DNA of 64,000 nt from Archaeoglobaceae archaeon (GTDB taxonomy: Archaea > Halobacteriota > Archaeoglobi > Archaeoglobales > Archaeoglobaceae), in NCBI GenBank assembly GCA_026986375.1, contig JALSOQ010000013.1, positions 62,001 to 126,000 of the forward strand, in the 5' to 3' direction. Under the pieces are notes generated by a model. It made no database searches and was not told where the DNA came from. It was given only the letters and a program-made list of their open reading frames with translations. The position numbers and the translations under genes were made by a program. Shown here in pieces: positions 1-64,000 of the stretch. Numbering within the stretch: position 1 is the stretch's first letter; every line of letters begins with the position of its first letter.

Positions 1-561
1 AGGGTAAGGAGGAGGCAGTTCTACAGGCTCTGGCGTTACGCGAGCTATCTGATGACCGTGGGAGTTCAGCAGGCGAAGAGCAAGCCTAAGGGTGGGTGGA
101 CGAAGTATCAGAGGCCGAACGTGTGGCAACTTCTCGTCCAATTCAAGGATAGGAGGGAGAAGTTCAGAAAGATAGTGGAGAAGATCGCCAAAAATACCCA
201 CATGTCTAAGAGGAAGGCACTGACGGAGATGTTCGGTTACGTCCTTACCCTTTTGAGAAAGGCCGATTTGAGAATCGCTTCGAGCGTTGCGGCGTTTTAC
301 GATTTTACCGAGGAAGAACTCGCGATTTTAGTTGGGGAGAAGAGGGCGAGGGAGATAAAGGAGTTCATAAGAAAACACGGGTTGCGTAGGGTTGAGGAAA
401 AGGAGGAAGCTCTGGAAGAGGAGATAGAGAAGGAGATAGAGGAGAGACTCGAAAAGGTTGAGGAAAAACCCAAGGAAAAGGCTGAAAAGAAGAAAAAGAG
501 AAAGAAAAGGAAAAAGAAGGAAGCTACAGGAGTAAAAACTCTCGAAGAGTTTTTCGGATGA
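1..561 (+). CDS. rfcL: Replication factor C large subunit, C-terminal part (5' truncated by window edge)
   Basis: The reading frame is open from base 1 and gives the last 186 residues of the archaeal clamp-loader large subunit, which opens PCNA and places it on primed DNA. The visible part is the helical collar domain (RRRQFYRLWRYASYL onward), then a highly charged Glu/Lys tail of about 60 residues. It ends in KTLEEFFG, a PIP-box-like sequence expected to bind PCNA, whose gene lies near 60 kb. The ATPase domain lies outside the window. An internal Met at base 52 is not the start, because conserved sequence continues upstream of it. Confidence 0.88.
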   Translation, partial: RVRRRQFYRLWRYASYLMTVGVQQAKSKPKGGWTKYQRPNVWQLLVQFKDRREKFRKIVEKIAKNTHMSKRKALTEMFGYVLTLLRKADLRIASSVAAFYDFTEEELAILVGEKRAREIKEFIRKHGLRRVEEKEEALEEEIEKEIEERLEKVEEKPKEKAEKKKKRKKRKKKEATGVKTLEEFFG

Positions 562-573
562 TGTGGAGGAACA

Positions 574-581
574 TTTAAATA
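574..581 (+). promoter_or_regulatory. TATA-like box for the rpl18e operon
   Basis: TTTAAATA is centred about 28 bp before the rpl18e ATG at 606, in the 44-bp gap after rfcL. No Shine-Dalgarno sequence precedes the ATG, so a leaderless or nearly leaderless transcript is inferred. Confidence 0.5.
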
Positions 582-605
582 TCCATCCTACGGCGATTCA
601 CTGCT

Positions 606-983
606 ATGAGCAAGATAAAGAAGAGGCTCAAAAGGAAGTCGAATCCGAACCTCGTTAGGCTCATCGAGGATCTGCTGAAAGCTTCAGCGATGAACGAAGC
701 TCCGATATGGAAGGACATAGCAGAAAGGCTCGCGGGTCCAAAAAGGCTTTATGCAGAGGTCAACGTTTCTAAAATACAGAGATACGCTGGCGATGGAGAA
801 ACGATAGTCGTTCCGGGCAAGGTTTTGGGTGGGGGGAGGATAACGAAGGCAGTAACGGTAGCCGCTCTGAGCTTCTCGGAAACCGCGAAGAAGAAGATCT
901 TAGAGGCGGGGGGGAGGTGTCTGACGATTAGGGAATTGGTGGAGCAGAACCCTTCCGGTTCGGGAGTTAGGATAATGGCGTAA
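606..983 (+). CDS. rpl18e: Large ribosomal subunit protein eL18 (L18e)
   Basis: This 125-residue protein has the usual archaeal length and the signature APIWKDIAERLAGPKR followed by VVPGKVLGGG. It is a structural protein of the 50S subunit. It is the first gene of the conserved archaeal block rpl18e-rpl13-rps9-rpoN-rpoK, with only short gaps between genes. The preceding TATA-like box makes it the likely first cistron of the transcript. Confidence 0.96.
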   Translation: MSKIKKRLKRKSNPNLVRLIEDLLKASAMNEAPIWKDIAERLAGPKRLYAEVNVSKIQRYAGDGETIVVPGKVLGGGRITKAVTVAALSFSETAKKKILEAGGRCLTIRELVEQNPSGSGVRIMA

Positions 984-993
984 GGTGGTTGCG

Positions 994-1464
994 ATGACGG
1001 TCAACGTGAAGAGGGTTCTTAAGCAGTTGGGTGACGATTACAGGGTCATAAACGCGGAAGGGCATATACTTGGAAGGCTCTGCAGCGTGATAGCCAAGAG
1101 GTTGCTCAACGGGGAGAAGATAGTTGTAGTAAACGCCGAGAAGGCAATAATAACCGGTGATAGAGATATGGTCTTTCAGAGGTATAAGGAGAAATACGAC
1201 AGGGGTAGCAAGGAGAAGGGGCCCTACTTCCCGAGGCATCCAGAGAGGGTTTTCAAGAGAACCGTGAGGGGAATGCTTCCGTGGAAGAGCAGGAGGGGTA
1301 GGGAGGCGTTCAGAAGGCTGAGGGTTTTCATGGGCGTTCCGGAGGAGTTGAAGGGTAGGGAGTTCGAAATCGTAGAGTGCGCTCTGTATGAGAAGGTTTG
1401 CAAGACAGATAAGTTCGTAACCCTCGCGGATGTTTGCAGATATTTGGGGTTTAGGGGTGTCTGA
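994..1464 (+). CDS. rpl13: Large ribosomal subunit protein uL13
   Basis: The 156-residue product carries uL13 features: [20 protein letters not shown] near the N-terminus and [16 protein letters not shown] in the middle. It is a 50S protein. I chose the ATG at 994 over an in-frame GTG at 985, because GGTGG at 984-988 is then a properly spaced ribosome binding site. It follows rpl18e by 10 nt and precedes rps9 by 2 nt, so it is cotranslated within the ribosomal/RNA polymerase operon. Confidence 0.95.
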
Positions 1465-1466
1465 GT

Positions 1467-1865
1467 ATGAAGATCGTGATCACGAGCGGTAAGAGGAAGA
1501 CCGCCATAGCGAAGGCGGTGGTGAGGCCGGGGATAGGAAGGGTGAGGATAAACAAGATCCCCCTCGAAATCTACCAGCCCGAACTTGCGAGGATGACGAT
1601 AATGGAACCCCTCATAATAGCGAAGGATCTCGCCAAGAAAGTGGACATAGACGTAACGGTTAGAGGGGGAGGAGTGATGGGGCAGGCGGAAGCAGCGAGG
1701 ACGGCGATAGCGAGGGGGCTCGTGGAGTGGAGTGGTGATGAGGAACTCAGAAAAGCTTATCTTCAGTATGACAGGTATTTGCTTGTAAACGACGTGAGGA
1801 GAAAGGAGCCAAAGAAGCAGGGAGGAAGGGGTGCGAGAAAGAGGAGACAGACTTCATACAGGTGA
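1467..1865 (+). CDS. rps9: Small ribosomal subunit protein uS9
   Basis: The 132-residue protein begins with the conserved [17 protein letters not shown] and ends in the basic tail [14 protein letters not shown], which reaches toward the P-site tRNA in the 30S subunit. [20 protein letters not shown] is also typical of archaeal uS9. The gene starts 2 nt after rpl13 and is followed 6 nt later by rpoN. Confidence 0.96.
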
Positions 1866-1871
1866 TTTCAA

Positions 1872-2072
1872 ATGTTTCCAGTCAGATGCTTTAGCTGTGG
1901 TGCGGTGATAGGGCACCTCTACGAGGAATACAAGAAAAAGCTTGAGGAGGGAAAAACTCCGAAGGAGGCCTTGGACGAGCTCGGCATAGAGAGGTATTGT
2001 TGCAGGAGGATGTTCCTGACGTATAAGTCCGTGATAAAGGAGTTCGCCCGCTTCCATGGGGCCGTAGGGTAG
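1872..2072 (+). CDS. rpoN: DNA-directed RNA polymerase subunit N (Rpb10-like)
   Basis: This 66-residue zinc protein has the Rpb10 pattern: CFSCG near the N-terminus and YCCRRMFL near residue 44. The four cysteines bind one zinc, and the subunit bridges the polymerase assembly platform. The final codons (HGAVG and the TAG stop at 2070-2072) lie inside the first 15 bases of the downstream tRNA-Pro gene. The C-terminal residues are thus dictated by the tRNA sequence. Family members are usually about 55-70 residues, so the length is normal despite the overlap. Confidence 0.95.
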   Translation: MFPVRCFSCGAVIGHLYEEYKKKLEEGKTPKEALDELGIERYCCRRMFLTYKSVIKEFARFHGAVG

Positions 2073-2131
2073 CCTGGTTATCCTCCCGGCTTCGGGAGCC
2101 GGTGACCCGAGTTCAAATCTCGGCGGCCCCA
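2058..2131 (+). tRNA. tRNA-Pro (anticodon CGG)
   Basis: The acceptor arms GGGGCCG (2058-2064) and CGGCCCC (2124-2130) pair fully, and the discriminator base is A at 2131. The anticodon stem CCGGC/GCCGG encloses the loop TTCGGGA, which reads CGG (Pro). The T-arm contains GTTCAAATC. CCA is not encoded and no intron is seen. The gene overlaps the end of rpoN by 15 nt and rpoK begins 9 nt after it, so it is probably cut out of a polycistronic transcript. Confidence 0.93.
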
Positions 2132-2140
2132 TAAGGGGTG

Positions 2141-2368
2141 ATGCCTATCAAATCCACATTTCCTTTTAAATATACTCGGTTCGAGAAGGCCCGTATAATC
2201 GGTGCGAGGGCCTTGCAGATAGCGATGGGTGCTCCAGTGTTAATCGAAACGGACAAGACGGATCCTCTCGAAATAGCGAAGGAGGAGTTCGAGAGAGGGG
2301 TAATTCCGATCACGGTTAAGAGAAGAAGGGAGAGCTTCGTCTGGCTTGAGAGATATGATCTCTTTTAA
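2141..2368 (+). CDS. rpoK: DNA-directed RNA polymerase subunit K (Rpb6/omega-like)
   Basis: The 75-residue product shows the Rpb6/omega core [20 protein letters not shown] followed by PVL and the C-terminal [13 protein letters not shown]. This subunit stabilises assembly of the largest polymerase subunit. The gene starts immediately after tRNA-Pro; an in-frame GTG lies one codon upstream at 2138. Its position after rpoN is standard for archaea, though here a tRNA gene separates the two. Confidence 0.93.
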
Positions 2369-2372
2369 TTTT

Positions 2373-2885
2373 TTAATACCACTCACTGGCAAATTCGAAC
2401 AAACCAACACGCATCAGTGCAAGACGCATCGCCTCCTTGAACTCCTCTGGAGCATTGGAAGGATGGGGTTTTACTTCGACAATCGTTCCCTTCGATCCCC
2501 TTAACCTCCCATAACTGAAATGCGTCCACTCTCTAACGGTCACAATAGCTCTGAAGGGAGACAAAACGTAGAATCTGTAGCAATTGAAACTCTTCTTGAT
2601 CGAGTATTTGAATCCCCTTCTGTCGAATTCGAGTCGAATCGATTCTAAGAGTTCGTTTACGTAATTTTCTGAATACGTAGATGCGAACCATACGCGTTTC
2701 AAGAATGTGACGTAAAGTCCGTATCCGAACGCCAACGTGAATACAGTAGACCAGAAAAGACTTACCAAACATAAAGTCCTATCTTCCGGCCGTTTAGCAA
2801 ACGTTAGTAGCGCTGTTATGGTCATAGCAGTCAACGTCAAGAAGAAGGCGAATCCTATAACGAGGGCTATCGAATTTCGCTCCAT
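2373..2885 (-). CDS. Hypothetical protein with two N-terminal membrane segments
   Basis: The product has 170 residues. Two hydrophobic stretches, about residues 5-28 and 40-60, should span the membrane as a hairpin. About 110 soluble residues follow, containing RGFKYSIKKSFNCYRFYVL and VTVREWTHFSYGRLRGSKG, which read like an alpha/beta domain facing the cytoplasm. I do not recognise the family. It is divergent from tiaS across a 56-bp gap that holds one AT-rich box, so both genes may share a promoter region. Confidence 0.6.
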   Translation of the reverse strand: MERNSIALVIGFAFFLTLTAMTITALLTFAKRPEDRTLCLVSLFWSTVFTLAFGYGLYVTFLKRVWFASTYSENYVNELLESIRLEFDRRGFKYSIKKSFNCYRFYVLSPFRAIVTVREWTHFSYGRLRGSKGTIVEVKPHPSNAPEEFKEAMRLALMRVGLFEFASEWY

Positions 2886-2910
2886 CGTTATTATCTAAGG
2901 GGCTTAAAAC

Positions 2911-2918
2911 TTTATATC
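2911..2918. promoter_or_regulatory. Central TATA-like box between two divergent genes
   Basis: TTTATATC lies in the middle of the 56-bp gap. It is about 28 bp before the tiaS ATG at 2942 and about 29 bp before the divergent ATG at 2885. Read on the other strand it is ATATAAA, so it could serve both directions. Confidence 0.5.
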
Positions 2919-2941
2919 TATCGCGATTGCAGTTGGATGGG

Positions 2942-4216
2942 ATGAGGCTCTGGGTGGGAATGGACGACACAGATTCGCCGAAAGGAATGTGCACGACCTA
3001 TCTCGCTACTTTAGCCATTGAAAGGCTCGAAAATGAGGGTTTTAAGATAGTGGGATTTCCACGCCTCATAAGGCTTAATCCGACGATACCCTTCAAAACG
3101 AGGGGTAACGGGGCGGTATCCTTTTTGGTCGAGCTCGAAGATTCGAGGAGGGATGAGGTCATAGACATAGTTAGGGAGGTTGTGGAGGAGAACGCGGAGT
3201 TGAAGCACGAAAGAACGAATCCGGGAGTGGTTTTCGTCGATGCAGATGGAGATGTTCTCAATTACCTGTCGAAGTTCGCTATTAAGGCAGTTAGAGATGT
3301 AGTTCTTTTGGATGAGGCTCTCTTCATAATCGGTAAGTTCATGCTTCCTCACCTCAAGTTCAAGAAGGGTCTGGGGCTGATAGGGGCTTTAGCTTCTATA
3401 GGATTGGAGCTTACGGATTACACATACGAGGTTCTGGCTTACAGAAAGCCCGAGCGATTTGGTAAGAGGAGAGAGGTGGATGAGGAATCTTTCTTCGACG
3501 CGGATTACGAAACGTATCCGGGAACTTGGGATACAGTCGATTGGTGCAACGAGACCGTTGTGGCGGTTCCGAATTCTCCAGATCCTGTTCTTTTCGGGAT
3601 TAGAGGTGATGACTTCCACGCGATAATGAAGGCGTTCGAGATGGTGAGAACGGAGCCGATAGACAGATACATGGTGTTCATAACCAATCAGGGGACGGAT
3701 ATGCATCTGATTCATGAAAGTGAAACGGATAGAGTCGAAAACTACCGCTCATACATCCTTAGAGGTAGGGTTTTGAAAGAACCTTACGACATACCCGGGG
3801 GACATGTGTTCTTCACGATAGAAACTAAGTTCGGAGAGGTGAAGTGCGCCGCTTTCGAGCCGACGAAGCAGTTCAGACATGTGATACGCAGGCTGAGGAG
3901 AGGGGATCTCGTCGAGGTTTACGGTTCGATGAAGAGAAACACGATAAATCTGGAGAAGATAAACGTCGTAGAACTGGTGGAGATATGGGTTGAGGAGAAT
4001 CCCGTTTGTCCCAACTGCGGTAAGAGGATGGATTCCGCCGGGAAGGGAAAGGGTTTCAGGTGTAAGAAGTGCAAGACGAGGGCGTTCGAAAAGATTAGAA
4101 GAAAAATCGAGAGGGATCTTGACACGGGATTCTACGAAGTCCCTCCTTGCGCGAGGAGGCATCTCTCGAAACCGCTTATAAGGATGGAAGGGGTTAAGAG
4201 ACACATCTTCAGATAA
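2942..4216 (+). CDS. tiaS: tRNA(Ile2) 2-agmatinylcytidine synthetase
   Basis: TiaS attaches agmatine to C34 of the CAU-anticodon tRNA-Ile, so that it reads AUA codons instead of AUG. The 424-residue protein has the family N-terminus VGMDDTDSPKGMCTTYLA, a central DTVDWCNETVVAVPNSPDPV segment, an OB-like domain around residues 275-340, and a C-terminal zinc ribbon (CPNCGKRM then CKKC). I chose the ATG at 2942 over a TTG at 2927 because it matches the family start and sits about 28 bp after a TATA-like box. The last 8 bp overlap the convergent gene. Confidence 0.93.
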   Translation: MRLWVGMDDTDSPKGMCTTYLATLAIERLENEGFKIVGFPRLIRLNPTIPFKTRGNGAVSFLVELEDSRRDEVIDIVREVVEENAELKHERTNPGVVFVDADGDVLNYLSKFAIKAVRDVVLLDEALFIIGKFMLPHLKFKKGLGLIGALASIGLELTDYTYEVLAYRKPERFGKRREVDEESFFDADYETYPGTWDTVDWCNETVVAVPNSPDPVLFGIRGDDFHAIMKAFEMVRTEPIDRYMVFITNQGTDMHLIHESETDRVENYRSYILRGRVLKEPYDIPGGHVFFTIETKFGEVKCAAFEPTKQFRHVIRRLRRGDLVEVYGSMKRNTINLEKINVVELVEIWVEENPVCPNCGKRMDSAGKGKGFRCKKCKTRAFEKIRRKIERDLDTGFYEVPPCARRHLSKPLIRMEGVKRHIFR

Positions 4217-4928
4217 CTCCGTGGTGCAGAATTCTGACGATTTCTTCTGGCAACTTCTCCTCCTTTATCCTTCTCTCCACCTCTCCGGCGTCGAATTCGA
4301 AGTCGTAAATCGAAACGTCCAAGTTCCTCGTGTCTATCAAAGCGAAAGTCGGACTGCCGGCTTTCGTGTATATACCGCATGCCCCGGGACAGACTATCTT
4401 CCCGTAAGTAGTTTCGGCTATGAACGGCTCGTGCCCGCCTACGACGATCATCTCGTATTTTTTGAACGGTCGTATTATCTGCTCGTAGTATGAAGTCGGT
4501 TGGTTCGGCAGAACTTCTCCGTTTATAGGATCGAAGGGACAGCCGTATGCGAACAGAATCTCGTTGTCTCCGAATTTCTCCACCAAAAACGACGGAACCT
4601 CGTTTCTAATCCAGTTCCTACCCTCCTTTCCTATCTTCTCTCTGTTCCACTCCACGATAAATCTGAGCAGTTCCGGCATCTCCTCCTTTTCCTCCTCGCT
4701 TATGTCCTTCCACTTCGCTATGAGGTGATCTATTCTTCCCCTCGTGGTCGTTATTCCCTCTTCGATTACCTTTTCCATTACCTCCTTAGGATAGGGCATG
4801 TATCCGAAGATTCCCAAAACGTAAATTCCCTTTATCTTCTTTCCTTCATCCTTGAGCTTTTCTACCTTCTCAAGCAGAGCGTTCAAAGCTACGAGGTTTC
4901 CGTGAAGGTTCGACGCCACGACGATCAT
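4209..4928 (-). CDS. Calcineurin-like phosphoesterase homologue with degenerate metal sites
   Basis: The 239-residue protein has the fold and spacing of the MJ0936/YfcE-type metallophosphoesterases: SNLHGNLVAL, GIFGYMPYPKEV, a third motif before the middle, CPGACG, and GGHEPF. Most metal ligands are changed. The usual SDIHGN has Asp replaced by Asn, GDxVGY has lost its Asp, GNHD reads GRID, and GHTH reads GHEP. It may be a catalytically dead binding protein or use unusual chemistry. It is transcribed toward tiaS and overlaps its end by 8 bp. The substrate cannot be inferred. Confidence 0.75.
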   Translation of the reverse strand: MIVVASNLHGNLVALNALLEKVEKLKDEGKKIKGIYVLGIFGYMPYPKEVMEKVIEEGITTTRGRIDHLIAKWKDISEEEKEEMPELLRFIVEWNREKIGKEGRNWIRNEVPSFLVEKFGDNEILFAYGCPFDPINGEVLPNQPTSYYEQIIRPFKKYEMIVVGGHEPFIAETTYGKIVCPGACGIYTKAGSPTFALIDTRNLDVSIYDFEFDAGEVERRIKEEKLPEEIVRILHHGVI

Positions 4929-4999
4929 GATTCGAATTCCGGCATCGATCTATAAATAGTTTGAGGGTAAATTTAATATTATAAAATTAAAAACTTTTA

Positions 5000-5464
5000 A
5001 TGATGATAGTCCTACTGCTCGGAGTCGTATTCGCGCTCATGCTGATATACCTCCTCAGCATGTTCATGTGGTTGAGCCTCAAGGGTGTGGGGAGGGACAG
5101 GAAGTTTTTGGACGTCTTTCTGGTCAACCTAATAGCGGTGGTATTCTGCGGTGTGGTATATTGGGTTATGAGCCTGATCCCCACCTACGCCATGTTCTCT
5201 CCCATCGCCGTAATTTTGATCTACGTCATTCTGATAAGGTCTGTTCTGAGCATAAGGCTTTGGGAGACCCTTCTGGTAATATTCTTCTCCGCCTTCTCCT
5301 CCTCTCTCGTCCTCTTCGGAATAGCCCACTTAACCAAGATCGAGGTTTTCGAGGTCTGGGCATACCAGCTTCTGAGACTCGAAATCGCTGCGGATCTGAT
5401 AGAATTCGTCGTGAAGAACTACCACGTGATAGCGGAGCAGTTCCTAAAGCTCTTCAGTAGATGA
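5000..5464 (+). CDS. Hypothetical integral membrane protein
   Basis: This 154-residue protein has about four hydrophobic segments (near residues 3-25, 37-60, 64-82 and 88-110), then a more amphipathic C-terminal tail ending in VIAEQFLKLFSR. It is probably in the cytoplasmic membrane. I do not recognise the family. The start is an ATG pair at 5000/5003 directly after an AT-rich tract that holds TATA-like sequence. The 3' end overlaps the convergent hisG gene by 11 bp. Confidence 0.6.
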   Translation: MMIVLLLGVVFALMLIYLLSMFMWLSLKGVGRDRKFLDVFLVNLIAVVFCGVVYWVMSLIPTYAMFSPIAVILIYVILIRSVLSIRLWETLLVIFFSAFSSSLVLFGIAHLTKIEVFEVWAYQLLRLEIAADLIEFVVKNYHVIAEQFLKLFSR

Positions 5465-6296
5465 GCCTCTGAACGGGAATTATCAGTATGTCCCTCGCAC
5501 CCACCTTCTTCAGCCTCTCCAAAACCTCGAAGAGCCTGTCTTCGTGAACTACAACGTGTACAGCAAGCGTTCCCTCCGCCTCGACCTTCATCACCGTCGG
5601 TCCCTTGAGCCCGGGAACTATCCTCTTAACTTCCTCTAAGGCATCTTCCGGGACGTTCATCATCAGATACATCATCCCCCTCGCGTTCAAAACACCCTGT
5701 ATCGAAGTCCTCAGAGCTCTTACTTCAAAATCCTCCCTGCATTCCTTATTCACTATTAAAACAGCTTCCGTCTCCAAAACCTCCGCTATAACCCTGAGGT
5801 TGTTGATCCTTAGCGTCGTTCCCGTGGACGTTAGATCCAGAATCGCGTCCGCTATTCCTATGTGGGGTGCGTTTTCGCATGCCCCGGAAACCTCCACTAT
5901 CTCTACACTCACTCCCTTCTCTTCGAAAAACCTCCTGGCTATGTTCCCGAATTCGGTCGCAACCCTCTTTCCCTCCAAATCCTCCACAGTCTCTATTTCT
6001 GAATCGGCCGGAACCGCTATCACGAGCTTGGCCCTCCCGAATCCCAGCTTCAGCAGAACTTCGATGTCCACCCCGCTCTCCAAAACCATGTCGTAACCCG
6101 TTATTCCAACCTGCGCGGCGTTCATGTAAACGTATTCTGGAATGTCCCTCGCCCTCGCGAACAGAACGCTAACGTTCGGGTTATTTGTCGGAACTATCAG
6201 CTTTCTCTCCTCCATTTCCGGCTTTATTCCAGCCTGCTTTAGCAGTTCGAGCGAAGGCTGGCTCAACCTTCCCTTGTTCGGAATCGCGATTATCAT
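5454..6296 (-). CDS. hisG: ATP phosphoribosyltransferase, long (HisG-L) form
   Basis: HisG makes phosphoribosyl-ATP from ATP and PRPP, the first and feedback-controlled step of histidine synthesis. The 280-residue product starts MIIAIPNKGRLSQPSLELLK, has GITGYDMVLESG and DLTSTGTTLRINNL in the catalytic domains, and keeps the C-terminal regulatory domain (GPTVMKVEAEGTLAVHVVV) typical of the long form. The start at 6296 forms an ATGA overlap with the livM stop. Translation is thus probably coupled to a branched-chain amino-acid transporter operon, an unusual partner for hisG. Confidence 0.95.
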   Translation of the reverse strand: MIIAIPNKGRLSQPSLELLKQAGIKPEMEERKLIVPTNNPNVSVLFARARDIPEYVYMNAAQVGITGYDMVLESGVDIEVLLKLGFGRAKLVIAVPADSEIETVEDLEGKRVATEFGNIARRFFEEKGVSVEIVEVSGACENAPHIGIADAILDLTSTGTTLRINNLRVIAEVLETEAVLIVNKECREDFEVRALRTSIQGVLNARGMMYLMMNVPEDALEEVKRIVPGLKGPTVMKVEAEGTLAVHVVVHEDRLFEVLERLKKVGARDILIIPVQRLIY

Positions 6297-7210
6297 GCGA
6301 TTAACCTCCTCAGCTTGGGGAATATTCCCTCCGGACACTTCAGTATTACCACTATCAGCAGGATGTAAAGAAATATTTCGTCGGAAACGTTTAGAGATAG
6401 CATCTGAACGATTCTCGCGAAGACATACGTTTTTGCGAGGTATATCGTGAAAGCTCCTATTATCGGCCCGTATATCGTTCCCAAGCCTCCGATGACCGCG
6501 GCGAGAATTATCGTCAGCATCAAGGGAACGTCGAACAAATCCGGACCAACGGTAATCCTGTAGTGAGCCATTACTCCTCCTGCAAGCCCGGCGAAGAACG
6601 CGCTGAGACAGAAGGCGATCAGCTTGTATCTTACGACATCTATGCCAATGGCTTCCGCGAGCTCTTCGTCCTCCCTTATAGCTTTGAGCTTAATGCCGAG
6701 CGGACTTCTGATTAACAGCGTTATCGCCACGATGCATGCGAGCATGAACGCTAGGGCTATGTAATATTCCGCTATTGGATCTTTCGCCAGTGCCTTGTCG
6801 AGACCGAGAGGTATACCTTCATATCCCCCGAAAATTTCGGAATACACGTTCAGGATTTGAATGCATATCAGGGGAAGTATGGCCGTAACCAATGCCAAGT
6901 AGTATCCCCTCAGCCTGAGACAGATTGCCCCTATAAGGAATCCGAACGCGGTGGCGGTCAGACCTCCGATCAGTATTGTTGCCCATATTGGAAGGCCGAT
7001 CTTTCCCGTCTGCAGAAGGGCGGTCGTGTATGCTCCTATTCCTATAAAAACCGTATGCCCCAAATTTATTTGCCCCGCATATCCGGCTATCAGATCCCAA
7101 CTCACCACGAACACTACGAATATAAACGTCAATCCGAGCAGGTAGACGAGAGATGGTGGAGATACGAACGGTATTATCGCCAACACAGCGAGGGCTATTA
7201 TCCACCACAT
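6293..7210 (-). CDS. livM: Branched-chain amino-acid ABC transporter permease LivM
   Basis: This 305-residue integral membrane permease has about eight to nine hydrophobic segments. It carries the LivM-type sequences AGYAGQINLGHTVFIGIGAY and IGLGTIYGPIIGAF-like text (here VIGGLGTIYGPIIGAF), plus the EAA-like loop AIREDEELAEAIGIDV that contacts the ATPases. With LivH it forms the translocation pore. It starts one base after the livH stop codon and overlaps hisG by 4 nt. The substrate is predicted to be a hydrophobic amino acid or similar small acid, but aromatic or amide substrates are possible in this family. Confidence 0.9.
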   Translation of the reverse strand: MWWIIALAVLAIIPFVSPPSLVYLLGLTFIFVVFVVSWDLIAGYAGQINLGHTVFIGIGAYTTALLQTGKIGLPIWATILIGGLTATAFGFLIGAICLRLRGYYLALVTAILPLICIQILNVYSEIFGGYEGIPLGLDKALAKDPIAEYYIALAFMLACIVAITLLIRSPLGIKLKAIREDEELAEAIGIDVVRYKLIAFCLSAFFAGLAGGVMAHYRITVGPDLFDVPLMLTIILAAVIGGLGTIYGPIIGAFTIYLAKTYVFARIVQMLSLNVSDEIFLYILLIVVILKCPEGIFPKLRRLIA

Positions 7211-7211
7211 C

Positions 7212-8048
7212 TCACTCCACCCCGAAGAGTCCTTTCGGTCTAACTATTAGAACTGCTATTATCGTCAGCAAGGCGGCGATTTCGGCCCATCTCGGGTCGA
7301 AAAGCATGGATATTGCCACCTGAATGAATCCTATTATGTAAGATGCTACTATGCTTCCCCTGACGCTTCCCAGACCGCCCAGTATCACTATCGCGAAGGC
7401 GTATATCAGAACTCTAAGGGACGTGGCCGGATTTACCGAATATATTTGGGCGTATAGAATTCCGGCGATTCCGGCGAGCATAGCGGATACGACCATCGTT
7501 ACGGAGTAGACCCTCTCGACGTCTATTCCGACGAGCATCGAAGCTTCGGGATCCTGAGATGTGGCGGTTATGAACTTTCCCATCTTCGTCCTGCTCATGA
7601 AGTATTCGAGGCAAATCGTTACGGCTATCGCTACGCCCAATATTAGCAGTCTGTTCATAGGAACGGGAACTCCCGCTACGAAAACGACTCCGGAAACCGG
7701 TGATGGGAACGATTTGGATACGTCCTTAAATACTGCCAAGAGTATCTCTTCCACGAGCAAAGCGAGAGCGAGCGTTATCAGAATTACCATGACCTCGTAA
7801 TCCCTCACCGGACTTACGAGGAATCTGTAGACGATCCATCCGAATAAACCCGTAAAAATTACTGCTGGAATCACGGAGAGGTATCCCAAGTATGGAAACA
7901 GCAGGATCGCGATGTATGCACAAAGAACGAAAAAAGTTCCGTGGGCGAAGTTCAATATCCTCGCAACTCCGAAAACCAGACTAAAGCCCGAAGACACGAG
8001 AGTCCATATCGAGCCAATGATTATTCCGTATATCAGAATCTCTAGCAT
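7212..8048 (-). CDS. livH: Branched-chain amino-acid ABC transporter permease LivH
   Basis: The 278-residue membrane permease contains the LivH signature GVARILNFAHGTFFVLCAYI near the N-terminus. It also has the cytoplasmic coupling loop TSQDPEASMLVGIDVERVY and the C-terminal ILGGLGSVRGSIVASYIIG. Roughly eight transmembrane segments are visible. It sits between livK (33-bp gap upstream) and livM (1-bp gap). It ends with the typical VRPKGLFGVE, as do many LivH proteins. Confidence 0.9.
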   Translation of the reverse strand: MLEILIYGIIIGSIWTLVSSGFSLVFGVARILNFAHGTFFVLCAYIAILLFPYLGYLSVIPAVIFTGLFGWIVYRFLVSPVRDYEVMVILITLALALLVEEILLAVFKDVSKSFPSPVSGVVFVAGVPVPMNRLLILGVAIAVTICLEYFMSRTKMGKFITATSQDPEASMLVGIDVERVYSVTMVVSAMLAGIAGILYAQIYSVNPATSLRVLIYAFAIVILGGLGSVRGSIVASYIIGFIQVAISMLFDPRWAEIAALLTIIAVLIVRPKGLFGVE

Positions 8049-8081
8049 CCTCCGGAAGGAGCTTGAAAAAATTTAAGAAAG

Positions 8082-9365
8082 TTACGATTTCCTACGAACG
8101 GCCGTAGCCAAGAGCAAACCCGCTAAAGCCGTAACGAGTTCGAATCCCGGCGTTTTCTTCTTTTGGTGAGGAATCATTAGCTTTCCAGTCGCCATGTATT
8201 TGGGATACACAACCACCTGTCTTCCATCCTGCCACTGGCACACCCAGTTCCTTATGAATCCGTCGCCCCAAACCAAATCGTGGTTTTTCGTGAAAGCTAT
8301 CTTTCCCCTCACACCTTCGAAGGGGTGACTCCTATTGAACTTCTCTAAATACTTCACGAGCACATCCGGATCGAACGGATCTTTCCCAGCTTTTGCCGCC
8401 ATCTCGACGGCCTTCTTGTATAGGTAAACCGCATCGTAGCAACCGTATGCGCTGAAAGCTTCCGGAAGGTGTCCGTATTTCGCTTTGTAAGCTTCCAAGA
8501 AGTGTTTCATTTTATCGTTTATTGGAGAAGGAACCGCCCCGCCGTCTGCTATGTATATTTCCCCGAGACACTTCCCGTCAGTTGCATTCCAGTAGTCCGG
8601 ATCTATCGCCGCCAAGTCGTGTCCGGCTATAGGAATACCAATTCCCATGTCCGCCCACTGCTTTATTAAAGGAACACCGCTCACGTGGGCGAGTATTGGA
8701 ACTATCACGTCCGCCCTCTCTTTAGCCTTTAACAGGAAGGATGAAAAGTCCGACTGTCCCCTTCCAACCTTCTCGTCCATGACAATCTCGTATCCGTGTT
8801 TTTCGAGGAGCGGTCTAAACTTCTTCATAACGTCCTCCGTCCACAAGGCGTTGTCCCTTATTATCGCCACCCTCTTTATCTTCATCCCTTCAGATCTGAG
8901 GAAGTCGAGCATGTCTATCATGTCGAGCGGGAAAGTGGACGCGTTCATAGTCAGAACTCTGAAGTAGTATTTGTAGTGATCGTAGTCTTTGGAAACGAGG
9001 TCGGTGAGTCTTGGGGAAGATGCGTCTCCGAGCCACAGAACTTTCGTTTCCGCCATGACGTTCATCATGGCGAGAGCGACACCGCTCGAAAATCCTCCTA
9101 TAATCACCTTACACCCCTCATCCACTGCAAGTCTCCTGAATTCGGATGTGGCCGTGTTTGCGTCCAGCTTGGTGTCCGCAACGACAACCTCTATCTTGTT
9201 GCCTAAAATTCCACCCTTTCTGTTTATCTCCTCCGCCGCAAGCTTTACGGCGTTGACCATGGCCGTTCCGTATTTGGTTTCCATCGGGCCTATCACTCCT
9301 ATTTTTATCACCCCAGCGTTCACCGGCGCTATGGCGAGTATGAGCAAAACTGGGAGCAGTCTCAT
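8082..9365 (-). CDS. livK: Branched-chain amino-acid ABC transporter substrate-binding protein with PGF-CTERM anchor
   Basis: This is a 427-residue periplasmic-binding-protein type I receptor. A signal peptide (MRLLPVLLILAIAPVNA) is followed by IKIGVIGPMETKYGTAM and AAEEINRKGGILGNKIEVV, typical of LivK/AmiC-like receptors. The C-terminus is KKKTPGFELV, then a hydrophobic stretch, then RRKS. This matches the PGF-CTERM pattern of archaeosortase A substrates, so the protein is probably cut and lipid-anchored on the cell surface. The start at 9365 was chosen because the signal peptide begins there; the frame stays open upstream but encodes nothing typical of the family. Confidence 0.9.
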   Translation of the reverse strand: MRLLPVLLILAIAPVNAGVIKIGVIGPMETKYGTAMVNAVKLAAEEINRKGGILGNKIEVVVADTKLDANTATSEFRRLAVDEGCKVIIGGFSSGVALAMMNVMAETKVLWLGDASSPRLTDLVSKDYDHYKYYFRVLTMNASTFPLDMIDMLDFLRSEGMKIKRVAIIRDNALWTEDVMKKFRPLLEKHGYEIVMDEKVGRGQSDFSSFLLKAKERADVIVPILAHVSGVPLIKQWADMGIGIPIAGHDLAAIDPDYWNATDGKCLGEIYIADGGAVPSPINDKMKHFLEAYKAKYGHLPEAFSAYGCYDAVYLYKKAVEMAAKAGKDPFDPDVLVKYLEKFNRSHPFEGVRGKIAFTKNHDLVWGDGFIRNWVCQWQDGRQVVVYPKYMATGKLMIPHQKKKTPGFELVTALAGLLLATAVRRKS

Positions 9366-9385
9366 GTTCGGGGCGTTAGAAGGAC

Positions 9386-9399
9386 AATATTTAAATATT
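9386..9399. promoter_or_regulatory. Palindromic AT box shared by livKHM-hisG and livGF
   Basis: AATATTTAAATATT is a perfect 14-bp palindrome in the 57-bp gap between divergent livK (ATG at 9365) and livG (ATG at 9423). Its centre is about 27 and 30 bp from the two starts, the spacing expected for a TATA box of leaderless genes in each direction. It probably acts as a two-way promoter. Confidence 0.6.
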
Positions 9400-9422
9400 A
9401 TGTAAATTAGTAACAAATTGGC

Positions 9423-10109
9423 ATGCTGAAAGTCGTGAAGGTTACGAAGAAGTTCGGGGAGATCAGAGCTCTGAACGGCGTGAGCTTTGAGGTGAAGGGT
9501 GGAGAGATATTGGGAATAATAGGTCCGAACGGGGCCGGGAAGACCACCCTCTTCGGAGTCATTTCTGGATTCATAAAGCCGGATTCTGGAGATGTGAGGT
9601 TGAACGGAAGGAGCATAGTCGGTAAAAAACCGAGCAAACTCGTAAAGATGGGGGTTGTGAGGACGTTTCAAATCATAAAGGTTTTCAAACACATGACGGT
9701 GGAGGAGAACGTCGAAGTGGCCAGTTCCAACGGAAAAACGTCCGAAGTGTTGAAGGAGGTTGGGCTTTGGGATAAGAGGAAAATGCTTGCCAAAAACCTC
9801 TCTCAAGGAGAATTGAGAAGGTTGAGCATAGGAATGGCCTTGGCGACGAATCCCAAGGTTCTGCTTTTGGACGAACCGTTTTCAGGCTTGAGTCCTAAGG
9901 AGGCGAACGATTTGAGCTCCATAGTGAAGATGTTGAACGAAAATGGGATAACACAAGTGATTATAGAGCACAAACTTAAGGAGCTATTCGATCTGGCCGA
10001 AAGGATCGTTGTTTTGAACTTCGGTAAGGTCATATTCGAAGGACATCCGGAGGAAGTCGTTAGGAACGAGAACGTTGTAAAGGCTTATTTGGGAGGTTGG
10101 GAATGCTGA
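9423..10109 (+). CDS. livG: Branched-chain amino-acid ABC transporter ATPase LivG
   Basis: The 228-residue ABC ATPase has Walker A GPNGAGKTT, the signature LSQGELRRLSIGMAL (a variant of LSGGQ), Walker B VLLLDEPFSGLSP, and an H-loop at IIEHKL. VVRTFQIIKVFKHMTVEENV is the LivG-type Q-loop segment. Together with LivF it powers uptake through LivH/LivM. It is transcribed away from livK and starts without a Shine-Dalgarno site about 30 bp after the palindromic AT box. It is a little shorter than bacterial LivG (about 255 residues). Confidence 0.92.
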   Translation: MLKVVKVTKKFGEIRALNGVSFEVKGGEILGIIGPNGAGKTTLFGVISGFIKPDSGDVRLNGRSIVGKKPSKLVKMGVVRTFQIIKVFKHMTVEENVEVASSNGKTSEVLKEVGLWDKRKMLAKNLSQGELRRLSIGMALATNPKVLLLDEPFSGLSPKEANDLSSIVKMLNENGITQVIIEHKLKELFDLAERIVVLNFGKVIFEGHPEEVVRNENVVKAYLGGWEC

Positions 10110-10789
10110 GAGTTGAAGAGCTCAGCGCGTTTTACGACAAATCTCAAATTTTGAGGGGTGTCAACGTTAGGGTTGGGAGGGGAGAAGTCGTCGCGGTTTT
10201 GGGACCCAACGGAGCGGGAAAGACGACACTTCTCAAGGCAATATGTGGTCTCGTCAGGACGGAAGGTAGCGTGATTTTTTTAGGTAAGGATATATCGAAT
10301 TTGAAGCCTCACGAGAGGGTTAAAATGGGGATTTCGATATGTCCCGAGGGCAGAAGACTGTTTCCTAACATGACTGTGGAGGACAATTTGAAGCTTGGGG
10401 CGTTGCTCGAGGATTACGAAAAAAGGCTAAACTACGTTTACAATCTCTTCCCAAAGCTTAAAGAGAGGAGAAATCAACTCGTCAAGACTATGAGCGGTGG
10501 TGAACAGCAGATGGTCGCGATAGGTAGGGCTTTGATGTCGAAGCCCAAACTCGTACTCCTCGACGAGCCATCGATCGGTCTCGCCCCGATAGTCGTTAAA
10601 AAGATTGCCGACGCACTTAAGAGGATAAAGGAGGAGTTGAGTGTGTCCATTCTTCTTGTGGAGCAAAACATAAATTTAGCGTTCGAAGTTGCGGACAGAG
10701 TTTACGTCCTCTCCAAAGGTGAAATCGTCAGAGAAGGAACCGTAGAGGAAATAAAAGAGGATATCGAGAGGGATTACTTCGAAATATAG
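10103..10789 (+). CDS. livF: Branched-chain amino-acid ABC transporter ATPase LivF
   Basis: The 228-residue ABC ATPase has Walker A GPNGAGKTT, a CPEGRRLFPNMTVEDNL segment that is diagnostic of LivF, signature MSGGEQQMVAIGRALM, Walker B LVLLDEPSIGLAP and H-loop VEQNI. The ATG at 10103 overlaps the end of livG by 7 nt and is preceded by GGGAGGTTGGG as ribosome binding site. An in-frame TTG at 10097 is less likely. It forms a heterodimer with LivG. The gene ends 2 bp before a convergent tRNA-Leu gene. Confidence 0.92.
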   Translation: MLRVEELSAFYDKSQILRGVNVRVGRGEVVAVLGPNGAGKTTLLKAICGLVRTEGSVIFLGKDISNLKPHERVKMGISICPEGRRLFPNMTVEDNLKLGALLEDYEKRLNYVYNLFPKLKERRNQLVKTMSGGEQQMVAIGRALMSKPKLVLLDEPSIGLAPIVVKKIADALKRIKEELSVSILLVEQNINLAFEVADRVYVLSKGEIVREGTVEEIKEDIERDYFEI

Positions 10790-10791
10790 AA

Positions 10792-10875
10792 TGCGGGGGG
10801 CGGGATTTGAACCCGCGGACCCCTTCGGGACGGGGTCTTAAGCCCCGCGCCTTTTCCTGGCTCGGCAACCCCCGC
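10792..10875 (-). tRNA. tRNA-Leu (anticodon TAA)
   Basis: On the minus strand the acceptor GCGGGGG pairs with CCCCCGC, and the discriminator is A. The anticodon arm GGGGC-TTAAGA-CCCC region reads TAA (Leu). A long variable arm (GTCCCGAAGGGGTC region) confirms a class II tRNA. The T-arm contains GTTCAAATC. No intron is seen and CCA is not encoded. Length is 84 nt. Confidence 0.92.
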
Positions 10876-10917
10876 TGATATTAAAAGTGCGTCACAAATA
10901 AATAAGTTTTCGGTCTC

Positions 10918-12159
10918 CTAATACGAATATTTCAAGTCGATCCTGTTCTTCACATCCTTTATAGCTTCTATCAGATCCCTCTGAGTAATCTCCTTTCTCC
11001 CGTCGAGCAAAGCCCTAAGGACAGCATCCCTAACGACCAACTTTATCTCCGCACCAGTAAATCCTTCTGTAAGGGAGACGAGCTCGTCTATGTCGTATTT
11101 CCCGGGAACTTTAGCTAAAGCAAGCTCGAATATTCTCTTCCTAAGCTTTTCGGAAGGCTCGGGGAACTCGACTATCTTGTCGAACCTCCTCCACACAGCC
11201 GGATCCAAAAGGCTCGGGTGGTTAGTTGCGGCTATGAGTATCACTCCATCCTCCACCATGTTTATCTCGTCTATCGACTTCAGCAGTGTGTTCACCGCCC
11301 TCTTTACCGCGGCGTGCTCGTCGCTCGTCCTCGTCTTAGCAACGTAATCGAACTCGTCTATGAACAGAATGCACGGGCTGAGCCTCCTCGCTATCTCGAA
11401 GACCTTCTCTATGTTCTTGGAAGTCTCGCCCAAATACTGGGAAGTGATCATCGAAAGCTTAACTTCAACGAGCGGAAGACCGAACTTCTTGCTCAGAGCT
11501 CTCGCAGTCGTGGTTTTGCCGGTTCCGGGAGGACCTATAAAGAGAAGCTTTCCTATGTCCGTAAGTCCTATGCTCTTGAGGAACTCTCTCTCCTCCAGAG
11601 CTATCTCCAGCTTCTTGATCTCCTCCATCTGGTCGTCCGTTAAAGCTACATCGCTCAAGTCCACCCTTATGTCTTCCGGCGAATACACCCTAACCAAACC
11701 GAGCATCTCGGCCGTTTCGGGATTCCTTTCCATTTCCGCCAAAACGCTCCTAAGCCATTCTCTATCGCTGTACTTCGGCCTGTTGAACTTCTTCGCCTCC
11801 TCGTATGACACGTTCAGAGAATCGTAGTTCTGGTAGTAGTAGGCTAAAACGGGATTTCTCCTTATTAGCTCGATCCCCCTCTGAGCGAACCACTTGACGG
11901 CTATTTCGAAAGAAGTTAGCTTTATCTGCTTAGTGAACGTGTTGTAATCGACGAAAGGAATCGACCTTATTATGTCCTCCACCCTTCTCCCCACGTATTT
12001 AGTCGCCACATCTTGCTTTATCACGATCGGCCTGTTTATTCCTCCTCTATTGTATAGGAGCTTCCTGATGGGCTTGGGTATGTCGTCTTCGGTCAACTCG
12101 TCAAATCTGTTGTATATCTCCGCCGTCAGTAGCAGTTCGACAAGCTTGAGCTCCTCCAT
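10918..12159 (-). CDS. AAA+ ATPase, single ATPase domain with a novel N-terminal domain
   Basis: The 413-residue protein has an N-terminal domain of about 190 residues without a recognised motif. One AAA module follows: Walker A GPPGTGKTT, Walker B CILFIDEFDY, sensor-1 AATNHPSLLD, arginine fingers in AVWRRFDKIVEFPEP, and a C-terminal helical lid LTEGFTGAEIKLVVRDAVL. It resembles proteasome-regulatory/AMA-type AAA proteins of methanogens and Archaeoglobus, which form hexameric unfoldase-like rings, but I cannot prove that family. It is probably monocistronic, lying between tRNA-Leu and manA. Confidence 0.85.
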   Translation of the reverse strand: MEELKLVELLLTAEIYNRFDELTEDDIPKPIRKLLYNRGGINRPIVIKQDVATKYVGRRVEDIIRSIPFVDYNTFTKQIKLTSFEIAVKWFAQRGIELIRRNPVLAYYYQNYDSLNVSYEEAKKFNRPKYSDREWLRSVLAEMERNPETAEMLGLVRVYSPEDIRVDLSDVALTDDQMEEIKKLEIALEEREFLKSIGLTDIGKLLFIGPPGTGKTTTARALSKKFGLPLVEVKLSMITSQYLGETSKNIEKVFEIARRLSPCILFIDEFDYVAKTRTSDEHAAVKRAVNTLLKSIDEINMVEDGVILIAATNHPSLLDPAVWRRFDKIVEFPEPSEKLRKRIFELALAKVPGKYDIDELVSLTEGFTGAEIKLVVRDAVLRALLDGRKEITQRDLIEAIKDVKNRIDLKYSY

Positions 12160-12199
12160 GTAACCGCAACATTCTGAGCTTCATCTTTTAAATCTTTTG

Positions 12200-13111
12200 C
12201 TAAACGACGGGAGTTATCAGATAGGCCTCCGCGTCGTCCACCTCAACTTCAAACTCCTTCGTCTTAGCCGGAACGAGAACGGACTTTCCCCTCCTAACCT
12301 CAAATCTCCCGTTGAGCCTTACAGTTCCTTTCAGGCATAGGAGTATGCCGAAAGCTTCGTTCTCAATTCTGACGTTTTCTGCAATTCTATCCACTCTGAA
12401 GAACTCGGTGTCGATTAACCTAACCAATCCGTTCAACCTCCTCTCCCTCTGCCTGAGATCTTCAACGTTCGTCTTGCTGAAGTTCAGAACTTTCAAGGCT
12501 TTTTCCAAATGAAGCTCTCTCCCCCTCCCATAGTCGTATATCCTATACGTCACGTTGGAATTCGTCGAAACCTCAAGAACTCTAACCCCCTTCCCCAAAG
12601 CGTGAATCGTTCCGGCGGGGATGTAGAAAGCGTCCCCCCTCCCAACCTTTACCTCGTTCAGCAAACTTAATACGTAACCTTCCTCCACAGCCCTCCTCAA
12701 CTCTTCCGGGGAAACATCTTCCCTGAAACCCAAGTATATCTTCGCATCCTCCTCGGCATCAATCACCACCCAAGCTTCGGGCTTCCCGTGATCTTTCTCA
12801 CCAAGAAGCTTCGCCATCTCCTCGGACGGATGAACCTGAACGCTCAAATCCTCGTTAGCGTCTATTATCTTAACCAGAATCGGAAACTCCTCGAAACCGT
12901 CTATAATTTCTTCCCTGAACTTCCTTACGAGCTCGATCATATCCAGAACTCCGTCCACGTCCACCTTCGAAGGCCTCGAAGGGTGTGCCGAAAACTCCCA
13001 AGATTCTCCTATTCTGTCCCCCTCCACACCTTTAAGCTCCGCTATGAACCTACCTCCCCAAGGCTTTTCGACCAGATTCTCCTCAGCCTGAAACAGAAAA
13101 TCGGGTATCAT
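12200..13111 (-). CDS. manA: Mannose-6-phosphate isomerase, class I
   Basis: This cupin metalloenzyme interconverts mannose-6-phosphate and fructose-6-phosphate, supplying mannose for glycans and compatible solutes. Zinc-binding positions are visible as QVHP, GKPEAW and PAGTIHALG, and the C-terminal part carries STNSNVTYRIYDYGR. At 303 residues it matches the short archaeal/Bacillus type. It lies 40 bp downstream, in coding direction, of nothing obvious and precedes the AAA ATPase gene; rqcH ends 23 bp before its frame region on the far side. Confidence 0.9.
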   Translation of the reverse strand: MIPDFLFQAEENLVEKPWGGRFIAELKGVEGDRIGESWEFSAHPSRPSKVDVDGVLDMIELVRKFREEIIDGFEEFPILVKIIDANEDLSVQVHPSEEMAKLLGEKDHGKPEAWVVIDAEEDAKIYLGFREDVSPEELRRAVEEGYVLSLLNEVKVGRGDAFYIPAGTIHALGKGVRVLEVSTNSNVTYRIYDYGRGRELHLEKALKVLNFSKTNVEDLRQRERRLNGLVRLIDTEFFRVDRIAENVRIENEAFGILLCLKGTVRLNGRFEVRRGKSVLVPAKTKEFEVEVDDAEAYLITPVV

Positions 13112-13134
13112 AACTGAGAATTCCCGGCGATCTA

Positions 13135-15057
13135 TTAAACCCTAACCCTCGACCTCCCCGGAGGTAGGAACTTCATTATCTCATCCGGAGTCGCTATACT
13201 CCTTACGATGTGCTTTTCATCCTCCTTCGCTTTTTCAACCAAAATCGACGCTATCTCGACGCTCAACTCGTTCGGATCCTTTTCTCCGATCTCTATTTCC
13301 ACGTAGTAGTCGCAGTGCCTTTCCACCGCACTCTTCGGTCCTCCCATGACCCTGAGATTTTTCAGATCCACTCCTATGGCACATTCGAGCTTTACGGTAA
13401 CGTAGTTCCTCTTTCCGACTATGTAGAACGAACCTTTCGGCAGATACTCTCCGGCCTTTGCGGATCTCTTTACCTGCTCTGGTAGGACGTAGTAAACCTC
13501 TCCGCTGTGCATGCCTTCCTTCCACAGCGACGAGTATATGGCCGCGAACTGCGCCGTCTCGATTATGCTTTTCTCCGGAGCTTTCTGTCCTCTCTTTAGG
13601 ATAACTGCCGGAGCTCCGGGTGTTTGAGTGTGGAAGAACAGGTCTTTGCTCTCCATGTGCTTCGAAACTATCTCTTCGTTCATCTGGGCGTTTCTCCCAC
13701 CTATGGCCAAGAATCCGTCGCTCGTTATGAACCACCTGAACCTCTCGAACCACTCCCTCCTTCTAACGATTCTCATCCCCGACAGGAATTTCCTCGCCTC
13801 CAATTCCTCCACTCTCCTCATCTCCTCTTTGGTCTTCTCTATCGCTCTAACCAATCCCTCAAGCTTCTCCTTAGCCTTCTTCGCCTTCTCGTAATAAAAG
13901 TCCGCGTTTTCGTGGATGCTCTTCTCCAAATCGAGTTCGAGCTCATGCCCGTCTAATTCAACTACTACAGAATCCCTCCTGACCTTCTTAACCACTTTGA
14001 CCTTCTCCGCCCTCCTCTTGAATTCCTCCCAAGGATAGATCTCCTTAGCCTTCCTGAGAGCTTCCAACAGCTTCTCCACCACCGAATAATTCTCATAAAT
14101 TAGATCTCCGAGCTTTCTGAACTTCTCCATCTCCTTCTCAAGCTTCTCCTTGGTCTGAAGCTGGATTTCCAACCTCTTCTTCAACTTCTTGAGCTCCTCG
14201 CTTTCCTCCTTCTCCTTCCTCTCTATCTCCTCCGCGATCAGCCTCGCGTAAAACTCGTCGAGAGCTTCGTTGAATTTATCGAAGAACTTCCTCTCGTATT
14301 CGTCGTAAATCCTCAACTCTATCGGAAGAACGTCCACGAACTCCTCATTTTTCAAAACTATGTGGGGTCTGAACTCCCCCCTCCTTACGGGCTCGAAAAC
14401 CTCCGAAATCGCCCTCTCTATCCTTTTCAATTCGTCCTCGTTCAAATCTTTGGCCGGCTTTTTCTTGTCTATTCCGGACCTAAGGCAAACTTCCTCCGCG
14501 AAGAGTCCACCCAATCCGCACTTCGTCGCCAAAACCTTTACGATCTCTCTGCTCTCGTTTCCGCAGATCTCCGCTATGACTTCGATGTTCAGATCGAAAG
14601 GGGTTATCTTGGGCTGGGGGAAGGAGTAACAATCGCCCGGCTTTATCCTTTCGGCGTTCAGTGGCATCACGACTCTGAATTTCTCGTCCGCAAGGATTAC
14701 GTTCCCCTTCGAGAACAGTTCTGCAACCAAATATTTGCTTTCCTCCCTTCTGATAATCTTCAGCACGACGACTCTATCGAAATCGTGCTGTTCCACCGAT
14801 TCGATCCTTCCGCCTTCCAAGTGCTTCCTCAAAAGCATCGCGAAGCTCGAAGGGAACTTCGGACTTTCCTTAGGGAATTTCGTTAGATGAATCCTCCTTC
14901 CCGCCTCTATTGTTAGATCCTTCCTCCCGTTAGCGTAAAGCTTGATCCTTATTTCGTTAGGAGGATAGTGGTAGATTTTTTCGACCTTACCGCCTACAAT
15001 CTCCCCCTTAAGCTCCTCGACGCACGCTTTAACGTCCACGCTGCTCATCGATTTCAT
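13135..15057 (-). CDS. rqcH: RqcH/NEMF-family ribosome quality control protein (NFACT domains)
   Basis: The family binds stalled large ribosomal subunits with peptidyl-tRNA and, in bacteria, drives C-terminal alanine tailing. The 640-residue protein has the N-terminal NFACT-N domain (VDVKACVEELKGEIVGGKVEKIY), helix-hairpin-helix sequence in the middle, a coiled coil at about residues 285-440, and the C-terminal NFACT-R/DUF814 domain (WFITSDGFLAIGGRNAQMNE, HTQTPGAPAVILK). ATGs at 15057 and 15048 are both possible starts; the family sequence begins at the second. Older annotations call it a fibronectin-binding protein. Confidence 0.92.
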   Translation of the reverse strand: MKSMSSVDVKACVEELKGEIVGGKVEKIYHYPPNEIRIKLYANGRKDLTIEAGRRIHLTKFPKESPKFPSSFAMLLRKHLEGGRIESVEQHDFDRVVVLKIIRREESKYLVAELFSKGNVILADEKFRVVMPLNAERIKPGDCYSFPQPKITPFDLNIEVIAEICGNESREIVKVLATKCGLGGLFAEEVCLRSGIDKKKPAKDLNEDELKRIERAISEVFEPVRRGEFRPHIVLKNEEFVDVLPIELRIYDEYERKFFDKFNEALDEFYARLIAEEIERKEKEESEELKKLKKRLEIQLQTKEKLEKEMEKFRKLGDLIYENYSVVEKLLEALRKAKEIYPWEEFKRRAEKVKVVKKVRRDSVVVELDGHELELDLEKSIHENADFYYEKAKKAKEKLEGLVRAIEKTKEEMRRVEELEARKFLSGMRIVRRREWFERFRWFITSDGFLAIGGRNAQMNEEIVSKHMESKDLFFHTQTPGAPAVILKRGQKAPEKSIIETAQFAAIYSSLWKEGMHSGEVYYVLPEQVKRSAKAGEYLPKGSFYIVGKRNYVTVKLECAIGVDLKNLRVMGGPKSAVERHCDYYVEIEIGEKDPNELSVEIASILVEKAKEDEKHIVRSIATPDEIMKFLPPGRSRVRV

Positions 15058-15123
15058 CCCCAACGACTAAGGCACGCACCTTTTTACCGTAACGGTCTTC
15101 CGCACATCTAATCTGCTAAGTTT

Positions 15124-15816
15124 ATGGTATCCATCCACCCAAAAGAGAATTGCATAATTGTAAAGCTCCCCCTCACAACCCCAACCGGCAAGGTTAGGGT
15201 CAAGAGGTGGATCGATGAGTTGAACTTCGGCATTCAGATCGCTACGAGGAGGGAAAAGCTTACGTCCAACGATTACCTGGAATGACAGATATCGTACGCA
15301 TCCAAGGAGGGTTTAGATTTCATAAGATTTCCGAACGGAACTTTCGGATTCGAATTGGCCGAAATAATATTCCATGCCAAAAGGCTGGACATTCTCAGAA
15401 GAAAGGATCTCGAAAGGCTGTTGGATTTCGTTGAAAACGTAGATTCGACTATAGAAGAAAGTGAGAAACTGATTAGGAAAGAATGCGACGAATTTCTTTA
15501 TGGGTTTAAAAGGTTGGAAGAAATTGTTCCGATTTACGTAAAGTTTGGAAAGGAACACTTCGTCGAAATAGCTCTGAAGCACAAGCAGAAGGCGGTGGGT
15601 TATCAAGCGATGGTGTACCTCTGCGTATGGGTGAGAAGTCTCGAAGAAAAAGATTTAATAGGAAGACCCGCGAAAGCAAAAGAAACCGCTATGCTTAAAA
15701 TATCGAGCTCGAACGTGGAAGTCATAACTGATACTGTAAAGGCTTTTGCGTTGGCATCTAAGCAACACAACGAGGATATGAAGTTTCTGCTTGAGAAGGT
15801 GATTGGAATATGCTGA
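15124..15816 (+). pseudogene. Gene interrupted by in-frame TGA, partner of an adenine methyltransferase (possible restriction endonuclease)
   Basis: One frame runs from ATG 15124 to the TGA at 15814-15816 and is open except for a single TGA at 15283-15285 (codon 54). The first 53 codons read as normal protein (VSIHPKENCIIVKLPLTTP, VKRWIDELNFGIQIATRRE), and the same frame continues for 176 codons after the stop. Its last codons overlap the methyltransferase start (ATGCTGA), so the two were translated together. Gene order suggests a restriction enzyme, but I see no clear nuclease motif and do not recognise the family. Translation could also restart at TTG 15355. Confidence 0.65.
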
Positions 15817-17178
15817 AAAGAGAGTACGAGTCCAAACAGGCTGAAAAGCATTTCAGTAAAAAGGAGAAGGTTTTCGGTCAATATTGGACTCCCTATTATT
15901 TGGCAAGGTTCATAGTCGAATTCTGTTCGAAACTTACGAATGGAAGGGATATTCTGATAGATCCCGCATGCGGTGAGGGTGTTTTTCTAAAGGCGGGCTC
16001 TGATTTTGGTTTTAAGAGGATCGTCGGCATAGACATCGATCCAAACGTAGTTAGTAGGCTTGAAGATTTCGAAGTGAGGATCATGAACGCTTTGGAGGAA
16101 ACGGGGTTCGAAGGCAAATGCGATGTCGTAGTGGGCAATCCTCCCTTTTCGGCAAAGTACGGTAAGGTCGTCGATAAGAGACTGCTCGACAGATTCGAAT
16201 TGGGGAGAGGTAGGAGATCCCAAGCGATAGAGATTCTATTTAGAGATTCTATTTCTTGAAAAGTTCGTAGAACTCGCCAAGGAAGGTGGTGCGATAGGTA
16301 TAATACTGCCGTTCGGAATCTTCGCCAACACCCAGCTATCGTACGTCAGGAAGTTCATTCTCAAGAATGTGAGAATCTTTGCAATAATATCTCTACCGAG
16401 AAACGTCTTTCCGGGAACGACGTCTAAGACTTGCGTGCTGTTGGGCGTTAAAGGTAAGCACGAAGGTTCGGTTCTTATGGCGAAAATAGAAAGGCTCAGC
16501 GATCTATCGAATTTCGAAAAGATTGCAAAACCAGTTAATTTGGAGGGAGACGTTCTCTATCCGGAGTTCTATATAGAAAGGATATCACTGAAAACCGATT
16601 TGAGACTCGGAGATGTTGTGGATGTGAGGAGCGGTGCGACCGAATACGGGAAAAGAAGGATTTTATCGGACAGTGGAATTCCCTTTATATCGGCAAAGGT
16701 CGTCACGGACTTAGGTTTGGATTTCAGCAGGGATAGAAGGTTCGTTCCGCCCGGTTCGGTAATGGACAAAAAGAGGGCGAGGGTGGAGGTTGGTGATGTT
16801 CTCTTCGTTAGGGTTGGAGTGGGATGTATCGGTAGAACTGCAGTCGTAACGGATGAATCTGAAAAGGGTGTAGCGGACGATTGGCTGTACATATTGAGGG
16901 TGAAGGATGGCAGGGTTTCTCCTTACTACGTTGCATTTTACCTTCAAACTGAGACGATTCAGAAGGAAATAAGAAGACTCGCGAGGGGTGTGGGGACTAT
17001 AACCATTCCTAAATCGTGCCTTCAAAACCTTCCGTTCGTTTTCGACGAAAGGCTTAACGAGATAGCGAAGGACGTCTATTTAAAAATGTTAGAACTCAGA
17101 AAGGCTGGAAGGATTACCGAAGCGCAGGTTTTGAGGAGGAGATTCTTGAAGATGCTCGATGACAAAATCCGGTCTTGA
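15810..17178 (+). pseudogene. N6-adenine DNA methyltransferase with HsdS-like specificity domain, frameshifted by a 13-bp duplication
   Basis: The first part (15810-16259) has motif I DPACGEGVFL and motif IV VVGNPPFS of gamma-class N6-adenine methyltransferases. The frame then breaks. The continuation, from about 16255 to 17178, reads LEKFVELAKEGGAIGIILPFG and then a type I S-subunit-like target recognition domain (DVRSGATEYGKRRILSDSG, YVAFYLQTETIQKEIRRLAR, GTITIPKSCLQNLPF). Removing one copy of the tandem repeat at 16228-16254 restores one frame of about 451 residues. It was a methylase-specificity fusion as in type IIG or stand-alone systems. Confidence 0.85.
16228..16254 (+). repeat. 13-bp tandem duplication that breaks the methyltransferase frame
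   Basis: AGAGATTCTATTT occurs twice in direct succession (16229-16241 and 16242-16254), and the period-13 pattern extends one base to 16228. Thirteen is not a multiple of three, so the frame shifts by one. Deleting one copy gives A-I-E-I-L-F-L-E-K-F-V, a smooth reading across the junction. Confidence 0.95.
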
Positions 17179-17836
17179 CTCTCCACTTCGTCAGCACCCC
17201 CCCTCCAAGTCTCTCGACTGAAATTAATTCGAGCCTTATGGGTGGATCGAAGGAATCGCCATCCACTAATGTCGGAGATTTTGAGCCACCTATTATCATG
17301 TTTCCGTAATAAACGTAGATCTCATCCACGAGTCCTTCTCTTAAAAGACCGTAATTGAGCGTTCCACCTCCCTCCACCATGACCTTCCTAATTCCCCTAT
17401 CGTGTAGATATTCCATTAAAGCCTTCAAGTTAACCCTACTATCCCCCGCAACCACAATTTCGATACCCCTCCTTCTTAATGCATCAACCTTCTTAGAATC
17501 AGCAAGCTTGGATACCGCAATTATGGTTTCCGCTTCGTCGTTCAAGACTTTAGCATACAATGGAACTCTGCATCTGCTATCCACGACAACTCTAACGGGG
17601 TTCTCGGGCATTCCCCTTTTGACTCTCCACATCCTCAATTCCCGACTCTTAACGGTTAGCTTGGGATCGTCGGCAAGAACTGTTCCGATTCCGACCATTA
17701 TAGCGTCGCTCTCAGCTCTGAGCCTGTCAACCCTCCTCAAATCTTCGTCACACGAAATTCTAAGCTGTCTTCTCCTTTCATCGCTTATCTTTCCGTCCAC
17801 GCTCGAGGCGATGTTTATAAATACGAACGGCCTCAT
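17114..17836 (-). CDS. arfC: 2,5-diamino-6-(ribosylamino)pyrimidinone 5'-phosphate reductase (RibD C-terminal/RIB7 family)
   Basis: The enzyme reduces the ribosyl side chain of the pyrimidinone intermediate in archaeal riboflavin and F420 synthesis. Family sequences are INIASSVDGKIS at the N-terminus, ESDAIMVGIGTVLADDPKLT, RVVVDSRCRVP and VMVEGGGTLNYGLL. At 240 residues it is about 15-20 longer than archaeal relatives. The extra tail after LTKWRVK is encoded by the antisense strand of the methyltransferase end (65-bp convergent overlap). The natural stop may have been lost when the modification locus arrived. Confidence 0.9.
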   Translation of the reverse strand: MRPFVFINIASSVDGKISDERRRQLRISCDEDLRRVDRLRAESDAIMVGIGTVLADDPKLTVKSRELRMWRVKRGMPENPVRVVVDSRCRVPLYAKVLNDEAETIIAVSKLADSKKVDALRRRGIEIVVAGDSRVNLKALMEYLHDRGIRKVMVEGGGTLNYGLLREGLVDEIYVYYGNMIIGGSKSPTLVDGDSFDPPIRLELISVERLGGGVLTKWRVKTGFCHRASSRISSSKPALR

Positions 17837-17842
17837 AAACGG

Positions 17843-18538
17843 CTATGAGTTAATCCCCAAAAGCTCTGCGAGCTTTCTCTTAGCCTCTTCAACTCTCTCC
17901 TTGCTCTTTCCGGAGAACTTTATCACTACGTAACCCTGCTTCGGATAGGAACCAATCTGAACGTCTTTAAACTCTTCGACTACCTCGTTCAACTCCCCGA
18001 GCATCTCGCTTTCCTTCCTATCGACTTTGAGGGTAGTTTCGTAGTAATCGCTCTCCCCGAACTTCGGAAGAATCTTCTCGAAAACGTCCTCCATCTCCGC
18101 CGGAACTCCCGGCATCACAGCGACGTTCTCGACGACGTAACCCGGAGCTACACCCACATCGTTTTCCACTACTTCAGAACCTTCGGGAAACGTGCAGACC
18201 TTCTTCAAAGCTTCCTCGTTTGCATCCGGGAATTTCCTCTTCAACTCTTCGAAGACCTCCTCGTAGAGAACGAGCTTCCTCCCCAAAGCCTTCGCCACAC
18301 CCTCGGTAGTCACGTCATCGTGAGTCGCACCCAGCCCTCCGGTTACCAAAACGAAATCCGCCCTCCTCCTTGCCCTATCTATCTCCTCAGCAATTTCATC
18401 GATTTCGTCGGGAACGACGATTATCCTGATGACTCTGTGACCCTTGTGGGTGAGCCTTCTGGCGATGTAGGTGGCGTTGGTGTTCGAAATGTCTCCGCTA
18501 AGGATCTCGTTACCCACGCTGACGATTATGAACTCCAT
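17843..18538 (-). CDS. MoaB/CinA-type molybdopterin-binding domain protein
   Basis: The 231-residue protein is a MoCF-fold domain with SVGNEILSGDISNTNATYIA, LVTGGLGATHDDVTTEGVAKA and MPGVPAEMEDVF, as in the N-terminal half of CinA. The C-terminal nicotinamide-nucleotide deamidase domain of full CinA is absent. Some CinA N-terminal domains hydrolyse ADP-ribose or related nucleotides; the archaeal stand-alone form has no firm function. It lies 6 bp upstream of arfC on the same strand, so the two are probably cotranscribed. Confidence 0.85.
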   Translation of the reverse strand: MEFIIVSVGNEILSGDISNTNATYIARRLTHKGHRVIRIIVVPDEIDEIAEEIDRARRRADFVLVTGGLGATHDDVTTEGVAKALGRKLVLYEEVFEELKRKFPDANEEALKKVCTFPEGSEVVENDVGVAPGYVVENVAVMPGVPAEMEDVFEKILPKFGESDYYETTLKVDRKESEMLGELNEVVEEFKDVQIGSYPKQGYVVIKFSGKSKERVEEAKRKLAELLGINS

Positions 18539-18573
18539 GAGATTTTTATCGTCGAAGAAAGAGAAAAAATTTT

Positions 18574-19305
18574 CTAATCCGTTACGAATTCGGTCACGAG
18601 CTCCTTCGGAATCCTTTCGAAAAGCATCTCCTCTCTGAACGTGGTATCCACGACCTCTTCGAAATCCACGTCCGCGAACTTGTAGGATGGAGAGGCGACG
18701 TAGAAGACTTTGCCGAAGTGTTTCGCTGTTAGCGCCAACGGGAGGGTTCCGGTTTTGTTTACGAAATAACTCTCAGTCACGGCATCCGCTCCTACCACGA
18801 CGGCATCGCAAACCTTTACGGCGTAACTTAACGCTGAATCTGGGAAAGTGGTTGCCAGCAGTCCCCTCCCCCTCAAAAACCTCGCCATCTCCAAACCCTC
18901 TCCCCCCGGAGTGGATTCCAGCACTATTACGTGTTTGGCCTTAAGTAAAGCCCTCTCGACCAAGTGACTCCTGCTTATCGTTGCAATAATTTTTCCCTCA
19001 ACGATACCTTCCAAATTCCGAACGCATCTATCTTCCATCCGCCTTATCTCTTCCTCTATCTCCGAAACCGACCTCCCCTCCTCCAATGACTTCAAAATCC
19101 ACCTCAACCCCGCCATCGCCTTATGAGCTTCGCAGATCTTTCTGCAGATCTCCAGCCTTTCCGCCTTCTTCTTGTGCCTTTTTAAAAGTTCTAACGTCAT
19201 TGCGATTATCTTCGACTGCCCGCTTTTCTTATCCGAGATAATCGTTTCGATGTCCATGTAGGTATTAGGAAAACGTCTTATTTTTACGTTGTGAATTTTT
19301 ACCAT
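18574..19305 (-). CDS. eIF-2B alpha/beta/delta-like protein (IF-2B fold)
   Basis: The 243-residue protein has the IF-2B C-terminal core VVVGADAVTESYFVNKTGTL and PLALTAKHFGKVFYVASPSYKF, shared by eIF2B subunits, methylthioribose-1-phosphate isomerase and ribose-1,5-bisphosphate isomerase. The active-site Cys region of the isomerases reads ATISRSHLVE here, so isomerase activity is doubtful. It may bind a sugar phosphate or nucleotide. Two starts are possible: ATG 19305, whose bases overlap the start codon of the divergent PHP gene, or ATG 19257 (MDIETIISDKKSG), which leaves room for a promoter. Confidence 0.82.
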   Translation of the reverse strand: MVKIHNVKIRRFPNTYMDIETIISDKKSGQSKIIAMTLELLKRHKKKAERLEICRKICEAHKAMAGLRWILKSLEEGRSVSEIEEEIRRMEDRCVRNLEGIVEGKIIATISRSHLVERALLKAKHVIVLESTPGGEGLEMARFLRGRGLLATTFPDSALSYAVKVCDAVVVGADAVTESYFVNKTGTLPLALTAKHFGKVFYVASPSYKFADVDFEEVVDTTFREEMLFERIPKELVTEFVTD

Positions 19306-19948
19306 GATCGACCTCCACACCCATTCCGTCTTCAGCGACGGGGAGCTAATTCCCTCCGAGATGATAAGGAGGATGGCCGAACTGGGTAACGAGGGGTTAG
19401 CAATTACGGATCACGCAGATTTCACGAACTTAAGCTGGATAATGCAGAATCTAAGAAATCTCATGGATCTTAGGGACGACTACGAAATAGACGTCGTATT
19501 CGGAGTTGAAATCACGCACGTCCCTCCGAATCTTATAGGAAGGGCCGTCGAGTTGGCTTGGAAGGAGGGGGCCGAAATCGTTGTCGTGCACGGGGAGACC
19601 ATAGTCGAGCCGGTGAAGGAGGGGACGAATTTCGCGGCCGTTCAGGAGGAGATAGACATCCTCGCCCATCCCGGACTGATAGACGTCGAGACGGCCGAAA
19701 TGGCCAAGGAAAACGGAATTTATCTTGAGATTTCGGCGAGAAAGGGACACTGCTTAACGAACGGACACGTCGCAAGAATATCGCGGGAAGTAGGATGTGA
19801 ACTCGTGGTAAATACCGATGCGCACTCGCCGGAAGATTTCATAGACACCGAAATGGCCGTAAGAATTCTGAAAGGTGCCGGGGTTTATGATATCGAAAGA
19901 GTTTTGATGAATTCAAGGAAAATTCTTAGGAAAAGATTAAAACGCTGA
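19304..19948 (+). CDS. PHP-domain metal-dependent phosphoesterase
   Basis: The 214-residue protein carries the PHP motifs: DLHTHSVFSDG (motif I), AITDHADF (motif II), VVHGET, DILAHPGL (motif III) and VNTDAHSPEDF (motif IV). These ligands hold a multinuclear metal centre that cleaves phosphate esters. Relatives are annotated as histidinol phosphatase-like or as nucleotide phosphodiesterases; the substrate here cannot be told. Its ATG at 19304 shares bases with the ATG of the divergent IF2B-like gene. TTATTTTTAC about 20-25 bp upstream could be its TATA box. Confidence 0.88.
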   Translation: MIDLHTHSVFSDGELIPSEMIRRMAELGNEGLAITDHADFTNLSWIMQNLRNLMDLRDDYEIDVVFGVEITHVPPNLIGRAVELAWKEGAEIVVVHGETIVEPVKEGTNFAAVQEEIDILAHPGLIDVETAEMAKENGIYLEISARKGHCLTNGHVARISREVGCELVVNTDAHSPEDFIDTEMAVRILKGAGVYDIERVLMNSRKILRKRLKR

Positions 19949-19977
19949 CGGACGGCAAAAATGTTTAAACGATATAA

Positions 19978-20949
19978 ATGGATACGTATTGCATGGAAAT
20001 AAGAAAGTTGCAACTCATCGGCGGTTCGAGCTACATGATAAGCCTGCCTAAGAGGTGGGTTAAGGAGAACGGACTGGATCAGGGCGATGAACTCATTTTA
20101 CAGGTAGACGGATGCGTAGTAAAGATCTTTCCAAAAAAGAGCGTTGAAAACGTTTTTAAGGTTAAGATAGACAGGATTCCGAGCGTCGAGGACAAGTTCC
20201 TCAGGAGGTTCATCTACGCCCTCTACATTCAGGGGCCGGACGAGATTGTTATAGAAGATACCATTTCTCCGAGGGTAATAACGAAGCTCGGGGAGATAGT
20301 TCGGGATCTTATAGGTATGGAGATTATTGACGTCGCGGACGGAAGGATAGTGATGAAGTGTCTGTTGTCCACTCAGGATTTCGACGTAAAAGGCGTTCTT
20401 AAGAGGATGTGCCAGATAATTATGGAGATGATGGACGTAATAGAGGAGTTCATCAGGAGGGGAAACCCTTCCGCACTCGATGTGATTCCTAAACTTGAGG
20501 AGGAGGCGGACAGATTCTATTTGCTGGCTTTAAGGCTCGAACATAGACTTCTTAGAGAAATATCCTGCCCCGCGAGATGGGACGAGTTGAAGCAACTTTT
20601 GGGAATGAGATTGATAGCCAAGCTTTTGGAGAAGGTCGCGGATGCGCTATACGATACTTCGGAATTCGTCGCGGAGTGGAGGGATAGAGAGATTCTGCCG
20701 GTCCTCTTGGATCTGAGAAGGGTTTTCAGGATGGTTCTGGAATCCTACTTCGAAGGAGACGTTTTGGAGTGCGAGAACGGGATAGAGATGGCCGAGGATC
20801 TTGAGGAGAGGATTTTGAACATAAGAAGTTCCAAGGAAGGAGCTCCGTGCAAATTGGCTCTTGAGTCCCTACTGGAGGCTTGCAGGCATGTCAAGTCTAT
20901 AGGAGAGATAGCTTTTAATAAAGCGGTCAGGGAGACATTTTCGGTGTAG
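19978..20949 (+). CDS. AbrB-PhoU fusion protein (archaeal phosphate regulator-like)
   Basis: The 323-residue protein begins with a SpoVT/AbrB-type DNA-binding domain (RKLQLIGGSSYMISLPKRWV, QGDELILQVDG), followed by two helical PhoU-like bundles (about residues 110-320, with KLEEEADRFYLLALRLEHRL). PhoU proteins restrain phosphate uptake through Pst and two-component systems; the archaeal AbrB-PhoU form is thought to act directly on DNA. No pst genes are nearby. ATG 19978 is used, with ATG 19993 as an alternative. DUF555 follows after 3 bp. Confidence 0.85.
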   Translation: MDTYCMEIRKLQLIGGSSYMISLPKRWVKENGLDQGDELILQVDGCVVKIFPKKSVENVFKVKIDRIPSVEDKFLRRFIYALYIQGPDEIVIEDTISPRVITKLGEIVRDLIGMEIIDVADGRIVMKCLLSTQDFDVKGVLKRMCQIIMEMMDVIEEFIRRGNPSALDVIPKLEEEADRFYLLALRLEHRLLREISCPARWDELKQLLGMRLIAKLLEKVADALYDTSEFVAEWRDREILPVLLDLRRVFRMVLESYFEGDVLECENGIEMAEDLEERILNIRSSKEGAPCKLALESLLEACRHVKSIGEIAFNKAVRETFSV

Positions 20950-20952
20950 TCC

Positions 20953-21294
20953 ATGCCGAACTACTTGGTCGTCCTTCAGGGGGCCTGGATAGTCAGGAAC
21001 GTCAGGACTGTGAAGGATGCTATGAACATAGCGGTGGCAGAAGCTGGAAAGAGACTCCATCCGGACCTCGACTTCGTTGAAATTGACGTAGGAGTTACGC
21101 AGTGTCCTAAGTGCGGGGAAAATTTGAAGAGCGTTTTTATGGTAGCGGGAACGGCCTTAGTCGGTTTGGTTTTCGAGATGAAGGTATTCAACGCTCAGAG
21201 CAGGGAGCATGCAATAAGAATAGCGAAGTCGGAAATAGGAAAGAGGTTGCAGAGGATCCCTCTCGAAGTCTTAGAGGTCGTCGAGATCGATTAA
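20953..21294 (+). CDS. DUF555 / UPF0212 conserved archaeal protein
   Basis: This 113-residue protein starts [20 protein letters not shown] and has a zinc-ribbon-like [13 protein letters not shown] segment (one CxxC) and two repeats of an Ax[15 protein letters not shown] motif. These features match the euryarchaeal DUF555 family, whose function is unknown. It lies 3 bp after the PhoU-like gene, suggesting cotranscription. Its 3' end overlaps the convergent PfkB-family kinase by 24 bp. Confidence 0.85.
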
Positions 21295-22161
21295 TCTGTC
21301 AACTTCCGACTTCGGCGGGAAGTTTCTCGCACCCCAGTGACGGACGTTGTAGCTCGCGACGAAGTTTCCGAGCTTTAGGCACTTCTCCAAAGGCAGACCT
21401 TTCATGCGACCGTATAGGAATCCCACCGCAAAAGCGTCTCCGGCTCCGGTGGTATCGACGACTTCGGTTTTGAATGAGGGATGGTAGAACTCTCCGTCCT
21501 TCGTCAAAGCTCTGCTTCCCTTCTCTCCGAGAGTTATTACGAGGACTTCGACGAACTTCAGAAAATCATCCTCTTCAACGCTCAGGCATTCGAACTCCTG
21601 CTTGGACATGATCACGATGTCCGTAAACTTCAAAAGCTCCTTGAGCTTCTCGAATCCTAACTTGGTGTATGGATAGCCGGGGTTCAGAATCACTCGCTTT
21701 CCGTGCTCCTTTGCCTTCTTCGCGATTTTTAAATGGACTTCGAAGCTCCTCTCCGACGGAAAGGGATCCAAGTAGAATCGCTCCACTTCCCCGAAATCCT
21801 CGTCGTCTATTTTAAGCTTTACTATCCCGGCGGAGTTAGGATGGACGAAGAAAGTTCTCTCCCCGCATCTGTCGACGTAAACGTCCACCCTTCCGGTTAA
21901 TTCGTGCGTAACGTTTAGCTTCAGATCTACGTTCTTCATGCTTTCTATGAAAAATTCGGCGTTCTCGTCCCTACCTATCGTGGAGTAAAATCTGCACCTG
22001 ACTCCATATCCGGAAAGTCCAGCAATCACGTTCGCACACGCTCCGCCGGGCATTCTGATGGAGCCCTTTACCACCGCATGTCCTCCCCTTTCCGGATACT
22101 CGTCTATGGAGTATATGTAGTCCACCAAAGCCGGGCCAACTCCGGCGATGTCGTATCGCAT
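21271..22161 (-). CDS. PfkB-family carbohydrate/nucleoside kinase
   Basis: The 296-residue ribokinase-fold enzyme has the N-terminal signature [17 protein letters not shown] and the C-terminal signature [16 protein letters not shown], which contains the anion hole and the catalytic Asp. VMSKQEFE-like text (here VIMSKQEFE) lies at the ATP site. It phosphorylates a sugar or nucleoside; the exact substrate is not visible. ATGs at 22161 and 22167 are both close to the conserved start [15 protein letters not shown]. It is divergent from hel308 across 60 bp. Confidence 0.85.
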
Positions 22162-22221
22162 GGACATTCGGCCACGTCGCGACCGATAAGCTTTTGCGAT
22201 CGGAGTTCGGAGATCCGAGAG

Positions 22222-24258
22222 ATGGACATTGAAGAACTCGCCGATCACGTTTCGAGTTACGTCGTGGATGTTCTCAAGGAGAGGGGAATAAGGGAGCTGT
22301 TCCCCCCTCAGGAGGAAGCCATAAGAAAGGGTCTCTTCGAAAGGAAGAACATGGTCATCGCGATTCCTACGGCGAGCGGTAAGACTTTAATAGCGGAACT
22401 TGCGATGGTTCACGAAGTTCTGATGGGTGGAAAGTGTCTTTACGTCGTCCCCCTTAGGGCTCTCGCAAGCGAGAAGTTCGAGGAGTTTAGGAAGTGGGAG
22501 AAGATAGGTGTAGAAGTTGGAATATCCACCGGAGACTACGATTCGAAGGACGAGTGGTTTTCCGGAAAGGATATAGTGGTGGCCACGGCCGAAAAGGCGG
22601 ATTCCCTCTTAAGAAACGACGCCAAGTGGATCAAAGAAGTTACATGCCTCGTGGTGGACGAGATACATCTTCTCGACTCTCCGGATAGGGGAGCGGTTTT
22701 GGAGGTTCTTATAACGAAGATGAGGACTCTGAATCCCGAGTTGAGGATCATAGCACTATCCGCCACGATTCCGAATGTAGAGGAGATAGCGGAGTGGCTC
22801 GATGCCGAAATCGTTAAAAGCGACTGGAGACCCGTCCCTCTCTACGAGGGGATATTCGTCGAGGGAAGGATCGAGCTATACTCCAACGGTTTTAAGACCG
22901 TGGAGTTCGTCGGAAGAGGTTTCGAGGATCTGGTGGAGGACTGCTTGGAAAAGGGAGGGCAGGTTCTGGTGTTCGATTCGACGAGGAGGAATGCCGAAAG
23001 GACCGCATTGAATTTGTCCGAGATTACGGAGAGATACGTCGATTCCGAGCTTGAAGACGTTGCCAAATCTGTAATAGAGGAGAACGACGGGGAGATGAGC
23101 AGAAGGCTATACGAATGCGTTTTGAGGGGTTGCGCATTCCATCACGCTGGACTCCTTCCTTCCCAGAGAACAGCGATCGAGAAGGCGTTTAGGGAGGGAA
23201 GGATAAAGGTTCTCTGTGCGACTCCAACCCTTTCGGCCGGGGTGAACCTGCCGGCGAGGAGGGTGGTGATAAAGAGTTACAGAAGGTTCGACGGGTATTC
23301 CAAGCCGATAAAGGTCATGGAGTTCAAGCAGATGGCCGGAAGGGCTGGAAGGCCGGGAATGGACGAGAGGGGAGAAGCTATAGTGCTCGTTAAGAGCGAG
23401 AAGGAGGGAAAGGAGGTCGTTAGGAGATACGTTTTGGGTGAGGTGGAGAGGGTCAGGTCGAAGCTGGGAGCGGAAAATCACATTAGATTTCACGTTCTCT
23501 CCCTCATAGCTGAGGGGTTCGCCAAAAGCTTGAGAGAAATGGAGGAGTTTTTCTCGAAAACGTTCTTCTTCCACCAGAACGGAACATTCCCTTCGGTGGA
23601 GAATATTCTTATTCAGCTTGAAAGCTGGGGAATGGTGGAGTTCGATTACGAGCGTGTATCTCCTACGGACTTCGGAAAGCTCGTTTCCAAGCTCTACATC
23701 GATCCCCTAACCGGACACATATTCGCTGAAGGCTTGGATTGGAAACTCCCGGAGTTCGAAATCCTCCATCTCATAGCCAAGTCTCCCGACATGGAGAAGA
23801 TCTACGTCAGGAAGTCGGACGTCTGGTTGATCGAGGAAGCTACGGAAAGGGGAATTCCCTTGGACGACTGGAGTTTGAGGGAGCTCAAAACGGCTCTATG
23901 CCTTATGGATTGGATAAACGAGGTCGATGAAAACGCGATATGTTCCAAATACGGGATAGCCCCGGGAGATTTGAGGAGGATCGTGGAGACGGCGGAGTGG
24001 CTCTCCCATTCTCTGTCGAGAATAGCGGAGTTCTACGGAATAAAGGGGTTCGACAAGTTAGTTCTGAGAATTAGACACGGGGTTAAGGAGGAGTTGCTTG
24101 ATCTCGTAGAGTTGAAGGGCATCGGAAGGGTGAGGGCGAGGAAGTTGTTTAGGGCGGGTATAAAGAGCAAGGAGGATTTGATAAGGAACAAGGACAGACT
24201 GCCTTCGATTTTAGGCAAGAAGATGGCGGAAAACGTCATCTCCCAGCTGATAGGATGA
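22222..24258 (+). CDS. hel308: Hel308 ATP-dependent DNA helicase (Ski2-like, SF2)
   Basis: Hel308 is a 3'-5' helicase that acts at stalled and branched replication forks. The 678-residue protein has motif I PTASGKT, motif [12 protein letters not shown], motif [11 protein letters not shown], motif [12 protein letters not shown], a winged-helix and ratchet region, and a C-terminal helix-hairpin-helix ([17 protein letters not shown]). Length matches the crystallised Archaeoglobus enzyme (about 680-690 residues). I place the start at ATG 22222 ([10 protein letters not shown]); the frame is open upstream but that sequence is antisense to the kinase gene. Confidence 0.95.
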
Positions 24259-24340
24259 TCTTCGGAATGAGTTCGACCGTAAGATCTGGATAAAAAATTA
24301 AAAAATCGGTGAGGTGCATTTGGTCTAGCTAATCCGTAAG

Positions 24341-24412
24341 CGCCCCCGCCGGGAATCGAACCCGGGTCGGAGGTTCCGGAGACCTCCAGGATGTCCACTA
24401 CCCCACGGGGGC
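24341..24412 (-). tRNA. tRNA-Arg (anticodon CCG)
   Basis: On the minus strand the acceptor GCCCCCG pairs with CGGGGGC and the discriminator is G. The anticodon stem GAGGT/ACCTC holds the loop CTCCGGA, which reads CCG (Arg). The T-arm GGGTTCGATTCCC is intact. The gene is 72 nt with no intron and no encoded CCA. Confidence 0.92.
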
Positions 24413-24474
24413 ATTTCAAACATTACTTAGGGGTGCAATCTTTAAAGGTTATGTCTTAGTGGATTCAACCTTTT

Positions 24475-24592
24475 ACGCGGATGCGACCTACAGGAGAGTC
24501 TGGTAAAGGTCATCTTCCCATAGTTAAACCGAGCGAAAGGATACGGTGTGGGGATCAGGGATAAGATCCCCAATAATACTTAGTTTTTTTGG
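24475..24592 (+). ncRNA. Candidate structured non-coding RNA of unknown type
   Basis: The 271-bp gap between tRNA-Arg and sec61beta has no convincing reading frame but strong secondary structure. GAT/ATC plus GACCT/AGGTC form a stem around 24480-24515, ACCG/CGGT pair at 24528-24547, and TGGGGATC/GATCCCCA form an 8-bp hairpin at 24549-24572, followed by seven T residues. TTTAAAGG at 24441-24448 sits about 25-30 bp before the first stem and could be its TATA box. I see no box C/D, H/ACA or RNase P signature, so the class is unknown. Confidence 0.4.
24549..24590 (+). terminator. Hairpin followed by T-tract
   Basis: An 8-bp perfect stem (24549-24556 with 24565-24572) with an 8-nt loop is followed 11 nt later by T7 at 24584-24590. 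Archaeal termination depends mainly on T-runs, so this is a plausible end for the candidate ncRNA. Confidence 0.45.
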
Positions 24593-24683
24593 TTGAAACG
24601 GCTGTTGTTAGGCTCTTCGTGCTCTGAGGATTGTGGGAGGTGGAATAATAAACGTTAAATAGTTGGAAAATATATCCTGTTGC

Positions 24684-24860
24684 ATGGCTAAGAGGAGAGA
24701 CACCAGCGCACCGCCTCTGATGTCCTCTGCTGGTATAATGAGATACTTCGAGGAGGAGAAGGCGCAGATAAAGATCAGCCCCAAGAGTATCGTCGTTTTC
24801 GGAATAGCCACGGGATTCATAGTCATTGTGTTGAACGTCTTTTACGGACTGTGGCCGTGA
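24684..24860 (+). CDS. secG: Preprotein translocase subunit Sec61-beta (SecG-type)
   Basis: The 58-residue tail-anchored protein has a charged cytosolic N-terminus (MAKRRDTSAPPLMSSAGIMR), the conserved YFEEEKAQIKISPKSIV, and a single C-terminal membrane helix (VVFGIATGFIVIVLNVFY). It is the small accessory subunit of the SecYE protein-conducting channel. The ATG at 24684 was chosen because the protein starts with the family sequence there. CGTTAAATAG about 30 bp upstream may be its TATA box. engB begins 2 bp after its stop. Confidence 0.92.
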   Translation: MAKRRDTSAPPLMSSAGIMRYFEEEKAQIKISPKSIVVFGIATGFIVIVLNVFYGLWP

Positions 24861-24862
24861 GA

Positions 24863-25465
24863 ATGCTCGAAATTGTTTTTGTGGGCAGGTCGAACGTCGG
24901 CAAATCTACCCTATTCTCTCAACTCTTTGGAGTGAGGGTTAGAAAGGGAAAGAGGCCCGGAACTACGATCAAGCCCAATCAGATAAAGTTTAGAGACTTA
25001 CTAATTACGGATCTTCCCGGTTTTGGATATATAGCGGGAGTTAGCAGGGATTTTAACGAGAGAGTCAAGGACTTCATAGTCCGCTACATTGAGGAGAATG
25101 CGGAAAGGATCGTAGTTGCTGTGCACGTGATCGATGCAAAGTCGTTTTTGGATGTCGTCGAAAGGTGGGAGAGGAGGGGAATGATTCCAGTAGATGTGGA
25201 GATGTTCGAATTCCTCAACGAATTCGGATTCGACGTCCTCGTGGCAGCTAACAAGATGGACAAGGTCGAAAATCCCGATGAAACCCTAAACGGAATAGTC
25301 GAGAAGTTGGGAATGCATCCCCCGTGGTATCTGTGGAAGCATGTAATATATCCCATCTCGGCTAAGAAGGGAGAGTTGGATAACTTAAGGGAGGGTATCA
25401 AGAGAGTTTTAGTGAAGATAAAGAGACACGATTTAATTCCCGTTCTGAAGGGCAAGAAAACATGA
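24863..25465 (+). CDS. engB: EngB-type GTP-binding protein
   Basis: The 200-residue TRAFAC GTPase has G1 GRSNVGKST, a G2-region PGTTIKP, G3 DLPGFGY, G4 ANKMDK and G5 PISAKKG. Members of the EngB/YihA family assist ribosome assembly, mainly of the large subunit. ATG 24863 is preferred; in-frame GTG codons at 24851 and 24857 lie inside sec61beta. The stop overlaps the next gene by 4 nt (ATGA), so the three genes sec61beta-engB-acyltransferase are probably one operon. Confidence 0.9.
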   Translation: MLEIVFVGRSNVGKSTLFSQLFGVRVRKGKRPGTTIKPNQIKFRDLLITDLPGFGYIAGVSRDFNERVKDFIVRYIEENAERIVVAVHVIDAKSFLDVVERWERRGMIPVDVEMFEFLNEFGFDVLVAANKMDKVENPDETLNGIVEKLGMHPPWYLWKHVIYPISAKKGELDNLREGIKRVLVKIKRHDLIPVLKGKKT

Positions 25466-25953
25466 GAAGGGTGAGGACCGTTATAAAGGCCAAAGACAAG
25501 AACTCCCTATGTTATTGGACGAAGGTGAAGAACCCGCTTAGGGTTGCAATAAACTACGTTGTCGTTGCATTATGCAGAATTCTCCCCTCTTTATCTTTGA
25601 AGAGATGGCTTTTAAGGAGGATCGGCGTTAAGGTGGGAAAAAACGTGGCTTTCGGCCTCGAATCCACCGTGGACGTATTCTACCCCGAACTCGTAGAGAT
25701 AGGGGACAACACCATAATAGGCTACAATACAGTAATTCTTGCCCACGAATTTCTCGTAAACGAGCTTAGGGTTGGAGAGGTTAAGATAGGAAGAAACGTG
25801 ACGATAGGGGCGAACTGCACGATACTGCCAGGAGTTACGATAGGAGATAACTCAATAATATCCGCACACAGTCTCGTTAATTCGGACATACCTCCAAACG
25901 TATTGGCAGGAGGCGTTCCGGCCAGAGTAATTCGGTCACTTCTTGAGGAATAG
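25462..25953 (+). CDS. Left-handed beta-helix (hexapeptide repeat) acyltransferase
   Basis: The 163-residue protein has hexapeptide repeats (VGKNVAFGLESTVDVF, EIGDNTIIGYNTVI, VKIGRNVTIGANCTIL, VTIGDNSIISAHSLV). It ends NVLAGGVPARVIRSL, as in maltose or galactoside acetyltransferases. The histidine in LAHEF may be catalytic. The amphipathic N-terminal third (about 50 residues) contains ALCRILPSLSLKRWLLRRIG, which could sit at the membrane. It probably transfers an acetyl or other acyl group to a sugar or lipid precursor. It is coupled to engB by a 4-nt overlap. Confidence 0.82.
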   Translation: MRRVRTVIKAKDKNSLCYWTKVKNPLRVAINYVVVALCRILPSLSLKRWLLRRIGVKVGKNVAFGLESTVDVFYPELVEIGDNTIIGYNTVILAHEFLVNELRVGEVKIGRNVTIGANCTILPGVTIGDNSIISAHSLVNSDIPPNVLAGGVPARVIRSLLEE

Positions 25954-26580
25954 TATGTTTCCCCTACCCTTCTTGACCTTCTCTATTATTCCCCTCCTTT
26001 CTAAGTCCGCTATCATTAAACTGATCTTAGCCTCCGAATATCCAAGCTTTTTCCTTAGCTCCTTCTGAGTTATCCTACCGCCCTCATTCTTTATTATTTC
26101 TACCACCTCTTTGAGATCCTCCGGAAGCTCTTCCTCCACTACCTTTCTCCTCCTGAATTTCCAATAAAGGATGAAAGCTATGGGTACAATCGCCAGAGCA
26201 AGCCAGAAAAGAGGGAAACCCCCCTCTCTCTTTCCCAAACTCAGCTGGATGTTAGGAACGCTTTCATTTAAATTCAGCCGTGGAAACAGGATTAAGTCCA
26301 AAACGTAGGTTCCGTTTCCCCTTACCGTTACAGTTTCGTTGTCGTAGAGTTCGAGCTCTCCGTTGCTGTAGTAGTATGCTTTAATCTCATACGTTCCGGG
26401 AGGGACGACGAAGGTGTAAGTTCCGTTCTTCGCCACGACCCTCTGCTCAGGAGTGGTGTTTATCGTGACTATCGCTTTTGGTAAGGGTTCGAGGTTCTCC
26501 CAAGAGTAAACCGTCCCCTTTATCACCGCACCGCTCGCCGGATAAATGAGGAGAAGAAGCATCAACAGAATCAGCCTCAT
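25936..26580 (-). CDS. Membrane-spanning protein with secreted beta domain and cytoplasmic winged-helix domain
   Basis: The 214-residue protein has a signal peptide (MRLILLMLLLLIYPASG). An extracellular carboxypeptidase-regulatory-like beta-sandwich follows (IKGTVYSWENLEPLPKAIV, FVVPPGTYEIKAYYY), then one membrane helix (about residues 124-142) and a cytoplasmic winged helix (EIIKNEGGRITQKELRKKLG, KISLMIADLERRGII, KKGRGNILFLKK). The layout suggests a one-component transcription regulator that senses something outside the cell. Its 3' end overlaps the convergent acyltransferase by 18 bp. The signal and target genes are unknown. Confidence 0.8.
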   Translation of the reverse strand: MRLILLMLLLLIYPASGAVIKGTVYSWENLEPLPKAIVTINTTPEQRVVAKNGTYTFVVPPGTYEIKAYYYSNGELELYDNETVTVRGNGTYVLDLILFPRLNLNESVPNIQLSLGKREGGFPLFWLALAIVPIAFILYWKFRRRKVVEEELPEDLKEVVEIIKNEGGRITQKELRKKLGYSEAKISLMIADLERRGIIEKVKKGRGNILFLKK

Positions 26581-26620
26581 CGATGGATTATGATTCGGAA
26601 AGAATTTAAAATTATGGGAG

Positions 26621-26755
26621 TGGGGCCGGTGGGATTTGAACCCACGACCAGCGGGTCTCTTCGGTCAGAGCTCCAACGGGTCATCACACCTCAGCAGACC
26701 CATTGCTCATCACACCGCTGGAGCCCGCCGCGCTACCTGGCTACGCCACGACCCC
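26621..26755 (-). tRNA. tRNA-Trp (anticodon CCA) with a 61-nt intron
   Basis: The exons are 26718-26755 (38 nt) and 26621-26656 (36 nt). The acceptor GGGGTCG pairs with CGGCCCC (one G-T pair) and the discriminator is A. After splicing, the anticodon stem GCGGG/CCCGC encloses CTCCAGA, which reads CCA (Trp). The T-arm contains GTTCAAATC. The intron lies after position 37, the canonical archaeal site, and is expected to be removed by the bulge-helix-bulge endonuclease. Confidence 0.93.
26657..26717 (-). ncRNA. Box C/D guide RNA inside the tRNA-Trp intron
   Basis: On the minus strand the intron reads C box GTGATGA, D' CTGA, C' GTGATGA and D CTGA in order. The guide before D (TTGGAGCT) pairs with GCTCCA of the pre-tRNA, and its fifth base pairs with C34. 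The guide before D' (GGGTCTG) pairs with CAGACCC, and its fifth base pairs with position 39. This is the known self-guiding arrangement of euryarchaeal tRNA-Trp. Residue 39 is C here, where haloarchaea have U. Confidence 0.9.
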
Positions 26756-26825
26756 ACTCGATAGGAATTACGAAAACGGAAATATAACGGTTGCGATGAA
26801 AAACTAAAATTTAAAATTTATATAA

Positions 26826-27305
26826 TCATTCTTCTTCTGGAATTTCGATCTTGCCCTCCTCGATCTCCCTTATCACTTCCTTAGGATGCTTTCCTTCCAC
26901 CGTAACTCCCATGGAAACGCACGTGCCCAAAACCTCCTTTACCGCCGCCTTTAGAGTGTATGAGAGCATCTGCTTTCTCTTCATCTTCGCTATCTTTATC
27001 ACCTGCTCCATCGTCAAATTTCCTACGGTCTCGTGCTTCGTCTTGTGGGCTCCCTTCTCTATTCCGAGCTCCCTCTTAACCAGAGCGGAAACTGGCGGAA
27101 CACCAACTTCTATCTCGAAGCTCCTGTCCTCCTTTACTATTATCTTGACCGGCACCGCCAGTCCTTCGAACTCCTTCGTCTTCCTGTTTATCTCATCAAC
27201 GACCTGCTTGACGTTCAATCCAAGTGGGCCTATTGCCGGTCCCAAAGGAGGACCGGGCGTCGCTCTTCCACCGGTAACCAAAACTTCGACGACCTGCTCC
27301 GGCAT
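26826..27305 (-). CDS. rpl11: Large ribosomal subunit protein uL11
   Basis: The 159-residue protein begins [20 protein letters not shown] with [20 protein letters not shown], the universal uL11 N-terminal domain. Its C-terminal domain binds the 23S GTPase-associated centre. It follows spt5 by 3 bp in the archaeal order secE-spt5-rpl11. rpl1, rpl10 and rpl12, which often follow, are absent: the tRNA-Trp gene comes next. Confidence 0.96.
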
Positions 27306-27308
27306 AGT

Positions 27309-27758
27309 TCACCCCTCCTTCTTGTCGATCACCCTAACGTGATCCGCCTTAACCGTAACCGGAATCGGAACTACCGCATCCAAAAGCTCGACCGTAATCT
27401 CGTTTTTAGCCGTATCTACTCTCTTAACTATCGCCATCTCACCCTTAAACGGCCCAGAAACGATCTCGACGGTGTATCCCTCCTTTATCTGCTCTGCAGC
27501 TTTCTTGGGCGTTAGGAAGTGTTCTATCTCGTTGAAGCTTATCTCACCCCTAACCACACCCTTAACGTGGGGCATCCCCCTTATCGCCTTCAAAACGTTC
27601 TGAAAGTCCTCCGCCTCCACTATCACGTATCCCCTGAGCTCCTTGGGGGCGAGTATGGAATAGACCCCCAAATCGTGCTTTCTAACCGTCATCTCCATAA
27701 GGTTTGCGACGAGCCTCTCCTGATTGGCTGTAGTTTTCACCGCATAGAACTTCGTCAC
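27309..27758 (-). CDS. spt5: Transcription elongation factor Spt5 (NusG-like)
   Basis: The 149-residue protein has an N-terminal NGN domain (FYAVKTTANQERLVANLM, ILAPKELRGYVIVEAED) and a C-terminal KOW domain (GYTVEIVSGPFKGEMAIVKR). Spt5, usually with Spt4, clamps RNA polymerase on DNA and aids processive elongation. Its start overlaps the secE stop by 4 nt, so the two are translationally coupled, as is common in archaea. Confidence 0.95.
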   Translation of the reverse strand: MTKFYAVKTTANQERLVANLMEMTVRKHDLGVYSILAPKELRGYVIVEAEDFQNVLKAIRGMPHVKGVVRGEISFNEIEHFLTPKKAAEQIKEGYTVEIVSGPFKGEMAIVKRVDTAKNEITVELLDAVVPIPVTVKADHVRVIDKKEG

Positions 27759-27952
27759 TTCTTGAACACCTCCGGAACGACCTGCATCAGGATGTATATG
27801 AAGAATCCGATTAAACCCACGACGAACATGACGGCTACCGATATCTTCGTAGTCGTTATGAACTCCTCTCTATCCGGTTTCCTCGCCATCTTGAGGACGT
27901 TTACGTATTCCTGAAACTTCGCCCTCAGTTCATCCACGGAGGGAATTTGCAT
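27755..27952 (-). CDS. secE: Preprotein translocase subunit SecE (Sec61-gamma)
   Basis: The 65-residue protein has an amphipathic helix (RAKFQEYVNVLKMARKPDREE) and one membrane span (ISVAVMFVVGLIGFFIYILM). It clamps SecY and is essential for translocation. It follows ftsZ by 31 bp and is coupled to spt5. Two Sec subunits are therefore encoded within this window, at about 24.7 and 27.8 kb. Confidence 0.93.
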   Translation of the reverse strand: MQIPSVDELRAKFQEYVNVLKMARKPDREEFITTTKISVAVMFVVGLIGFFIYILMQVVPEVFKK

Positions 27953-27983
27953 AATCCAATCCGATCGCGAACGATATTTAAGT

Positions 27984-29069
27984 TTACCTCACGAAGTCTA
28001 TTCCGAACTTCCTCGAAAGGTGCGGGGTCTTCTTTCCCAATATCTGCGGGGACTTCACTCCCGTTATGATTACGAGCGTTCTCATGGTGTTCTCCAATTC
28101 GGGATCTATCATTGCTCCCCAGATTATCCTCGCCTCCGGATCGATCTTGCTGTATATCTCCTCGACGACGCTCTCGGCCTCCTCTATGGTCATGTCCGGG
28201 CCACCCGTTACGTTTACCAGAGCGGCTTTGGCACCGGTTATATCCACATCGAGCAACGGGGATTTCAGAGCCTTTCTTACGGATTCCGACGCCTTATCCT
28301 CTCCGCTCGCCTCACCAAGCCCTATCATCGCCACTCCGCCCTTTTCCATGATCGTCTTCACGTCCGCGAAGTCCAAGTTCACGAGGGCTGGCTTCGTTAT
28401 CAGCTCGGTTATCCCCTTCACCGCCCTTAAGAGAACTTCGTCGGCTATCTTGAAGGCTATATGCAGAGGGTAGTTCGGAACGACTTCGAGCAGTTTGTCG
28501 TTCGGAATTACTATTACCGTGTCCGCGGTTTCCCTCAGCCTTTCGAGCCCAGCCTCCGCATTCGCCCTCCTAACGGCCCCTTCGGCCGAGAAGGGGAATG
28601 TGACCACTGCTATCGTCAATGCCCCCGCATCCTGCGCGGCTTCAGCTATAACCGGAGCGGCACCAGTTCCAGTCCCACCACCGAGACCGCAAGTTATGAA
28701 GACCATGTCCGCCCCTTCTACGAGTCTCCTTATCTCCTCTTCGCTCTCCCTCGCAGCTTCCTCACCGACCTGAGGCAAGCTTCCAGCTCCAAGCCCCCTC
28801 GTTCTCTTCTTTCCTATGAGCAGCCTCCTGTGAGCTTTTGTGTAGCAGAGATGCTGGGCGTCGGTGTTTATGGCTATGAGCTCCGCCCCTTCAATTCCCT
28901 CTTCGAACATCCTCGTAATCGTGTTGCAACCGCTACCGCCGACGCCTATAACCTTAATAACCGTCCTCAACTCTTCCAAAACCTGAAGTATATCCTCTTC
29001 AAGATCTTCCGCCGGTGCCCTCCTTTCCCTCTCAGCTCTCGCAAGAGCTTCTCTAACTAAGGATTCCAT
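27984..29069 (-). CDS. ftsZ: Cell division protein FtsZ (FtsZ1 type)
   Basis: The 361-residue tubulin-fold GTPase forms the division ring. Visible motifs are T1 [14 protein letters not shown], the tubulin signature [12 protein letters not shown], and the T7-loop [11 protein letters not shown] with its catalytic Asp. The tail [12 protein letters not shown] is typical of archaeal FtsZ1. An N-terminal extension of about 35 residues precedes the core. GGAGGGAGG six bases or so before the ATG is a strong ribosome binding site, unlike the leaderless genes around it. It leads the secE-spt5-rpl11 set. Confidence 0.96.
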
Positions 29070-29107
29070 AGTCCTCCCTCCGACTACGAAACCCTTCGAT
29101 ACGATAG

Positions 29108-29116
29108 TATATAAAG
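29108..29116 (+). promoter_or_regulatory. TATA box of the Fe-dependent dehydrogenase gene
   Basis: TATATAAAG is centred about 25 bp before the ATG at 29137, and no Shine-Dalgarno sequence follows, so a leaderless mRNA is likely. Confidence 0.6.
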
Positions 29117-29136
29117 GTGTTGGAGAATCTTTTCAT

Positions 29137-30264
29137 ATGTTTTCGTTCAGAGCGACTCCTGCGAAGATAGGTGTAAACGCAACGGAATATGTAGGTGAAA
29201 TCGCCAAGCGTTTTGGGAAGTCGGCACTGATAGTTACGGGCAAAAGGGTTGGGAGAAGCGAAATATGCGGTAGGGTGAAAGCTTCGCTCGAAAGGGCGGG
29301 AGTGGAGTTCGAAGTGTGGGACGGAGTCAGGCCCGAACCCGATCTGGAATGCGTCAAGGAGGGAACGGAAGTTGCAAAGAACTTCGAAGTGATAGTAGGT
29401 CTCGGCGGGGGCAGTGCGATAGACGTGGCCAAGCTGGTGAACCTCTACTCAACGTATCCGCCGGAAGATCTTACGGATTACCTACCGAAGCCCTTCGGTA
29501 AAGGAACGATTGTGGACAAACCGTTAAAACCTCTAATAGCCGTTCCCACCACCGCGGGAACGGGAAGCGAAACCACGTGTGCCGCCGTGGTGAAGTTGGA
29601 AGGGATAAAGGTGGGTATAGCTCAGGAATGCCTCCTTCCGAACTTCGCGATAATCGACCCGCTGAACATAACTCCCCCACCCGAAGTCGTGGCATCATCC
29701 GGTTTGGACGCTCTGATGCATGCCGTAGAGGCATACACCGCAAAGCCGGCGGAAGTTCACCCGCATCATGGTCCCTACTCTGGATCCAATCCCATAACAG
29801 ATTCCTTAGCGTTCAAGGCGATAGAGCTCATAGCAAAGAACTTGAGGAGGGCTTATCACTTGAACGACTTGGAATCCAAAACCAAGATGGCGATAGCCTC
29901 CTATACCGCAGGAATAGCCTTCGGAAACGCTGGAGTTCATTTGGGTCACGCTTTGGGTCACGCAATCGGCGGAGCTAAAGATGTCCCGCACGGAATATGC
30001 GTGTCGATCGTTGGAGATGCAATACTTGAGTTCGTAAGGCCCGTAATGCCGGAAAAAGTAGAGTTAATAAGGAAAACTATCGGAAGTATAAGGGAGCTCA
30101 TGGAAGACTTGAACGTTCCAACGGTTTTGAGCGATCTCGGATTCGATGAGAGTGATTTGAGAGAGCTCGCCGAAAACGCAATTAAACTGAAGAGGCTTGT
30201 TGACTTAAGCCCACGCAGAATAACCGTTGAAGATCTCGAGACTATTCTTCGGAAATCCTTCTGA
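29137..30264 (+). CDS. Iron-containing alcohol dehydrogenase family protein
   Basis: The 375-residue type III dehydrogenase has the nucleotide motif VGLGGGSAIDVAKLV, PTTAGTGSETTCAAV, and metal-ligand segments SSGLDALMHAVEAY and HLGHALGHAIGG with VPHGI. It interconverts alcohols and aldehydes with NAD(P); the physiological substrate is not visible. It is shorter at the C-terminus of its first domain than group I enzymes. The 3' end overlaps the convergent dtxR-like gene by 23 bp, which may couple their expression inversely. Confidence 0.9.
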   Translation: MFSFRATPAKIGVNATEYVGEIAKRFGKSALIVTGKRVGRSEICGRVKASLERAGVEFEVWDGVRPEPDLECVKEGTEVAKNFEVIVGLGGGSAIDVAKLVNLYSTYPPEDLTDYLPKPFGKGTIVDKPLKPLIAVPTTAGTGSETTCAAVVKLEGIKVGIAQECLLPNFAIIDPLNITPPPEVVASSGLDALMHAVEAYTAKPAEVHPHHGPYSGSNPITDSLAFKAIELIAKNLRRAYHLNDLESKTKMAIASYTAGIAFGNAGVHLGHALGHAIGGAKDVPHGICVSIVGDAILEFVRPVMPEKVELIRKTIGSIRELMEDLNVPTVLSDLGFDESDLRELAENAIKLKRLVDLSPRRITVEDLETILRKSF

Positions 30265-30829
30265 TCACAATTTTTTTTGCGAGCGTTTCCGAAATCTCGA
30301 ACGCCTCTCCGTCTATCTCTACCGTTCTTTCACCTACTACTTTTACCTTCGACCCGGGCTCTATTCCCATGGACTTCAAGACCAAAGGGCACGCCAGAAC
30401 TTCGTATTTTCCAGGATGTGCATCGTTCAACGTTTTGACCTCGAACTCGCATTCCTCACAAATTCCGCATTCACTCGCTATTATCTTACAGACTTTCTCA
30501 ACTATTTCGTCGTTAACGTGATGCTCCAACTCGCAACTGAGCTTGTGAGCCTCATCCTTGTCTATCCCAAGGAAGTCTCTGAAGAGCTTTTCGAATATTA
30601 TGTGATACCTCTTTATCCTCTCAGCGACCCTTCTGCCCTTTTCAGTCAAAACAGCCCCTCTGTAAGGCTGGTATTCGATGTAACCTTCCTTGCTAAGCTT
30701 TAGCAACATTTCGGTAACGCTCGAAGGTTTGACGTTTAGCTTTCTGGCTAAGTCGCTCGTCCTTACGGTTTTTCCCTTCTCCTTCTGAATGTCGAGAATC
30801 GCTTCGAGGTACTCCTCAACTCTTTCCAC
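30242..30829 (-). CDS. DtxR/MntR-family metal-dependent transcription regulator
   Basis: The 195-residue repressor has an N-terminal winged helix (ERVEEYLEAILDIQKEKGK, RKLNVKPSSVTEMLLKLSKEG, GAVLTEKGR), a metal-binding dimerisation domain (CELEHHVNDEIVEKVCKII, with SECGICEECEFE rich in Cys), and an SH3/FeoA-like C-terminus. It probably controls iron or manganese genes. I chose GTG 30829 over TTG 30844: the TATA box at 30851-30859 is about 26 bp from 30829, and the family sequence starts there. The CxxCxxC cluster is unusual for DtxR and may bind metal. Confidence 0.87.
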   Translation of the reverse strand: MERVEEYLEAILDIQKEKGKTVRTSDLARKLNVKPSSVTEMLLKLSKEGYIEYQPYRGAVLTEKGRRVAERIKRYHIIFEKLFRDFLGIDKDEAHKLSCELEHHVNDEIVEKVCKIIASECGICEECEFEVKTLNDAHPGKYEVLACPLVLKSMGIEPGSKVKVVGERTVEIDGEAFEISETLAKKIVIRRISEE

Positions 30830-30850
30830 GTAACTATTTCGCAATGAGAA

Positions 30851-30859
30851 TATATAAAG
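30851..30859 (-). promoter_or_regulatory. TATA box of the dtxR-like gene
   Basis: CTTTATATA on the minus strand is centred 26 bp before the GTG at 30829, in the 31-bp gap after the endonuclease V stop. It decides the start of the regulator gene and allows expression independent of the upstream genes. Confidence 0.6.
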
Positions 30860-30860
30860 T

Positions 30861-31541
30861 TTAGAGTTCGAAGAATTCGGAGAGGTTTTTTGACTTGGAC
30901 TTCGTCGCGAGTTCGTGTGCCAGCCTTATAGGTTCCGGTAGCTTGTGACCTCTAATGCAGGACCTGACTATTTCCAAAGCAGTTTTGGGAGTCAGGTAAC
31001 TTCCGGGAGAAATGAATATCGGCTTACAGACTTTGCAGGGCTTTAATGCGTAACCTATGATTTCTTTCCCGTCGTATATCGGCTTAGCTTCCATTTCCTT
31101 CTCTGGAAGCTCCACTTCACCATAGAGCTTTCTCTTGGTGACTCCTACGGTGGGAACTTCCAGCTTTAATGCGATGTATGTGGCCAACCCGCATCTCCTT
31201 GGATGGGCTATACCACTTCCGTCCACGATAACTACTGCCCTTCCCTTTATTCTCTCCAAAACGGGTTTTACCGCTCTTACGGCTGGATCCCCTTCCCTGA
31301 ACATGAGAAAGGTCGGTATGTATGGAAAATTCACATCTTCAACAGAAACGTTTCTGTCCACTTCATATAGTTCGGGAAAACTTAGAGCTACGCAAGCGGA
31401 TATTACCTTCTCTTTCCCCTTTCCGACGAACGACTGATCGACTCCCAAAACGAAGTCCAAATCGTCCGGTCTAACGAAGTCTTCCAAAACGACCCTTTTC
31501 GCGAGTTCTTCCTGAAACCTCTTGAGCTTTTCCAAATCCAT
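30861..31541 (-). CDS. nfi: Endonuclease V (deoxyinosine 3' endonuclease)
   Basis: EndoV cuts the second bond 3' of deaminated bases such as inosine. The 226-residue protein has FVLGVDQSFVGKG (first catalytic Asp), PYIPTFLMFREGDP (catalytic Glu), and VIVDGSGIAHPRRCGLATYI (Asp and His). The length equals that of the Archaeoglobus enzyme. ATG 31541 (MDLEKLKRFQEE) is preferred; an in-frame Met at 31643 lies inside the DUF1152 gene. A CKVC pair near the C-terminus is an extra feature. Confidence 0.93.
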   Translation of the reverse strand: MDLEKLKRFQEELAKRVVLEDFVRPDDLDFVLGVDQSFVGKGKEKVISACVALSFPELYEVDRNVSVEDVNFPYIPTFLMFREGDPAVRAVKPVLERIKGRAVVIVDGSGIAHPRRCGLATYIALKLEVPTVGVTKRKLYGEVELPEKEMEAKPIYDGKEIIGYALKPCKVCKPIFISPGSYLTPKTALEIVRSCIRGHKLPEPIRLAHELATKSKSKNLSEFFEL

Positions 31542-31587
31542 ATCTACGGATTTCCTTCGAGATTTAATCCTTTTCCGTTTGAAAACG

Positions 31588-32523
31588 TCACGGAACTCTA
31601 TCCTCCCGAATATTACGTTCGCACCATTCCATTTCAAAATCAAGCTCCGTTTTTAACCCGAGTTCGTGTAATTTCTCGTTCGCCTCGAAAACACTTTTCG
31701 TCCCTTTCACCGCCTTTGGTAGAGGTGTCAGTTCTACAAGAACACCGAGATCGACGTAAAACGTTAAAGCGTTTAGTATCGATATTTCTATTTCTCTCCT
31801 CCCCCAAACGTTCCTCTTCCCTTTAAAACCCGTTCCTGCGAGTATAGGAATCAAGGACGCTTCAGTGTAAACGTTTTTAACGAACTTCAGAAGTTCGTCG
31901 GCATCATCCTTCATCAGAAGGCTAACTCCGAGCAGTCCTCCCTCTTCCGCTATTTCGCTCAGGTAGAACTCTATCTCCTTCCTGCTCAACTCTCCGTCAC
32001 TTCCGAATCCTACAACTGCTAAAACAGATTTGAATTCGCTCAGAGCGGATAGCATTATGGAATCCGCGAGAGGACTGCATAGGTTCTCTTCTTTTCCTCT
32101 CGCTAACGAATCCCCACCCGCATCCACTCCGACTACTACATCTATTCCGTAAGACTCCACGAAATCTTCTATACTCCTTCTGACTCCAAGCTCCCCTTTG
32201 GTTATGTCCACACCAACGACTTTATTTCCAAGAAACTCCGAAACCTGAGCCACTATGGGTTTTAGTCCGTCTATCCTGCAACTTTCATCTATCCAAGCCA
32301 AGCAATCGTTTATTCTGTCGCAGTTCTTTATTTCTTCGATCGCGCGGGGGCCGGGCTTAGGATCTCTCGTTATTCTTTCCCAGACCACTCCTCCATGAAC
32401 GCATTCCACGTCGAAAAGCCGAAAGAACTTTCCGACTATCAAGGTGCTGACTACATCACCACCTCCTCCGATACCTATCAGAAACGCTCTGTCGATGTCC
32501 TCCAGAAGCTCTATTATCTTCAT
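31588..32523 (-). CDS. DUF1152 family protein
   Basis: The 311-residue protein starts with FLIGIGGGGDVVSTLIVG, followed by VDVVVGVDAGGDSLARGKEE, signatures of the archaeal DUF1152 family. The glycine-rich loop suggests nucleotide or phosphate binding, but the function is unknown. It ends 46 bp before endonuclease V on the same strand and begins 25 bp after an EamA transporter gene, so the three may be cotranscribed. Confidence 0.85.
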   Translation of the reverse strand: MKIIELLEDIDRAFLIGIGGGGDVVSTLIVGKFFRLFDVECVHGGVVWERITRDPKPGPRAIEEIKNCDRINDCLAWIDESCRIDGLKPIVAQVSEFLGNKVVGVDITKGELGVRRSIEDFVESYGIDVVVGVDAGGDSLARGKEENLCSPLADSIMLSALSEFKSVLAVVGFGSDGELSRKEIEFYLSEIAEEGGLLGVSLLMKDDADELLKFVKNVYTEASLIPILAGTGFKGKRNVWGRREIEISILNALTFYVDLGVLVELTPLPKAVKGTKSVFEANEKLHELGLKTELDFEMEWCERNIREDRVP

Positions 32524-32548
32524 GACGTTACGATGATTTCTCGCGTAA

Positions 32549-33370
32549 TTAAACGTGTTCGTGCAGTGATACCAATATCACCGCCAGAACTATCAGCCCC
32601 GCCCCTACGTATTGAATCGCCTTTAAACTCTCGCCGAGCATGAAAACCGCGAAAACGTGAGAGAAAACACCCTCCATAGACATTATAACCGAGGCGTCCG
32701 CGGGCTTTGTCCAGCGCTGAAACCAGTTCTGCATGATCTTCGCAATAACCGTTGCGAAAACAGCGGTAATTATCAGAGCCATCGCAACATCCCTGTTCAA
32801 CACGAAGTTGTCCGTTATTAGTGCGAAAGGCGTTGAAAGGATTGCCACCGCGAAAATCTGCCAGAATGCAAGCTGGGTCGGGTTTACTCTCCTCGAATAG
32901 TAGGAGATCATAGCGATCTCCATGGCAAAAGCGAAAGCGCACGCGAGCACGAGTAGATCTCCGAAGTTGAATCCCTTGTATCCGGTGAGGAGGAACATAC
33001 CGATAAGGGCCAAAAACGTTGCGAAAACGTCCAGACACTTTAAAGACATCCCGTATAAAAAGAACGCGATTATTGGAGCGAGGACTACGTATAGCGATGT
33101 TATAAATCCGGCGTTGGTTGCAGTCGTGTATTGCAATCCGAAAGTCTGGAACGTGTATCCCAAGAAGGTCGCAACGCCTATCTTGAACCCGTCAGCAAAT
33201 CCGTCGGTTCTGATTAGGGGAAGAAAGAACAAGCACGCTATCGCAAACCTTACGGCGTTGAATGCGAACGGGGATACTACCTCCACAGCCACCTTGACTA
33301 TTGGAAACGTGACACCCCAGATAAGCGCGACGATTAGGAGTCCGAAATCAGCGAGCAACCTCCTCGACAT
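32549..33370 (-). CDS. EamA/DMT-superfamily transporter
   Basis: The 273-residue membrane protein has ten hydrophobic segments in two EamA repeats (VALIWGVTFPIVKVAVE at the start; ASVIMSMEGVFSHVFAVFML in the second repeat). Such proteins export metabolites or amino acids; the substrate is unknown. ATG 33370 is used (a GTG lies 9 bp upstream). It is divergent from the endonuclease IV-like gene across 51 bp with a central AT box. Confidence 0.87.
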   Translation of the reverse strand: MSRRLLADFGLLIVALIWGVTFPIVKVAVEVVSPFAFNAVRFAIACLFFLPLIRTDGFADGFKIGVATFLGYTFQTFGLQYTTATNAGFITSLYVVLAPIIAFFLYGMSLKCLDVFATFLALIGMFLLTGYKGFNFGDLLVLACAFAFAMEIAMISYYSRRVNPTQLAFWQIFAVAILSTPFALITDNFVLNRDVAMALIITAVFATVIAKIMQNWFQRWTKPADASVIMSMEGVFSHVFAVFMLGESLKAIQYVGAGLIVLAVILVSLHEHV

Positions 33371-33390
33371 GTGATCCACGGCGATCGAAA

Positions 33391-33400
33391 CTAAATATAA
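33391..33400. promoter_or_regulatory. Central AT box between divergent EamA and TIM-barrel genes
   Basis: CTAAATATAA lies about 25 bp from the minus-strand ATG at 33370 and about 27 bp from the plus-strand ATG at 33422. Both strands present a TATA-like sequence (TAAATATA and TATATTTA). Confidence 0.5.
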
Positions 33401-33421
33401 CCGTTGCTTTTAGTATCTTTC

Positions 33422-34240
33422 ATGAAGTTCGGAACAGCCGGAGTTCCTAATTGCTCGAAGGACAGATCGACCATCGGTGGAATTAAGACGATAAAGGAGC
33501 TCGGATTGGATGCCATGGAGGTTCAGTTCGTCAGGGGTGTTAAAATGAAACCGGAAATGGCCAAAAACGTTAAAACCGTCGCCGAGTCTCTTGGTATAGA
33601 GCTTTCTGTTCATGCTCCCTACTACATAAATCTGAACGCCGAGGACGAGAAAAAGATGGAGGACAGCATTAGGAGGCTAATAGATACGGTGAGGATAGGG
33701 GGGTTGTTCGCTAAAAAGATAGTTTTTCACCCCGGATACTATCTGAAGTCCTCCAAGGAGAGTGCATACAGAAGGATAAGGGATTCCTTGGGATACATTT
33801 TGGAGTTCGTCGAGCAGAGAGGTTTGAATGTGGAGCTTAGACCTGAAACCACAGGAAAACCCACGCAATTCGGAGATCTGGATGAAACCCTTAGCCTCTG
33901 TCAAGAACTCGGATTAAAGCCTTGCGTGGACTTCAGCCATATACACGCGAGGATGAGAGGAGCGGTGAACAGCTACGAAGAATTTTCGAAAATTCTTGAG
34001 AGGATAGAAGATGCTCTGGGTAGGGAAGCTATAAAGGACATGCACATACACGTTAGCGGGATAGAATACGGCCTTAAGGGGGAAAAGAGGCATTTGAACT
34101 TGAGGGAGTCGGATTTTAGGTATGAAGACCTGCTTAAGGCGTTGAAGGACTTCGGAGCCGATGGTATCATCATAGTGGAGAGTCCGAATTTGGAGGAGGA
34201 CGCGTTGATGCTTAAGAGGGTTTGGAAGGATCTTCGATAA
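33422..34240 (+). CDS. Endonuclease IV-like / xylose isomerase-like TIM-barrel protein
   Basis: The 272-residue protein belongs to the AP-endonuclease family 2 fold: FGTAGVPNCSKDRSTIGGIK at the start, SVHAPYYINL, IVFHPGYY, VELRPETTGKPTQFG, PCVDFSHIHAR and MHIHVSGIEYG supply the His/Glu/Asp metal ligands. True endonuclease IV (Nfo) has the same layout, so AP-site cleavage is possible. The N-terminal sequence differs from classical Nfo, so a sugar or base isomerase role cannot be excluded. The start is ATG 33422, about 27 bp after an AT box. Confidence 0.8.
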   Translation: MKFGTAGVPNCSKDRSTIGGIKTIKELGLDAMEVQFVRGVKMKPEMAKNVKTVAESLGIELSVHAPYYINLNAEDEKKMEDSIRRLIDTVRIGGLFAKKIVFHPGYYLKSSKESAYRRIRDSLGYILEFVEQRGLNVELRPETTGKPTQFGDLDETLSLCQELGLKPCVDFSHIHARMRGAVNSYEEFSKILERIEDALGREAIKDMHIHVSGIEYGLKGEKRHLNLRESDFRYEDLLKALKDFGADGIIIVESPNLEEDALMLKRVWKDLR

Positions 34241-34243
34241 ATT

Positions 34244-35107
34244 TTAAGGTAATCTGAGAGCTTCGGTCTGCTGTTTTTTGGGAGTGGGAACGAATTCCAC
34301 ACCCTGTCTTTGTAACATTGGCTGGGGATAGAGCTCCATGAGTTCGTAGACTTCTTCAGGCACGTTCGTGGAGACATTCAGGCCGAGCTGTTTCGCCACT
34401 TCCACGGTGATGGGATAGTCGTGAGTCCATCTTCCTTCCGTAAGGATTCTCGCCACTTCCTTGGCCTTTTCATCACCCATCCTATCTTTAAGAAGTTCGT
34501 ATACGAATTCTCTTACCTGATTTATGGCCTTCTCGGCAATGTCCGCCATTATCAGCGTTTGGTCTTCCACCTCGTTTGGATCCTTCTTCTTAACCGCGTT
34601 GATTATCGATGGGGCAGGCAGGTTCATAAGCTGAGGATCTACCGGCCCTAAAACCGCGTGAGGATCCATTATAATTTCGTCCGCGGCTAAAGCTATTAGA
34701 GTCCCTCCGCTCATAGCGTAATGAGGAATTATTACCGTCGTTTTCGCCGGATGATCTTTTATGGCCTTCGCTATCTGTGCGGCCGCTAAGACGAGCCCGC
34801 CGGGTGTGTGGAGGATTAGGTCTATCGGTTTGTCTTTGGGAGTTCTCCTTATAGCCCTAAGGATCTGCTCGGAATCCTCTATGCTTATGAACCTGTAGAA
34901 GGGGATTCCGAATAATCCAATGCTCTCCTGCCTGTGAATCATCGCTATTACGTTGCTACCCCTTTTCTCACCCAGCTTTCTCATCAAAGCTTGCCTCATC
35001 AGCATCAAACGCCTGTATTGAAGTTGTGGTCCAAGTATCAGCCAGAACAGTAAGAGCCACCAAATCATCGATCCCAAAAAGGAGAGGGGATCGTAATAGT
35101 AGGCCAT
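34244..35107 (-). CDS. SDH-type membrane-anchored serine protease (ClpP/crotonase fold)
   Basis: The 287-residue protein has an N-terminal membrane helix (SFLGSMIWWLLLFWLILGP) and a ClpP-like domain with DLILHTPGGLVLAAAQIAKA (oxyanion loop), HYAMSGGTLIALAADEI (catalytic Ser) and MDPHAVLGPVDPQL. These match the SDH/signal peptide peptidase-like serine peptidases of archaea and bacteria. It probably degrades membrane or signal-peptide fragments at the inner face. It ends 3 bp from the convergent TIM-barrel gene. Confidence 0.85.
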   Translation of the reverse strand: MAYYYDPLSFLGSMIWWLLLFWLILGPQLQYRRLMLMRQALMRKLGEKRGSNVIAMIHRQESIGLFGIPFYRFISIEDSEQILRAIRRTPKDKPIDLILHTPGGLVLAAAQIAKAIKDHPAKTTVIIPHYAMSGGTLIALAADEIIMDPHAVLGPVDPQLMNLPAPSIINAVKKKDPNEVEDQTLIMADIAEKAINQVREFVYELLKDRMGDEKAKEVARILTEGRWTHDYPITVEVAKQLGLNVSTNVPEEVYELMELYPQPMLQRQGVEFVPTPKKQQTEALRLP

Positions 35108-35138
35108 GGGATTAAAGAACTCTACGGAATATATAAGA

Positions 35139-35474
35139 TTAATGGCCGGAATCGTCTATCAAATCCTCGGGATTTAAAGTTCTGTAAAAACAACTGTAAT
35201 TTCCCGTATGACAAGCAACACCTTTCTGCTCGACTAAATAGAGGATAGCATCGTTGTCGCAGTCTATTCTCACTTCAACAACCTTCTGAACGTTTCCGGA
35301 CGTTTCACCCTTCTTCCAAAGCTTCTTTCTGCTTCTGCTCCAATAGTGAGCGTAACCCGTCTCGAAAGTCTTTCTAATAGCCTCTTCATTAGCGTATGCG
35401 AGCATCAAAACCTCCTTGGTCTTTACGTCCTGAACTATTACCGGAACCAACCCCCTTTCGTCGAACCTTATCAT
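35139..35474 (-). CDS. hisI: Phosphoribosyl-AMP cyclohydrolase
   Basis: HisI opens the adenine ring of phosphoribosyl-AMP, the third step of histidine synthesis. The 111-residue protein has [19 protein letters not shown]-like text (here [20 protein letters not shown]), and the zinc ligands in [20 protein letters not shown] with HTG. The HisE domain is absent, as usual in archaea. The start is ATG 35474, about 26 bp from the palindromic TATA box shared with the divergent RecA-like gene. Confidence 0.95.
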
Positions 35475-35494
35475 GGAACGACGTTCGTAAAAAG

Positions 35495-35504
35495 TTTTAT
35501 AAAA
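35495..35504. promoter_or_regulatory. Palindromic TATA box shared by hisI and the RecA-like gene
   Basis: TTTTATAAAA is a perfect 10-bp palindrome centred 26 bp from the hisI ATG (35474, minus) and 27 bp from the ATG at 35527 (plus). It overlaps an earlier in-frame ATG at 35506, which argues against that codon as the start. Confidence 0.65.
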
Positions 35505-35526
35505 TATGCGAGTGAATTCGTTACCG

Positions 35527-36243
35527 ATGAGAAAATTCAGCACGGGCATTACTCCCTTAGACGCTCAACTTAGCGGAGGTTTTCCTTCTGGAAGTGTCAT
35601 ACTGCTCTTGGAAGAACCTGGGGCCGGAGCAGACGTTTTTTCATTCCACTTCGCGATAGCGGGGGTTAGCAACAACGAAAAGGTTCTGTATATAACCACG
35701 AACGACACGAAAGAGCAGATAATTCAGAACATAAAGTTATACTTCTCTCTCGACAACGGAACCGCGGATAGAATCGAGTTTCTGGACATAGTTTCTCCGC
35801 GACTCGTCCAGCAGACCGATTCCACGTCAGACGTAAAGGCATTCCTTAAGCAGATGAAGCACGATCCCCTCAAGCACGTCAGGACGACCATAAAGAGCTC
35901 GAACCACGACAGAATCATCCTCAACAGTCTGACATACTTCGTTTTGAACTACAATGCAGAAGATGTCGTGGAGCTTATAAACGAGATGTCGCTGACGGCT
36001 AAGAGAAACGATTCCGTATTGCTCCTTCTCATGACCAAGGGAATAGCGGACGAAAAGCTCGAAAACACGATAAAGTTCATATCCGACGGCATAATAGAGT
36101 TGACGATAAACGAATCTGGAAATGAAGTTCAGAGATTGCTCAAGATACTCAAGCTGAAGAGGGTTCTCGTTCCCAAGTCCATTCTAAGATACGATCTTAC
36201 CGATAGAGGTATTAGGATGGAATCAGTAATGAGAGTGCTATGA
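35527..36243 (+). CDS. RecA/KaiC-superfamily protein with degenerate P-loop
   Basis: The 238-residue protein has a KaiC-like start ([20 protein letters not shown]) and strand-helix order. The Walker A position, however, reads [14 protein letters not shown], without the GK[S/T] that grips ATP phosphates, and the Walker B region reads [10 protein letters not shown]. It is probably a non-hydrolysing binding protein or a pseudo-ATPase. It overlaps the Cgi121 gene by 4 nt (ATGA), which suggests a linked function or at least fixed coexpression with KEOPS. Confidence 0.75.
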
Positions 36244-36716
36244 AGATCTTAGAAGGTGTCGTGGAAGTTCGGTCCGTAAAGGACTTTTTGAACAACTTTA
36301 AGGATTGTGTAGCGGTCTTCTTAGATGCGAATTACGTCGTAGATAGAGGACACGTTGAATTTGCCTTAAAAAAAGCTTTGAAAGCTTGGAGGGAAGGAAG
36401 GAGAGTTGCTAAAACGCTCTCGATGGAAATACTGTTATACTGCGCGGGAAGAAGGCAGATCTCCGATGCGGTAGAAGTGGGACTGAAGGAGGGGAGAAAC
36501 GAAGTTGTCGTGGTTTTGGAGGAAGAATGCTTAGAAAAACTTAGGAGGTTGGGTTTTGAGGAAAGGCCGGTTCTGAAATTGGACGATGCCAAGATTGAAA
36601 GGATCAAAAAATTCTTCGACATAAGCGACGAGGAGTTGAGGATAGCCGGAGTAGAAAAGTTGTCCTTACTTGTGAGGGAGAGAATAGCCCTGTTCGACGT
36701 TTTCAAGTCATCATAG
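36240..36716 (+). CDS. cgi121: KEOPS complex subunit Cgi121
   Basis: Cgi121 binds the Bud32 kinase and the tRNA 3' end within KEOPS, which makes t6A at position 37 of ANN-decoding tRNAs. The 158-residue protein has the family pattern VFLDANYVVDRGHVEFALKK, TLSMEILLYCAGRRQISDAV, and a C-terminal domain rich in charged helices. No other KEOPS gene is in the window. The last 6 bp overlap the convergent Cas4-like gene. Confidence 0.85.
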   Translation: MKILEGVVEVRSVKDFLNNFKDCVAVFLDANYVVDRGHVEFALKKALKAWREGRRVAKTLSMEILLYCAGRRQISDAVEVGLKEGRNEVVVVLEEECLEKLRRLGFEERPVLKLDDAKIERIKKFFDISDEELRIAGVEKLSLLVRERIALFDVFKSS

Positions 36717-37364
36717 GAACTTAGAAGCGAATGTAGATGGTTTGGAATCGCAAACTTCTCTGTATTCGCACTTTTCACACGCCTTACTTTCCCTCTTTTC
36801 TGGAAAGAAACCCTTCTTCAGCATCAAAACTCTCTCCACAAGCTTTAGGACGTAGTATTTTTCTCTCCTACCAACCTCGACACTTCTCACGTTTCCGTCG
36901 AAGCAGTGATAAACGAAACCTCTGTCGCATTCCAAACCCCTCGATTTTAAAAGCATGCAGAACGCGGTAACCCTTATCCTATCCTTGAACCAAACCCCTT
37001 CTGTAGGACTCCTCAAAGATAGAACGAGGGGATACTTCCTGTCTCTAAATTCGACTAGTTCGTCTAAAATTCCCTTCAGCTTTATTCTCTCGCATGCGAG
37101 CCTAACTTCCCAGTCGATAGGTTTTAGTAGTTGGAGGGACGAATCGAAGACGAACTTTTCCTTCGCCTTCCCGAAAACTTCCGAATTGCCGAACATCTGG
37201 GTGAACCTCTCGAAAGCCCAACCCTCGTCAAAACCCTTTCTCCTGCTCAAGTATAACTCCCTGACGGCATGCAGTTCGTTCGGTTTGATCCTGTCCCTCA
37301 TCCTGAAGTAGCACAGTCGGGGACAGATGACGAAGGAGGAAATCTCGCCGACGTTTGCGAACAT
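36711..37364 (-). CDS. Cas4/RecB-like protein with degenerate nuclease site
   Basis: The 217-residue protein has the Cas4 (DUF83) layout: VGEISSFVICPRLCYFRMRD at the N-terminus and a C-terminal cysteine cluster CEKCEYREVC that should hold an Fe-S cluster with an upstream Cys. The PD-(D/E)XK core is eroded: KGILDELVE keeps the Asp, but the following strand reads LVLSLRSPTEG where the family has ExK. It is probably inactive as a nuclease. It is divergent from an apparently intact Cas4-like gene 36 bp away. Confidence 0.75.
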   Translation of the reverse strand: MFANVGEISSFVICPRLCYFRMRDRIKPNELHAVRELYLSRRKGFDEGWAFERFTQMFGNSEVFGKAKEKFVFDSSLQLLKPIDWEVRLACERIKLKGILDELVEFRDRKYPLVLSLRSPTEGVWFKDRIRVTAFCMLLKSRGLECDRGFVYHCFDGNVRSVEVGRREKYYVLKLVERVLMLKKGFFPEKRESKACEKCEYREVCDSKPSTFASKFL

Positions 37365-37400
37365 CGTAAAAACTATCTAATTTAACATTAAAGTTTTTCC

Positions 37401-37967
37401 GTGATCACCGAAATAGTAATTTCGTGGCGTTTGAGAGAGCTCGAAAAGCACGAAAAGAACGGAATTTGGGTTACCGATTTAATAAGATGTCCGCTGAAGA
37501 GGGAGTTTGAGGAGAGGTATCCCGAGCTCCACAAGGCTACAGTATTCACTCCGAGCACGATTTTGGGTTCCCTCGTCCACTTAGGTTTGGAGAGTCTCCT
37601 TTCATCCGAACTGAACGCCGAGGTGGAAGTGAGAAGGGAAAAGCTGATTGGAGATTACAAGATAGTCGGTAGAATAGACGCGATAATAGGGAGGGTTGGA
37701 GTTGAGATAAAGAGTTCGAGGGCGGACATAGAGATACCATACGAGCATCACGTTCTTCAGGCGAGAATATACAACTGGCTTTACGACTTGGAGAAGACAG
37801 TTTTGGTATACGTCACACCCGATAGATTCGCGGAATTTCCGATAGAGGACAGAGCAAGCGAGGACGAAATATTAAAGCTGATAGTCGATAAAAAGGCACC
37901 GAAATACGACTGGGAGTGCAGATACTGCCATTTCTCCGTCATATGCCCGAACAAAAAGAGGAGATAA
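37401..37967 (+). CDS. Cas4-like PD-(D/E)XK nuclease with Fe-S cysteines
   Basis: The 188-residue protein has WVTDLIRCPLKREFEERYPE (first Cys), GRIDAIIGRVGVEIKSSRAD (Asp and ExK of the nuclease site), HVLQARIYNW (QxxxY motif) and the C-terminal cluster CRYCHFSVICPNK. These are the catalytic and Fe-S residues of Cas4/Dna2-type exonucleases. No CRISPR array or other cas gene is in the window, so a solo Cas4-like repair role is likely. It starts with GTG. A C/D sRNA lies on the opposite strand just after its stop. Confidence 0.8.
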   Translation: MITEIVISWRLRELEKHEKNGIWVTDLIRCPLKREFEERYPELHKATVFTPSTILGSLVHLGLESLLSSELNAEVEVRREKLIGDYKIVGRIDAIIGRVGVEIKSSRADIEIPYEHHVLQARIYNWLYDLEKTVLVYVTPDRFAEFPIEDRASEDEILKLIVDKKAPKYDWECRYCHFSVICPNKKRR

Positions 37968-38023
37968 CCTCAGATTGGCGGCTTTTCATCACACCTCAGA
38001 GACCCCTCCAATCCTCATCGGCT
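37967..38023 (-). ncRNA. Box C/D sRNA (cluster member 3)
   Basis: On the minus strand: C-like box CGATGA (38015-38020), D' CTGA (37996-37999), C' GTGATGA (37986-37992), D CTGA (37970-37973). The D guide AAAGCCGCCAAT can pair with AUUGGCGG, a segment typical of archaeal 16S rRNA near E. coli position 920. A TATA-like CTTAAAATA (38044-38052) lies about 26 bp upstream of the expected 5' end, so it has its own promoter. Confidence 0.8.
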
Positions 38024-38043
38024 ATGGAAAGTTAATTTATACA

Positions 38044-38052
38044 TATTTTAAG
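38044..38052 (-). promoter_or_regulatory. TATA-like box of C/D sRNA 3
   Basis: CTTAAAATA on the minus strand, about 26 bp before the 5' end expected for the sRNA whose C box is at 38015-38020. Confidence 0.5.
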
Positions 38053-38056
38053 CCTA

Positions 38057-38113
38057 TCGTCAGAATTCTCGCGCGTCCTCATCACCGTTCGGGAGGGGAG
38101 TGAATCATCACCC
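38057..38113 (-). ncRNA. Box C/D sRNA (cluster member 2)
   Basis: On the minus strand: C GTGATGA (38105-38111), a variant D' CCGA, C' GTGATGA (38079-38085), D CTGA (38060-38063). The guide before D' (TTCACTCCCCTC) is complementary over 12 nt to GAGGGGAGUGAA, a conserved 23S rRNA segment of domain I, predicting methylation of the fifth base, a G. Only 3 nt separate its C box from the D box of member 1, so both probably come from one precursor. Confidence 0.82.
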
Positions 38114-38169
38114 ATCAGTTTAGGGCACGCTCCTCACGACGGCTCAGACCCCGTAGGCCTCATCACCCT
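38114..38169 (-). ncRNA. Box C/D sRNA (cluster member 1)
   Basis: On the minus strand: C GTGATGA (38160-38166), D' CTGA (38144-38147), a weak C' TGAGGA (within 38131-38139), D CTGA (38115-38118). Guides are GGCCTACGGGGT before D' and GCGTGCCCTAAA before D; I did not identify their targets. It is the first RNA after a TATA-like box centred near 38192. Confidence 0.78.
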
Positions 38170-38187
38170 AAGGAAGTTCGGCAATCG

Positions 38188-38195
38188 TTTTATAA
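38188..38195. promoter_or_regulatory. TATA box between the sRNA cluster and the plus-strand gene
   Basis: TTTTATAA, with palindromic core TTATAA, is about 24 bp before the ATG at 38216 (plus) and about 24 bp before the expected 5' end of C/D sRNA 1 (minus). It can serve both directions. Confidence 0.5.
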
Positions 38196-38215
38196 CTGTA
38201 ATCGTTGGGTTTTTG

Positions 38216-38722
38216 ATGATAGGTAGGGTCGTTAGGGTTCTGAGCCATAGCGAGTTCGAAGCGGAAGTGGAGGACGTGGCCGTCGGGGATATAGTTCTCT
38301 GCGGTAACCTGCTCGCCATCGTAGCGTCCATACATCACGAAGAGCCGGAGTATGCGAAGTATCTGGGGGAGTTGGACAGGGAGGAGATAAAACTCTACAT
38401 GCCGGACGTTTCTGAGGGGAGAAAGATCGCCAGATGCATAACGCTCTGCGACGTGAATTTGGAAGAGCCCAAAAGGGCGCCGAAAATAGGGGAGGAACTG
38501 AAGATAGTAAACGACGAAACCCTCAGGAGGATACATTACTCGAACGGGGAGTTCAGGATTCCCTACCTCATTCCCCTCATAGACAGGTGTAGGAGGGATC
38601 TTTCTTTGGTCAGATCTCTTCTTTTAAGGCTGATGGACGTGGTTCCGGAGGAGAGGGAGCTTCTGGAGATAATCCTTGCGGAGATAGAATACAGCAGGAT
38701 GAAGGGTGTTGAGATGAGGTGA
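38216..38722 (+). CDS. Conserved hypothetical protein with N-terminal beta-barrel-like domain
   Basis: The 168-residue protein starts MIGRVVRVLSHSEFEAEVED and VAVGDIVLCGNLLAIVASI, a pattern like the HAS-barrel at the N-terminus of HerA ATPases, but no ATPase domain follows. The C-terminal 60 residues are helical (LVRSLLLRLMDVVPEERELL). I do not assign a function; pairing with a HerA-type ATPase encoded elsewhere is only a guess. It probably has a leaderless mRNA. It ends next to the convergent Mth938-like gene. Confidence 0.6.
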   Translation: MIGRVVRVLSHSEFEAEVEDVAVGDIVLCGNLLAIVASIHHEEPEYAKYLGELDREEIKLYMPDVSEGRKIARCITLCDVNLEEPKRAPKIGEELKIVNDETLRRIHYSNGEFRIPYLIPLIDRCRRDLSLVRSLLLRLMDVVPEERELLEIILAEIEYSRMKGVEMR

Positions 38723-39067
38723 TCAACACGTCAGGTGAACGGCTAAAACCACGTTCTTCCCCTTCCTCAGCAGTTCGTTGTATATCTCCACCGCCTTCGA
38801 AGTCGGCTCGCAGATGACCTCTATTCCCCTCCTCTTCAACTCTTCGACGACCTCTTCCCTAACTTTCATTACCCCATAAGCACCGGTTCCGAAAACTACG
38901 ACTTCCGGATTTCTATCCATTATCTCCCTAATATCCTCCAAGCAAACCGAATGCCCCTCCTTCCTCCACCAATTCGGCTTTATCCAATCCCTCGAAACTA
39001 TCACGTCTCTGTTGTATGTTTTCCCGTTTATGACGATTCTACCGAAGCTGTATTCCTCCACCAGCAT
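38723..39067 (-). CDS. Mth938-like (DUF498) domain protein
   Basis: The 114-residue protein has the family sequences YSFGRIVINGKTYNRDVIV, VVVFGTGAYGVMKVREEVVE and ICEPTSKAVEIYNELLRKGK. The MTH938 fold is alpha/beta and occurs in archaea, bacteria and animals (AAMDC, NDUFAF3). The biochemical role in archaea is unknown. It is transcribed toward the preceding gene and starts 73 bp from cetZ. Confidence 0.82.
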   Translation of the reverse strand: MLVEEYSFGRIVINGKTYNRDVIVSRDWIKPNWWRKEGHSVCLEDIREIMDRNPEVVVFGTGAYGVMKVREEVVEELKRRGIEVICEPTSKAVEIYNELLRKGKNVVLAVHLTC

Positions 39068-39140
39068 TCCACCACCCCTATCGTTCTCTTAGAGAAAGGC
39101 TTAAATTGAAATCGCTCGAACGCTTTAAAAGGTGTGAACC

Positions 39141-40316
39141 ATGAAGTTCTTCGTAATCGGCTTCGGACAGGCGGGGGGGAAGATACTCGACCTATTCCTC
39201 GAAAACGAGAAGATGAGAGGGTCTGGAATCACGATCAAGACCTTGGCGATAAATACCGCGAGAACGGACTTAATGGGATTGAAGCACGTTCCGATGAGGG
39301 ACAGGATACTCATAGGGCAGACGGTAGTGAAGGGACACGGAGTCGGAACTGACAATAGGTTAGGGGCTAAGATAGCCCGGGAGGAGATAGAGACGATATT
39401 GAGTGCTATTGACGAGAGGGGAACGCACGACATCGACGCTTTCCTGATCATCGCCGGACTGGGTGGGGGGACGGGGAGCGGTGGAGCTCCCGTTTTGGCG
39501 AAGCACCTTTCTGAGATGTATTCCGAGCCGGTTTACGTCGTAGGTATCCTTCCCGCTCCGGAGGAGGGTAAGCTCTACTCCTTGAACGCCGCGAGGAGCA
39601 TGGTTTCCCTTCTGAAATACGTCGACAATCTGATACTCGTGGACAACGGAGCTTGGAAGTTCGAAGGACTCAGCTTGAAGGAGAGCTTCGCCAAGATAAA
39701 TGAAGAGATTGTTAAGCGTTTGGCTATACTCGCGAGGGCGGGAGAGCCGGTGGAGGAGGGAATGATAGGGGAGATGGTGATAGACAGTGCGGAGGTAATA
39801 AACACGTTGAGGGGAGGGGGGATATCCACAATAGGATACGCAACCACCCTCGCAGAAGAGAAGAAGAAAACTCCCAAGATTAAGCTTCCTTTCTTCAAGA
39901 AGGAGGAGAAGGAGCCGAACCTTATGGAGGACGACAAAGCTACTAAAATAGCATCTCTCGTTAGAAGGGCGGCTTTGGGAAGGTTAACGATTCCATGCAA
40001 CATAAGGAGTGCGGAGAGAGCCTTGATCTTAGTCGCCGGTCCGCCGGAGTATTTGGACAGGAAGGGTTTGGAGAAGGCGAAGCTTTGGCTTGAGGAGCAG
40101 ATCGCGGGAGTTGAGGTTAGGGCTGGAGACTATCCGACGAGGAGAACCAAATACGTAGCGGCATTGGTAGTTCTTGCAAACGTGACGGACATTCCGAGGG
40201 TCAAGCAGTTGCAAAGGCTGGCGGTTGAGGCGAAGGAGGAGATCGAGGAGGTGGAGAAGGAGAGGATAGAGAAGACCCTTGCGATATTCGACGAGGACAT
40301 CGAACCGCTTGTGTGA
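39141..40316 (+). CDS. cetZ: CetZ-type tubulin/FtsZ-superfamily protein
   Basis: The 391-residue protein has IGFGQAGGKILDLFL (phosphate loop T1), the tubulin signature GLGGGTGSGGAPVLA and SLKESFAKINEEIVKRL, and differs clearly from FtsZ1 at 28 kb. CetZ proteins shape the envelope and aid motility in haloarchaea rather than forming the division ring. A basic/acidic insert (KIKLPFFKKEEKEP) lies near residue 255. GGTG precedes the ATG. The next gene starts 9 bp later and encodes a membrane-anchored coiled-coil protein. Confidence 0.88.
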   Translation: MKFFVIGFGQAGGKILDLFLENEKMRGSGITIKTLAINTARTDLMGLKHVPMRDRILIGQTVVKGHGVGTDNRLGAKIAREEIETILSAIDERGTHDIDAFLIIAGLGGGTGSGGAPVLAKHLSEMYSEPVYVVGILPAPEEGKLYSLNAARSMVSLLKYVDNLILVDNGAWKFEGLSLKESFAKINEEIVKRLAILARAGEPVEEGMIGEMVIDSAEVINTLRGGGISTIGYATTLAEEKKKTPKIKLPFFKKEEKEPNLMEDDKATKIASLVRRAALGRLTIPCNIRSAERALILVAGPPEYLDRKGLEKAKLWLEEQIAGVEVRAGDYPTRRTKYVAALVVLANVTDIPRVKQLQRLAVEAKEEIEEVEKERIEKTLAIFDEDIEPLV

Positions 40317-40325
40317 GGTGATAGC

Positions 40326-41522
40326 GTGAAAAAACTTATAATAGCGGTGCTGATAGTTCTGCTTTTAGCCATTCCAGTTTCCGCCTTAGAGTATCTCAGC
40401 AAGGACGACTTGAACGTGAACGTGGAAGGTTTGAAGGGCAGTTACGCACCGGGTGATAAGCTTTCGGTCAAGATAACCATAACACCCAAGAGCGAAGATA
40501 TAGCCAAGAAGATGGAGAACAGGGATTGGACGTTTCACAACTACCTGAACGAACCTAGGAAGTTGAAGGTTACTTTTGTCGCGAGGGAAACCTATGTCTC
40601 ATACACGAAATCGACCGCAAAGGAAACTCTGACGTTCAAAGACTACGAAATAAGTTCGGGATACGGCGTCGATAAGATAGAGATAAACGTTTCCGGTTAC
40701 GTTCCGTCCATAGAAGGAGGAGTTAAGACTATAACTTTCTTGGAAATAGACATTCAGGACGGAGATACGCTGAAGTTCAACGTAACGGTAGTAAATCCTT
40801 CCAAGCTCGAGGAGACACTCAAAGATTTAGAGAACGAGTTGAAAGATCTTAGGGATCAAATTTCCAAGCTGAGCAAATACGTGAGCGTTGAGAGTTTGAA
40901 GGAGAAAGCTGACGAGATATCGAGCAACATAACCCTCGCAAGGGAATTCTACAACGACAAGGACTACGAAAAGGTGAGCGAGAAGATCGGCTGGATAGAG
41001 AAGGCGATAAACGATTTGAGAGGCGAAATAAAGAGGAAATGGGCGGAATACTACTACAACAAGTCGAAGAATCTGCTTAGCGAGATAGACGCTTTAATAC
41101 TGAAGGCCGAGAGCTACATCACCGTCGCCGAGAGTAGCGGGAAGAACGTCGTCGAATACAAGCTCAACCTTACCCAGATAAAATACGAGGTAAATGATCT
41201 TAAGGGCGATTTTAACGACTTGGAAAAGCTGTATGACGAAGGAAAGTTCGGGGACGTGATAGATAGGGGAAAGGAGTTGGTTGGAAAGCTCGAAAACGAA
41301 AAGTTGAAGCTGGGCGTTTTGGTGAACGAGTTGGAAGGTGTCATAAAAACTAAGCCGACCCCCACACCCACGCCGACAAAAGCCTTAGGATTCGAGTTCA
41401 ACTTGGACGCTAAGACCCTGACATATGTGGGAATAGGACTGGCGGTGATAGTTGGGGGTGGCATCGCAACGGTGGCGATATCCAAGTGGAGGCAGAAGAG
41501 GAAGTGGGACGAGCTCAAATGA
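40326..41522 (+). CDS. Secreted, membrane-anchored coiled-coil protein downstream of cetZ
   Basis: The 398-residue protein has a signal peptide (KKLIIAVLIVLLLAIPVSA) and a beta-rich domain to about residue 160. A long coiled coil follows (about residues 160-340, starting LEETLKDLENELKDLRDQIS), then a Thr-Pro linker (KTKPTPTPTPTKA), a C-terminal membrane helix and the basic tail SKWRQKRKWDELK. Most of it must face outside. I do not recognise the family. Start is GTG 40326. It lies 9 bp after cetZ and overlaps ubiX by 4 nt, so the three form one operon. Confidence 0.78.
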   Translation: MKKLIIAVLIVLLLAIPVSALEYLSKDDLNVNVEGLKGSYAPGDKLSVKITITPKSEDIAKKMENRDWTFHNYLNEPRKLKVTFVARETYVSYTKSTAKETLTFKDYEISSGYGVDKIEINVSGYVPSIEGGVKTITFLEIDIQDGDTLKFNVTVVNPSKLEETLKDLENELKDLRDQISKLSKYVSVESLKEKADEISSNITLAREFYNDKDYEKVSEKIGWIEKAINDLRGEIKRKWAEYYYNKSKNLLSEIDALILKAESYITVAESSGKNVVEYKLNLTQIKYEVNDLKGDFNDLEKLYDEGKFGDVIDRGKELVGKLENEKLKLGVLVNELEGVIKTKPTPTPTPTKALGFEFNLDAKTLTYVGIGLAVIVGGGIATVAISKWRQKRKWDELK

Positions 41523-42067
41523 GGTTTGTAGTAGCTTTAACCGGAGCTTCGGGTCAAATTTACGGAATAAGGCTTGTAGAGAGACTTTCGGAACTTGCTG
41601 AGGTTCACGTGATAGTTTCGAATGCGGCAAAGGTTACGCTAAAGGCTGAGGACTTCGACTTGGAATATCTAAGGGGGATTGCGACGGAGTTCTACGAGGA
41701 GCACGAGATATCCTCACCGCTTTCGAGCGGTAGCTTCAAGCACGACGGGATGGTGATAGCCCCTTGTAGCGTAAAGACTGCATCGTGCATAGCTTATGGA
41801 ATTACCGATAATCTGATAACGAGAGCCGCGGACGTAACTCTTAAAGAGGGGAGGAAATTAATTCTGCTCGTCAGAGAAACGCCTTTACATTTGGGTCATC
41901 TAAAAGCGCTGTGCAGACTTGCCGAGATCGGAGCTATAGTAATGCCACCCGTTCCGGCCTTCTACACGAAACCCAAAACGATCGACGACATAGTGAATCA
42001 CACCGTTTCGAGGGTCATGGAGCTCTTGGGCTTGGACGTCGAATACGAGAGGTGGAGGGGAATTTAG
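41519..42067 (+). CDS. ubiX: UbiX/Pad1-type flavin prenyltransferase
   Basis: UbiX makes prenylated FMN, the cofactor of UbiD-type decarboxylases used in quinone synthesis and aromatic acid metabolism. The 182-residue protein has ALTGASGQIYGIRLV, APCSVKTASCIAYGITDNLI, RAADVTLKEGRKLILLVRET, PLHLGHLKAL and PPVPAFYTKP, all conserved in the family. The ATG overlaps the stop of the preceding gene (ATGA). It could work with the UbiA-type prenyltransferase at 62 kb. The end overlaps a convergent phosphoesterase by 4 bp. Confidence 0.93.
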   Translation: MRFVVALTGASGQIYGIRLVERLSELAEVHVIVSNAAKVTLKAEDFDLEYLRGIATEFYEEHEISSPLSSGSFKHDGMVIAPCSVKTASCIAYGITDNLITRAADVTLKEGRKLILLVRETPLHLGHLKALCRLAEIGAIVMPPVPAFYTKPKTIDDIVNHTVSRVMELLGLDVEYERWRGI

Positions 42068-42678
42068 CGGAGAACATCTACTTTTCCCAAGTACGTTCCG
42101 TCGAGCATAACGACTTCAGCATCTCCGTAATCCCATCTCTTAAAGATGAATCCGGCGGGTCTCCTCACGTTCACGGGAGTGGATGCGCAGAGGTCGTTGA
42201 AAGCGGGCATGACAACGATCTTCTTCCCCTCGAACTCCCCGAAAATCCAGACCCTCTCCTTGATTCCCTCTATGAGCACGGAAGGATGTGCGTGGGCGAG
42301 TATCCAGTTTTTAGCGCTCAGAACTTCCTCCCCCGGCAAAACGTGTCCGTGGAAAAGCCCGAAATTTCCCACTCTGATCCCCTTAGCGCTCAGGACTTCG
42401 AATCCCTCCAATCCTCCGTCGTGATTTCCCCTGACCACCGAAATCGGAACTTGGAAGTCCTCGAACAACTTCCTCAGCTTCGGACATCTCCCTATCCTGT
42501 GCTTCAGATCTCCCAAAACGATCACTTCGTCCACGCTGTTCGCCAACGCCTTGAGTTTTCCGACCAGATCTCTATCGTAAAAGGGAACCAAGCCTAAATG
42601 TAAGTCCGCGACGATCAGAATCTTCCTCCTACCCCTCAGCAATACCGCAGCTTCGTTCGGAACTATCTCAGCCTTCAT
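42064..42678 (-). CDS. Calcineurin-like metallophosphoesterase (archaeal MJ0037-like)
   Basis: The 204-residue enzyme keeps all metal motifs: VADLHLG, VLGDLKH, VRGNHDGG, FHGHVLP and LAHAHP, in contrast with the degenerate copy at 4.2 kb. Related archaeal proteins are annotated as phosphoesterases linked to DNA ligase or helicases; the substrate is unknown. A C-terminal beta segment (VVMPAFNDLCASTPVN) is typical of the subgroup. Its start overlaps the end of the DUF373 gene by 11 bp, so the two are cotranscribed. Confidence 0.88.
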   Translation of the reverse strand: MKAEIVPNEAAVLLRGRRKILIVADLHLGLVPFYDRDLVGKLKALANSVDEVIVLGDLKHRIGRCPKLRKLFEDFQVPISVVRGNHDGGLEGFEVLSAKGIRVGNFGLFHGHVLPGEEVLSAKNWILAHAHPSVLIEGIKERVWIFGEFEGKKIVVMPAFNDLCASTPVNVRRPAGFIFKRWDYGDAEVVMLDGTYLGKVDVLR

Positions 42679-43741
42679 GCCCTATCTTGAGGGGAACTAT
42701 TCCTAAGATGGATATCAGGACTGATGCGAATATGGAGAGTATCAAACTTCTGAGAGGTGAGGATGTCTCTATAACTCCGCTGTTGCTCAAAAGAAATACG
42801 CTCGCACCCCAGAACGCCCAGCCGGATGCTATTATCAGAAAAAGCATGGTGACGAACTTTCTTACGGGTTTCTTCTCAAGAACGTGGTCGAATATCTTTC
42901 CCAATGTCGCGGACAGTCCAGATGCTACAATCCACCATATCGCCCCGTATATGAAGGAGGCTATTAGGGTTACGACTCCGGGCATTACCCTGCCGTTGTA
43001 GAGAACCCAGAAGTTGTAGAATCCCTGAACTATCCCTATGACGAACAGTATCAGCGCTATTACATACATGACGAAGGAAAGCCTTCCCTCCATCAGAGAC
43101 CTCTTGACCGTTCCCAAGTAGTTCACGACAGATTCCTCGAATCCGTAGGCCTTGACCAAAAAGTAAATACCTAAAACCAGCGCTATAGATCCTAAACCCC
43201 ACTCCGGATTTCTCAGGATAAGAGAAACCGAGTAAACCGTGAGTATTATTCCCAAGGGTGCCAAAGTCGCTCTCGCTATCTTAGGATCGTCGAGCATCTT
43301 CTTTATCAGATAATACGTGCTCTCTATCGTTTTGCTCTGCTTTACGATTATCCTAACTACCCCATCTATTTTGAACCTCGACGAAATTACCGGAAGGACG
43401 AATTCATCCTCGGAACCGTCGGTTACGACCACTACGCTTTTCGCTCCCAACTTCTCAGCTATTTCGTCGAGTTGTTCCGCGATCTTCGAATCCGAAATCA
43501 CGCCGACTCTCTCATCTCCGCAGACCGTTACTATCTCAACATCCTCTCCAGCCCTTTTCAGTTCGTCGTAAACCTTTATCGCCCCAAAAATCGTGTTTAC
43601 GTCTGAATCCTCGGGATCTACTTCCGCAAGCTTTATCGCGGCCTTCAGATTTGCTTCCCTTCCGATCACCGGCGAAGAAATTCCAGCCTTTCTACCCAAA
43701 TCGTCGTCTCTGTCGATAGCTAAGACGATCTTTTCGACCAC
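42668..43741 (-). CDS. DUF373 family membrane protein
   Basis: The 357-residue protein has a soluble N-terminal half with AIDRDDDLGRKAGISSPVIG and VTVCGDERVGVISDSKIAEQ, then about seven membrane segments from residue 155 on. This matches the archaeal DUF373 family, of unknown function. The start is GTG 43741, 26 bp after a perfect TATAAATA on the minus strand at 43763-43770, with no ribosome binding site. Confidence 0.86.
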   Translation of the reverse strand: MVEKIVLAIDRDDDLGRKAGISSPVIGREANLKAAIKLAEVDPEDSDVNTIFGAIKVYDELKRAGEDVEIVTVCGDERVGVISDSKIAEQLDEIAEKLGAKSVVVVTDGSEDEFVLPVISSRFKIDGVVRIIVKQSKTIESTYYLIKKMLDDPKIARATLAPLGIILTVYSVSLILRNPEWGLGSIALVLGIYFLVKAYGFEESVVNYLGTVKRSLMEGRLSFVMYVIALILFVIGIVQGFYNFWVLYNGRVMPGVVTLIASFIYGAIWWIVASGLSATLGKIFDHVLEKKPVRKFVTMLFLIIASGWAFWGASVFLLSNSGVIETSSPLRSLILSIFASVLISILGIVPLKIGHEG

Positions 43742-43749
43742 AGAGTTAG

Positions 43750-44721
<972 letters not shown>

Positions 44722-44730
44722 GGTGGTGGT

Positions 44731-45192
44731 ATGGAGAAGAAGCTCGTAATAAGCAAGATTAAGGAGGGAACGGTTATAGATCACATAAACGCGGGAAAGG
44801 CCTTACTCGTTCTCAAAATTTTGGGAATAGGTCCGGAGAGTAGGGAGAGGGTTTCGATGGTCATGAATGTTCCGAGCGGTAAGATGGGAAAGAAGGACAT
44901 AGTAAAGGTGGAGGGGAAGTTCATAGGGGAGGAAGAGCTTAACAAAATAGCGCTGATCGCCCCAAAGGCGACGATAAACCTGATAAAGGATTACGAAGTT
45001 CAGAAGAAGTTCAAAGTTACTCTGCCGGAAATGATAGAAGGAATCCTCAGATGTCCTAACGGGAACTGCATAACTAACAGCAGGGAGCCGATAGCTCCCA
45101 AGTTCCGCGTCTTTTTGGAAAGGGACAACGTGGTTGCGAAGTGCTACTACTGCGGGAGGAAAATTAAGGAAGTGGATAGGTTCATAGTTTGA
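44731..45192 (+). CDS. pyrI: Aspartate carbamoyltransferase, regulatory subunit
   Basis: The 153-residue regulatory chain binds nucleotide effectors in its N-terminal domain (KIKEGTVIDHINAGKALLVL) and zinc in its C-terminal domain through four cysteines (RCPNGNC and KCYYCGRK). The zinc domain contacts PyrB. It lies 9 bp after pyrB, preceded by GAGGTGG. A decayed copy of its last codons is present at 46.85 kb. Confidence 0.95.
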   Translation: MEKKLVISKIKEGTVIDHINAGKALLVLKILGIGPESRERVSMVMNVPSGKMGKKDIVKVEGKFIGEEELNKIALIAPKATINLIKDYEVQKKFKVTLPEMIEGILRCPNGNCITNSREPIAPKFRVFLERDNVVAKCYYCGRKIKEVDRFIV

Positions 45193-45237
45193 CGATATGT
45201 TAACCGAATAAGCTTAATAGGTAACATTTTTATCCCG

Positions 45238-46698
45238 ATGGAAGACCGGGTTGTGATGATTCCAAGAACTATGAGCACCCAGCATCCGGACAACGTTATA
45301 ACACCATTTTTCGCCGAATCTCCTGTTATCAGGGGTGATGATGAAGTAAAAGAGGCGTTTTACGTTTTTTCTCATTTGGGTTGCCACGAGCAGATGTGGG
45401 ATTACGAGGGAAAGGAGGTGGACAACTTCGTCGTTAAAAAGTTGCTGTCGAGATACGGACACTACTTCAAAGACGTCATTTTGGGTAGAGACGTAAGGTT
45501 AACGCTTAGAGTTCCCAACCCGAGTTGGGAGAAGGCCGAAGCGAAGGTTTTGCTCGAAACCCTCGAAAGCATTCCTCGAAGCTTCGATGCCGCAAAGCTG
45601 TTTTACGGTGAAGATATACCACCGATATTCGAGGTTATTCTGCCGATGGTTACATCCCACGTCGAGCTCAGCAGGGTATTCTACTACTACAAGAACTTCG
45701 TCGTGGGTAAGCAGAACAAATCCTTCTTCTACGGAGATATAACGATTGCGGAGTGGATAGGTGAGTTCAAGCCTCATGAGATAAACGTAATTCCCCTTAT
45801 CGAGGATCTACCCTACATCTTGAACTGCGATAGGATAGTAGAGAAATATCTTGAAGATAAGATCGCAGAATATCAGAGAGTATTTTTGGCCAAATCCGAT
45901 TTGGCCATGAATTATGGAATGGTCGCATCGACGCTTGCGTTGAAGATAGCATTGGCAAAGCTTGAAGATTTGGAAGAAAGATCGTCCATACCGATATATC
46001 CCATAGTCGGATTCGGAAGTTCACCCTTCAGAGGTAATCTGAAACCGGATAACGTGGATAGGATACTCGAAGACTGGAGGAACGTTCAGACTTTCACTAT
46101 CCAATCTGCGTTCAAATACGATTATCCCGAGAGAGAAGTTGTTAAGGCCATTGAAACGATAAACCAGAGTAGGAGAAAAAAGGGTGTTGAAATAGAATTC
46201 GATATGGCGATGAGAATAATAAGAAAGACATCGGAGGAATATAGAAAGACCGTTTCGACTTTGGTGAATCTGATAAATCGCATAGCAAATTACGTGCCGA
46301 AAAGGAGGGAAAGAAAACTCCATATAGGTCTGTTTGGCTACTCGAGGAGTATTAATGGATCTACGTTACCGAGGGCAATACCCTTCTGCTGTGCACTCTA
46401 TTCGATCGGACTGCCTCCCGAAATATTGGGATTGAGTTGTTTGGATGAATCCGAGTTCGAATTCGTGATGGATGTATGTGGAAAGGATATCATCGATGCT
46501 CTGCAGTTCTACAACCCAAACGTTACTGCGATCCTTCCAAAAGAGGTTACGAAACGGCTAACAGCATTGGATATCGAGAACAGGTTCGAATTTGAAATAA
46601 ACGAAGGGCACAAAATTGTTACGGACGAAATTATACGAGGTAATATAGATGAAGAGAGGGTCGTGAGAGCCGCTCATATTAGGAAATTTTTGGGCTAA
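45238..46698 (+). CDS. ppcA: Archaeal-type phosphoenolpyruvate carboxylase
   Basis: PpcA carboxylates PEP to oxaloacetate, which replenishes the incomplete TCA cycle. The 486-residue protein has the family start MIPRTMSTQHPDNV (from residue 7), SHLGCHEQMWDYEGKEVDN, IVGFGSSPFRGNLKP, GLFGYSRSINGSTLPRAIPF and a C-terminal AAHIRKFLG. This is the short archaeal type, unrelated in length to the 900-residue bacterial enzyme. An AT box (CTTAATAG at 45213-45220) lies about 24 bp before ATG 45238; ATG 45256 is an alternative. Confidence 0.95.
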   Translation: MEDRVVMIPRTMSTQHPDNVITPFFAESPVIRGDDEVKEAFYVFSHLGCHEQMWDYEGKEVDNFVVKKLLSRYGHYFKDVILGRDVRLTLRVPNPSWEKAEAKVLLETLESIPRSFDAAKLFYGEDIPPIFEVILPMVTSHVELSRVFYYYKNFVVGKQNKSFFYGDITIAEWIGEFKPHEINVIPLIEDLPYILNCDRIVEKYLEDKIAEYQRVFLAKSDLAMNYGMVASTLALKIALAKLEDLEERSSIPIYPIVGFGSSPFRGNLKPDNVDRILEDWRNVQTFTIQSAFKYDYPEREVVKAIETINQSRRKKGVEIEFDMAMRIIRKTSEEYRKTVSTLVNLINRIANYVPKRRERKLHIGLFGYSRSINGSTLPRAIPFCCALYSIGLPPEILGLSCLDESEFEFVMDVCGKDIIDALQFYNPNVTAILPKEVTKRLTALDIENRFEFEINEGHKIVTDEIIRGNIDEERVVRAAHIRKFLG

Positions 46699-46739
46699 TC
46701 GGACAAAACAAATTTTAAAGTGTCGGCGGATTTTAGGCC

Positions 46740-46838
46740 ATGAGAATGTTCGTCGCTGTCGATATAAGCAAGAAGATTGGAGAAAGGTTAAACGAGATCT
46801 GTCTGCTCGTTAGTGAGTTTATTAAGCTTGCCAATTGA
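46740..46838 (+). pseudogene. N-terminal remnant of a ThpR/LigT-type RNA 2',3'-cyclic phosphodiesterase
   Basis: A 32-codon frame starts MRMFVAVDISKKIGERLNEI and stops at TGA 46836-46838. It resembles the first strand and helix of archaeal ThpR (2'-5' RNA ligase-like) proteins, which begin MRxFVAVDxS and run about 180 residues with two HxTx motifs. Both HxTx motifs are missing. ATTTTAAAG about 27 bp upstream looks like a leftover promoter. This is best read as a deletion remnant. Confidence 0.6.
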
Positions 46839-46843
46839 AAGGG

Positions 46844-46894
46844 GGTATCGTGGTCACGAGGTGCTACCACCGTGGGAAAAGGATTAGGGAAAAA
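46844..46894 (+). pseudogene. C-terminal remnant of a second pyrI
   Basis: Read in frame, this stretch gives GIVVTRCYHRGKRIREKHT. It aligns with the zinc-domain end of the intact PyrI 1.7 kb upstream (NVVAKCYYCGRKIKE), and the bases agree at most codon positions. The second zinc cysteine has become Arg. It is fused right behind the thpR remnant and is followed by the convergent dys stop. It seems to be debris from a duplication or recombination. Confidence 0.6.
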
Positions 46895-46898
46895 CACA

Positions 46899-47834
46899 CT
46901 ATAACCTCTCCAAAAGACTCGCAACTATGATAGGCAGTAAAACGGTTGCGTCTCCGTATACGGTGACGTGTTTGGCTTTTTCGCTGACCTTTCCCCAAGA
47001 TATTGCCTCTCTAACCTTCGCACCGCTGAGACTGCCGTCCCATTCGACCGCGGTAGTTAAGTATACGACGTATTCAAGCCCCCCTATGAACTGGTTCCAC
47101 CAAATCGTGTGATGCTTGCTTATTCCGCCTCCTATCATGAGGGCGCCGGTCCTTTCTGAATTGAAGACTATGTCGCTTAACTCGTCTTCATCCTTCAAAA
47201 CGTCGATCACGAAATCCTTGTGCGTTTGGTAGAATATCCACAGCTGACTCCCTACAGCCCCGTCCGTAATACCCGGAACGAACATCGGAATCCTATTTTT
47301 CCAACACCAGTATACTATCGAGCTCTCAGCCCTCTGTTCTCCTTCGAGCCTTTTCCCGATCTCCCATATTAGTTCCCTCGTCGAAAGCCTCCTCTTCTCG
47401 GAATAAATCTCCTCGAGCATGGGCATCAACTTCTCCTCAAGTATTAGTCCGTAACTCTCGTTTGGAGCTAAAACGTTTCCAATTCTGTTTATCCCCTTCT
47501 TGTGCAGTTCTACGTCGTCGAGCATAAAACTTCCGTGGTAGTAGTCCCTCCAAACTCTCGCAAGATCGTGGTCGAGCGTTCCGCAGGTCGTTATTATAAC
47601 GTCAACGAGCTTTCTCTTCACGAGCTCCTTTATAACCCCCCTCGTTCCCGTCGCGACTATGCACGCGGGAAACGAAAGGAATACGGTCGTTTTTTCGTCC
47701 CTAACCATCTCTTCAAATATTTCCACGGCAACGGCCAAATCCTTCGCTGTGAACCCTCCTGATTTCATGAACTCTTTTACAAGGTCGTTTACCGTCATTC
47801 CGGCCTTGACTTCGATGTCCTCTACCCTTCTCAT
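46899..47834 (-). CDS. dys: Deoxyhypusine synthase family protein
   Basis: Deoxyhypusine synthase moves an aminobutyl group from spermidine to a lysine of aIF5A. The 311-residue protein has FLSFPACIVATGTRGVIKEL, DVIITTCGTLDHDLARVW, PGITDGAVGSQLW and GGGISKHHTIWWNQF, with the catalytic Lys, followed by TTAVEWDGSLSGAKVREAIS. Archaea may carry two paralogues, one of which uses other substrates, so activity on aIF5A is likely but not certain. A C/D sRNA lies just upstream on the same strand. Confidence 0.9.
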   Translation of the reverse strand: MRRVEDIEVKAGMTVNDLVKEFMKSGGFTAKDLAVAVEIFEEMVRDEKTTVFLSFPACIVATGTRGVIKELVKRKLVDVIITTCGTLDHDLARVWRDYYHGSFMLDDVELHKKGINRIGNVLAPNESYGLILEEKLMPMLEEIYSEKRRLSTRELIWEIGKRLEGEQRAESSIVYWCWKNRIPMFVPGITDGAVGSQLWIFYQTHKDFVIDVLKDEDELSDIVFNSERTGALMIGGGISKHHTIWWNQFIGGLEYVVYLTTAVEWDGSLSGAKVREAISWGKVSEKAKHVTVYGDATVLLPIIVASLLERL

Positions 47835-47867
47835 GCTCGAAGATATGCGGATGCGTTATAAATTTGA

Positions 47868-47923
47868 ACCTCAGAACCGTGGAGGATCATCACCCTTCAG
47901 CATGTGCAAACCTCATCATCGGC
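47868..47923 (-). ncRNA. Box C/D sRNA upstream of dys
   Basis: On the minus strand: C ATGATGA (47913-47919), guide GGTTTGCACATG, D' CTGA (47897-47900), C' GTGATGA (47887-47893), guide TCCTCCACGGTT, D CTGA (47871-47874). The 49-nt box-to-box length equals that of the cluster at 38 kb. ATTAAAAT at 47946-47953 (ATTTTAAT on the minus strand) lies about 25 bp upstream of the expected 5' end. Targets were not identified. Confidence 0.82.
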
Positions 47924-47956
47924 TTTAAAATTTATCTCTGGCGGGATTAAAATGTA

Positions 47957-48577
47957 ATGATGAAACCCTTGGGATTTTGCGAAAGATGTGGAAAGTTCGA
48001 AGGAAGTTGTAAATGCGGAAGGGGAAGAATCGTCATCAACGGAAAGAAGAGAGAGCTTGTAAGCAAGTTTTTGAGCGGATTGCTGAGGCACTTTCCCCAT
48101 TCTTTCGGACTGAAGGTGGACGAGGAGGGGTGGGCAAGGCTTGAGGATGTCGAGAGAATCGTCAGAGAAAGGCACGGAGTGGGAAGGAGGGAGATAGAGC
48201 TAATAGCTGAGTTCGATCCGAAGGGGAGGTTCGAGATTAGGGACGGGAGGATAAGGGCGAGATACGGACACAGCATAAAGGTCGAAGTCGATTGGAGCGA
48301 GGGTTCGGACATACCTTCGGTTCTATACCACGGAACTCATCCGAAAAACGTGGAGTCGATTTTGAAGGAGGGCTTAAGGCCGATGAGGAGGAGGGAGGTT
48401 CACCTTTCGGAGACGATCGGCGATGCGATCGAAGTAGGAAGGAGGTATCACCCCAACCCTGCGGTATTGGCTATAGACGCTGAAAAGATGCTGAAAGACG
48501 GGCTGAAGGTTAGGAAGAAGGGGAAGGTGTATACGACAGACTACGTCCCTCCCGAATACATCAAAAGAATAATATGA
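47957..48577 (+). CDS. kptA: RNA 2'-phosphotransferase (Tpt1/KptA) with N-terminal zinc finger
   Basis: KptA removes an internal 2'-phosphate from RNA by transfer to NAD+. The 206-residue protein has the family motifs LSGLLRHFPHSFGL, YHGTHPKNVESILKEGL, VHLSETIGDAIEVGRR and YTTDYVPPEYI. The first 25 residues add a CxxC-x6-CxC cluster (CERCGKFEGSCKCG), probably a zinc site. Archaeal tRNA ligation does not make 2'-phosphates, so the natural substrate is open (NAD-dependent RNA or DNA capping has been seen for the family). TTTAAAATTTA lies about 27 bp upstream. Confidence 0.92.
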   Translation: MMKPLGFCERCGKFEGSCKCGRGRIVINGKKRELVSKFLSGLLRHFPHSFGLKVDEEGWARLEDVERIVRERHGVGRREIELIAEFDPKGRFEIRDGRIRARYGHSIKVEVDWSEGSDIPSVLYHGTHPKNVESILKEGLRPMRRREVHLSETIGDAIEVGRRYHPNPAVLAIDAEKMLKDGLKVRKKGKVYTTDYVPPEYIKRII

Positions 48578-48613
48578 GAAAAGGATATATTTCGCGGGAC
48601 TTCATTCTACCAG

Positions 48614-49912
48614 ATGAAATATCTAACGGCTCTGCTGGTGGTTCTCCTACTGATTCCCGTAGCTTCCGCTCAGGTTCTGAGGGTTGAAATGAGCCCCCAA
48701 ACCCTTCTTCCGAACGATGTGGCGGACTGCAAGCTTCTGGTATCATTTCCACAACGGACGTATGTTGGAGGAATTACGTTCTACCACCCCCCTTCCATAG
48801 ACGTCGAGCCCGAATCGGTTTCGGGAGTGGGATGGGTTCAGTCATACGAACTTCCATTCACGATTAGGGCGAAAGAAAGCGGAGTGTTCGTAGTGGATGT
48901 GGTCATCAACACGCCAAACGGCAGTATAAAGCAGGCTTTTACGGTTAGGGTTCTGAGGGAAATGCCGGAAATAATCTTGGACAGGACGACGTTTTATCTG
49001 AACGAGGTGAACGGCGTCGGCTTTACAATATCGACGCCACTCGACATAAGCGATGTTGTGGTAGTTCCGCTCTTCGATGCAAACCCCAAAGTGATTCGTG
49101 TCGAAAACATGAAAGGATTCTTCGAATTCCTGCCGAAAAGACCGATACCACTCAAGTTCAAGATAGAGTTCTACAACGGGAAAAATTACCACGAAGTCGT
49201 TAGGACGGTTGTTGTGAAGTACGAAAAAAGTAGAGGAGTCTTGGTAAACGCCACGCCCGAATATTCGAACGTGCTGATGGGTGATGTAGTTAGGATAGAC
49301 GTTCAAGTTTCCAATCTTAGGCACGACACGATATTCAACGTTAGGCTGAACGTTTCTGGAGCAAAATCCGTCGTAATTCCTATGCTGAAAGCGGGGGAAA
49401 GCAGGAGCTTCGAATTCGAGTGGAGTGCGAATTCTGCTGGGGAGAAGTTGATAAAGGTGGATGTCTCATTCTTGGACGATTTCAACGATAGATATCAGGA
49501 TAGAACGTTCGTAAGGGTAAACGTTTCGAACGAAACTGCGCTGATTTTCAGCGGAGTAAACGTCGAAAGGACGATAAACGGGATTACCGTCAGCGGGGAT
49601 GTATGCAACAACGGTAGGAGCAAGGTTTACAATGTGATAGTTTACGCTAATGGAAGATCGTATTACATAGGCACAGTGGATCCTTCGGACTTTGACAGCT
49701 TCGAAATAACCCTCCATAATGCGACCACAATACACCTCAAAGCGGTGTGGACGAACGAGGTTGGAAAGACCTTCGAGATTTCGAAGGAGTTGAAGGTGCC
49801 GATTTTAAAGTTTAAGGAGGAAGAAAAGGGAGGAGTTCTACCAATGGTCGTAGCGATTGGAACGCTCGCATTCGTAATTTTCATAGCATTCTTGGCGTGG
49901 AGGAGAAGATGA
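48614..49912 (+). CDS. Secreted multi-domain beta protein with C-terminal membrane anchor, partner of an ABC exporter
   Basis: The 432-residue protein has a signal peptide (KYLTALLVVLLLIPVASAQ), three or four beta-sandwich-like regions, one resembling a CARDB/NEW3 adhesion-type domain (GDVVRIDVQVSNLRHDTIFN, MLKAGESRSFEFEW), and a C-terminal membrane helix (GGVLPMVVAIGTLAFVIFIA) ending FLAWRRR. Most of it faces outside. The stop overlaps the ATPase gene (ATGA), so it is coexpressed with a MacB-like ABC system and may act as its extracellular adaptor. The family is not recognised. Confidence 0.78.
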   Translation: MKYLTALLVVLLLIPVASAQVLRVEMSPQTLLPNDVADCKLLVSFPQRTYVGGITFYHPPSIDVEPESVSGVGWVQSYELPFTIRAKESGVFVVDVVINTPNGSIKQAFTVRVLREMPEIILDRTTFYLNEVNGVGFTISTPLDISDVVVVPLFDANPKVIRVENMKGFFEFLPKRPIPLKFKIEFYNGKNYHEVVRTVVVKYEKSRGVLVNATPEYSNVLMGDVVRIDVQVSNLRHDTIFNVRLNVSGAKSVVIPMLKAGESRSFEFEWSANSAGEKLIKVDVSFLDDFNDRYQDRTFVRVNVSNETALIFSGVNVERTINGITVSGDVCNNGRSKVYNVIVYANGRSYYIGTVDPSDFDSFEITLHNATTIHLKAVWTNEVGKTFEISKELKVPILKFKEEEKGGVLPMVVAIGTLAFVIFIAFLAWRRR

Positions 49913-50580
49913 TAGAGCTGATAGATGTCGTGAAGAAGTATAGGATAGGAGCATACGAAGTGACCGCTCTAAACGGAGTAAACTTAAAGGTGGACGAGGG
50001 AGAGTTCGTAATAATAATGGGTCCTTCTGGAAGTGGAAAATCGACGTTGCTGTATTTAATCGGTTGCTTGGACAAACCGACGAGCGGAAGGGTGCTGATA
50101 GATGGAATAGACACGTCCAAGCTGAACGACAGAAAGCTGACGGAACTGAGAAGGGATAAGATAGGGTTCATTTTTCAGCAATACCACCTAATTCCAACTT
50201 TAACCGCTTTAGAAAACGTCGAGTTACCCATGGTGTTCAAAGGAGTTTCAAAGGGTAAAAGAATGAGGAGGGCGGAGGAGTTGCTCGAACTCGTCGGGTT
50301 GGGGGAGAAGAAGGACAGAAAGCCCAAAGAGTTGAGCGGAGGAGAACAGCAGAGGGTCGCGATAGCGAGGGCATTGGCGAACGAGCCTTCGATTCTGCTC
50401 TGCGATGAGCCTACGGGAAACTTAGACACTAAAAGCGGGAAAGTTGTTATGGATATAATAAAGAGGCTGAACGTCGAGGAAGATGTTACGGTGGTCCTCG
50501 TCACCCACGATCCTTCGCTCAAGGTTTACGGGGACAGGGTTATCAGGATAAGGGACGGGAGGATAGTCGATGCTGGTTGA
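49909..50580 (+). CDS. MacB/LolD-type ABC transporter ATPase
   Basis: The 223-residue ATPase has Walker A GPSGSGKST, FIFQQYHLIPTLTALENVEL (Q-loop segment typical of LolD/MacB), signature LSGGEQQRVAIARALA, Walker B ILLCDEPTGNLDTKSG and H-loop VTHDP. It drives a mechanotransmission-type permease rather than solute import. ATG 49909 overlaps the upstream stop by 4 nt. It is followed by its permease with an 11-bp overlap. Confidence 0.92.
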   Translation: MIELIDVVKKYRIGAYEVTALNGVNLKVDEGEFVIIMGPSGSGKSTLLYLIGCLDKPTSGRVLIDGIDTSKLNDRKLTELRRDKIGFIFQQYHLIPTLTALENVELPMVFKGVSKGKRMRRAEELLELVGLGEKKDRKPKELSGGEQQRVAIARALANEPSILLCDEPTGNLDTKSGKVVMDIIKRLNVEEDVTVVLVTHDPSLKVYGDRVIRIRDGRIVDAG

Positions 50581-51682
50581 GTTGGCTTTGAGGAATCTGG
50601 CGAGAACGAAGGTTAGAAGCGTTTTGGCGATAGTCGGAATATTAATCGGAGTCATGGCGATAAGCTCAATAGGCATTTTCGGAGAGAGTTTGAAAGCAGT
50701 GGTTCTGGAAAATTTCAAGGACGTTGCAAACGAGGTCATAATAACTCCGGACTACACCCATGGTTACACTTCCATAAGCGAGAGGACTGTCAAAAAGATA
50801 GAAAGCTTGCCTTACGCGGAGATGGTAATCCCCGTAAAAAGCACATCCTCTCTCGTAGAGCATCGAGGAAAGAGGACGTATGCTACGATTTACGGAATGG
50901 ACTTGGAGAAGGTGAAGAGTCTTTTCGAGTTGAAGAGCGGTAATTACAAGGGATGCCTCGTGGGAAGCAAGATCGCGGAATTCTTCGGAATAAGGGTCGG
51001 GGAGAAGATCTCAATAGCGGGAAGGGAATTTAGGGTGGACGGGATAATTAGGGAGGGGGCGAGGTTCGACATAAATCCGAATTACGCCGTAATTTTACCG
51101 ATGAGGGAGTTCAACAGGCTTTTCAACGTGGAGTATTCGATGGTGATAGTTAAGGTTTCAAGTATGGACAAGATAGATGCTTTCAAGAGGGCGGTGGAAA
51201 GGGTCGTTAACAGGAAGGAAAGCAAAGTTTCCGTGCTCGAGTTGAAGATGATCGTGGATAGATTGAAGAAAGTCTTCAGTAAGATGTCGCTCTTCCTAAT
51301 GGCGATAGCGGGAATCTCGCTTTTGGTAGCGGGAATAAGCATTCTGAACATAATGCTGATGTCGACGATAGAGAGAACGAAGGAGATAGGAATAATGAGG
51401 GCGATAGGGGCTTACAGGGAAACTATAATGATGATATTTCTGCTCGAAGCGCTCGTGCTTGGTTTGATAGGTAGCTTGATAGGAGGAGCCCTGAGCGTTC
51501 TGGGAGGCTACGCCATAGACATACTGATTCTGAAAACTGCAAAGTTCGTCTTTACACCCTCCTCGATCTTCTACATCGTGCTGGGTGTATCTTTCGGAAT
51601 ACTCACAGCTTTGGTCAGCGCGATGTATCCCGCTTGGAAAGCCTCTCGCCTCGAACCGATTAAAGCTCTGAGATACGAATAA
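50570..51682 (+). CDS. MacB/FtsX-family ABC transporter permease
   Basis: The 370-residue permease has a first membrane helix (VRSVLAIVGILIGVMAISSIG), a large extracellular MacB_PCD domain (about residues 40-235) and three C-terminal FtsX helices, with EIGIMRAIGAYRETIMMIFL and the final SAMYPAWKASRLEPIKALRYE. It works as a dimer with the preceding ATPase, passing conformational change to the extracellular side to export or release lipoproteins or peptides. The partner encoded upstream is the secreted protein at 48.6 kb. Confidence 0.92.
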   Translation: MLVELALRNLARTKVRSVLAIVGILIGVMAISSIGIFGESLKAVVLENFKDVANEVIITPDYTHGYTSISERTVKKIESLPYAEMVIPVKSTSSLVEHRGKRTYATIYGMDLEKVKSLFELKSGNYKGCLVGSKIAEFFGIRVGEKISIAGREFRVDGIIREGARFDINPNYAVILPMREFNRLFNVEYSMVIVKVSSMDKIDAFKRAVERVVNRKESKVSVLELKMIVDRLKKVFSKMSLFLMAIAGISLLVAGISILNIMLMSTIERTKEIGIMRAIGAYRETIMMIFLLEALVLGLIGSLIGGALSVLGGYAIDILILKTAKFVFTPSSIFYIVLGVSFGILTALVSAMYPAWKASRLEPIKALRYE

Positions 51683-51685
51683 AAA

Positions 51686-52687
51686 TTAGATTCGAACGCT
51701 CTCTATGAACCTCAGCCTCTTCGGTATCGGCGGATGGGTTGAGAGGAACTCCTCTATCGGTGAAACGGGCATGGACTTGAGTCTCTCTATTTCCATCCTG
51801 GTCAAAGGATTCGCGACGGCGTTTACGAGGGCGTATATGAAGAGGGTTCTGAACTTGCTGTTGGCTATCTCACCCATAAACGACGGATACCTCTGGTAGA
51901 ATAGGTGTATCTTCGCCAAGCTCCTCTGCATCGCATCCTTTCCTGCGGCAATCACACCCTCCACGTCCGCGTAATACTCTCTAAGCCTGCTGAACGCGAG
52001 CACGAGTATCTGAATTACGAACGAGACTATGACTACTGCGATTCCTATCAAGGCCAGCTGGTTGCCCCTCCTATCATCGTCGAACGATGAGTAGATGAGG
52101 GAGTAACCCAAGTAGAATATGATGGACGGGAGGAGACCGAAGACGAGCATTACCGCGTTATCCTTATGCTTGTGGTGACCGATCTCGTGCCCTATTACCG
52201 CTTCGAGCTCGTCTCTGTCGAGGATTTCGAGGAGAGCTCTGGACACCGCTACGAACCTTCCGGTGAGGAAGTTTCCGTATGCGAACGCGTTCGGCGGGCA
52301 GTCAACTATCATGGCCTTAGGAGGCTTGACGCCCAAGCGGTATGCTACTTCGTCGACTATCGATTGAAGGTATTCGTCGTGCTTTGCGGAGTAGCTGAGG
52401 TTTATCATGAACGGAGAAACCAGATACATCAGCAGGTTCAGGGCTATCAGGAAGGCTATCAGCGATACTATGCTTACGCGAACTCCCACGACTACCAGCA
52501 CCAGATAGATTATCGAGAACGAAACGAACAGTATCAGGAAGGCTAATAGGGCCATCGATGTATATAGCGAAAACTTGCCCGAAACTCTGCTCGCCACTTT
52601 CGGAGCTATAGTGCTCGCTAACAGGAACATCACGAAGTATCCGAGCATCGCCAGCATGTAATATATGGGGTCGAATATCAGGAACAT
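51686..52687 (-). CDS. htpX: HtpX-like membrane zinc metalloprotease (M48)
   Basis: The 333-residue protease has four membrane segments around the active site VIGHEIGHHKHKDNAVML (HExxH) and the third zinc ligand in LREYYADVEGVIAAG. PNAFAYGNFLTGRFVAVSRAL is the conserved M48B loop. It degrades misfolded membrane proteins. It is slightly longer than bacterial HtpX. It is convergent with the ABC permease (3-bp gap) and has an AT-rich upstream gap shared with the end of porB. Confidence 0.92.
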   Translation of the reverse strand: MFLIFDPIYYMLAMLGYFVMFLLASTIAPKVASRVSGKFSLYTSMALLAFLILFVSFSIIYLVLVVVGVRVSIVSLIAFLIALNLLMYLVSPFMINLSYSAKHDEYLQSIVDEVAYRLGVKPPKAMIVDCPPNAFAYGNFLTGRFVAVSRALLEILDRDELEAVIGHEIGHHKHKDNAVMLVFGLLPSIIFYLGYSLIYSSFDDDRRGNQLALIGIAVVIVSFVIQILVLAFSRLREYYADVEGVIAAGKDAMQRSLAKIHLFYQRYPSFMGEIANSKFRTLFIYALVNAVANPLTRMEIERLKSMPVSPIEEFLSTHPPIPKRLRFIESVRI

Positions 52688-52749
52688 GAAAGTAAGTAGC
52701 GTCGGTGTGAAATAAAAGTTACCCGAAATTTAAAATTAAAATATAAAAA

Positions 52750-53628
52750 TTATTCGTCAAGACCGAACCTCTTAGCGTTCTCGTCCGCAATTTTCTGAAG
52801 CATCTCTATTATCTCCTTCCCCTTAGGATGCTTGAACAAATGCCTGAACCTCCTCTGAACCTTGAGGTATTCCTCCACCGGCTTCCTCTGCTTGATCTTC
52901 CTTACCCTGACGAGCTCCCCGTTCTCGTATTCCACGAGAGGATACAAGGCTGTTTCAACTGCGAGCTTTGCGACCTTTACGGTTTCGTTGCTGTTTATTC
53001 CCCAGCCGGTGACGCAAGGGCAGTGAATCTGTATATACTTCGCTCCTTCGAACTCCACCGCCCTCTTCGCCTTCCTCCTTATGTCCATCGGATACGCGAC
53101 GCTCGCGGTCGCGACGTATTTAACGCCGTGAGCCAAAGCGAACGCCACCATGTCCTTCTTCTTACCGACCTTTCCCGGAAGCAGCTTTCCTACCGGCGTC
53201 GTTGTCGTGTTCGAGCCCGGTGGCGTTAACCCGCTCTGTTGGTTTCCCGTGTTCTGATAGGCTTCGTTGTCCAAGCATATGTAAAGGACATCGTGATCCC
53301 TGTCGAACATTCCGGAAAGGCACCCGATTCCTATGTCCGCAGTCGCTCCGTCTCCAGCGAAAACGACGACGTGCCCCTCGTCCTTTCTACCCAAAGCCTT
53401 CAAAGCCGCCTCTATTCCGGCGGCAACTGCAGCGGCGTTCTCGAAGACCGAGTGGATGTATGGAACTCCCCAAGCGCTTCTGTCGTATTGGGAGCTTATT
53501 ATTTCGAGACAACCCGTAGGGTTAACGACGAAACACTTTCCTTCCAGAGCGTAGAGGACGTTTTTGACGGCAATCGGTAAAGCACATCCCGGACAAGCCC
53601 CATGACCGCTCGAAAAGAAGAACTTCAA
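52750..53628 (-). CDS. porB: Pyruvate:ferredoxin oxidoreductase, beta subunit
   Basis: The beta chain binds thiamine diphosphate and the proximal 4Fe-4S cluster. The 292-residue protein has the Cys pair GACPGCA, NPTGCLEII, the TPP motif GDGATADIGIGCLSG with DNEAYQNTGNQQSG, and HCPCVTGWG with a further Cys. It starts with TTG 53628, which overlaps the porA stop (TTGA) and is preceded by a strong GGAGGTGA ribosome binding site. It is the last gene of porC-porD-porA-porB. Confidence 0.95.
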   Translation of the reverse strand: MKFFFSSGHGACPGCALPIAVKNVLYALEGKCFVVNPTGCLEIISSQYDRSAWGVPYIHSVFENAAAVAAGIEAALKALGRKDEGHVVVFAGDGATADIGIGCLSGMFDRDHDVLYICLDNEAYQNTGNQQSGLTPPGSNTTTTPVGKLLPGKVGKKKDMVAFALAHGVKYVATASVAYPMDIRRKAKRAVEFEGAKYIQIHCPCVTGWGINSNETVKVAKLAVETALYPLVEYENGELVRVRKIKQRKPVEEYLKVQRRFRHLFKHPKGKEIIEMLQKIADENAKRFGLDE

Positions 53629-54800
53629 ACTATCACCTCCTCGAAATCCTTAACTCCCTCGAAGTAGAATCCCGGCTCGATTTCTTCCGACTTCTCGATG
53701 CACTTCCTTACGAGTTGCTTGGGGATGTCCCTCCCGCCGAGTCCGACCGCGAAAGAATAGACCTTCGCATCGCTGTGCCCGAACAGTGCCGACTTAAGCT
53801 CCATCGCCACCGGTCCCTCATGTCCGAAGGAAACAGCCCTCTCGAAGACCACAATTCTCTCGACGTCCTTCAGAGCCTTCCTCAAATCCTCGACGGGGAA
53901 AGGCCTGAAGGATCGGATCTTGACCAATCCTACCTTCTTACCCTCCTTCCTCATCTCTTCGACGACGTCCCTTACCAGTCCCACGACCGATCCCATCGCG
54001 ACGACCGCAACTTCTGCATCTTCCATGTGGTCGGTCGCTATAAGCCCACCCCAGTTCCTCCCGGTCAACCCCGCCCACTCCTCGAACACATCCTCCATAA
54101 CCTTCTTAGCCCTCTCCATCGCCCTCTGCATGACCACCCTGAACTCCATGTAGCAGTGCGGCGGAGCGTAGCAACCGAACGTTAATGGGTCCTTCGTAGT
54201 CAGCTTTATGGGGGGATCGTAAGGCGGGAGAAACTTGTCCACGGTCTCTTGGTCGAGCAAATCGACGGGTTCGTAAGCGTGTGTTAGCTTGTATCCGTCC
54301 ATGCACACCATGAACGGTAGCATCACATCTCTATTCTCTGCGATCTTGTAAGCCTGAGGAATCATGTCGTGTGCCTCCTGATTGTTCTCGACGTAAACCT
54401 GCATTATGCACGCATCCCTCATCGCCATGCTGTCCTGATGGTCGTTCCATATGCTCAGGGGGGCGCTCAAAGATCTGTTCGCTATAACCATAACTATCGG
54501 CAAACGCATGCCGGCTGCGTTCCAGAGAACCTCGCTCATCAAAATAAGCCCTTGAGAGCACGTTGCCGTAAATGTCCTCGCTCCGGTTGCTGAAGCTCCT
54601 ACCAGAATAGAGGCCGCTCCGAATTCGGATTCGGCGGTTATGTATTCGCAGTTTTCGAGTTCTCCGTTCGCATACATCGCGGCCAGATTTTCCACGATCT
54701 CCGTTTGGGGTGTTATGGGATAGGCGCATATCACGTTCGGCCTGCAGAGCTTAACAGCATGCGCTACGGCGTAAAAACCCCTAACTACTTTCCTAACCAT
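53625..54800 (-). CDS. porA: Pyruvate:ferredoxin oxidoreductase, alpha subunit
   Basis: The alpha chain forms the substrate channel and binds TPP pyrimidine. The 391-residue protein has ICAYPITPQTEIVENLAAMY, EYITAESEFGAASILVGASA, RTFTATCSQGLILMSEVLW and a C-terminal VVFERAVSFGHEGPVAMELK. With PorB it oxidises pyruvate plus CoA to acetyl-CoA and CO2 and reduces ferredoxin; in autotrophs it can run in reverse. It starts directly next to the porD stop. Confidence 0.95.
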   Translation of the reverse strand: MVRKVVRGFYAVAHAVKLCRPNVICAYPITPQTEIVENLAAMYANGELENCEYITAESEFGAASILVGASATGARTFTATCSQGLILMSEVLWNAAGMRLPIVMVIANRSLSAPLSIWNDHQDSMAMRDACIMQVYVENNQEAHDMIPQAYKIAENRDVMLPFMVCMDGYKLTHAYEPVDLLDQETVDKFLPPYDPPIKLTTKDPLTFGCYAPPHCYMEFRVVMQRAMERAKKVMEDVFEEWAGLTGRNWGGLIATDHMEDAEVAVVAMGSVVGLVRDVVEEMRKEGKKVGLVKIRSFRPFPVEDLRKALKDVERIVVFERAVSFGHEGPVAMELKSALFGHSDAKVYSFAVGLGGRDIPKQLVRKCIEKSEEIEPGFYFEGVKDFEEVIV

Positions 54801-55097
54801 TCAAATCACCTTGTATATGTCCTTCAACTCCATCTTAATCGCCTTGGTCGGGCAAACTTCGGCACATATTCCACAACCCTTGCAGTAGTCGTAGTTCACC
54901 TTCGCCTTCTTTATCTCCTTGCCGTTCTCCTCTCCAACCTTAACGACCTCTATGCACATGTCGGGACAGAACATCTCGCAAGTCCCGCAGCCGGTGCAGA
55001 GCTCCTCGTCCACCTTCGGCCAGTGCGTTCCCCAGTCGCCAGTCTTCATTTTAAGAGAGGTGTAGGGTTTCGAAACTGCTCCGAGCGTTATCTTCAT
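54801..55097 (-). CDS. porD: Pyruvate:ferredoxin oxidoreductase, delta (ferredoxin-like) subunit
   Basis: The 98-residue protein has two 4Fe-4S motifs, CTGCGTCEMFCPDMC and CKGCGICAEVCPTKA, and carries electrons from PorB to soluble ferredoxin. The N-terminal 40 residues (LKMKTGDWGTHWPKVDEELC) are typical of PorD. The ATG overlaps the porC stop by 4 nt, and its stop abuts the porA start. Confidence 0.95.
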   Translation of the reverse strand: MKITLGAVSKPYTSLKMKTGDWGTHWPKVDEELCTGCGTCEMFCPDMCIEVVKVGEENGKEIKKAKVNYDYCKGCGICAEVCPTKAIKMELKDIYKVI

Positions 55098-55678
55098 ACT
55101 TTCCCCTCCATCTCCTTGTAAGCCTTCTCGACAATTTCCACGTTCTTATTCGCCAACTCCTCCCCCTTCCTTTCAAACCACTCGAACACGGTTTCCTTGA
55201 GCGTCGAAAGTTTTATCAGTTTGGTCGCCCCGGCGAAAGCTCCGACCATTGCGGTGTTCGTTATCGGTCTTCCCAAGATCTCCATCGCCATCCTCGTGGC
55301 GTTTATCGTGAGAACTTTGACGGAAGAGTTTAGGTTCGAGAAGTGCTCCTTCCTCAACTCTTCTGCAGTTTTCGGATAGTTCGCTATTATCATTCCGTTC
55401 TCCTTTATTCCCGCCTCCACCCTTACCGGGCCTATTACCGTCGGATCCAGAACGACTACGTAGTCGGGGTTGTAGATTTCGTCTCTCTCGACTATCTGCC
55501 TGTCGGAAAGACGTAGGTAGGATACGACGGGCGTTCCTCTCTTCTCCGCCCCGAACATTGGAAAGGAGAGAGTCCAATAGCCTTCTTTGAATCCCGCAAC
55601 TGCGAGGATGTCCGCTGCGGTGACGACTCCCTGCCCTCCCCTTCCGTGAAATCGAACTTCGATTAGAATGTCCACCAC
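55094..55678 (-). CDS. porC: Pyruvate:ferredoxin oxidoreductase, gamma subunit
   Basis: The 194-residue gamma chain has the family start IEVRFHGRGGQGVVTAADIL, SFPMFGAEKRGTPVVSYLRL and TNTAMVGAFAGATKLI, and helps form the CoA-binding site. It is the first gene of the operon. GTG 55678 is used, with a second GTG at 55675; a G-rich GGATCGGGG lies just before. The 82-bp upstream gap is AT-rich (TATTTATTAAT) and should hold the operon promoter. Confidence 0.93.
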   Translation of the reverse strand: MVDILIEVRFHGRGGQGVVTAADILAVAGFKEGYWTLSFPMFGAEKRGTPVVSYLRLSDRQIVERDEIYNPDYVVVLDPTVIGPVRVEAGIKENGMIIANYPKTAEELRKEHFSNLNSSVKVLTINATRMAMEILGRPITNTAMVGAFAGATKLIKLSTLKETVFEWFERKGEELANKNVEIVEKAYKEMEGKV

Positions 55679-55760
55679 CCCGATCCATCACGATTAAATC
55701 GATTAATAAATATTATTATTGTCGAACGAATCGGAGTTTCATCGACATTTTTTAAGACGA

Positions 55761-56591
55761 TTATCGAACGACGGTGCAAACTCCGGCAACTCCCAAAAAC
55801 GTTCCAAAGATCATTCTGAGCGTAACCCTTTCTCTAAGCTTCAAAGCAAAGAGCTCCGCGATGATCGGGTATATGGAAGAGAGTGTGGAAACCTTGCTCG
55901 CCGGAGCCATGCTCAAAGCGAGGACGAAAGAATAGTTTCCAGCAAGTAGGATCAGGCTCGAAATGGACATCCATTTTAGACACTCCCTCCCGATTCCGAA
56001 CCCTCTTAGGGCGAGGAACGGGACAGTTAGAATCGAAACGACCGCGAACCTCAAACCGGCTATCGCCTCCGCCGGAAGGTAGTGGGTGAGCACCTTCACA
56101 AGCATTATACTTAGGGACCAGAAGATCGCCGCTAATATCGCTAGATGTTCTCCGAAGGACTCGGATCCATCGTTTTCTGCTACTAAGAATATCGCCACGA
56201 CTATTAGAATCGCTCCTAAAACGACTTTTGGCTCCACGAATCCGTATACGAGGACGTCCCACAACGCGACGAAGAGGGGAAAAGTGGATGAAAGCGGAAC
56301 CGCTTTGGAAACACCGCACCTTCTTATAGCCTCCATGTAGAGAGAATCGCCCAAAAAGAACGCGAATACTGCGGAGGCGATTATCATGCAGGCGATTTTA
56401 AAGTTGATGGTATCTATCACATTGAAAAGTTCACCTTTGGCGAACATTATTAAAAGAAATCCGAACGAAGTAAGAGTAACTCTAACGAAGTTAGCGCTGA
56501 GGACATCTCCGTATCTTAGTCCGATCTTGTAAACCGCTCCGTTCAGAGCCCAGCAGAAGGCCGAAAATATAGCGAGAACGTCGTCCATCAT
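55761..56591 (-). CDS. EamA/DMT-superfamily transporter
   Basis: The 276-residue membrane protein has ten hydrophobic segments in two EamA halves (FSAFCWALNGAVYKIGL near the start; SLILLAGNYSFVLALSMAPAS in the second). GDSLYMEAIRRCGVSKAVPL is typical of this subgroup of putative permeases. The substrate is unknown. ATG 56591 overlaps the upstream stop by 4 nt (ATGA). It differs in sequence from the other EamA protein at 33 kb. Confidence 0.85.
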   Translation of the reverse strand: MMDDVLAIFSAFCWALNGAVYKIGLRYGDVLSANFVRVTLTSFGFLLIMFAKGELFNVIDTINFKIACMIIASAVFAFFLGDSLYMEAIRRCGVSKAVPLSSTFPLFVALWDVLVYGFVEPKVVLGAILIVVAIFLVAENDGSESFGEHLAILAAIFWSLSIMLVKVLTHYLPAEAIAGLRFAVVSILTVPFLALRGFGIGRECLKWMSISSLILLAGNYSFVLALSMAPASKVSTLSSIYPIIAELFALKLRERVTLRMIFGTFLGVAGVCTVVR

Positions 56592-57190
56592 AGTCCAATG
56601 AACGGTCTTATCGCCACTATTACCTTGGCGGTCTTGTAGACGACGATTAAGGTGGCGATAACTAAGGGAAAGACGCACATGCAGAGAGTGGATAGGCCGA
56701 TCATGTATACCACGAGGCTCGTTGCGGATATTAGCTCCCGATCGACCAAAAAGAATGTCCTAAGCTTTTTGATGGTGTAGAACATGTAAGCGGAGAGCAA
56801 TGCTACAAGGAAGGAGAAGAACATCAACGTGAAGGATGCCAAATCTATGTAATTGCTCAGATTCAAGTTCTTGTCCAAAAGCCAGATTAGCGCTCCGTAA
56901 ATGAGAACGTCCTTGAACCTGCTGGTAACAAAATCGTGAGGATATCTTCTAACAATACTCAGCGTGTATACTCCTATGAGAAATGCCGTGAGGGATAGGA
57001 TGAAGTGAACGATCATGTGGTAGAATCTGTCGTTCATTAAAACGTGGTGGGCGAGGAATTCAACGGATACGAGCATGTAGAATACGGCCGTTATCTTCAG
57101 AACATCGACATCACTTTCCAGCCCCTCGACATCGAAGCTGTATCCCAATGCACCTACCGTTGTAGCGGCCAAACCTATAAGTGATAACAC
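56588..57190 (-). CDS. Hypothetical membrane protein with about six membrane segments
   Basis: The 200-residue protein has hydrophobic stretches near residues 2-20, 30-50, 60-80, 90-107, 115-140 and 160-185. Charged turns contain YPHDFVTSRFKD and YTIKKLRTFFLVDRE. HH and HM pairs in segments two and three (EFLAHHVLMNDRFYHMIVHF) might bind heme or metal, but this is a guess. The start is GTG 57190. It is coupled to the EamA gene by a 4-nt overlap. I do not recognise the family. Confidence 0.6.
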   Translation of the reverse strand: MLSLIGLAATTVGALGYSFDVEGLESDVDVLKITAVFYMLVSVEFLAHHVLMNDRFYHMIVHFILSLTAFLIGVYTLSIVRRYPHDFVTSRFKDVLIYGALIWLLDKNLNLSNYIDLASFTLMFFSFLVALLSAYMFYTIKKLRTFFLVDRELISATSLVVYMIGLSTLCMCVFPLVIATLIVVYKTAKVIVAIRPFIGL

Positions 57191-57228
57191 GGGTCAAGCT
57201 ATATATTCACGTTATTTAATATTTTGCG

Positions 57229-57801
57229 ATGAGAGTCGAAGAAAGGATAATGAAGGCTGAGGAGATATACGAGAAGTTTGGAAAGGTCTTGCTTGAGGAT
57301 GGGGAGATAAGGGATTTAATTAAAAAGCTCGATTCGGCTATAGATCGAACCAAAGAATACATGAGGAGAATTGGTGTCACGGAGATCTGCAGACAATGCG
57401 CTCTGGAAACTGGAAGCTGTTGCAAGAGGTGGGTCGAAGACGAGCACGACGTTTCTATTTTATTAATAAACCTCCTGTTGGGAGTTGAGCTTCCTAAGGA
57501 GAGGTATAGGGAGGATCTGTGCTTCTTCTGCGGTGAAAAAGGATGCAGGATCAAAGCGAGGGAGGTGATATGCGTCACGTTTCTCTGCGATAGGATAAGG
57601 GAGAGGATAGGGTTGGAGAAAGAGATAGAGCTTCAGAAGATCGCCGGAGAAGAGTTGGAGCTTTGCTTCGTCCTGCAGGAGAAGATAAAGGAGAAGCTAA
57701 GATCTCTTGATTACGAACCTGAGCTCGGTGGTGGGATCCTTAAGCATCTCCACGATTTCTCTGTTTATGTCCCTCGCCGCCTTATCGGCTCTAACGGCTA
57801 A
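57229..57801 (+). CDS. Cysteine-rich protein, putative metal or Fe-S cluster binding
   Basis: The 190-residue protein is helical at the N-terminus. It then carries a cluster of cysteines: CRQCALETGSCCKRW near residue 54, LCFFCGEKGCRIKAREVICV near residue 96, and FLC shortly after. The pattern is reminiscent of YkgJ-type cysteine clusters, which bind zinc or iron-sulfur. The last 35 codons (105 bp) overlap the convergent DUF371 gene, so the C-terminal residues may not be conserved. TATATATT about 26 bp before the ATG fits a leaderless start. Confidence 0.65.
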   Translation: MRVEERIMKAEEIYEKFGKVLLEDGEIRDLIKKLDSAIDRTKEYMRRIGVTEICRQCALETGSCCKRWVEDEHDVSILLINLLLGVELPKERYREDLCFFCGEKGCRIKAREVICVTFLCDRIRERIGLEKEIELQKIAGEELELCFVLQEKIKEKLRSLDYEPELGGGILKHLHDFSVYVPRRLIGSNG

Positions 57802-58116
57802 AGTTCTGTCGCAAACGTAGTCGCTCTTCCTTACGACCACATCCCTTTCGTGCTTGAAGGTCAGCCCCTCGCAACCGAATCCCGTAAGGGTGTCTTTGAG
57901 CCCGTATTGAGGCAGGATTATCTCTATCCTTATTTTTTTACCCTCTCTGAGCCAGTCCTTTATCCTCTCGTCTATGTCGCGTATCGCCTTGTCCGCCCTG
58001 ACGCCGATTATGCAGTCTCCTCTCAAGGTGAGGTGTTCGTCCTTCGTAACTTCCAGAGTGGTTCTGTGCTTCGCCGTTACGTTCTCGTGACCCCACGCAG
58101 TTATTACGTCCTTCAT
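57697..58116 (-). CDS. DUF371 family protein
   Basis: The 139-residue protein has an internal repeat: GHENVTAKHRTTLEVTKDE with GDCIIGVRADKAIRDID, and GCEGLTFKHERDVVVRKSD with DRTLAVRADKAARDINRE. This is the signature of the archaeal DUF371 family, a small beta/alpha protein of unknown function. It overlaps the convergent cysteine-rich gene by 105 bp. The upstream gap contains direct repeats of CGATAC. Confidence 0.85.
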   Translation of the reverse strand: MKDVITAWGHENVTAKHRTTLEVTKDEHLTLRGDCIIGVRADKAIRDIDERIKDWLREGKKIRIEIILPQYGLKDTLTGFGCEGLTFKHERDVVVRKSDYVCDRTLAVRADKAARDINREIVEMLKDPTTELRFVIKRS

Positions 58117-58163
58117 CGGTATCGGGTATGTATATACGATACGTAATAAGGTTCGCGATACAG

Positions 58164-58172
58164 ATTTATACT
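58164..58172 (+). promoter_or_regulatory. TATA box of the KaiC-like gene
   Basis: ATTTATACT is centred about 28 bp before ATG 58196, with no ribosome binding site, so a leaderless mRNA is inferred. Confidence 0.5.
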
Positions 58173-58195
58173 AACATTGTTTAGTAAATTATATC

Positions 58196-58894
58196 ATGAA
58201 AAAGAGAGTTGAAACGGGAGTTAAGGGTTTGGATGAGATGTTAGGGGGCGGTCTGATACCGAACAGAACATACCTACTGAGAGGAGGAGCGGGCGTTGGA
58301 AAGACGATATTATCTCTTCAGTTCTTGCTTGAAGGAGCTAAGAGGGGTGAAAACGTCGTATACGTAACTCTCGAGGAGCCGGCCGATGAAGTTATCGAAA
58401 ATGCGGAAATTTTAGGATTGAAAATACCCGAGAGTGGATTTTACATCATAGACGCTTCCCCAACCGGAGATCACAGCATATTCGGCGAAATGTTTTTCGA
58501 AAACCTAGTTCCGGACGTTCAGGGGTTAAAAGCTGCTCTGGAAACGATGATAGAAAAAATAAAACCCACAAAGGTCGTGATAGATCCGGTAACCATGCTC
58601 GAAATAGCGTCGAAAAGCGAGGTTGAGTATAGAAGGGAGCTACTACTTCTTTGCAAGCTTCTCAGCATTCATAAGGTTACGAGCCTGATAACTTCCCAAA
58701 AAACCGAAGAAAGTGCGGAGGACTTCATAGCGAGCGGTGTGATCGAAATGAGAACATACGACGTGAAGGGTAAGATGGTGAGGAGTATAAGGATAAGGAA
58801 GATGAGGGGTAGCGACTTCGACTCCACGGTAAGGCCTTACAGAATTGGGACTGGTGGAATCGTTGTTTACTCCCGGGAATACCTTTTCGAGTGA
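58196..58894 (+). CDS. KaiC-like RecA-superfamily ATPase (single domain)
   Basis: The 232-residue protein has the KaiC start VETGVKGLDEMLGGGLIPNR, an intact Walker A (RGGAGVGKTILSLQF), the paired catalytic Glu region VTLEEPADEVIENAE, and a Walker B-like KVVIDPVTML. Archaeal single-domain KaiC proteins are thought to act in signal transduction or complex assembly. It contrasts with the degenerate homologue at 35.5 kb. Its last 28 bp overlap the convergent priL. Confidence 0.88.
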   Translation: MKKRVETGVKGLDEMLGGGLIPNRTYLLRGGAGVGKTILSLQFLLEGAKRGENVVYVTLEEPADEVIENAEILGLKIPESGFYIIDASPTGDHSIFGEMFFENLVPDVQGLKAALETMIEKIKPTKVVIDPVTMLEIASKSEVEYRRELLLLCKLLSIHKVTSLITSQKTEESAEDFIASGVIEMRTYDVKGKMVRSIRIRKMRGSDFDSTVRPYRIGTGGIVVYSREYLFE

Positions 58895-59997
58895 CTCCTT
58901 ACGCATCTAACGTAATACCTCACCGGATGCTTAATGTTCGAGCAACTTTCGTCGGCGTAACAGTTCCCGTAGCTCTTCATGGTATCGCACGAAGGACAGA
59001 TGTATTCTTCCCCCTTCCCCCTCCGCCCCGCTATGTGCTCGACCTGATACCTCGTTTTGTCTTCATCGAAATCCGGAGCGTTTCTGAAGACGTTAACGAC
59101 GTCATCGACGCTCATGCCTATGTTGAGGAGGAACGCCGCTATCGCGAATCGTGCGGAATGGGGAACGTTCATCCCGTTTCTGAGATCTGAAAGTATCTTC
59201 TTCATGCAGGGGGGATAGCATTCGGCCTTGATCCCCAAATCTTTCACGTCCAAATCGACCGATTCGTGTTCCACTTTAACTTCCAGCTTCAATCCCGCTT
59301 CAACCCTCTCGCAGAGCCTGTCCCTCAAAAACTCCTCCAAAAGCCTGACCAACTCCCTTTTACTGAGAAAGACGAAACCCCTCTCCAACCTTCTGTTCAC
59401 GAGCTTCCATTCCTCCGCCTTTATCCTGACAGCCCCTCTGAGATAGTCAACTACGTCCACTCTAAAAATACCATCGACGAACTTAGCGTTGATGCCGAAG
59501 TCAGCCACCACCACCTTCAAGAATCCGACGCTCTCTCCTTCGAGCATCTCCCTGTAAATCCTCGCCATCCTTACCGCGAACTTCCTCCTCAAAGCTTCGC
59601 TTAGATTGGACACGGCTATCTTCGAAAACAGATACGCCAGAACGAACTTCTTTGCGATATTCAGGTGTTTAATGTATTTCTCGGAACTGTGAACGGGGTA
59701 GTCGCAGAATCTGAACCTATCCAGATCTCCCCCTCTCCCAACGCAATCCTTCACGTCGCACTCTTCGCACAGAAAAGGTTCCTTAAGATCCTTCAAATTC
59801 TCCAATTCTGGAACTTTTTCCCCCTTAAGAGTCGCCTCCACTATTCTGACTCCCAGCTCTCTGGCGGACGAAACGAGTTCGTCGTCGGATCTCAGAATCG
59901 ATTCGAGGTCTCCGAACTCGAACTCCAAAAACCTCCCCGCAACTCTCAAAAAAGGATACTTCGCCAAAAAAGGAAGGATCGGCAGAAACGGCTTCAT
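58867..59997 (-). CDS. priL: DNA primase large subunit PriL
   Basis: PriL modulates the PriS catalytic subunit that makes primers. The 376-residue protein has a helical N-terminal domain and the C-terminal Fe-S domain, with cysteines in YPPCMKKIL, YICPSCDTMKSYGNC and DESCSNIKHPVRYY and the preceding NVPHSARFAIAAFLLNIG. An additional Cys cluster near residue 77 (CEECDVKDCVG) is less usual. The ATG overlaps the PCNA stop by 4 nt, so the two are translated together. Confidence 0.92.
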   Translation of the reverse strand: MKPFLPILPFLAKYPFLRVAGRFLEFEFGDLESILRSDDELVSSARELGVRIVEATLKGEKVPELENLKDLKEPFLCEECDVKDCVGRGGDLDRFRFCDYPVHSSEKYIKHLNIAKKFVLAYLFSKIAVSNLSEALRRKFAVRMARIYREMLEGESVGFLKVVVADFGINAKFVDGIFRVDVVDYLRGAVRIKAEEWKLVNRRLERGFVFLSKRELVRLLEEFLRDRLCERVEAGLKLEVKVEHESVDLDVKDLGIKAECYPPCMKKILSDLRNGMNVPHSARFAIAAFLLNIGMSVDDVVNVFRNAPDFDEDKTRYQVEHIAGRRGKGEEYICPSCDTMKSYGNCYADESCSNIKHPVRYYVRCVRSHSKRYSRE

Positions 59998-60731
59998 TCC
60001 GCCTCGATTCTCGGGGCGAGGATGTATTCCACCTTCAGCTTACCGTCCGCAACATCGAAGATCAGCCTTACCGGATAGTTGTTTCCCAAGTGTATCGTGA
60101 CTATGTCTCCCGAACCGGCTATTTTAACGAATTCCTTGAGGTATTCGACGGAAAACATAGACCTCGCGGACTCCCTGTTGAACTCTATGAGCTCCATCTC
60201 TCCCATGTGGAAAGTTATCTTGTCTATGTCTCCTTCCGCCTCGATGTAGAATCCGGTCTCGTCGCTCCTGAAAATCACGTGATCCGCTATCTTATCCGCC
60301 GCCTGAATCGCCTTCTTAAATTCGCCGGCATCTAAAACTATCTTAGCCGGTAGATCGAGCTCGGGGATCTTGGGCTCCTTTCTTATCGCGGAAGGATCTA
60401 TAAGAGCTACGGTATATTCCACGCTACCGAACTTCACCTTCATGTGGCTCTCGTCCTCTATCTTAATTTCGACGAGATCCTTCTTCTTTACGGTCTTCAG
60501 AATGTCGTAAACCCTGTTCACGTCCACACCCACGGTTTTCTCCTCGTCCACTCTGTAAGCGTCGAAGGACTCCCTCGGAATGTCCACGATCACCATCGCA
60601 ACGTTCGCCGGATCGACCGCCCTGCTGTGCAGACCCTCCTCCTTAAAATGGAATCTCGCCTCGCTTACGAGTGAAACTATGGCCTTAGTGGCGGTCTTTA
60701 TAACTTCACCGCCGATTATCGCGTCTATCAT
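59994..60731 (-). CDS. pcn: DNA polymerase sliding clamp (PCNA)
   Basis: The 245-residue clamp has KFGSVEYTVALIDPSAIRKE, PELDLPAKIVLDAGEFKKAI, MFSVEYLKEFVKIAGSGD and the C-terminal LKVEYILAPRIEAE, and matches the length of the Archaeoglobus PCNA. It forms a homotrimer that tethers polymerase, ligase and the clamp loader whose tail begins this window. ATG 60731 (MIDAIIGGE) is the family start; a Met three codons upstream is less likely. It heads the pcn-priL operon. Confidence 0.97.
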   Translation of the reverse strand: MIDAIIGGEVIKTATKAIVSLVSEARFHFKEEGLHSRAVDPANVAMVIVDIPRESFDAYRVDEEKTVGVDVNRVYDILKTVKKKDLVEIKIEDESHMKVKFGSVEYTVALIDPSAIRKEPKIPELDLPAKIVLDAGEFKKAIQAADKIADHVIFRSDETGFYIEAEGDIDKITFHMGEMELIEFNRESARSMFSVEYLKEFVKIAGSGDIVTIHLGNNYPVRLIFDVADGKLKVEYILAPRIEAE

Positions 60732-60779
60732 TTGAGTCACCCCGGACGATATAAGAATTGTTTCGTTTATAATTTTTCC

Positions 60780-60983
60780 CTAAATCCACCAGATCCAGAT
60801 TCCGTTCGCCGCTTCGATCCTCCTACCCCTTATCTTCCCCTCAATCGCGAGCCTCTGCAACCTTCTCAAAGCGACTCTCCTATCCACGTTGAGCTTTTCC
60901 GCGATTTCGGAAGTGACGAGAGGAACGCCAGCATTTTTTAGCACATCGATTATCTTCTTTTCCATTTCATCGATATCTTCCAT
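60780..60983 (-). CDS. Small winged-helix DNA-binding protein
   Basis: The 67-residue protein is a lone winged helix: KKIIDVLKNAGVPLVTSEIA, EKLNVDRRVALRRLQRLAIE and a wing GKIRGRRIEAANGIWIWWI. It probably acts as a transcription regulator, possibly of itself or of the pcn operon 49 bp downstream, which it precedes on the same strand. The hydrophobic end with three Trp is notable and may form the dimer face. Confidence 0.7.
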   Translation of the reverse strand: MEDIDEMEKKIIDVLKNAGVPLVTSEIAEKLNVDRRVALRRLQRLAIEGKIRGRRIEAANGIWIWWI

Positions 60984-61084
60984 GTGTGTAACTTAGCAGG
61001 ATTATATTAAAGCTTTTCGATACCGATCTTAAAACGGGTGTCAACATCACAAGCGTTAAGTTTTTGACGTAGATCTTTTGCCGA

Positions 61085-61702
61085 ATGAAAGTTGGATTGG
61101 TTTTGGGAGATCAATCTAAAGAGATCTTCGCCAAAACAATATCGAGATTTTTCGATATTTACGTCTATCGCCTGCCGGAAGATATTCCGGACGTTCTCGA
61201 CGATGAGTTCGAGTTTCCGGAGAAGCTTTTCGAAGTTGAAGTCCTAATTAGCTACGCTCATAGGGGTGATCTGAACGCGGATCTCGTGAAGATCGCTGAG
61301 GAGAAAGGAGTGAAACTCGTTCTAATAGCCGGAAATTTCGGTTTTTTGAGGAGGAAGGGGAAAACGAGGGTGGTTGTGGAGGACGTCTGCTGTTCCACTT
61401 ACGTGAGGGGTTGCGAGTTCTTCGAGAGGTTCGGAATACCCGAGTTCGAGGTGGAGATTGATTCGGGCAGAATAGCGGATGTGGAGGTTAGGAGATCCTC
61501 TCTCTGCGGAGCGAGCTATTTCGTAGCGGAGAATCTTAGAGATGTGAGGGTGGAATACGCTCCCGTAAAAGCCGGATTCCTCGTCCAAATCTATCCCTGC
61601 CTAGCATCCCGGGGTTTTAGGGGAGGAATTCACAAAGCCGCGAACATCCACAAGCTCGCGATTGAGAGGGCTATTAGGAGGGCAGAAAGACGCCGAGTAT
61701 GA
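61085..61702 (+). CDS. DUF166-like conserved archaeal protein
   Basis: The 205-residue protein has VGLVLGDQSKEIFAKTISRF at the start, VLISYAHRGDLNADLV, VVVEDVCCSTYVRGCEFFER and EYAPVKAGFLVQIYPCLASR near the C-terminus. The cysteine-rich CCSTYVRGC and the late YPC are reminiscent of the archaeal DUF166 group, some members of which were once called thymidylate synthase-like. No catalytic role is established. It overlaps the convergent UbiA gene by 29 bp. Confidence 0.7.
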   Translation: MKVGLVLGDQSKEIFAKTISRFFDIYVYRLPEDIPDVLDDEFEFPEKLFEVEVLISYAHRGDLNADLVKIAEEKGVKLVLIAGNFGFLRRKGKTRVVVEDVCCSTYVRGCEFFERFGIPEFEVEIDSGRIADVEVRRSSLCGASYFVAENLRDVRVEYAPVKAGFLVQIYPCLASRGFRGGIHKAANIHKLAIERAIRRAERRRV

Positions 61703-62531
61703 TGGTCAGAAGTAGGACTACGCTTATGGTCGCGTTTACGTTGAAGAATGCCTTCTGAACGTCATTCTTGAATCGAACTACGTAGTGCTCGTAAATCAGG
61801 AGGGCGCTCATTAAGATCGATCCTATTACCGCAGTCCCGCCCAAGAGTTCGAAGAGACTTAGAGATACGAGGGTGAAGAACGTGAGGTGGCTGAGGGCGG
61901 AAACGTTCAAAGCGAAATCGACTCCGAAGTGAGCTCCTACGGAGTGCAATCCCATCTTCCTGTCGAACTCCAAATCCTGAAGTCCGTATATGATGTCGAA
62001 CCCCGCGACCCAGAACATAACTCCAACGCTCAGCAGTATTATCGGCCAATCTTTCGGAGTCAACGAATTCGTTACGGCAATCCAACCTCCCAAAGGTGCG
62101 AAAGCCAGATTCAATCCCAAAACGTAGTGGCAGAGACAAGTGAACCTCTTGAGGTAGGGATAGACGTAGGATACTATCGCGGGAATCGGAGAGAGCTCGA
62201 ACGCCAAGTCGTTTATGAGATACGCGGAGGTGAAGTAAACGATTAAACCAAAAATTGCTATCGCGTATGCCTCTTTTAGGGATATGAGTCCGGCGGGTAG
62301 GTGTCTGTTTGCAGTTCTCGGATTCAGAGCGTCTATTTCCCTGTCTATTATTCTGTTGAAAGACATTGCAGCGGTCCTCAGTCCGGTGAATGCGAGCAAT
62401 ATTAGAAAGAACAGCCTCCAGCCGAACCATCCCCCACAAGCTAAAAAGGCTCCGGCGTATGCGAAAGGGAGCGCGAAGAGAGTGTGCTCGATCTTTATAA
62501 AGTCCGCATACATCCTAAGCCTTTTCATCAT
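61674..62531 (-). CDS. UbiA-family prenyltransferase, probably menaquinone biosynthesis (MqnP-like)
   Basis: The 285-residue membrane enzyme has eight to nine membrane helices and both Asp-rich prenyl diphosphate motifs: NRIIDREIDALNPRTANRHL and DIIYGLQDLEFDRKMGLHSV. It attaches a polyprenyl chain to an aromatic acid, and the N-terminus KIEHTLFALPFAYAGAFLA is typical of the 4-hydroxybenzoate/MqnP group. Archaeoglobales use menaquinone in sulfate or iron respiration, so menaquinone synthesis by the futalosine route is likely. Its start overlaps the HAD gene stop (ATGA). Confidence 0.88.
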   Translation of the reverse strand: MMKRLRMYADFIKIEHTLFALPFAYAGAFLACGGWFGWRLFFLILLAFTGLRTAAMSFNRIIDREIDALNPRTANRHLPAGLISLKEAYAIAIFGLIVYFTSAYLINDLAFELSPIPAIVSYVYPYLKRFTCLCHYVLGLNLAFAPLGGWIAVTNSLTPKDWPIILLSVGVMFWVAGFDIIYGLQDLEFDRKMGLHSVGAHFGVDFALNVSALSHLTFFTLVSLSLFELLGGTAVIGSILMSALLIYEHYVVRFKNDVQKAFFNVNATISVVLLLTIILGVFLPS

Positions 62532-63115
62532 ATTCCGGTTATGAGATTTTCAATCTCCTTCAAACTCCTCAGAACGAAGTCGGCCATTTTCGCAAACTCT
62601 CTATTTCTGCCGTTGAGTAGAAGGGCGGTTTTAGTTCCAGCTTTCCTCCCTGCAATTAGGTCGAACACGTAATCTCCAACGACGACCGCTCTCTCCGGCT
62701 TCGATTTCGCCATTTTTAGAGCTAACAGAATGGGTTCGGGTGACGGCTTAGGTTTGGCATCTTCCCTCGTTATAACGAAATCGAAGTTGAGTCCGAATCT
62801 TTCCATCACTATTTCGACGCTCTCCCTGCAGTTCCTCGTAACCACCCCCTTCTTCAATCCCAGTTCTTCGAGCATATCGAGAACTTCCTTTGCATGAGGC
62901 GTTAGTTTAGCGTTCAATGCGGCTCTAATTTCGAACTCCTTAAGAACTTCGAGTTTTCTCCTTCTCTCCTCATCCTTGAACTTCAAAATCGATTCCAAAA
63001 TATATTTATTTTTTATCCCCAAAGCTCTCCTTATTTCCTCGAAGTCCAAGTTCAATTCTATGAGGGTTCCGTCCAAGTCGAAAATGAACGTGTCAAGAAA
63101 CGTAGCTATCGTCAT
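62528..63115 (-). CDS. HAD-superfamily phosphatase
   Basis: The 195-residue hydrolase has motif I FIFDLDGTLIEL (nucleophile Asp), a helical cap, motif II VVTRN, motif III KPKPSPEPILLAL (Lys) and motif IV VVVGDYVFDLIAGRKAG. It resembles phosphoglycolate phosphatase-type HADs; the substrate is unknown. ATG 63115 is chosen (TTG 63121 is upstream) and overlaps the end of the acidic protein gene by 23 bp. The three genes acidic protein-HAD-UbiA overlap in series. Confidence 0.87.
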   Translation of the reverse strand: MTIATFLDTFIFDLDGTLIELNLDFEEIRRALGIKNKYILESILKFKDEERRRKLEVLKEFEIRAALNAKLTPHAKEVLDMLEELGLKKGVVTRNCRESVEIVMERFGLNFDFVITREDAKPKPSPEPILLALKMAKSKPERAVVVGDYVFDLIAGRKAGTKTALLLNGRNREFAKMADFVLRSLKEIENLITGI

Positions 63116-63365
63116 CCTCAAATCCTAAGGATATGTCCTGCAACATCTTCGAGGCCAAGCCCAAAAGCAATTTGTCCTCTCCTATTATCTCCCTGATCAG
63201 CATGAGCGATGCGGCTTCCTTCAACTCGTAGCTCTTGAGTTCGTCGAGCAATTTGATGAGCTTGTTCGCCAACTTGTAAATTTCGGCCAGCTTGACCTCA
63301 TCCTCGGAGTCTATTTCCTCCTCTTCCTCTTCTTCGATCAGGAAAATTTCCTCGAATTCTTCCAT
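63093..63365 (-). CDS. Small acidic hypothetical protein
   Basis: The 90-residue protein begins with a run of glutamates (FLIEEEEEEEIDSEDEVKLA) followed by two or three amphipathic helices (KLANKLIKLLDELKSYELKE, MLIREIIGEDKLLLGLASKM). It lacks known motifs. Acidic helical proteins of this size may be chaperone-like or DNA mimics, but nothing here proves that. It heads an overlapping set with the HAD and UbiA genes. Confidence 0.55.
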   Translation of the reverse strand: MEEFEEIFLIEEEEEEEIDSEDEVKLAEIYKLANKLIKLLDELKSYELKEAASLMLIREIIGEDKLLLGLASKMLQDISLGFEDDDSYVS

Positions 63366-63419
63366 ATTGCGATGGACTGTAGAGGACGATTTAAGTCTTT
63401 TGGTGTTCCAACGAAAAGG

Positions 63420-63425
63420 TTTTAA
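63420..63425 (+). promoter_or_regulatory. TATA-like box of tRNA-Thr
   Basis: TTTTAA is centred about 27 bp before the first base of the tRNA at 63450, the spacing expected if transcription starts at or near the mature 5' end. Confidence 0.45.
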
Positions 63426-63449
63426 TTCGTGCGATGCAACAGCAATCAG

Positions 63450-63522
63450 GCCACGGTAGCTCAGCTGGCAGAGCGTTGCCTTGGTAAGGCAAAGGTCCCG
63501 GGTTCAAATCCCGGCCGTGGCT
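63450..63522 (+). tRNA. tRNA-Thr (anticodon GGT)
   Basis: The acceptor GCCACGG pairs with CCGTGGC, and the discriminator is T. The anticodon stem TTGCC/GGCAA holds the loop TTGGTAA, which reads GGT (Thr). The T-arm GGGTTCAAATCCC is intact. The gene is 73 nt, with no intron and no encoded CCA. The sequence right after it changes abruptly to AT-rich DNA, as at an integration site. Confidence 0.93.
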
Positions 63523-63670
63523 CTAACCCGTTATTTCCAAGTTTAACAGCTTCTAAAACCTTTACTTCAAAAAATGCCGATAGATTTCCTATCTTACGCT
63601 TAGCTAACTCCACTATGTTTTTATCTACCCATAGCGTTAATTTTGTCTTATTGCTTTTCGGCCTTCCCAT
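63461..63670 (-). CDS. Possible ribbon-helix-helix protein whose 3' end runs into tRNA-Thr (antisense)
   Basis: The first 47 residues (GRPKSNKTKLTLWVDKNIVE, then LAKRKIGNLSAFFEVKVLEA) fit a ribbon-helix-helix regulator or antitoxin: a short beta strand and two helices. The last 22 residues come from the antisense strand of tRNA-Thr and are not natural protein sequence. The frame may have been altered when an element integrated into the tRNA gene. A 12-bp palindrome lies just upstream and could be its operator. Confidence 0.45.
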   Translation of the reverse strand: MGRPKSNKTKLTLWVDKNIVELAKRKIGNLSAFFEVKVLEAVKLGNNGLEPRPGFEPGTFALPRQRSAS

Positions 63671-63676
63671 AGCTAA

Positions 63677-63688
63677 CTATACGTATAG
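63677..63688. promoter_or_regulatory. Palindrome upstream of the ribbon-helix-helix frame
   Basis: CTATACGTATAG is a perfect 12-bp palindrome starting 7 bp upstream of the minus-strand ATG at 63670. Ribbon-helix-helix proteins often bind such sites to repress their own gene. Confidence 0.4.
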
Positions 63689-63745
63689 AATCCTTAAAAG
63701 CTTTTCGAAATATGTAACCGATAGGCTAAACCATAGCAAATTAAT

Positions 63746-63783
63746 TAAGCTATAACCTTAATAATTATGTATAAGCTATAGCT
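63746..63783. repeat. Direct repeats TAAGCTATA and palindrome AGCTATAGCT
   Basis: TAAGCTATA occurs at 63746-63754 and again at 63772-63780. The second copy is part of the 10-bp palindrome AGCTATAGCT (63774-63783). The copies are 26 bp apart, start to start, which could be iterons or operator sites of an element. Confidence 0.5.
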
Positions 63784-64000
63784 ATTTTTATTCCCTTTCG
63801 TTATAATTAGCTCTATGCTCGAATTTTAACCTAACCCATATTCTAACACCTATCGATATTTCAAGCCTCATCAGCTTGATCTATATCTCCCTTCTCCTAG
63901 CTCTAGTTCATGGAAAAAATAATATTAGCCGAGTAAATAATAACTCAGATAAGAGATCTAACCTCATTCTCTCCTCTTAACCCTATTTGATTATTCATAT

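Follow-up and report, generated by a model that had tools for sequence, protein, structure and literature searches.

Three putative box C/D sRNA genes, hereafter sRNAs A, B and C, lie in a short intergenic gap of a member of the Archaeoglobaceae, a heat-loving archaeon. Based on the comparisons described below, we read the locus, with a probability of about 0.9, as three ordinary archaeal box C/D sRNAs predicted to guide 2′-O-methylation of the 23S rRNA, A and B being co-transcribed and C forming a separate unit. Coordinates given without a contig name refer to the window, i.e. the whole stretch of 64,000 nucleotides that was analysed.

The gap between the flanking ORFs (37968–38215) measures 248 bp and carries on its minus strand, head to tail, three sets of boxes in the order C–D′–C′–D. 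The original prediction had described three such ordered sets of 51–52 nt on this strand in a gap of about 250 bp, the first two being 3 nt apart, and its coordinates, lengths, strand and spacing proved correct. Guides are named below by sRNA and box (e.g. A-D′). The features are as follows:

37401–37967, plus strand: neighbouring gene of a PD-(D/E)XK/Cas4-like nuclease, which converges on sRNA C and has its stop codon 2 nt past the D box of the latter.
38020–37970, minus strand: sRNA C, 51 nt, or 49 nt with the alternative C box; C box CGATGA (38020–38015) or ATGAGGA (38018–38012), D′ CTGA (37999–37996), C′ GTGATGA (37992–37986), D CTGA (37973–37970); D′ guide TTGGAGGGGTCT, D guide AAAGCCGCCAAT.
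38051–38044, minus strand: TTAAAATA, a possible TATA box for sRNA C, preceding the C box of that gene by about 27 nt.
38111–38060, minus strand: sRNA B, 52 nt, recognised by box pattern, conservation and 23S pairing; C GTGATGA (38111–38105), D′ CCGA (38092–38089), C′ ATGAGGA (38082–38076) or alternatively GTGATGA (38085–38079), D CTGA (38063–38060); D′ guide TTCACTCCCCTC, D guide CGCGCGAGAATT.
38114–38112, minus strand: A–B linker, TGG, the 3 nt that separate the D box of A from the C box of B.
38166–38115, minus strand: sRNA A, 52 nt, recognised by box pattern and conserved in six genomes; C GTGATGA (38166–38160), D′ CTGA (38147–38144), C′ GTGAGGA (38137–38131), D CTGA (38118–38115); D′ guide GGCCTACGGGGT, D guide GCGTGCCCTAAA.
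38195–38188, minus strand: TATA box TTATAAAA (TTTTATAA on the plus strand), some 25 nt ahead of the C box of sRNA A.
From 38216, plus strand: divergent gene on the opposite flank, without Pfam match.

Relatives carry ATGATGA at the position of ATGAGGA (38018–38012), which favours this C box, and hence a length of 49 nt, for sRNA C. Single-base departures from the box consensus are found in D′ of B (CCGA) and in C′ of A (GTGAGGA). The single sRNA units are of ordinary folding stability (z from −1.5 to +0.6), which is normal for C/D sRNAs. Within sRNA C, GATTGG in the C-D′ guide region is complementary to CCAATC in the C-D guide, the stretch lying partly inside boxes. Beyond the gap, a pair of Cas4/PD-(D/E)XK-like nuclease genes stands side by side in divergent orientation (36714–37364, minus strand, and 37401–37967, plus strand), adjoined by a Cgi121 (KEOPS) gene and a KaiC-like gene.

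The locus was compared among four genomes of the same genus (G000–G003) and two of the genus g12 (G015 and G042). The whole A–B pair is retained in the former four and, at another place on the chromosome, in the latter two. The space between B and C has widened to about 150–200 nt in G001–G003, A, B and C themselves being retained. sRNA C was found in the genera g1, g12, g2 and g11: in g12 it follows a tRNA-Ser gene at a distance of about 3 nt and, in G015, has kept its end at the nuclease gene; g2 and g11 encode an RNA with the C-D guide at other loci, its D′ guide being close to TTACTCCCGCC and, in the two g2 genomes tested, fitting the 23S rRNA near E. coli position 1904. Constant boxes and guides in mobile surroundings are, as judged from these genomes, the behaviour expected of guide RNA genes.

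The TATA box at 38195–38188, which the original prediction had overlooked, has the same sequence in each of the four genomes of the genus, and the pattern of a TATA box followed by 21 nt and box C occurs once in the window, with 0 expected. A and B are probably co-transcribed from this box; the shared precursor proposed earlier is favoured by the presence of a single conserved TATA box, ahead of A, by the shortness of the linker (3 nt) and by the occurrence of the pair together in six genomes. Read on the plus strand, the same palindrome (38188–38195) precedes the ATG of the divergent gene (38216) by about 25 nt, and it may serve as a shared bidirectional promoter, with a leaderless mRNA for the plus-strand gene.

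For sRNA C, a TATA-like box of its own had been claimed, and TATA-like sequence does exist upstream of it. However, TATAAATT (38041–38034), presumably the one meant, is about 17 nt from the C box and thus too close, whereas TTAAAATA is better placed but not conserved, as relatives differ at this position, and in g12 sRNA C stands behind the tRNA-Ser gene; a promoter belonging to sRNA C is therefore uncertain. Since it is found behind a tRNA-Ser gene in another genus, sRNA C is, on the evidence of gene order, a unit separate from A–B.

From the observed sequences, their conservation and their pairing with the 23S rRNA, we infer the following course of transcription, processing, RNP assembly and methylation. 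A–B would be read as one RNA from the TATA box at 38195–38188, and the C/D k-turn and D′/C′ k-loop of each sRNA would bind L7Ae, Nop5 and fibrillarin. RNA outside the assembled RNPs would then be trimmed, separating A from B, and fibrillarin would methylate the ribose 2′-O of the 23S nucleotide whose partner in the guide lies five bases ahead of D or D′. The A–B pair would thereby serve domain I of the 23S rRNA, and sRNA C domain IV.

At the A–B junction, two RNA ends would have to share the 3 nt between the D and C boxes, which speaks against separate A and B. Alternatively, A–B might stay uncut as one 107-nt four-guide RNA, whose internal k-loop, comparable to D′/C′, would be made up of the D box of A, the linker of 3 nt and the C box of B. 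Consistent with this possibility, the linker is exactly 3 nt long in six genomes despite differing letters (TGG, ATT, ATT, GTT, TTG and ATT), 3 nt is the usual D′–C′ spacing in single sRNAs of the same genome, and the junction boxes of G042 are decayed (CAGA and GTGAAGA) while its outermost boxes are perfect. Moreover, a second pair with other guides (G000:C16:103005–103109) shows 3-nt linkers with varying letters in G000, G003, G014 and G047:

L115:104–210 (G000:C16:103003–103109): second tandem pair, also conserved in G003, G014 and G047; in G016 the linker measures 22 nt.

The G016 linker indicates, however, that the halves of such a pair can stand apart, and a constant 3 nt between conserved boxes, seen in few genomes, is weak evidence. 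In addition, known archaeal C/D RNAs are about 50–60 nt long, and maturation by trimming of long precursors around RNPs is an established route (PMC7994747). We thus consider an uncut A–B RNA unlikely. Equally doubtful is the wider notion that A–B and the second tandem pair are concatenated four-guide C/D RNAs, each assembling into a single extended RNP with the 3-nt junction as the site of an internal k-loop, A–B being aimed at neighbouring domain I sites.

Turning to the predicted function of A, B and C as individual guide RNAs, targets were searched in the organism's own 23S rRNA with pairing required at D+5 and 300 shuffled guides as control. The A-D′ guide forms 11 bp (one G-U) at C370 (0.037 of the 300 shuffles equal), B-D′ 11 bp at G527/528 (0.017), B-D 10 bp at C426 (0.013) and C-D 11 bp at G2059 (0/300); by alignment, the E. 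coli equivalents are about 337, 494/495, 394 and 1955, respectively. For B-D′ the target is G527, or G528 if D′ is CCGA rather than CGAA, as suggested by CTGA and CAGA in the relatives. A duplex-energy scan without the D+5 rule agreed for A-D′, B-D′ and C-D, while placing the B-D site below another LSU stretch, the test for B-D being not significant. Taken singly the matches are modest except for C-D, yet the assignment is convincing because four of the six guides match together, three of them within 160 nt. The most likely 2′-O-methylation sites predicted in the organism's own 23S rRNA are accordingly C370 (A-D′), G527 or G528 (B-D′), C426 (B-D) and G2059 (C-D). The C-D target site is retained in g12 and g2. 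In G015, the A-D′ guide fits the 23S rRNA best near E. coli position 1802 and the B-D guide is replaced, indicating that guides drift between genera.

The two remaining guides, A-D (also given as CGTGCCCTAAA in this comparison) and C-D′, showed no convincing target in 16S or 23S rRNA, whether or not D+5 pairing was required and also when ranked by duplex energy; likewise, none was found among 46 tRNA regions or in SRP RNA and RNase P RNA. Their best 23S sites (A-D at G2800, 7 bp; C-D′ at C1125, 8 bp) were no better than those of shuffles, and a genome-wide search with C-D′ allowing up to two mismatches gave 14 matches compared to 14 for the control, its own locus being the sole perfect match. 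The C-D′ guide is letter-identical in six genomes from two genera, and the A-D guide is conserved too.

Whether the three sets of boxes are more than chance was evaluated by a genome-wide pattern search (C, C′ and D boxes with allowed spacings), which yielded 64 matches, A, B and C among them. The reversed pattern, used as control, yielded none in the same 1.46-Mb genome, so the three sRNAs are not chance matches. The motifs are short and some boxes are off consensus (GTGAGGA, CCGA), which could point to a fortuitous run of box-like motifs or to decayed pseudogenes, but the empty control, the conservation in six genomes and the pairing with 23S rRNA make such an origin very improbable. All three sRNAs carry C (RUGAUGA), D′, C′ and D (CUGA) in order within about 50–60 nt, and boxes and guides are retained as flanks change. 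A guide complementary to rRNA across D+5 is seen for A-D′, B-D′, B-D and C-D, and not for A-D and C-D′. They are akin to the archaeal sR families in the order of their boxes (C–D′–C′–D), in having 12-nt guides that follow the D+5 rule on 23S targets, and in their length of about 50 nt. In an Rfam search of the gap, no family was found at or above its gathering score; nearest to sRNA C was sR47 (RF01131; 34.2 bits, E 2e-6, gathering score 40 bits) and nearest to sRNA B was snoPyro_CD (RF00095; 29.1 bits, E 3e-4, gathering score 45 bits). Compared to the named Rfam C/D families, the guides are lineage-specific and the scores below gathering, which marks them as new sequences within the class.

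An RNA-guided DNA-targeting array of the TIGR-Tas kind, which the locus resembles on the surface by its tandem C/D-like boxes flanking paired guides (PMC12045711), is hardly credible and was rejected: the units are of about 52 nt with 12-nt guides and not uniform 36-nt repeats with 9-nt spacers, the guides, conserved from one genus to the other, match 23S rRNA of the organism itself at D+5, and a Pfam scan of the nine neighbouring ORFs detected no Nop domain, i.e. no adjacent Nop-domain Tas gene.

Tight sRNA arrays had been described as uncommon in the original prediction. After removal of overlaps and, on the author's inspection, of non-canonical-looking matches, the 64 matches were reduced to 42 units, and at least 15 of these lie in seven same-strand clusters (gaps of at most 150 nt). 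Clusters of two or three genes also make up a significant fraction of archaeal C/D genes (PMC7994747), and the claim of rarity is therefore not upheld; the cluster is real, yet unexceptional for this genome. Known clustered or dicistronic archaeal C/D genes, including tRNA–sRNA fusions, likewise hold two to three sRNAs in line. Such fusions (e.g. Nanoarchaeum tRNA-Val–sRNA8; PMC3491384) occur, and overlap of C/D genes with ORF ends is frequent (PMC7994747), which is similar to sRNA C following tRNA-Ser in g12 and ending at the 3′ end of an ORF. In contrast to known clusters, sRNA C meets the 3′ end of its ORF neighbour in convergent (antisense) orientation, and the length of the A–B linker is fixed at 3 nt.

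Several further C/D arrangements were observed in the genome. Four C-guide-D units in line with spacers of 8, 11 and 4 nt (L114:144–258; G000:C16:42043–42157) represent another tandem C/D pair. A three-guide chain (C-D-C-D-C-D) with 3-nt spacers (L117:138–212; G000:C10:52987–53061) has a first guide region, ACCGGCTGAGC, nearly complementary to the third, GCTCGCCGGT, so that this RNA may fold on itself. In the window, a solitary box C/D sRNA candidate with the guides GGTTTGCACATG and TCCTCCACGGTT is located at 47871–47921 (minus strand), and a tRNA gene at 26621–26755 (minus strand) has a long intron containing a box C/D sRNA that matches Rfam sR3 (64.9 bits). A C/D sRNA inside a tRNA intron is a known arrangement for archaeal tRNA-Trp.

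Overall, the function and clustering of sRNAs A, B and C are ordinary, whereas their guide sequences are new to the class. The A–B pair offers a natural test of how C/D sRNAs mature when packed only 3 nt apart, and the two conserved guides without target are good material for asking what role orphan guides play. The locus also supplies methylation guides specific to this lineage, with predicted 23S sites, for an archaeal family that has been poorly sampled.
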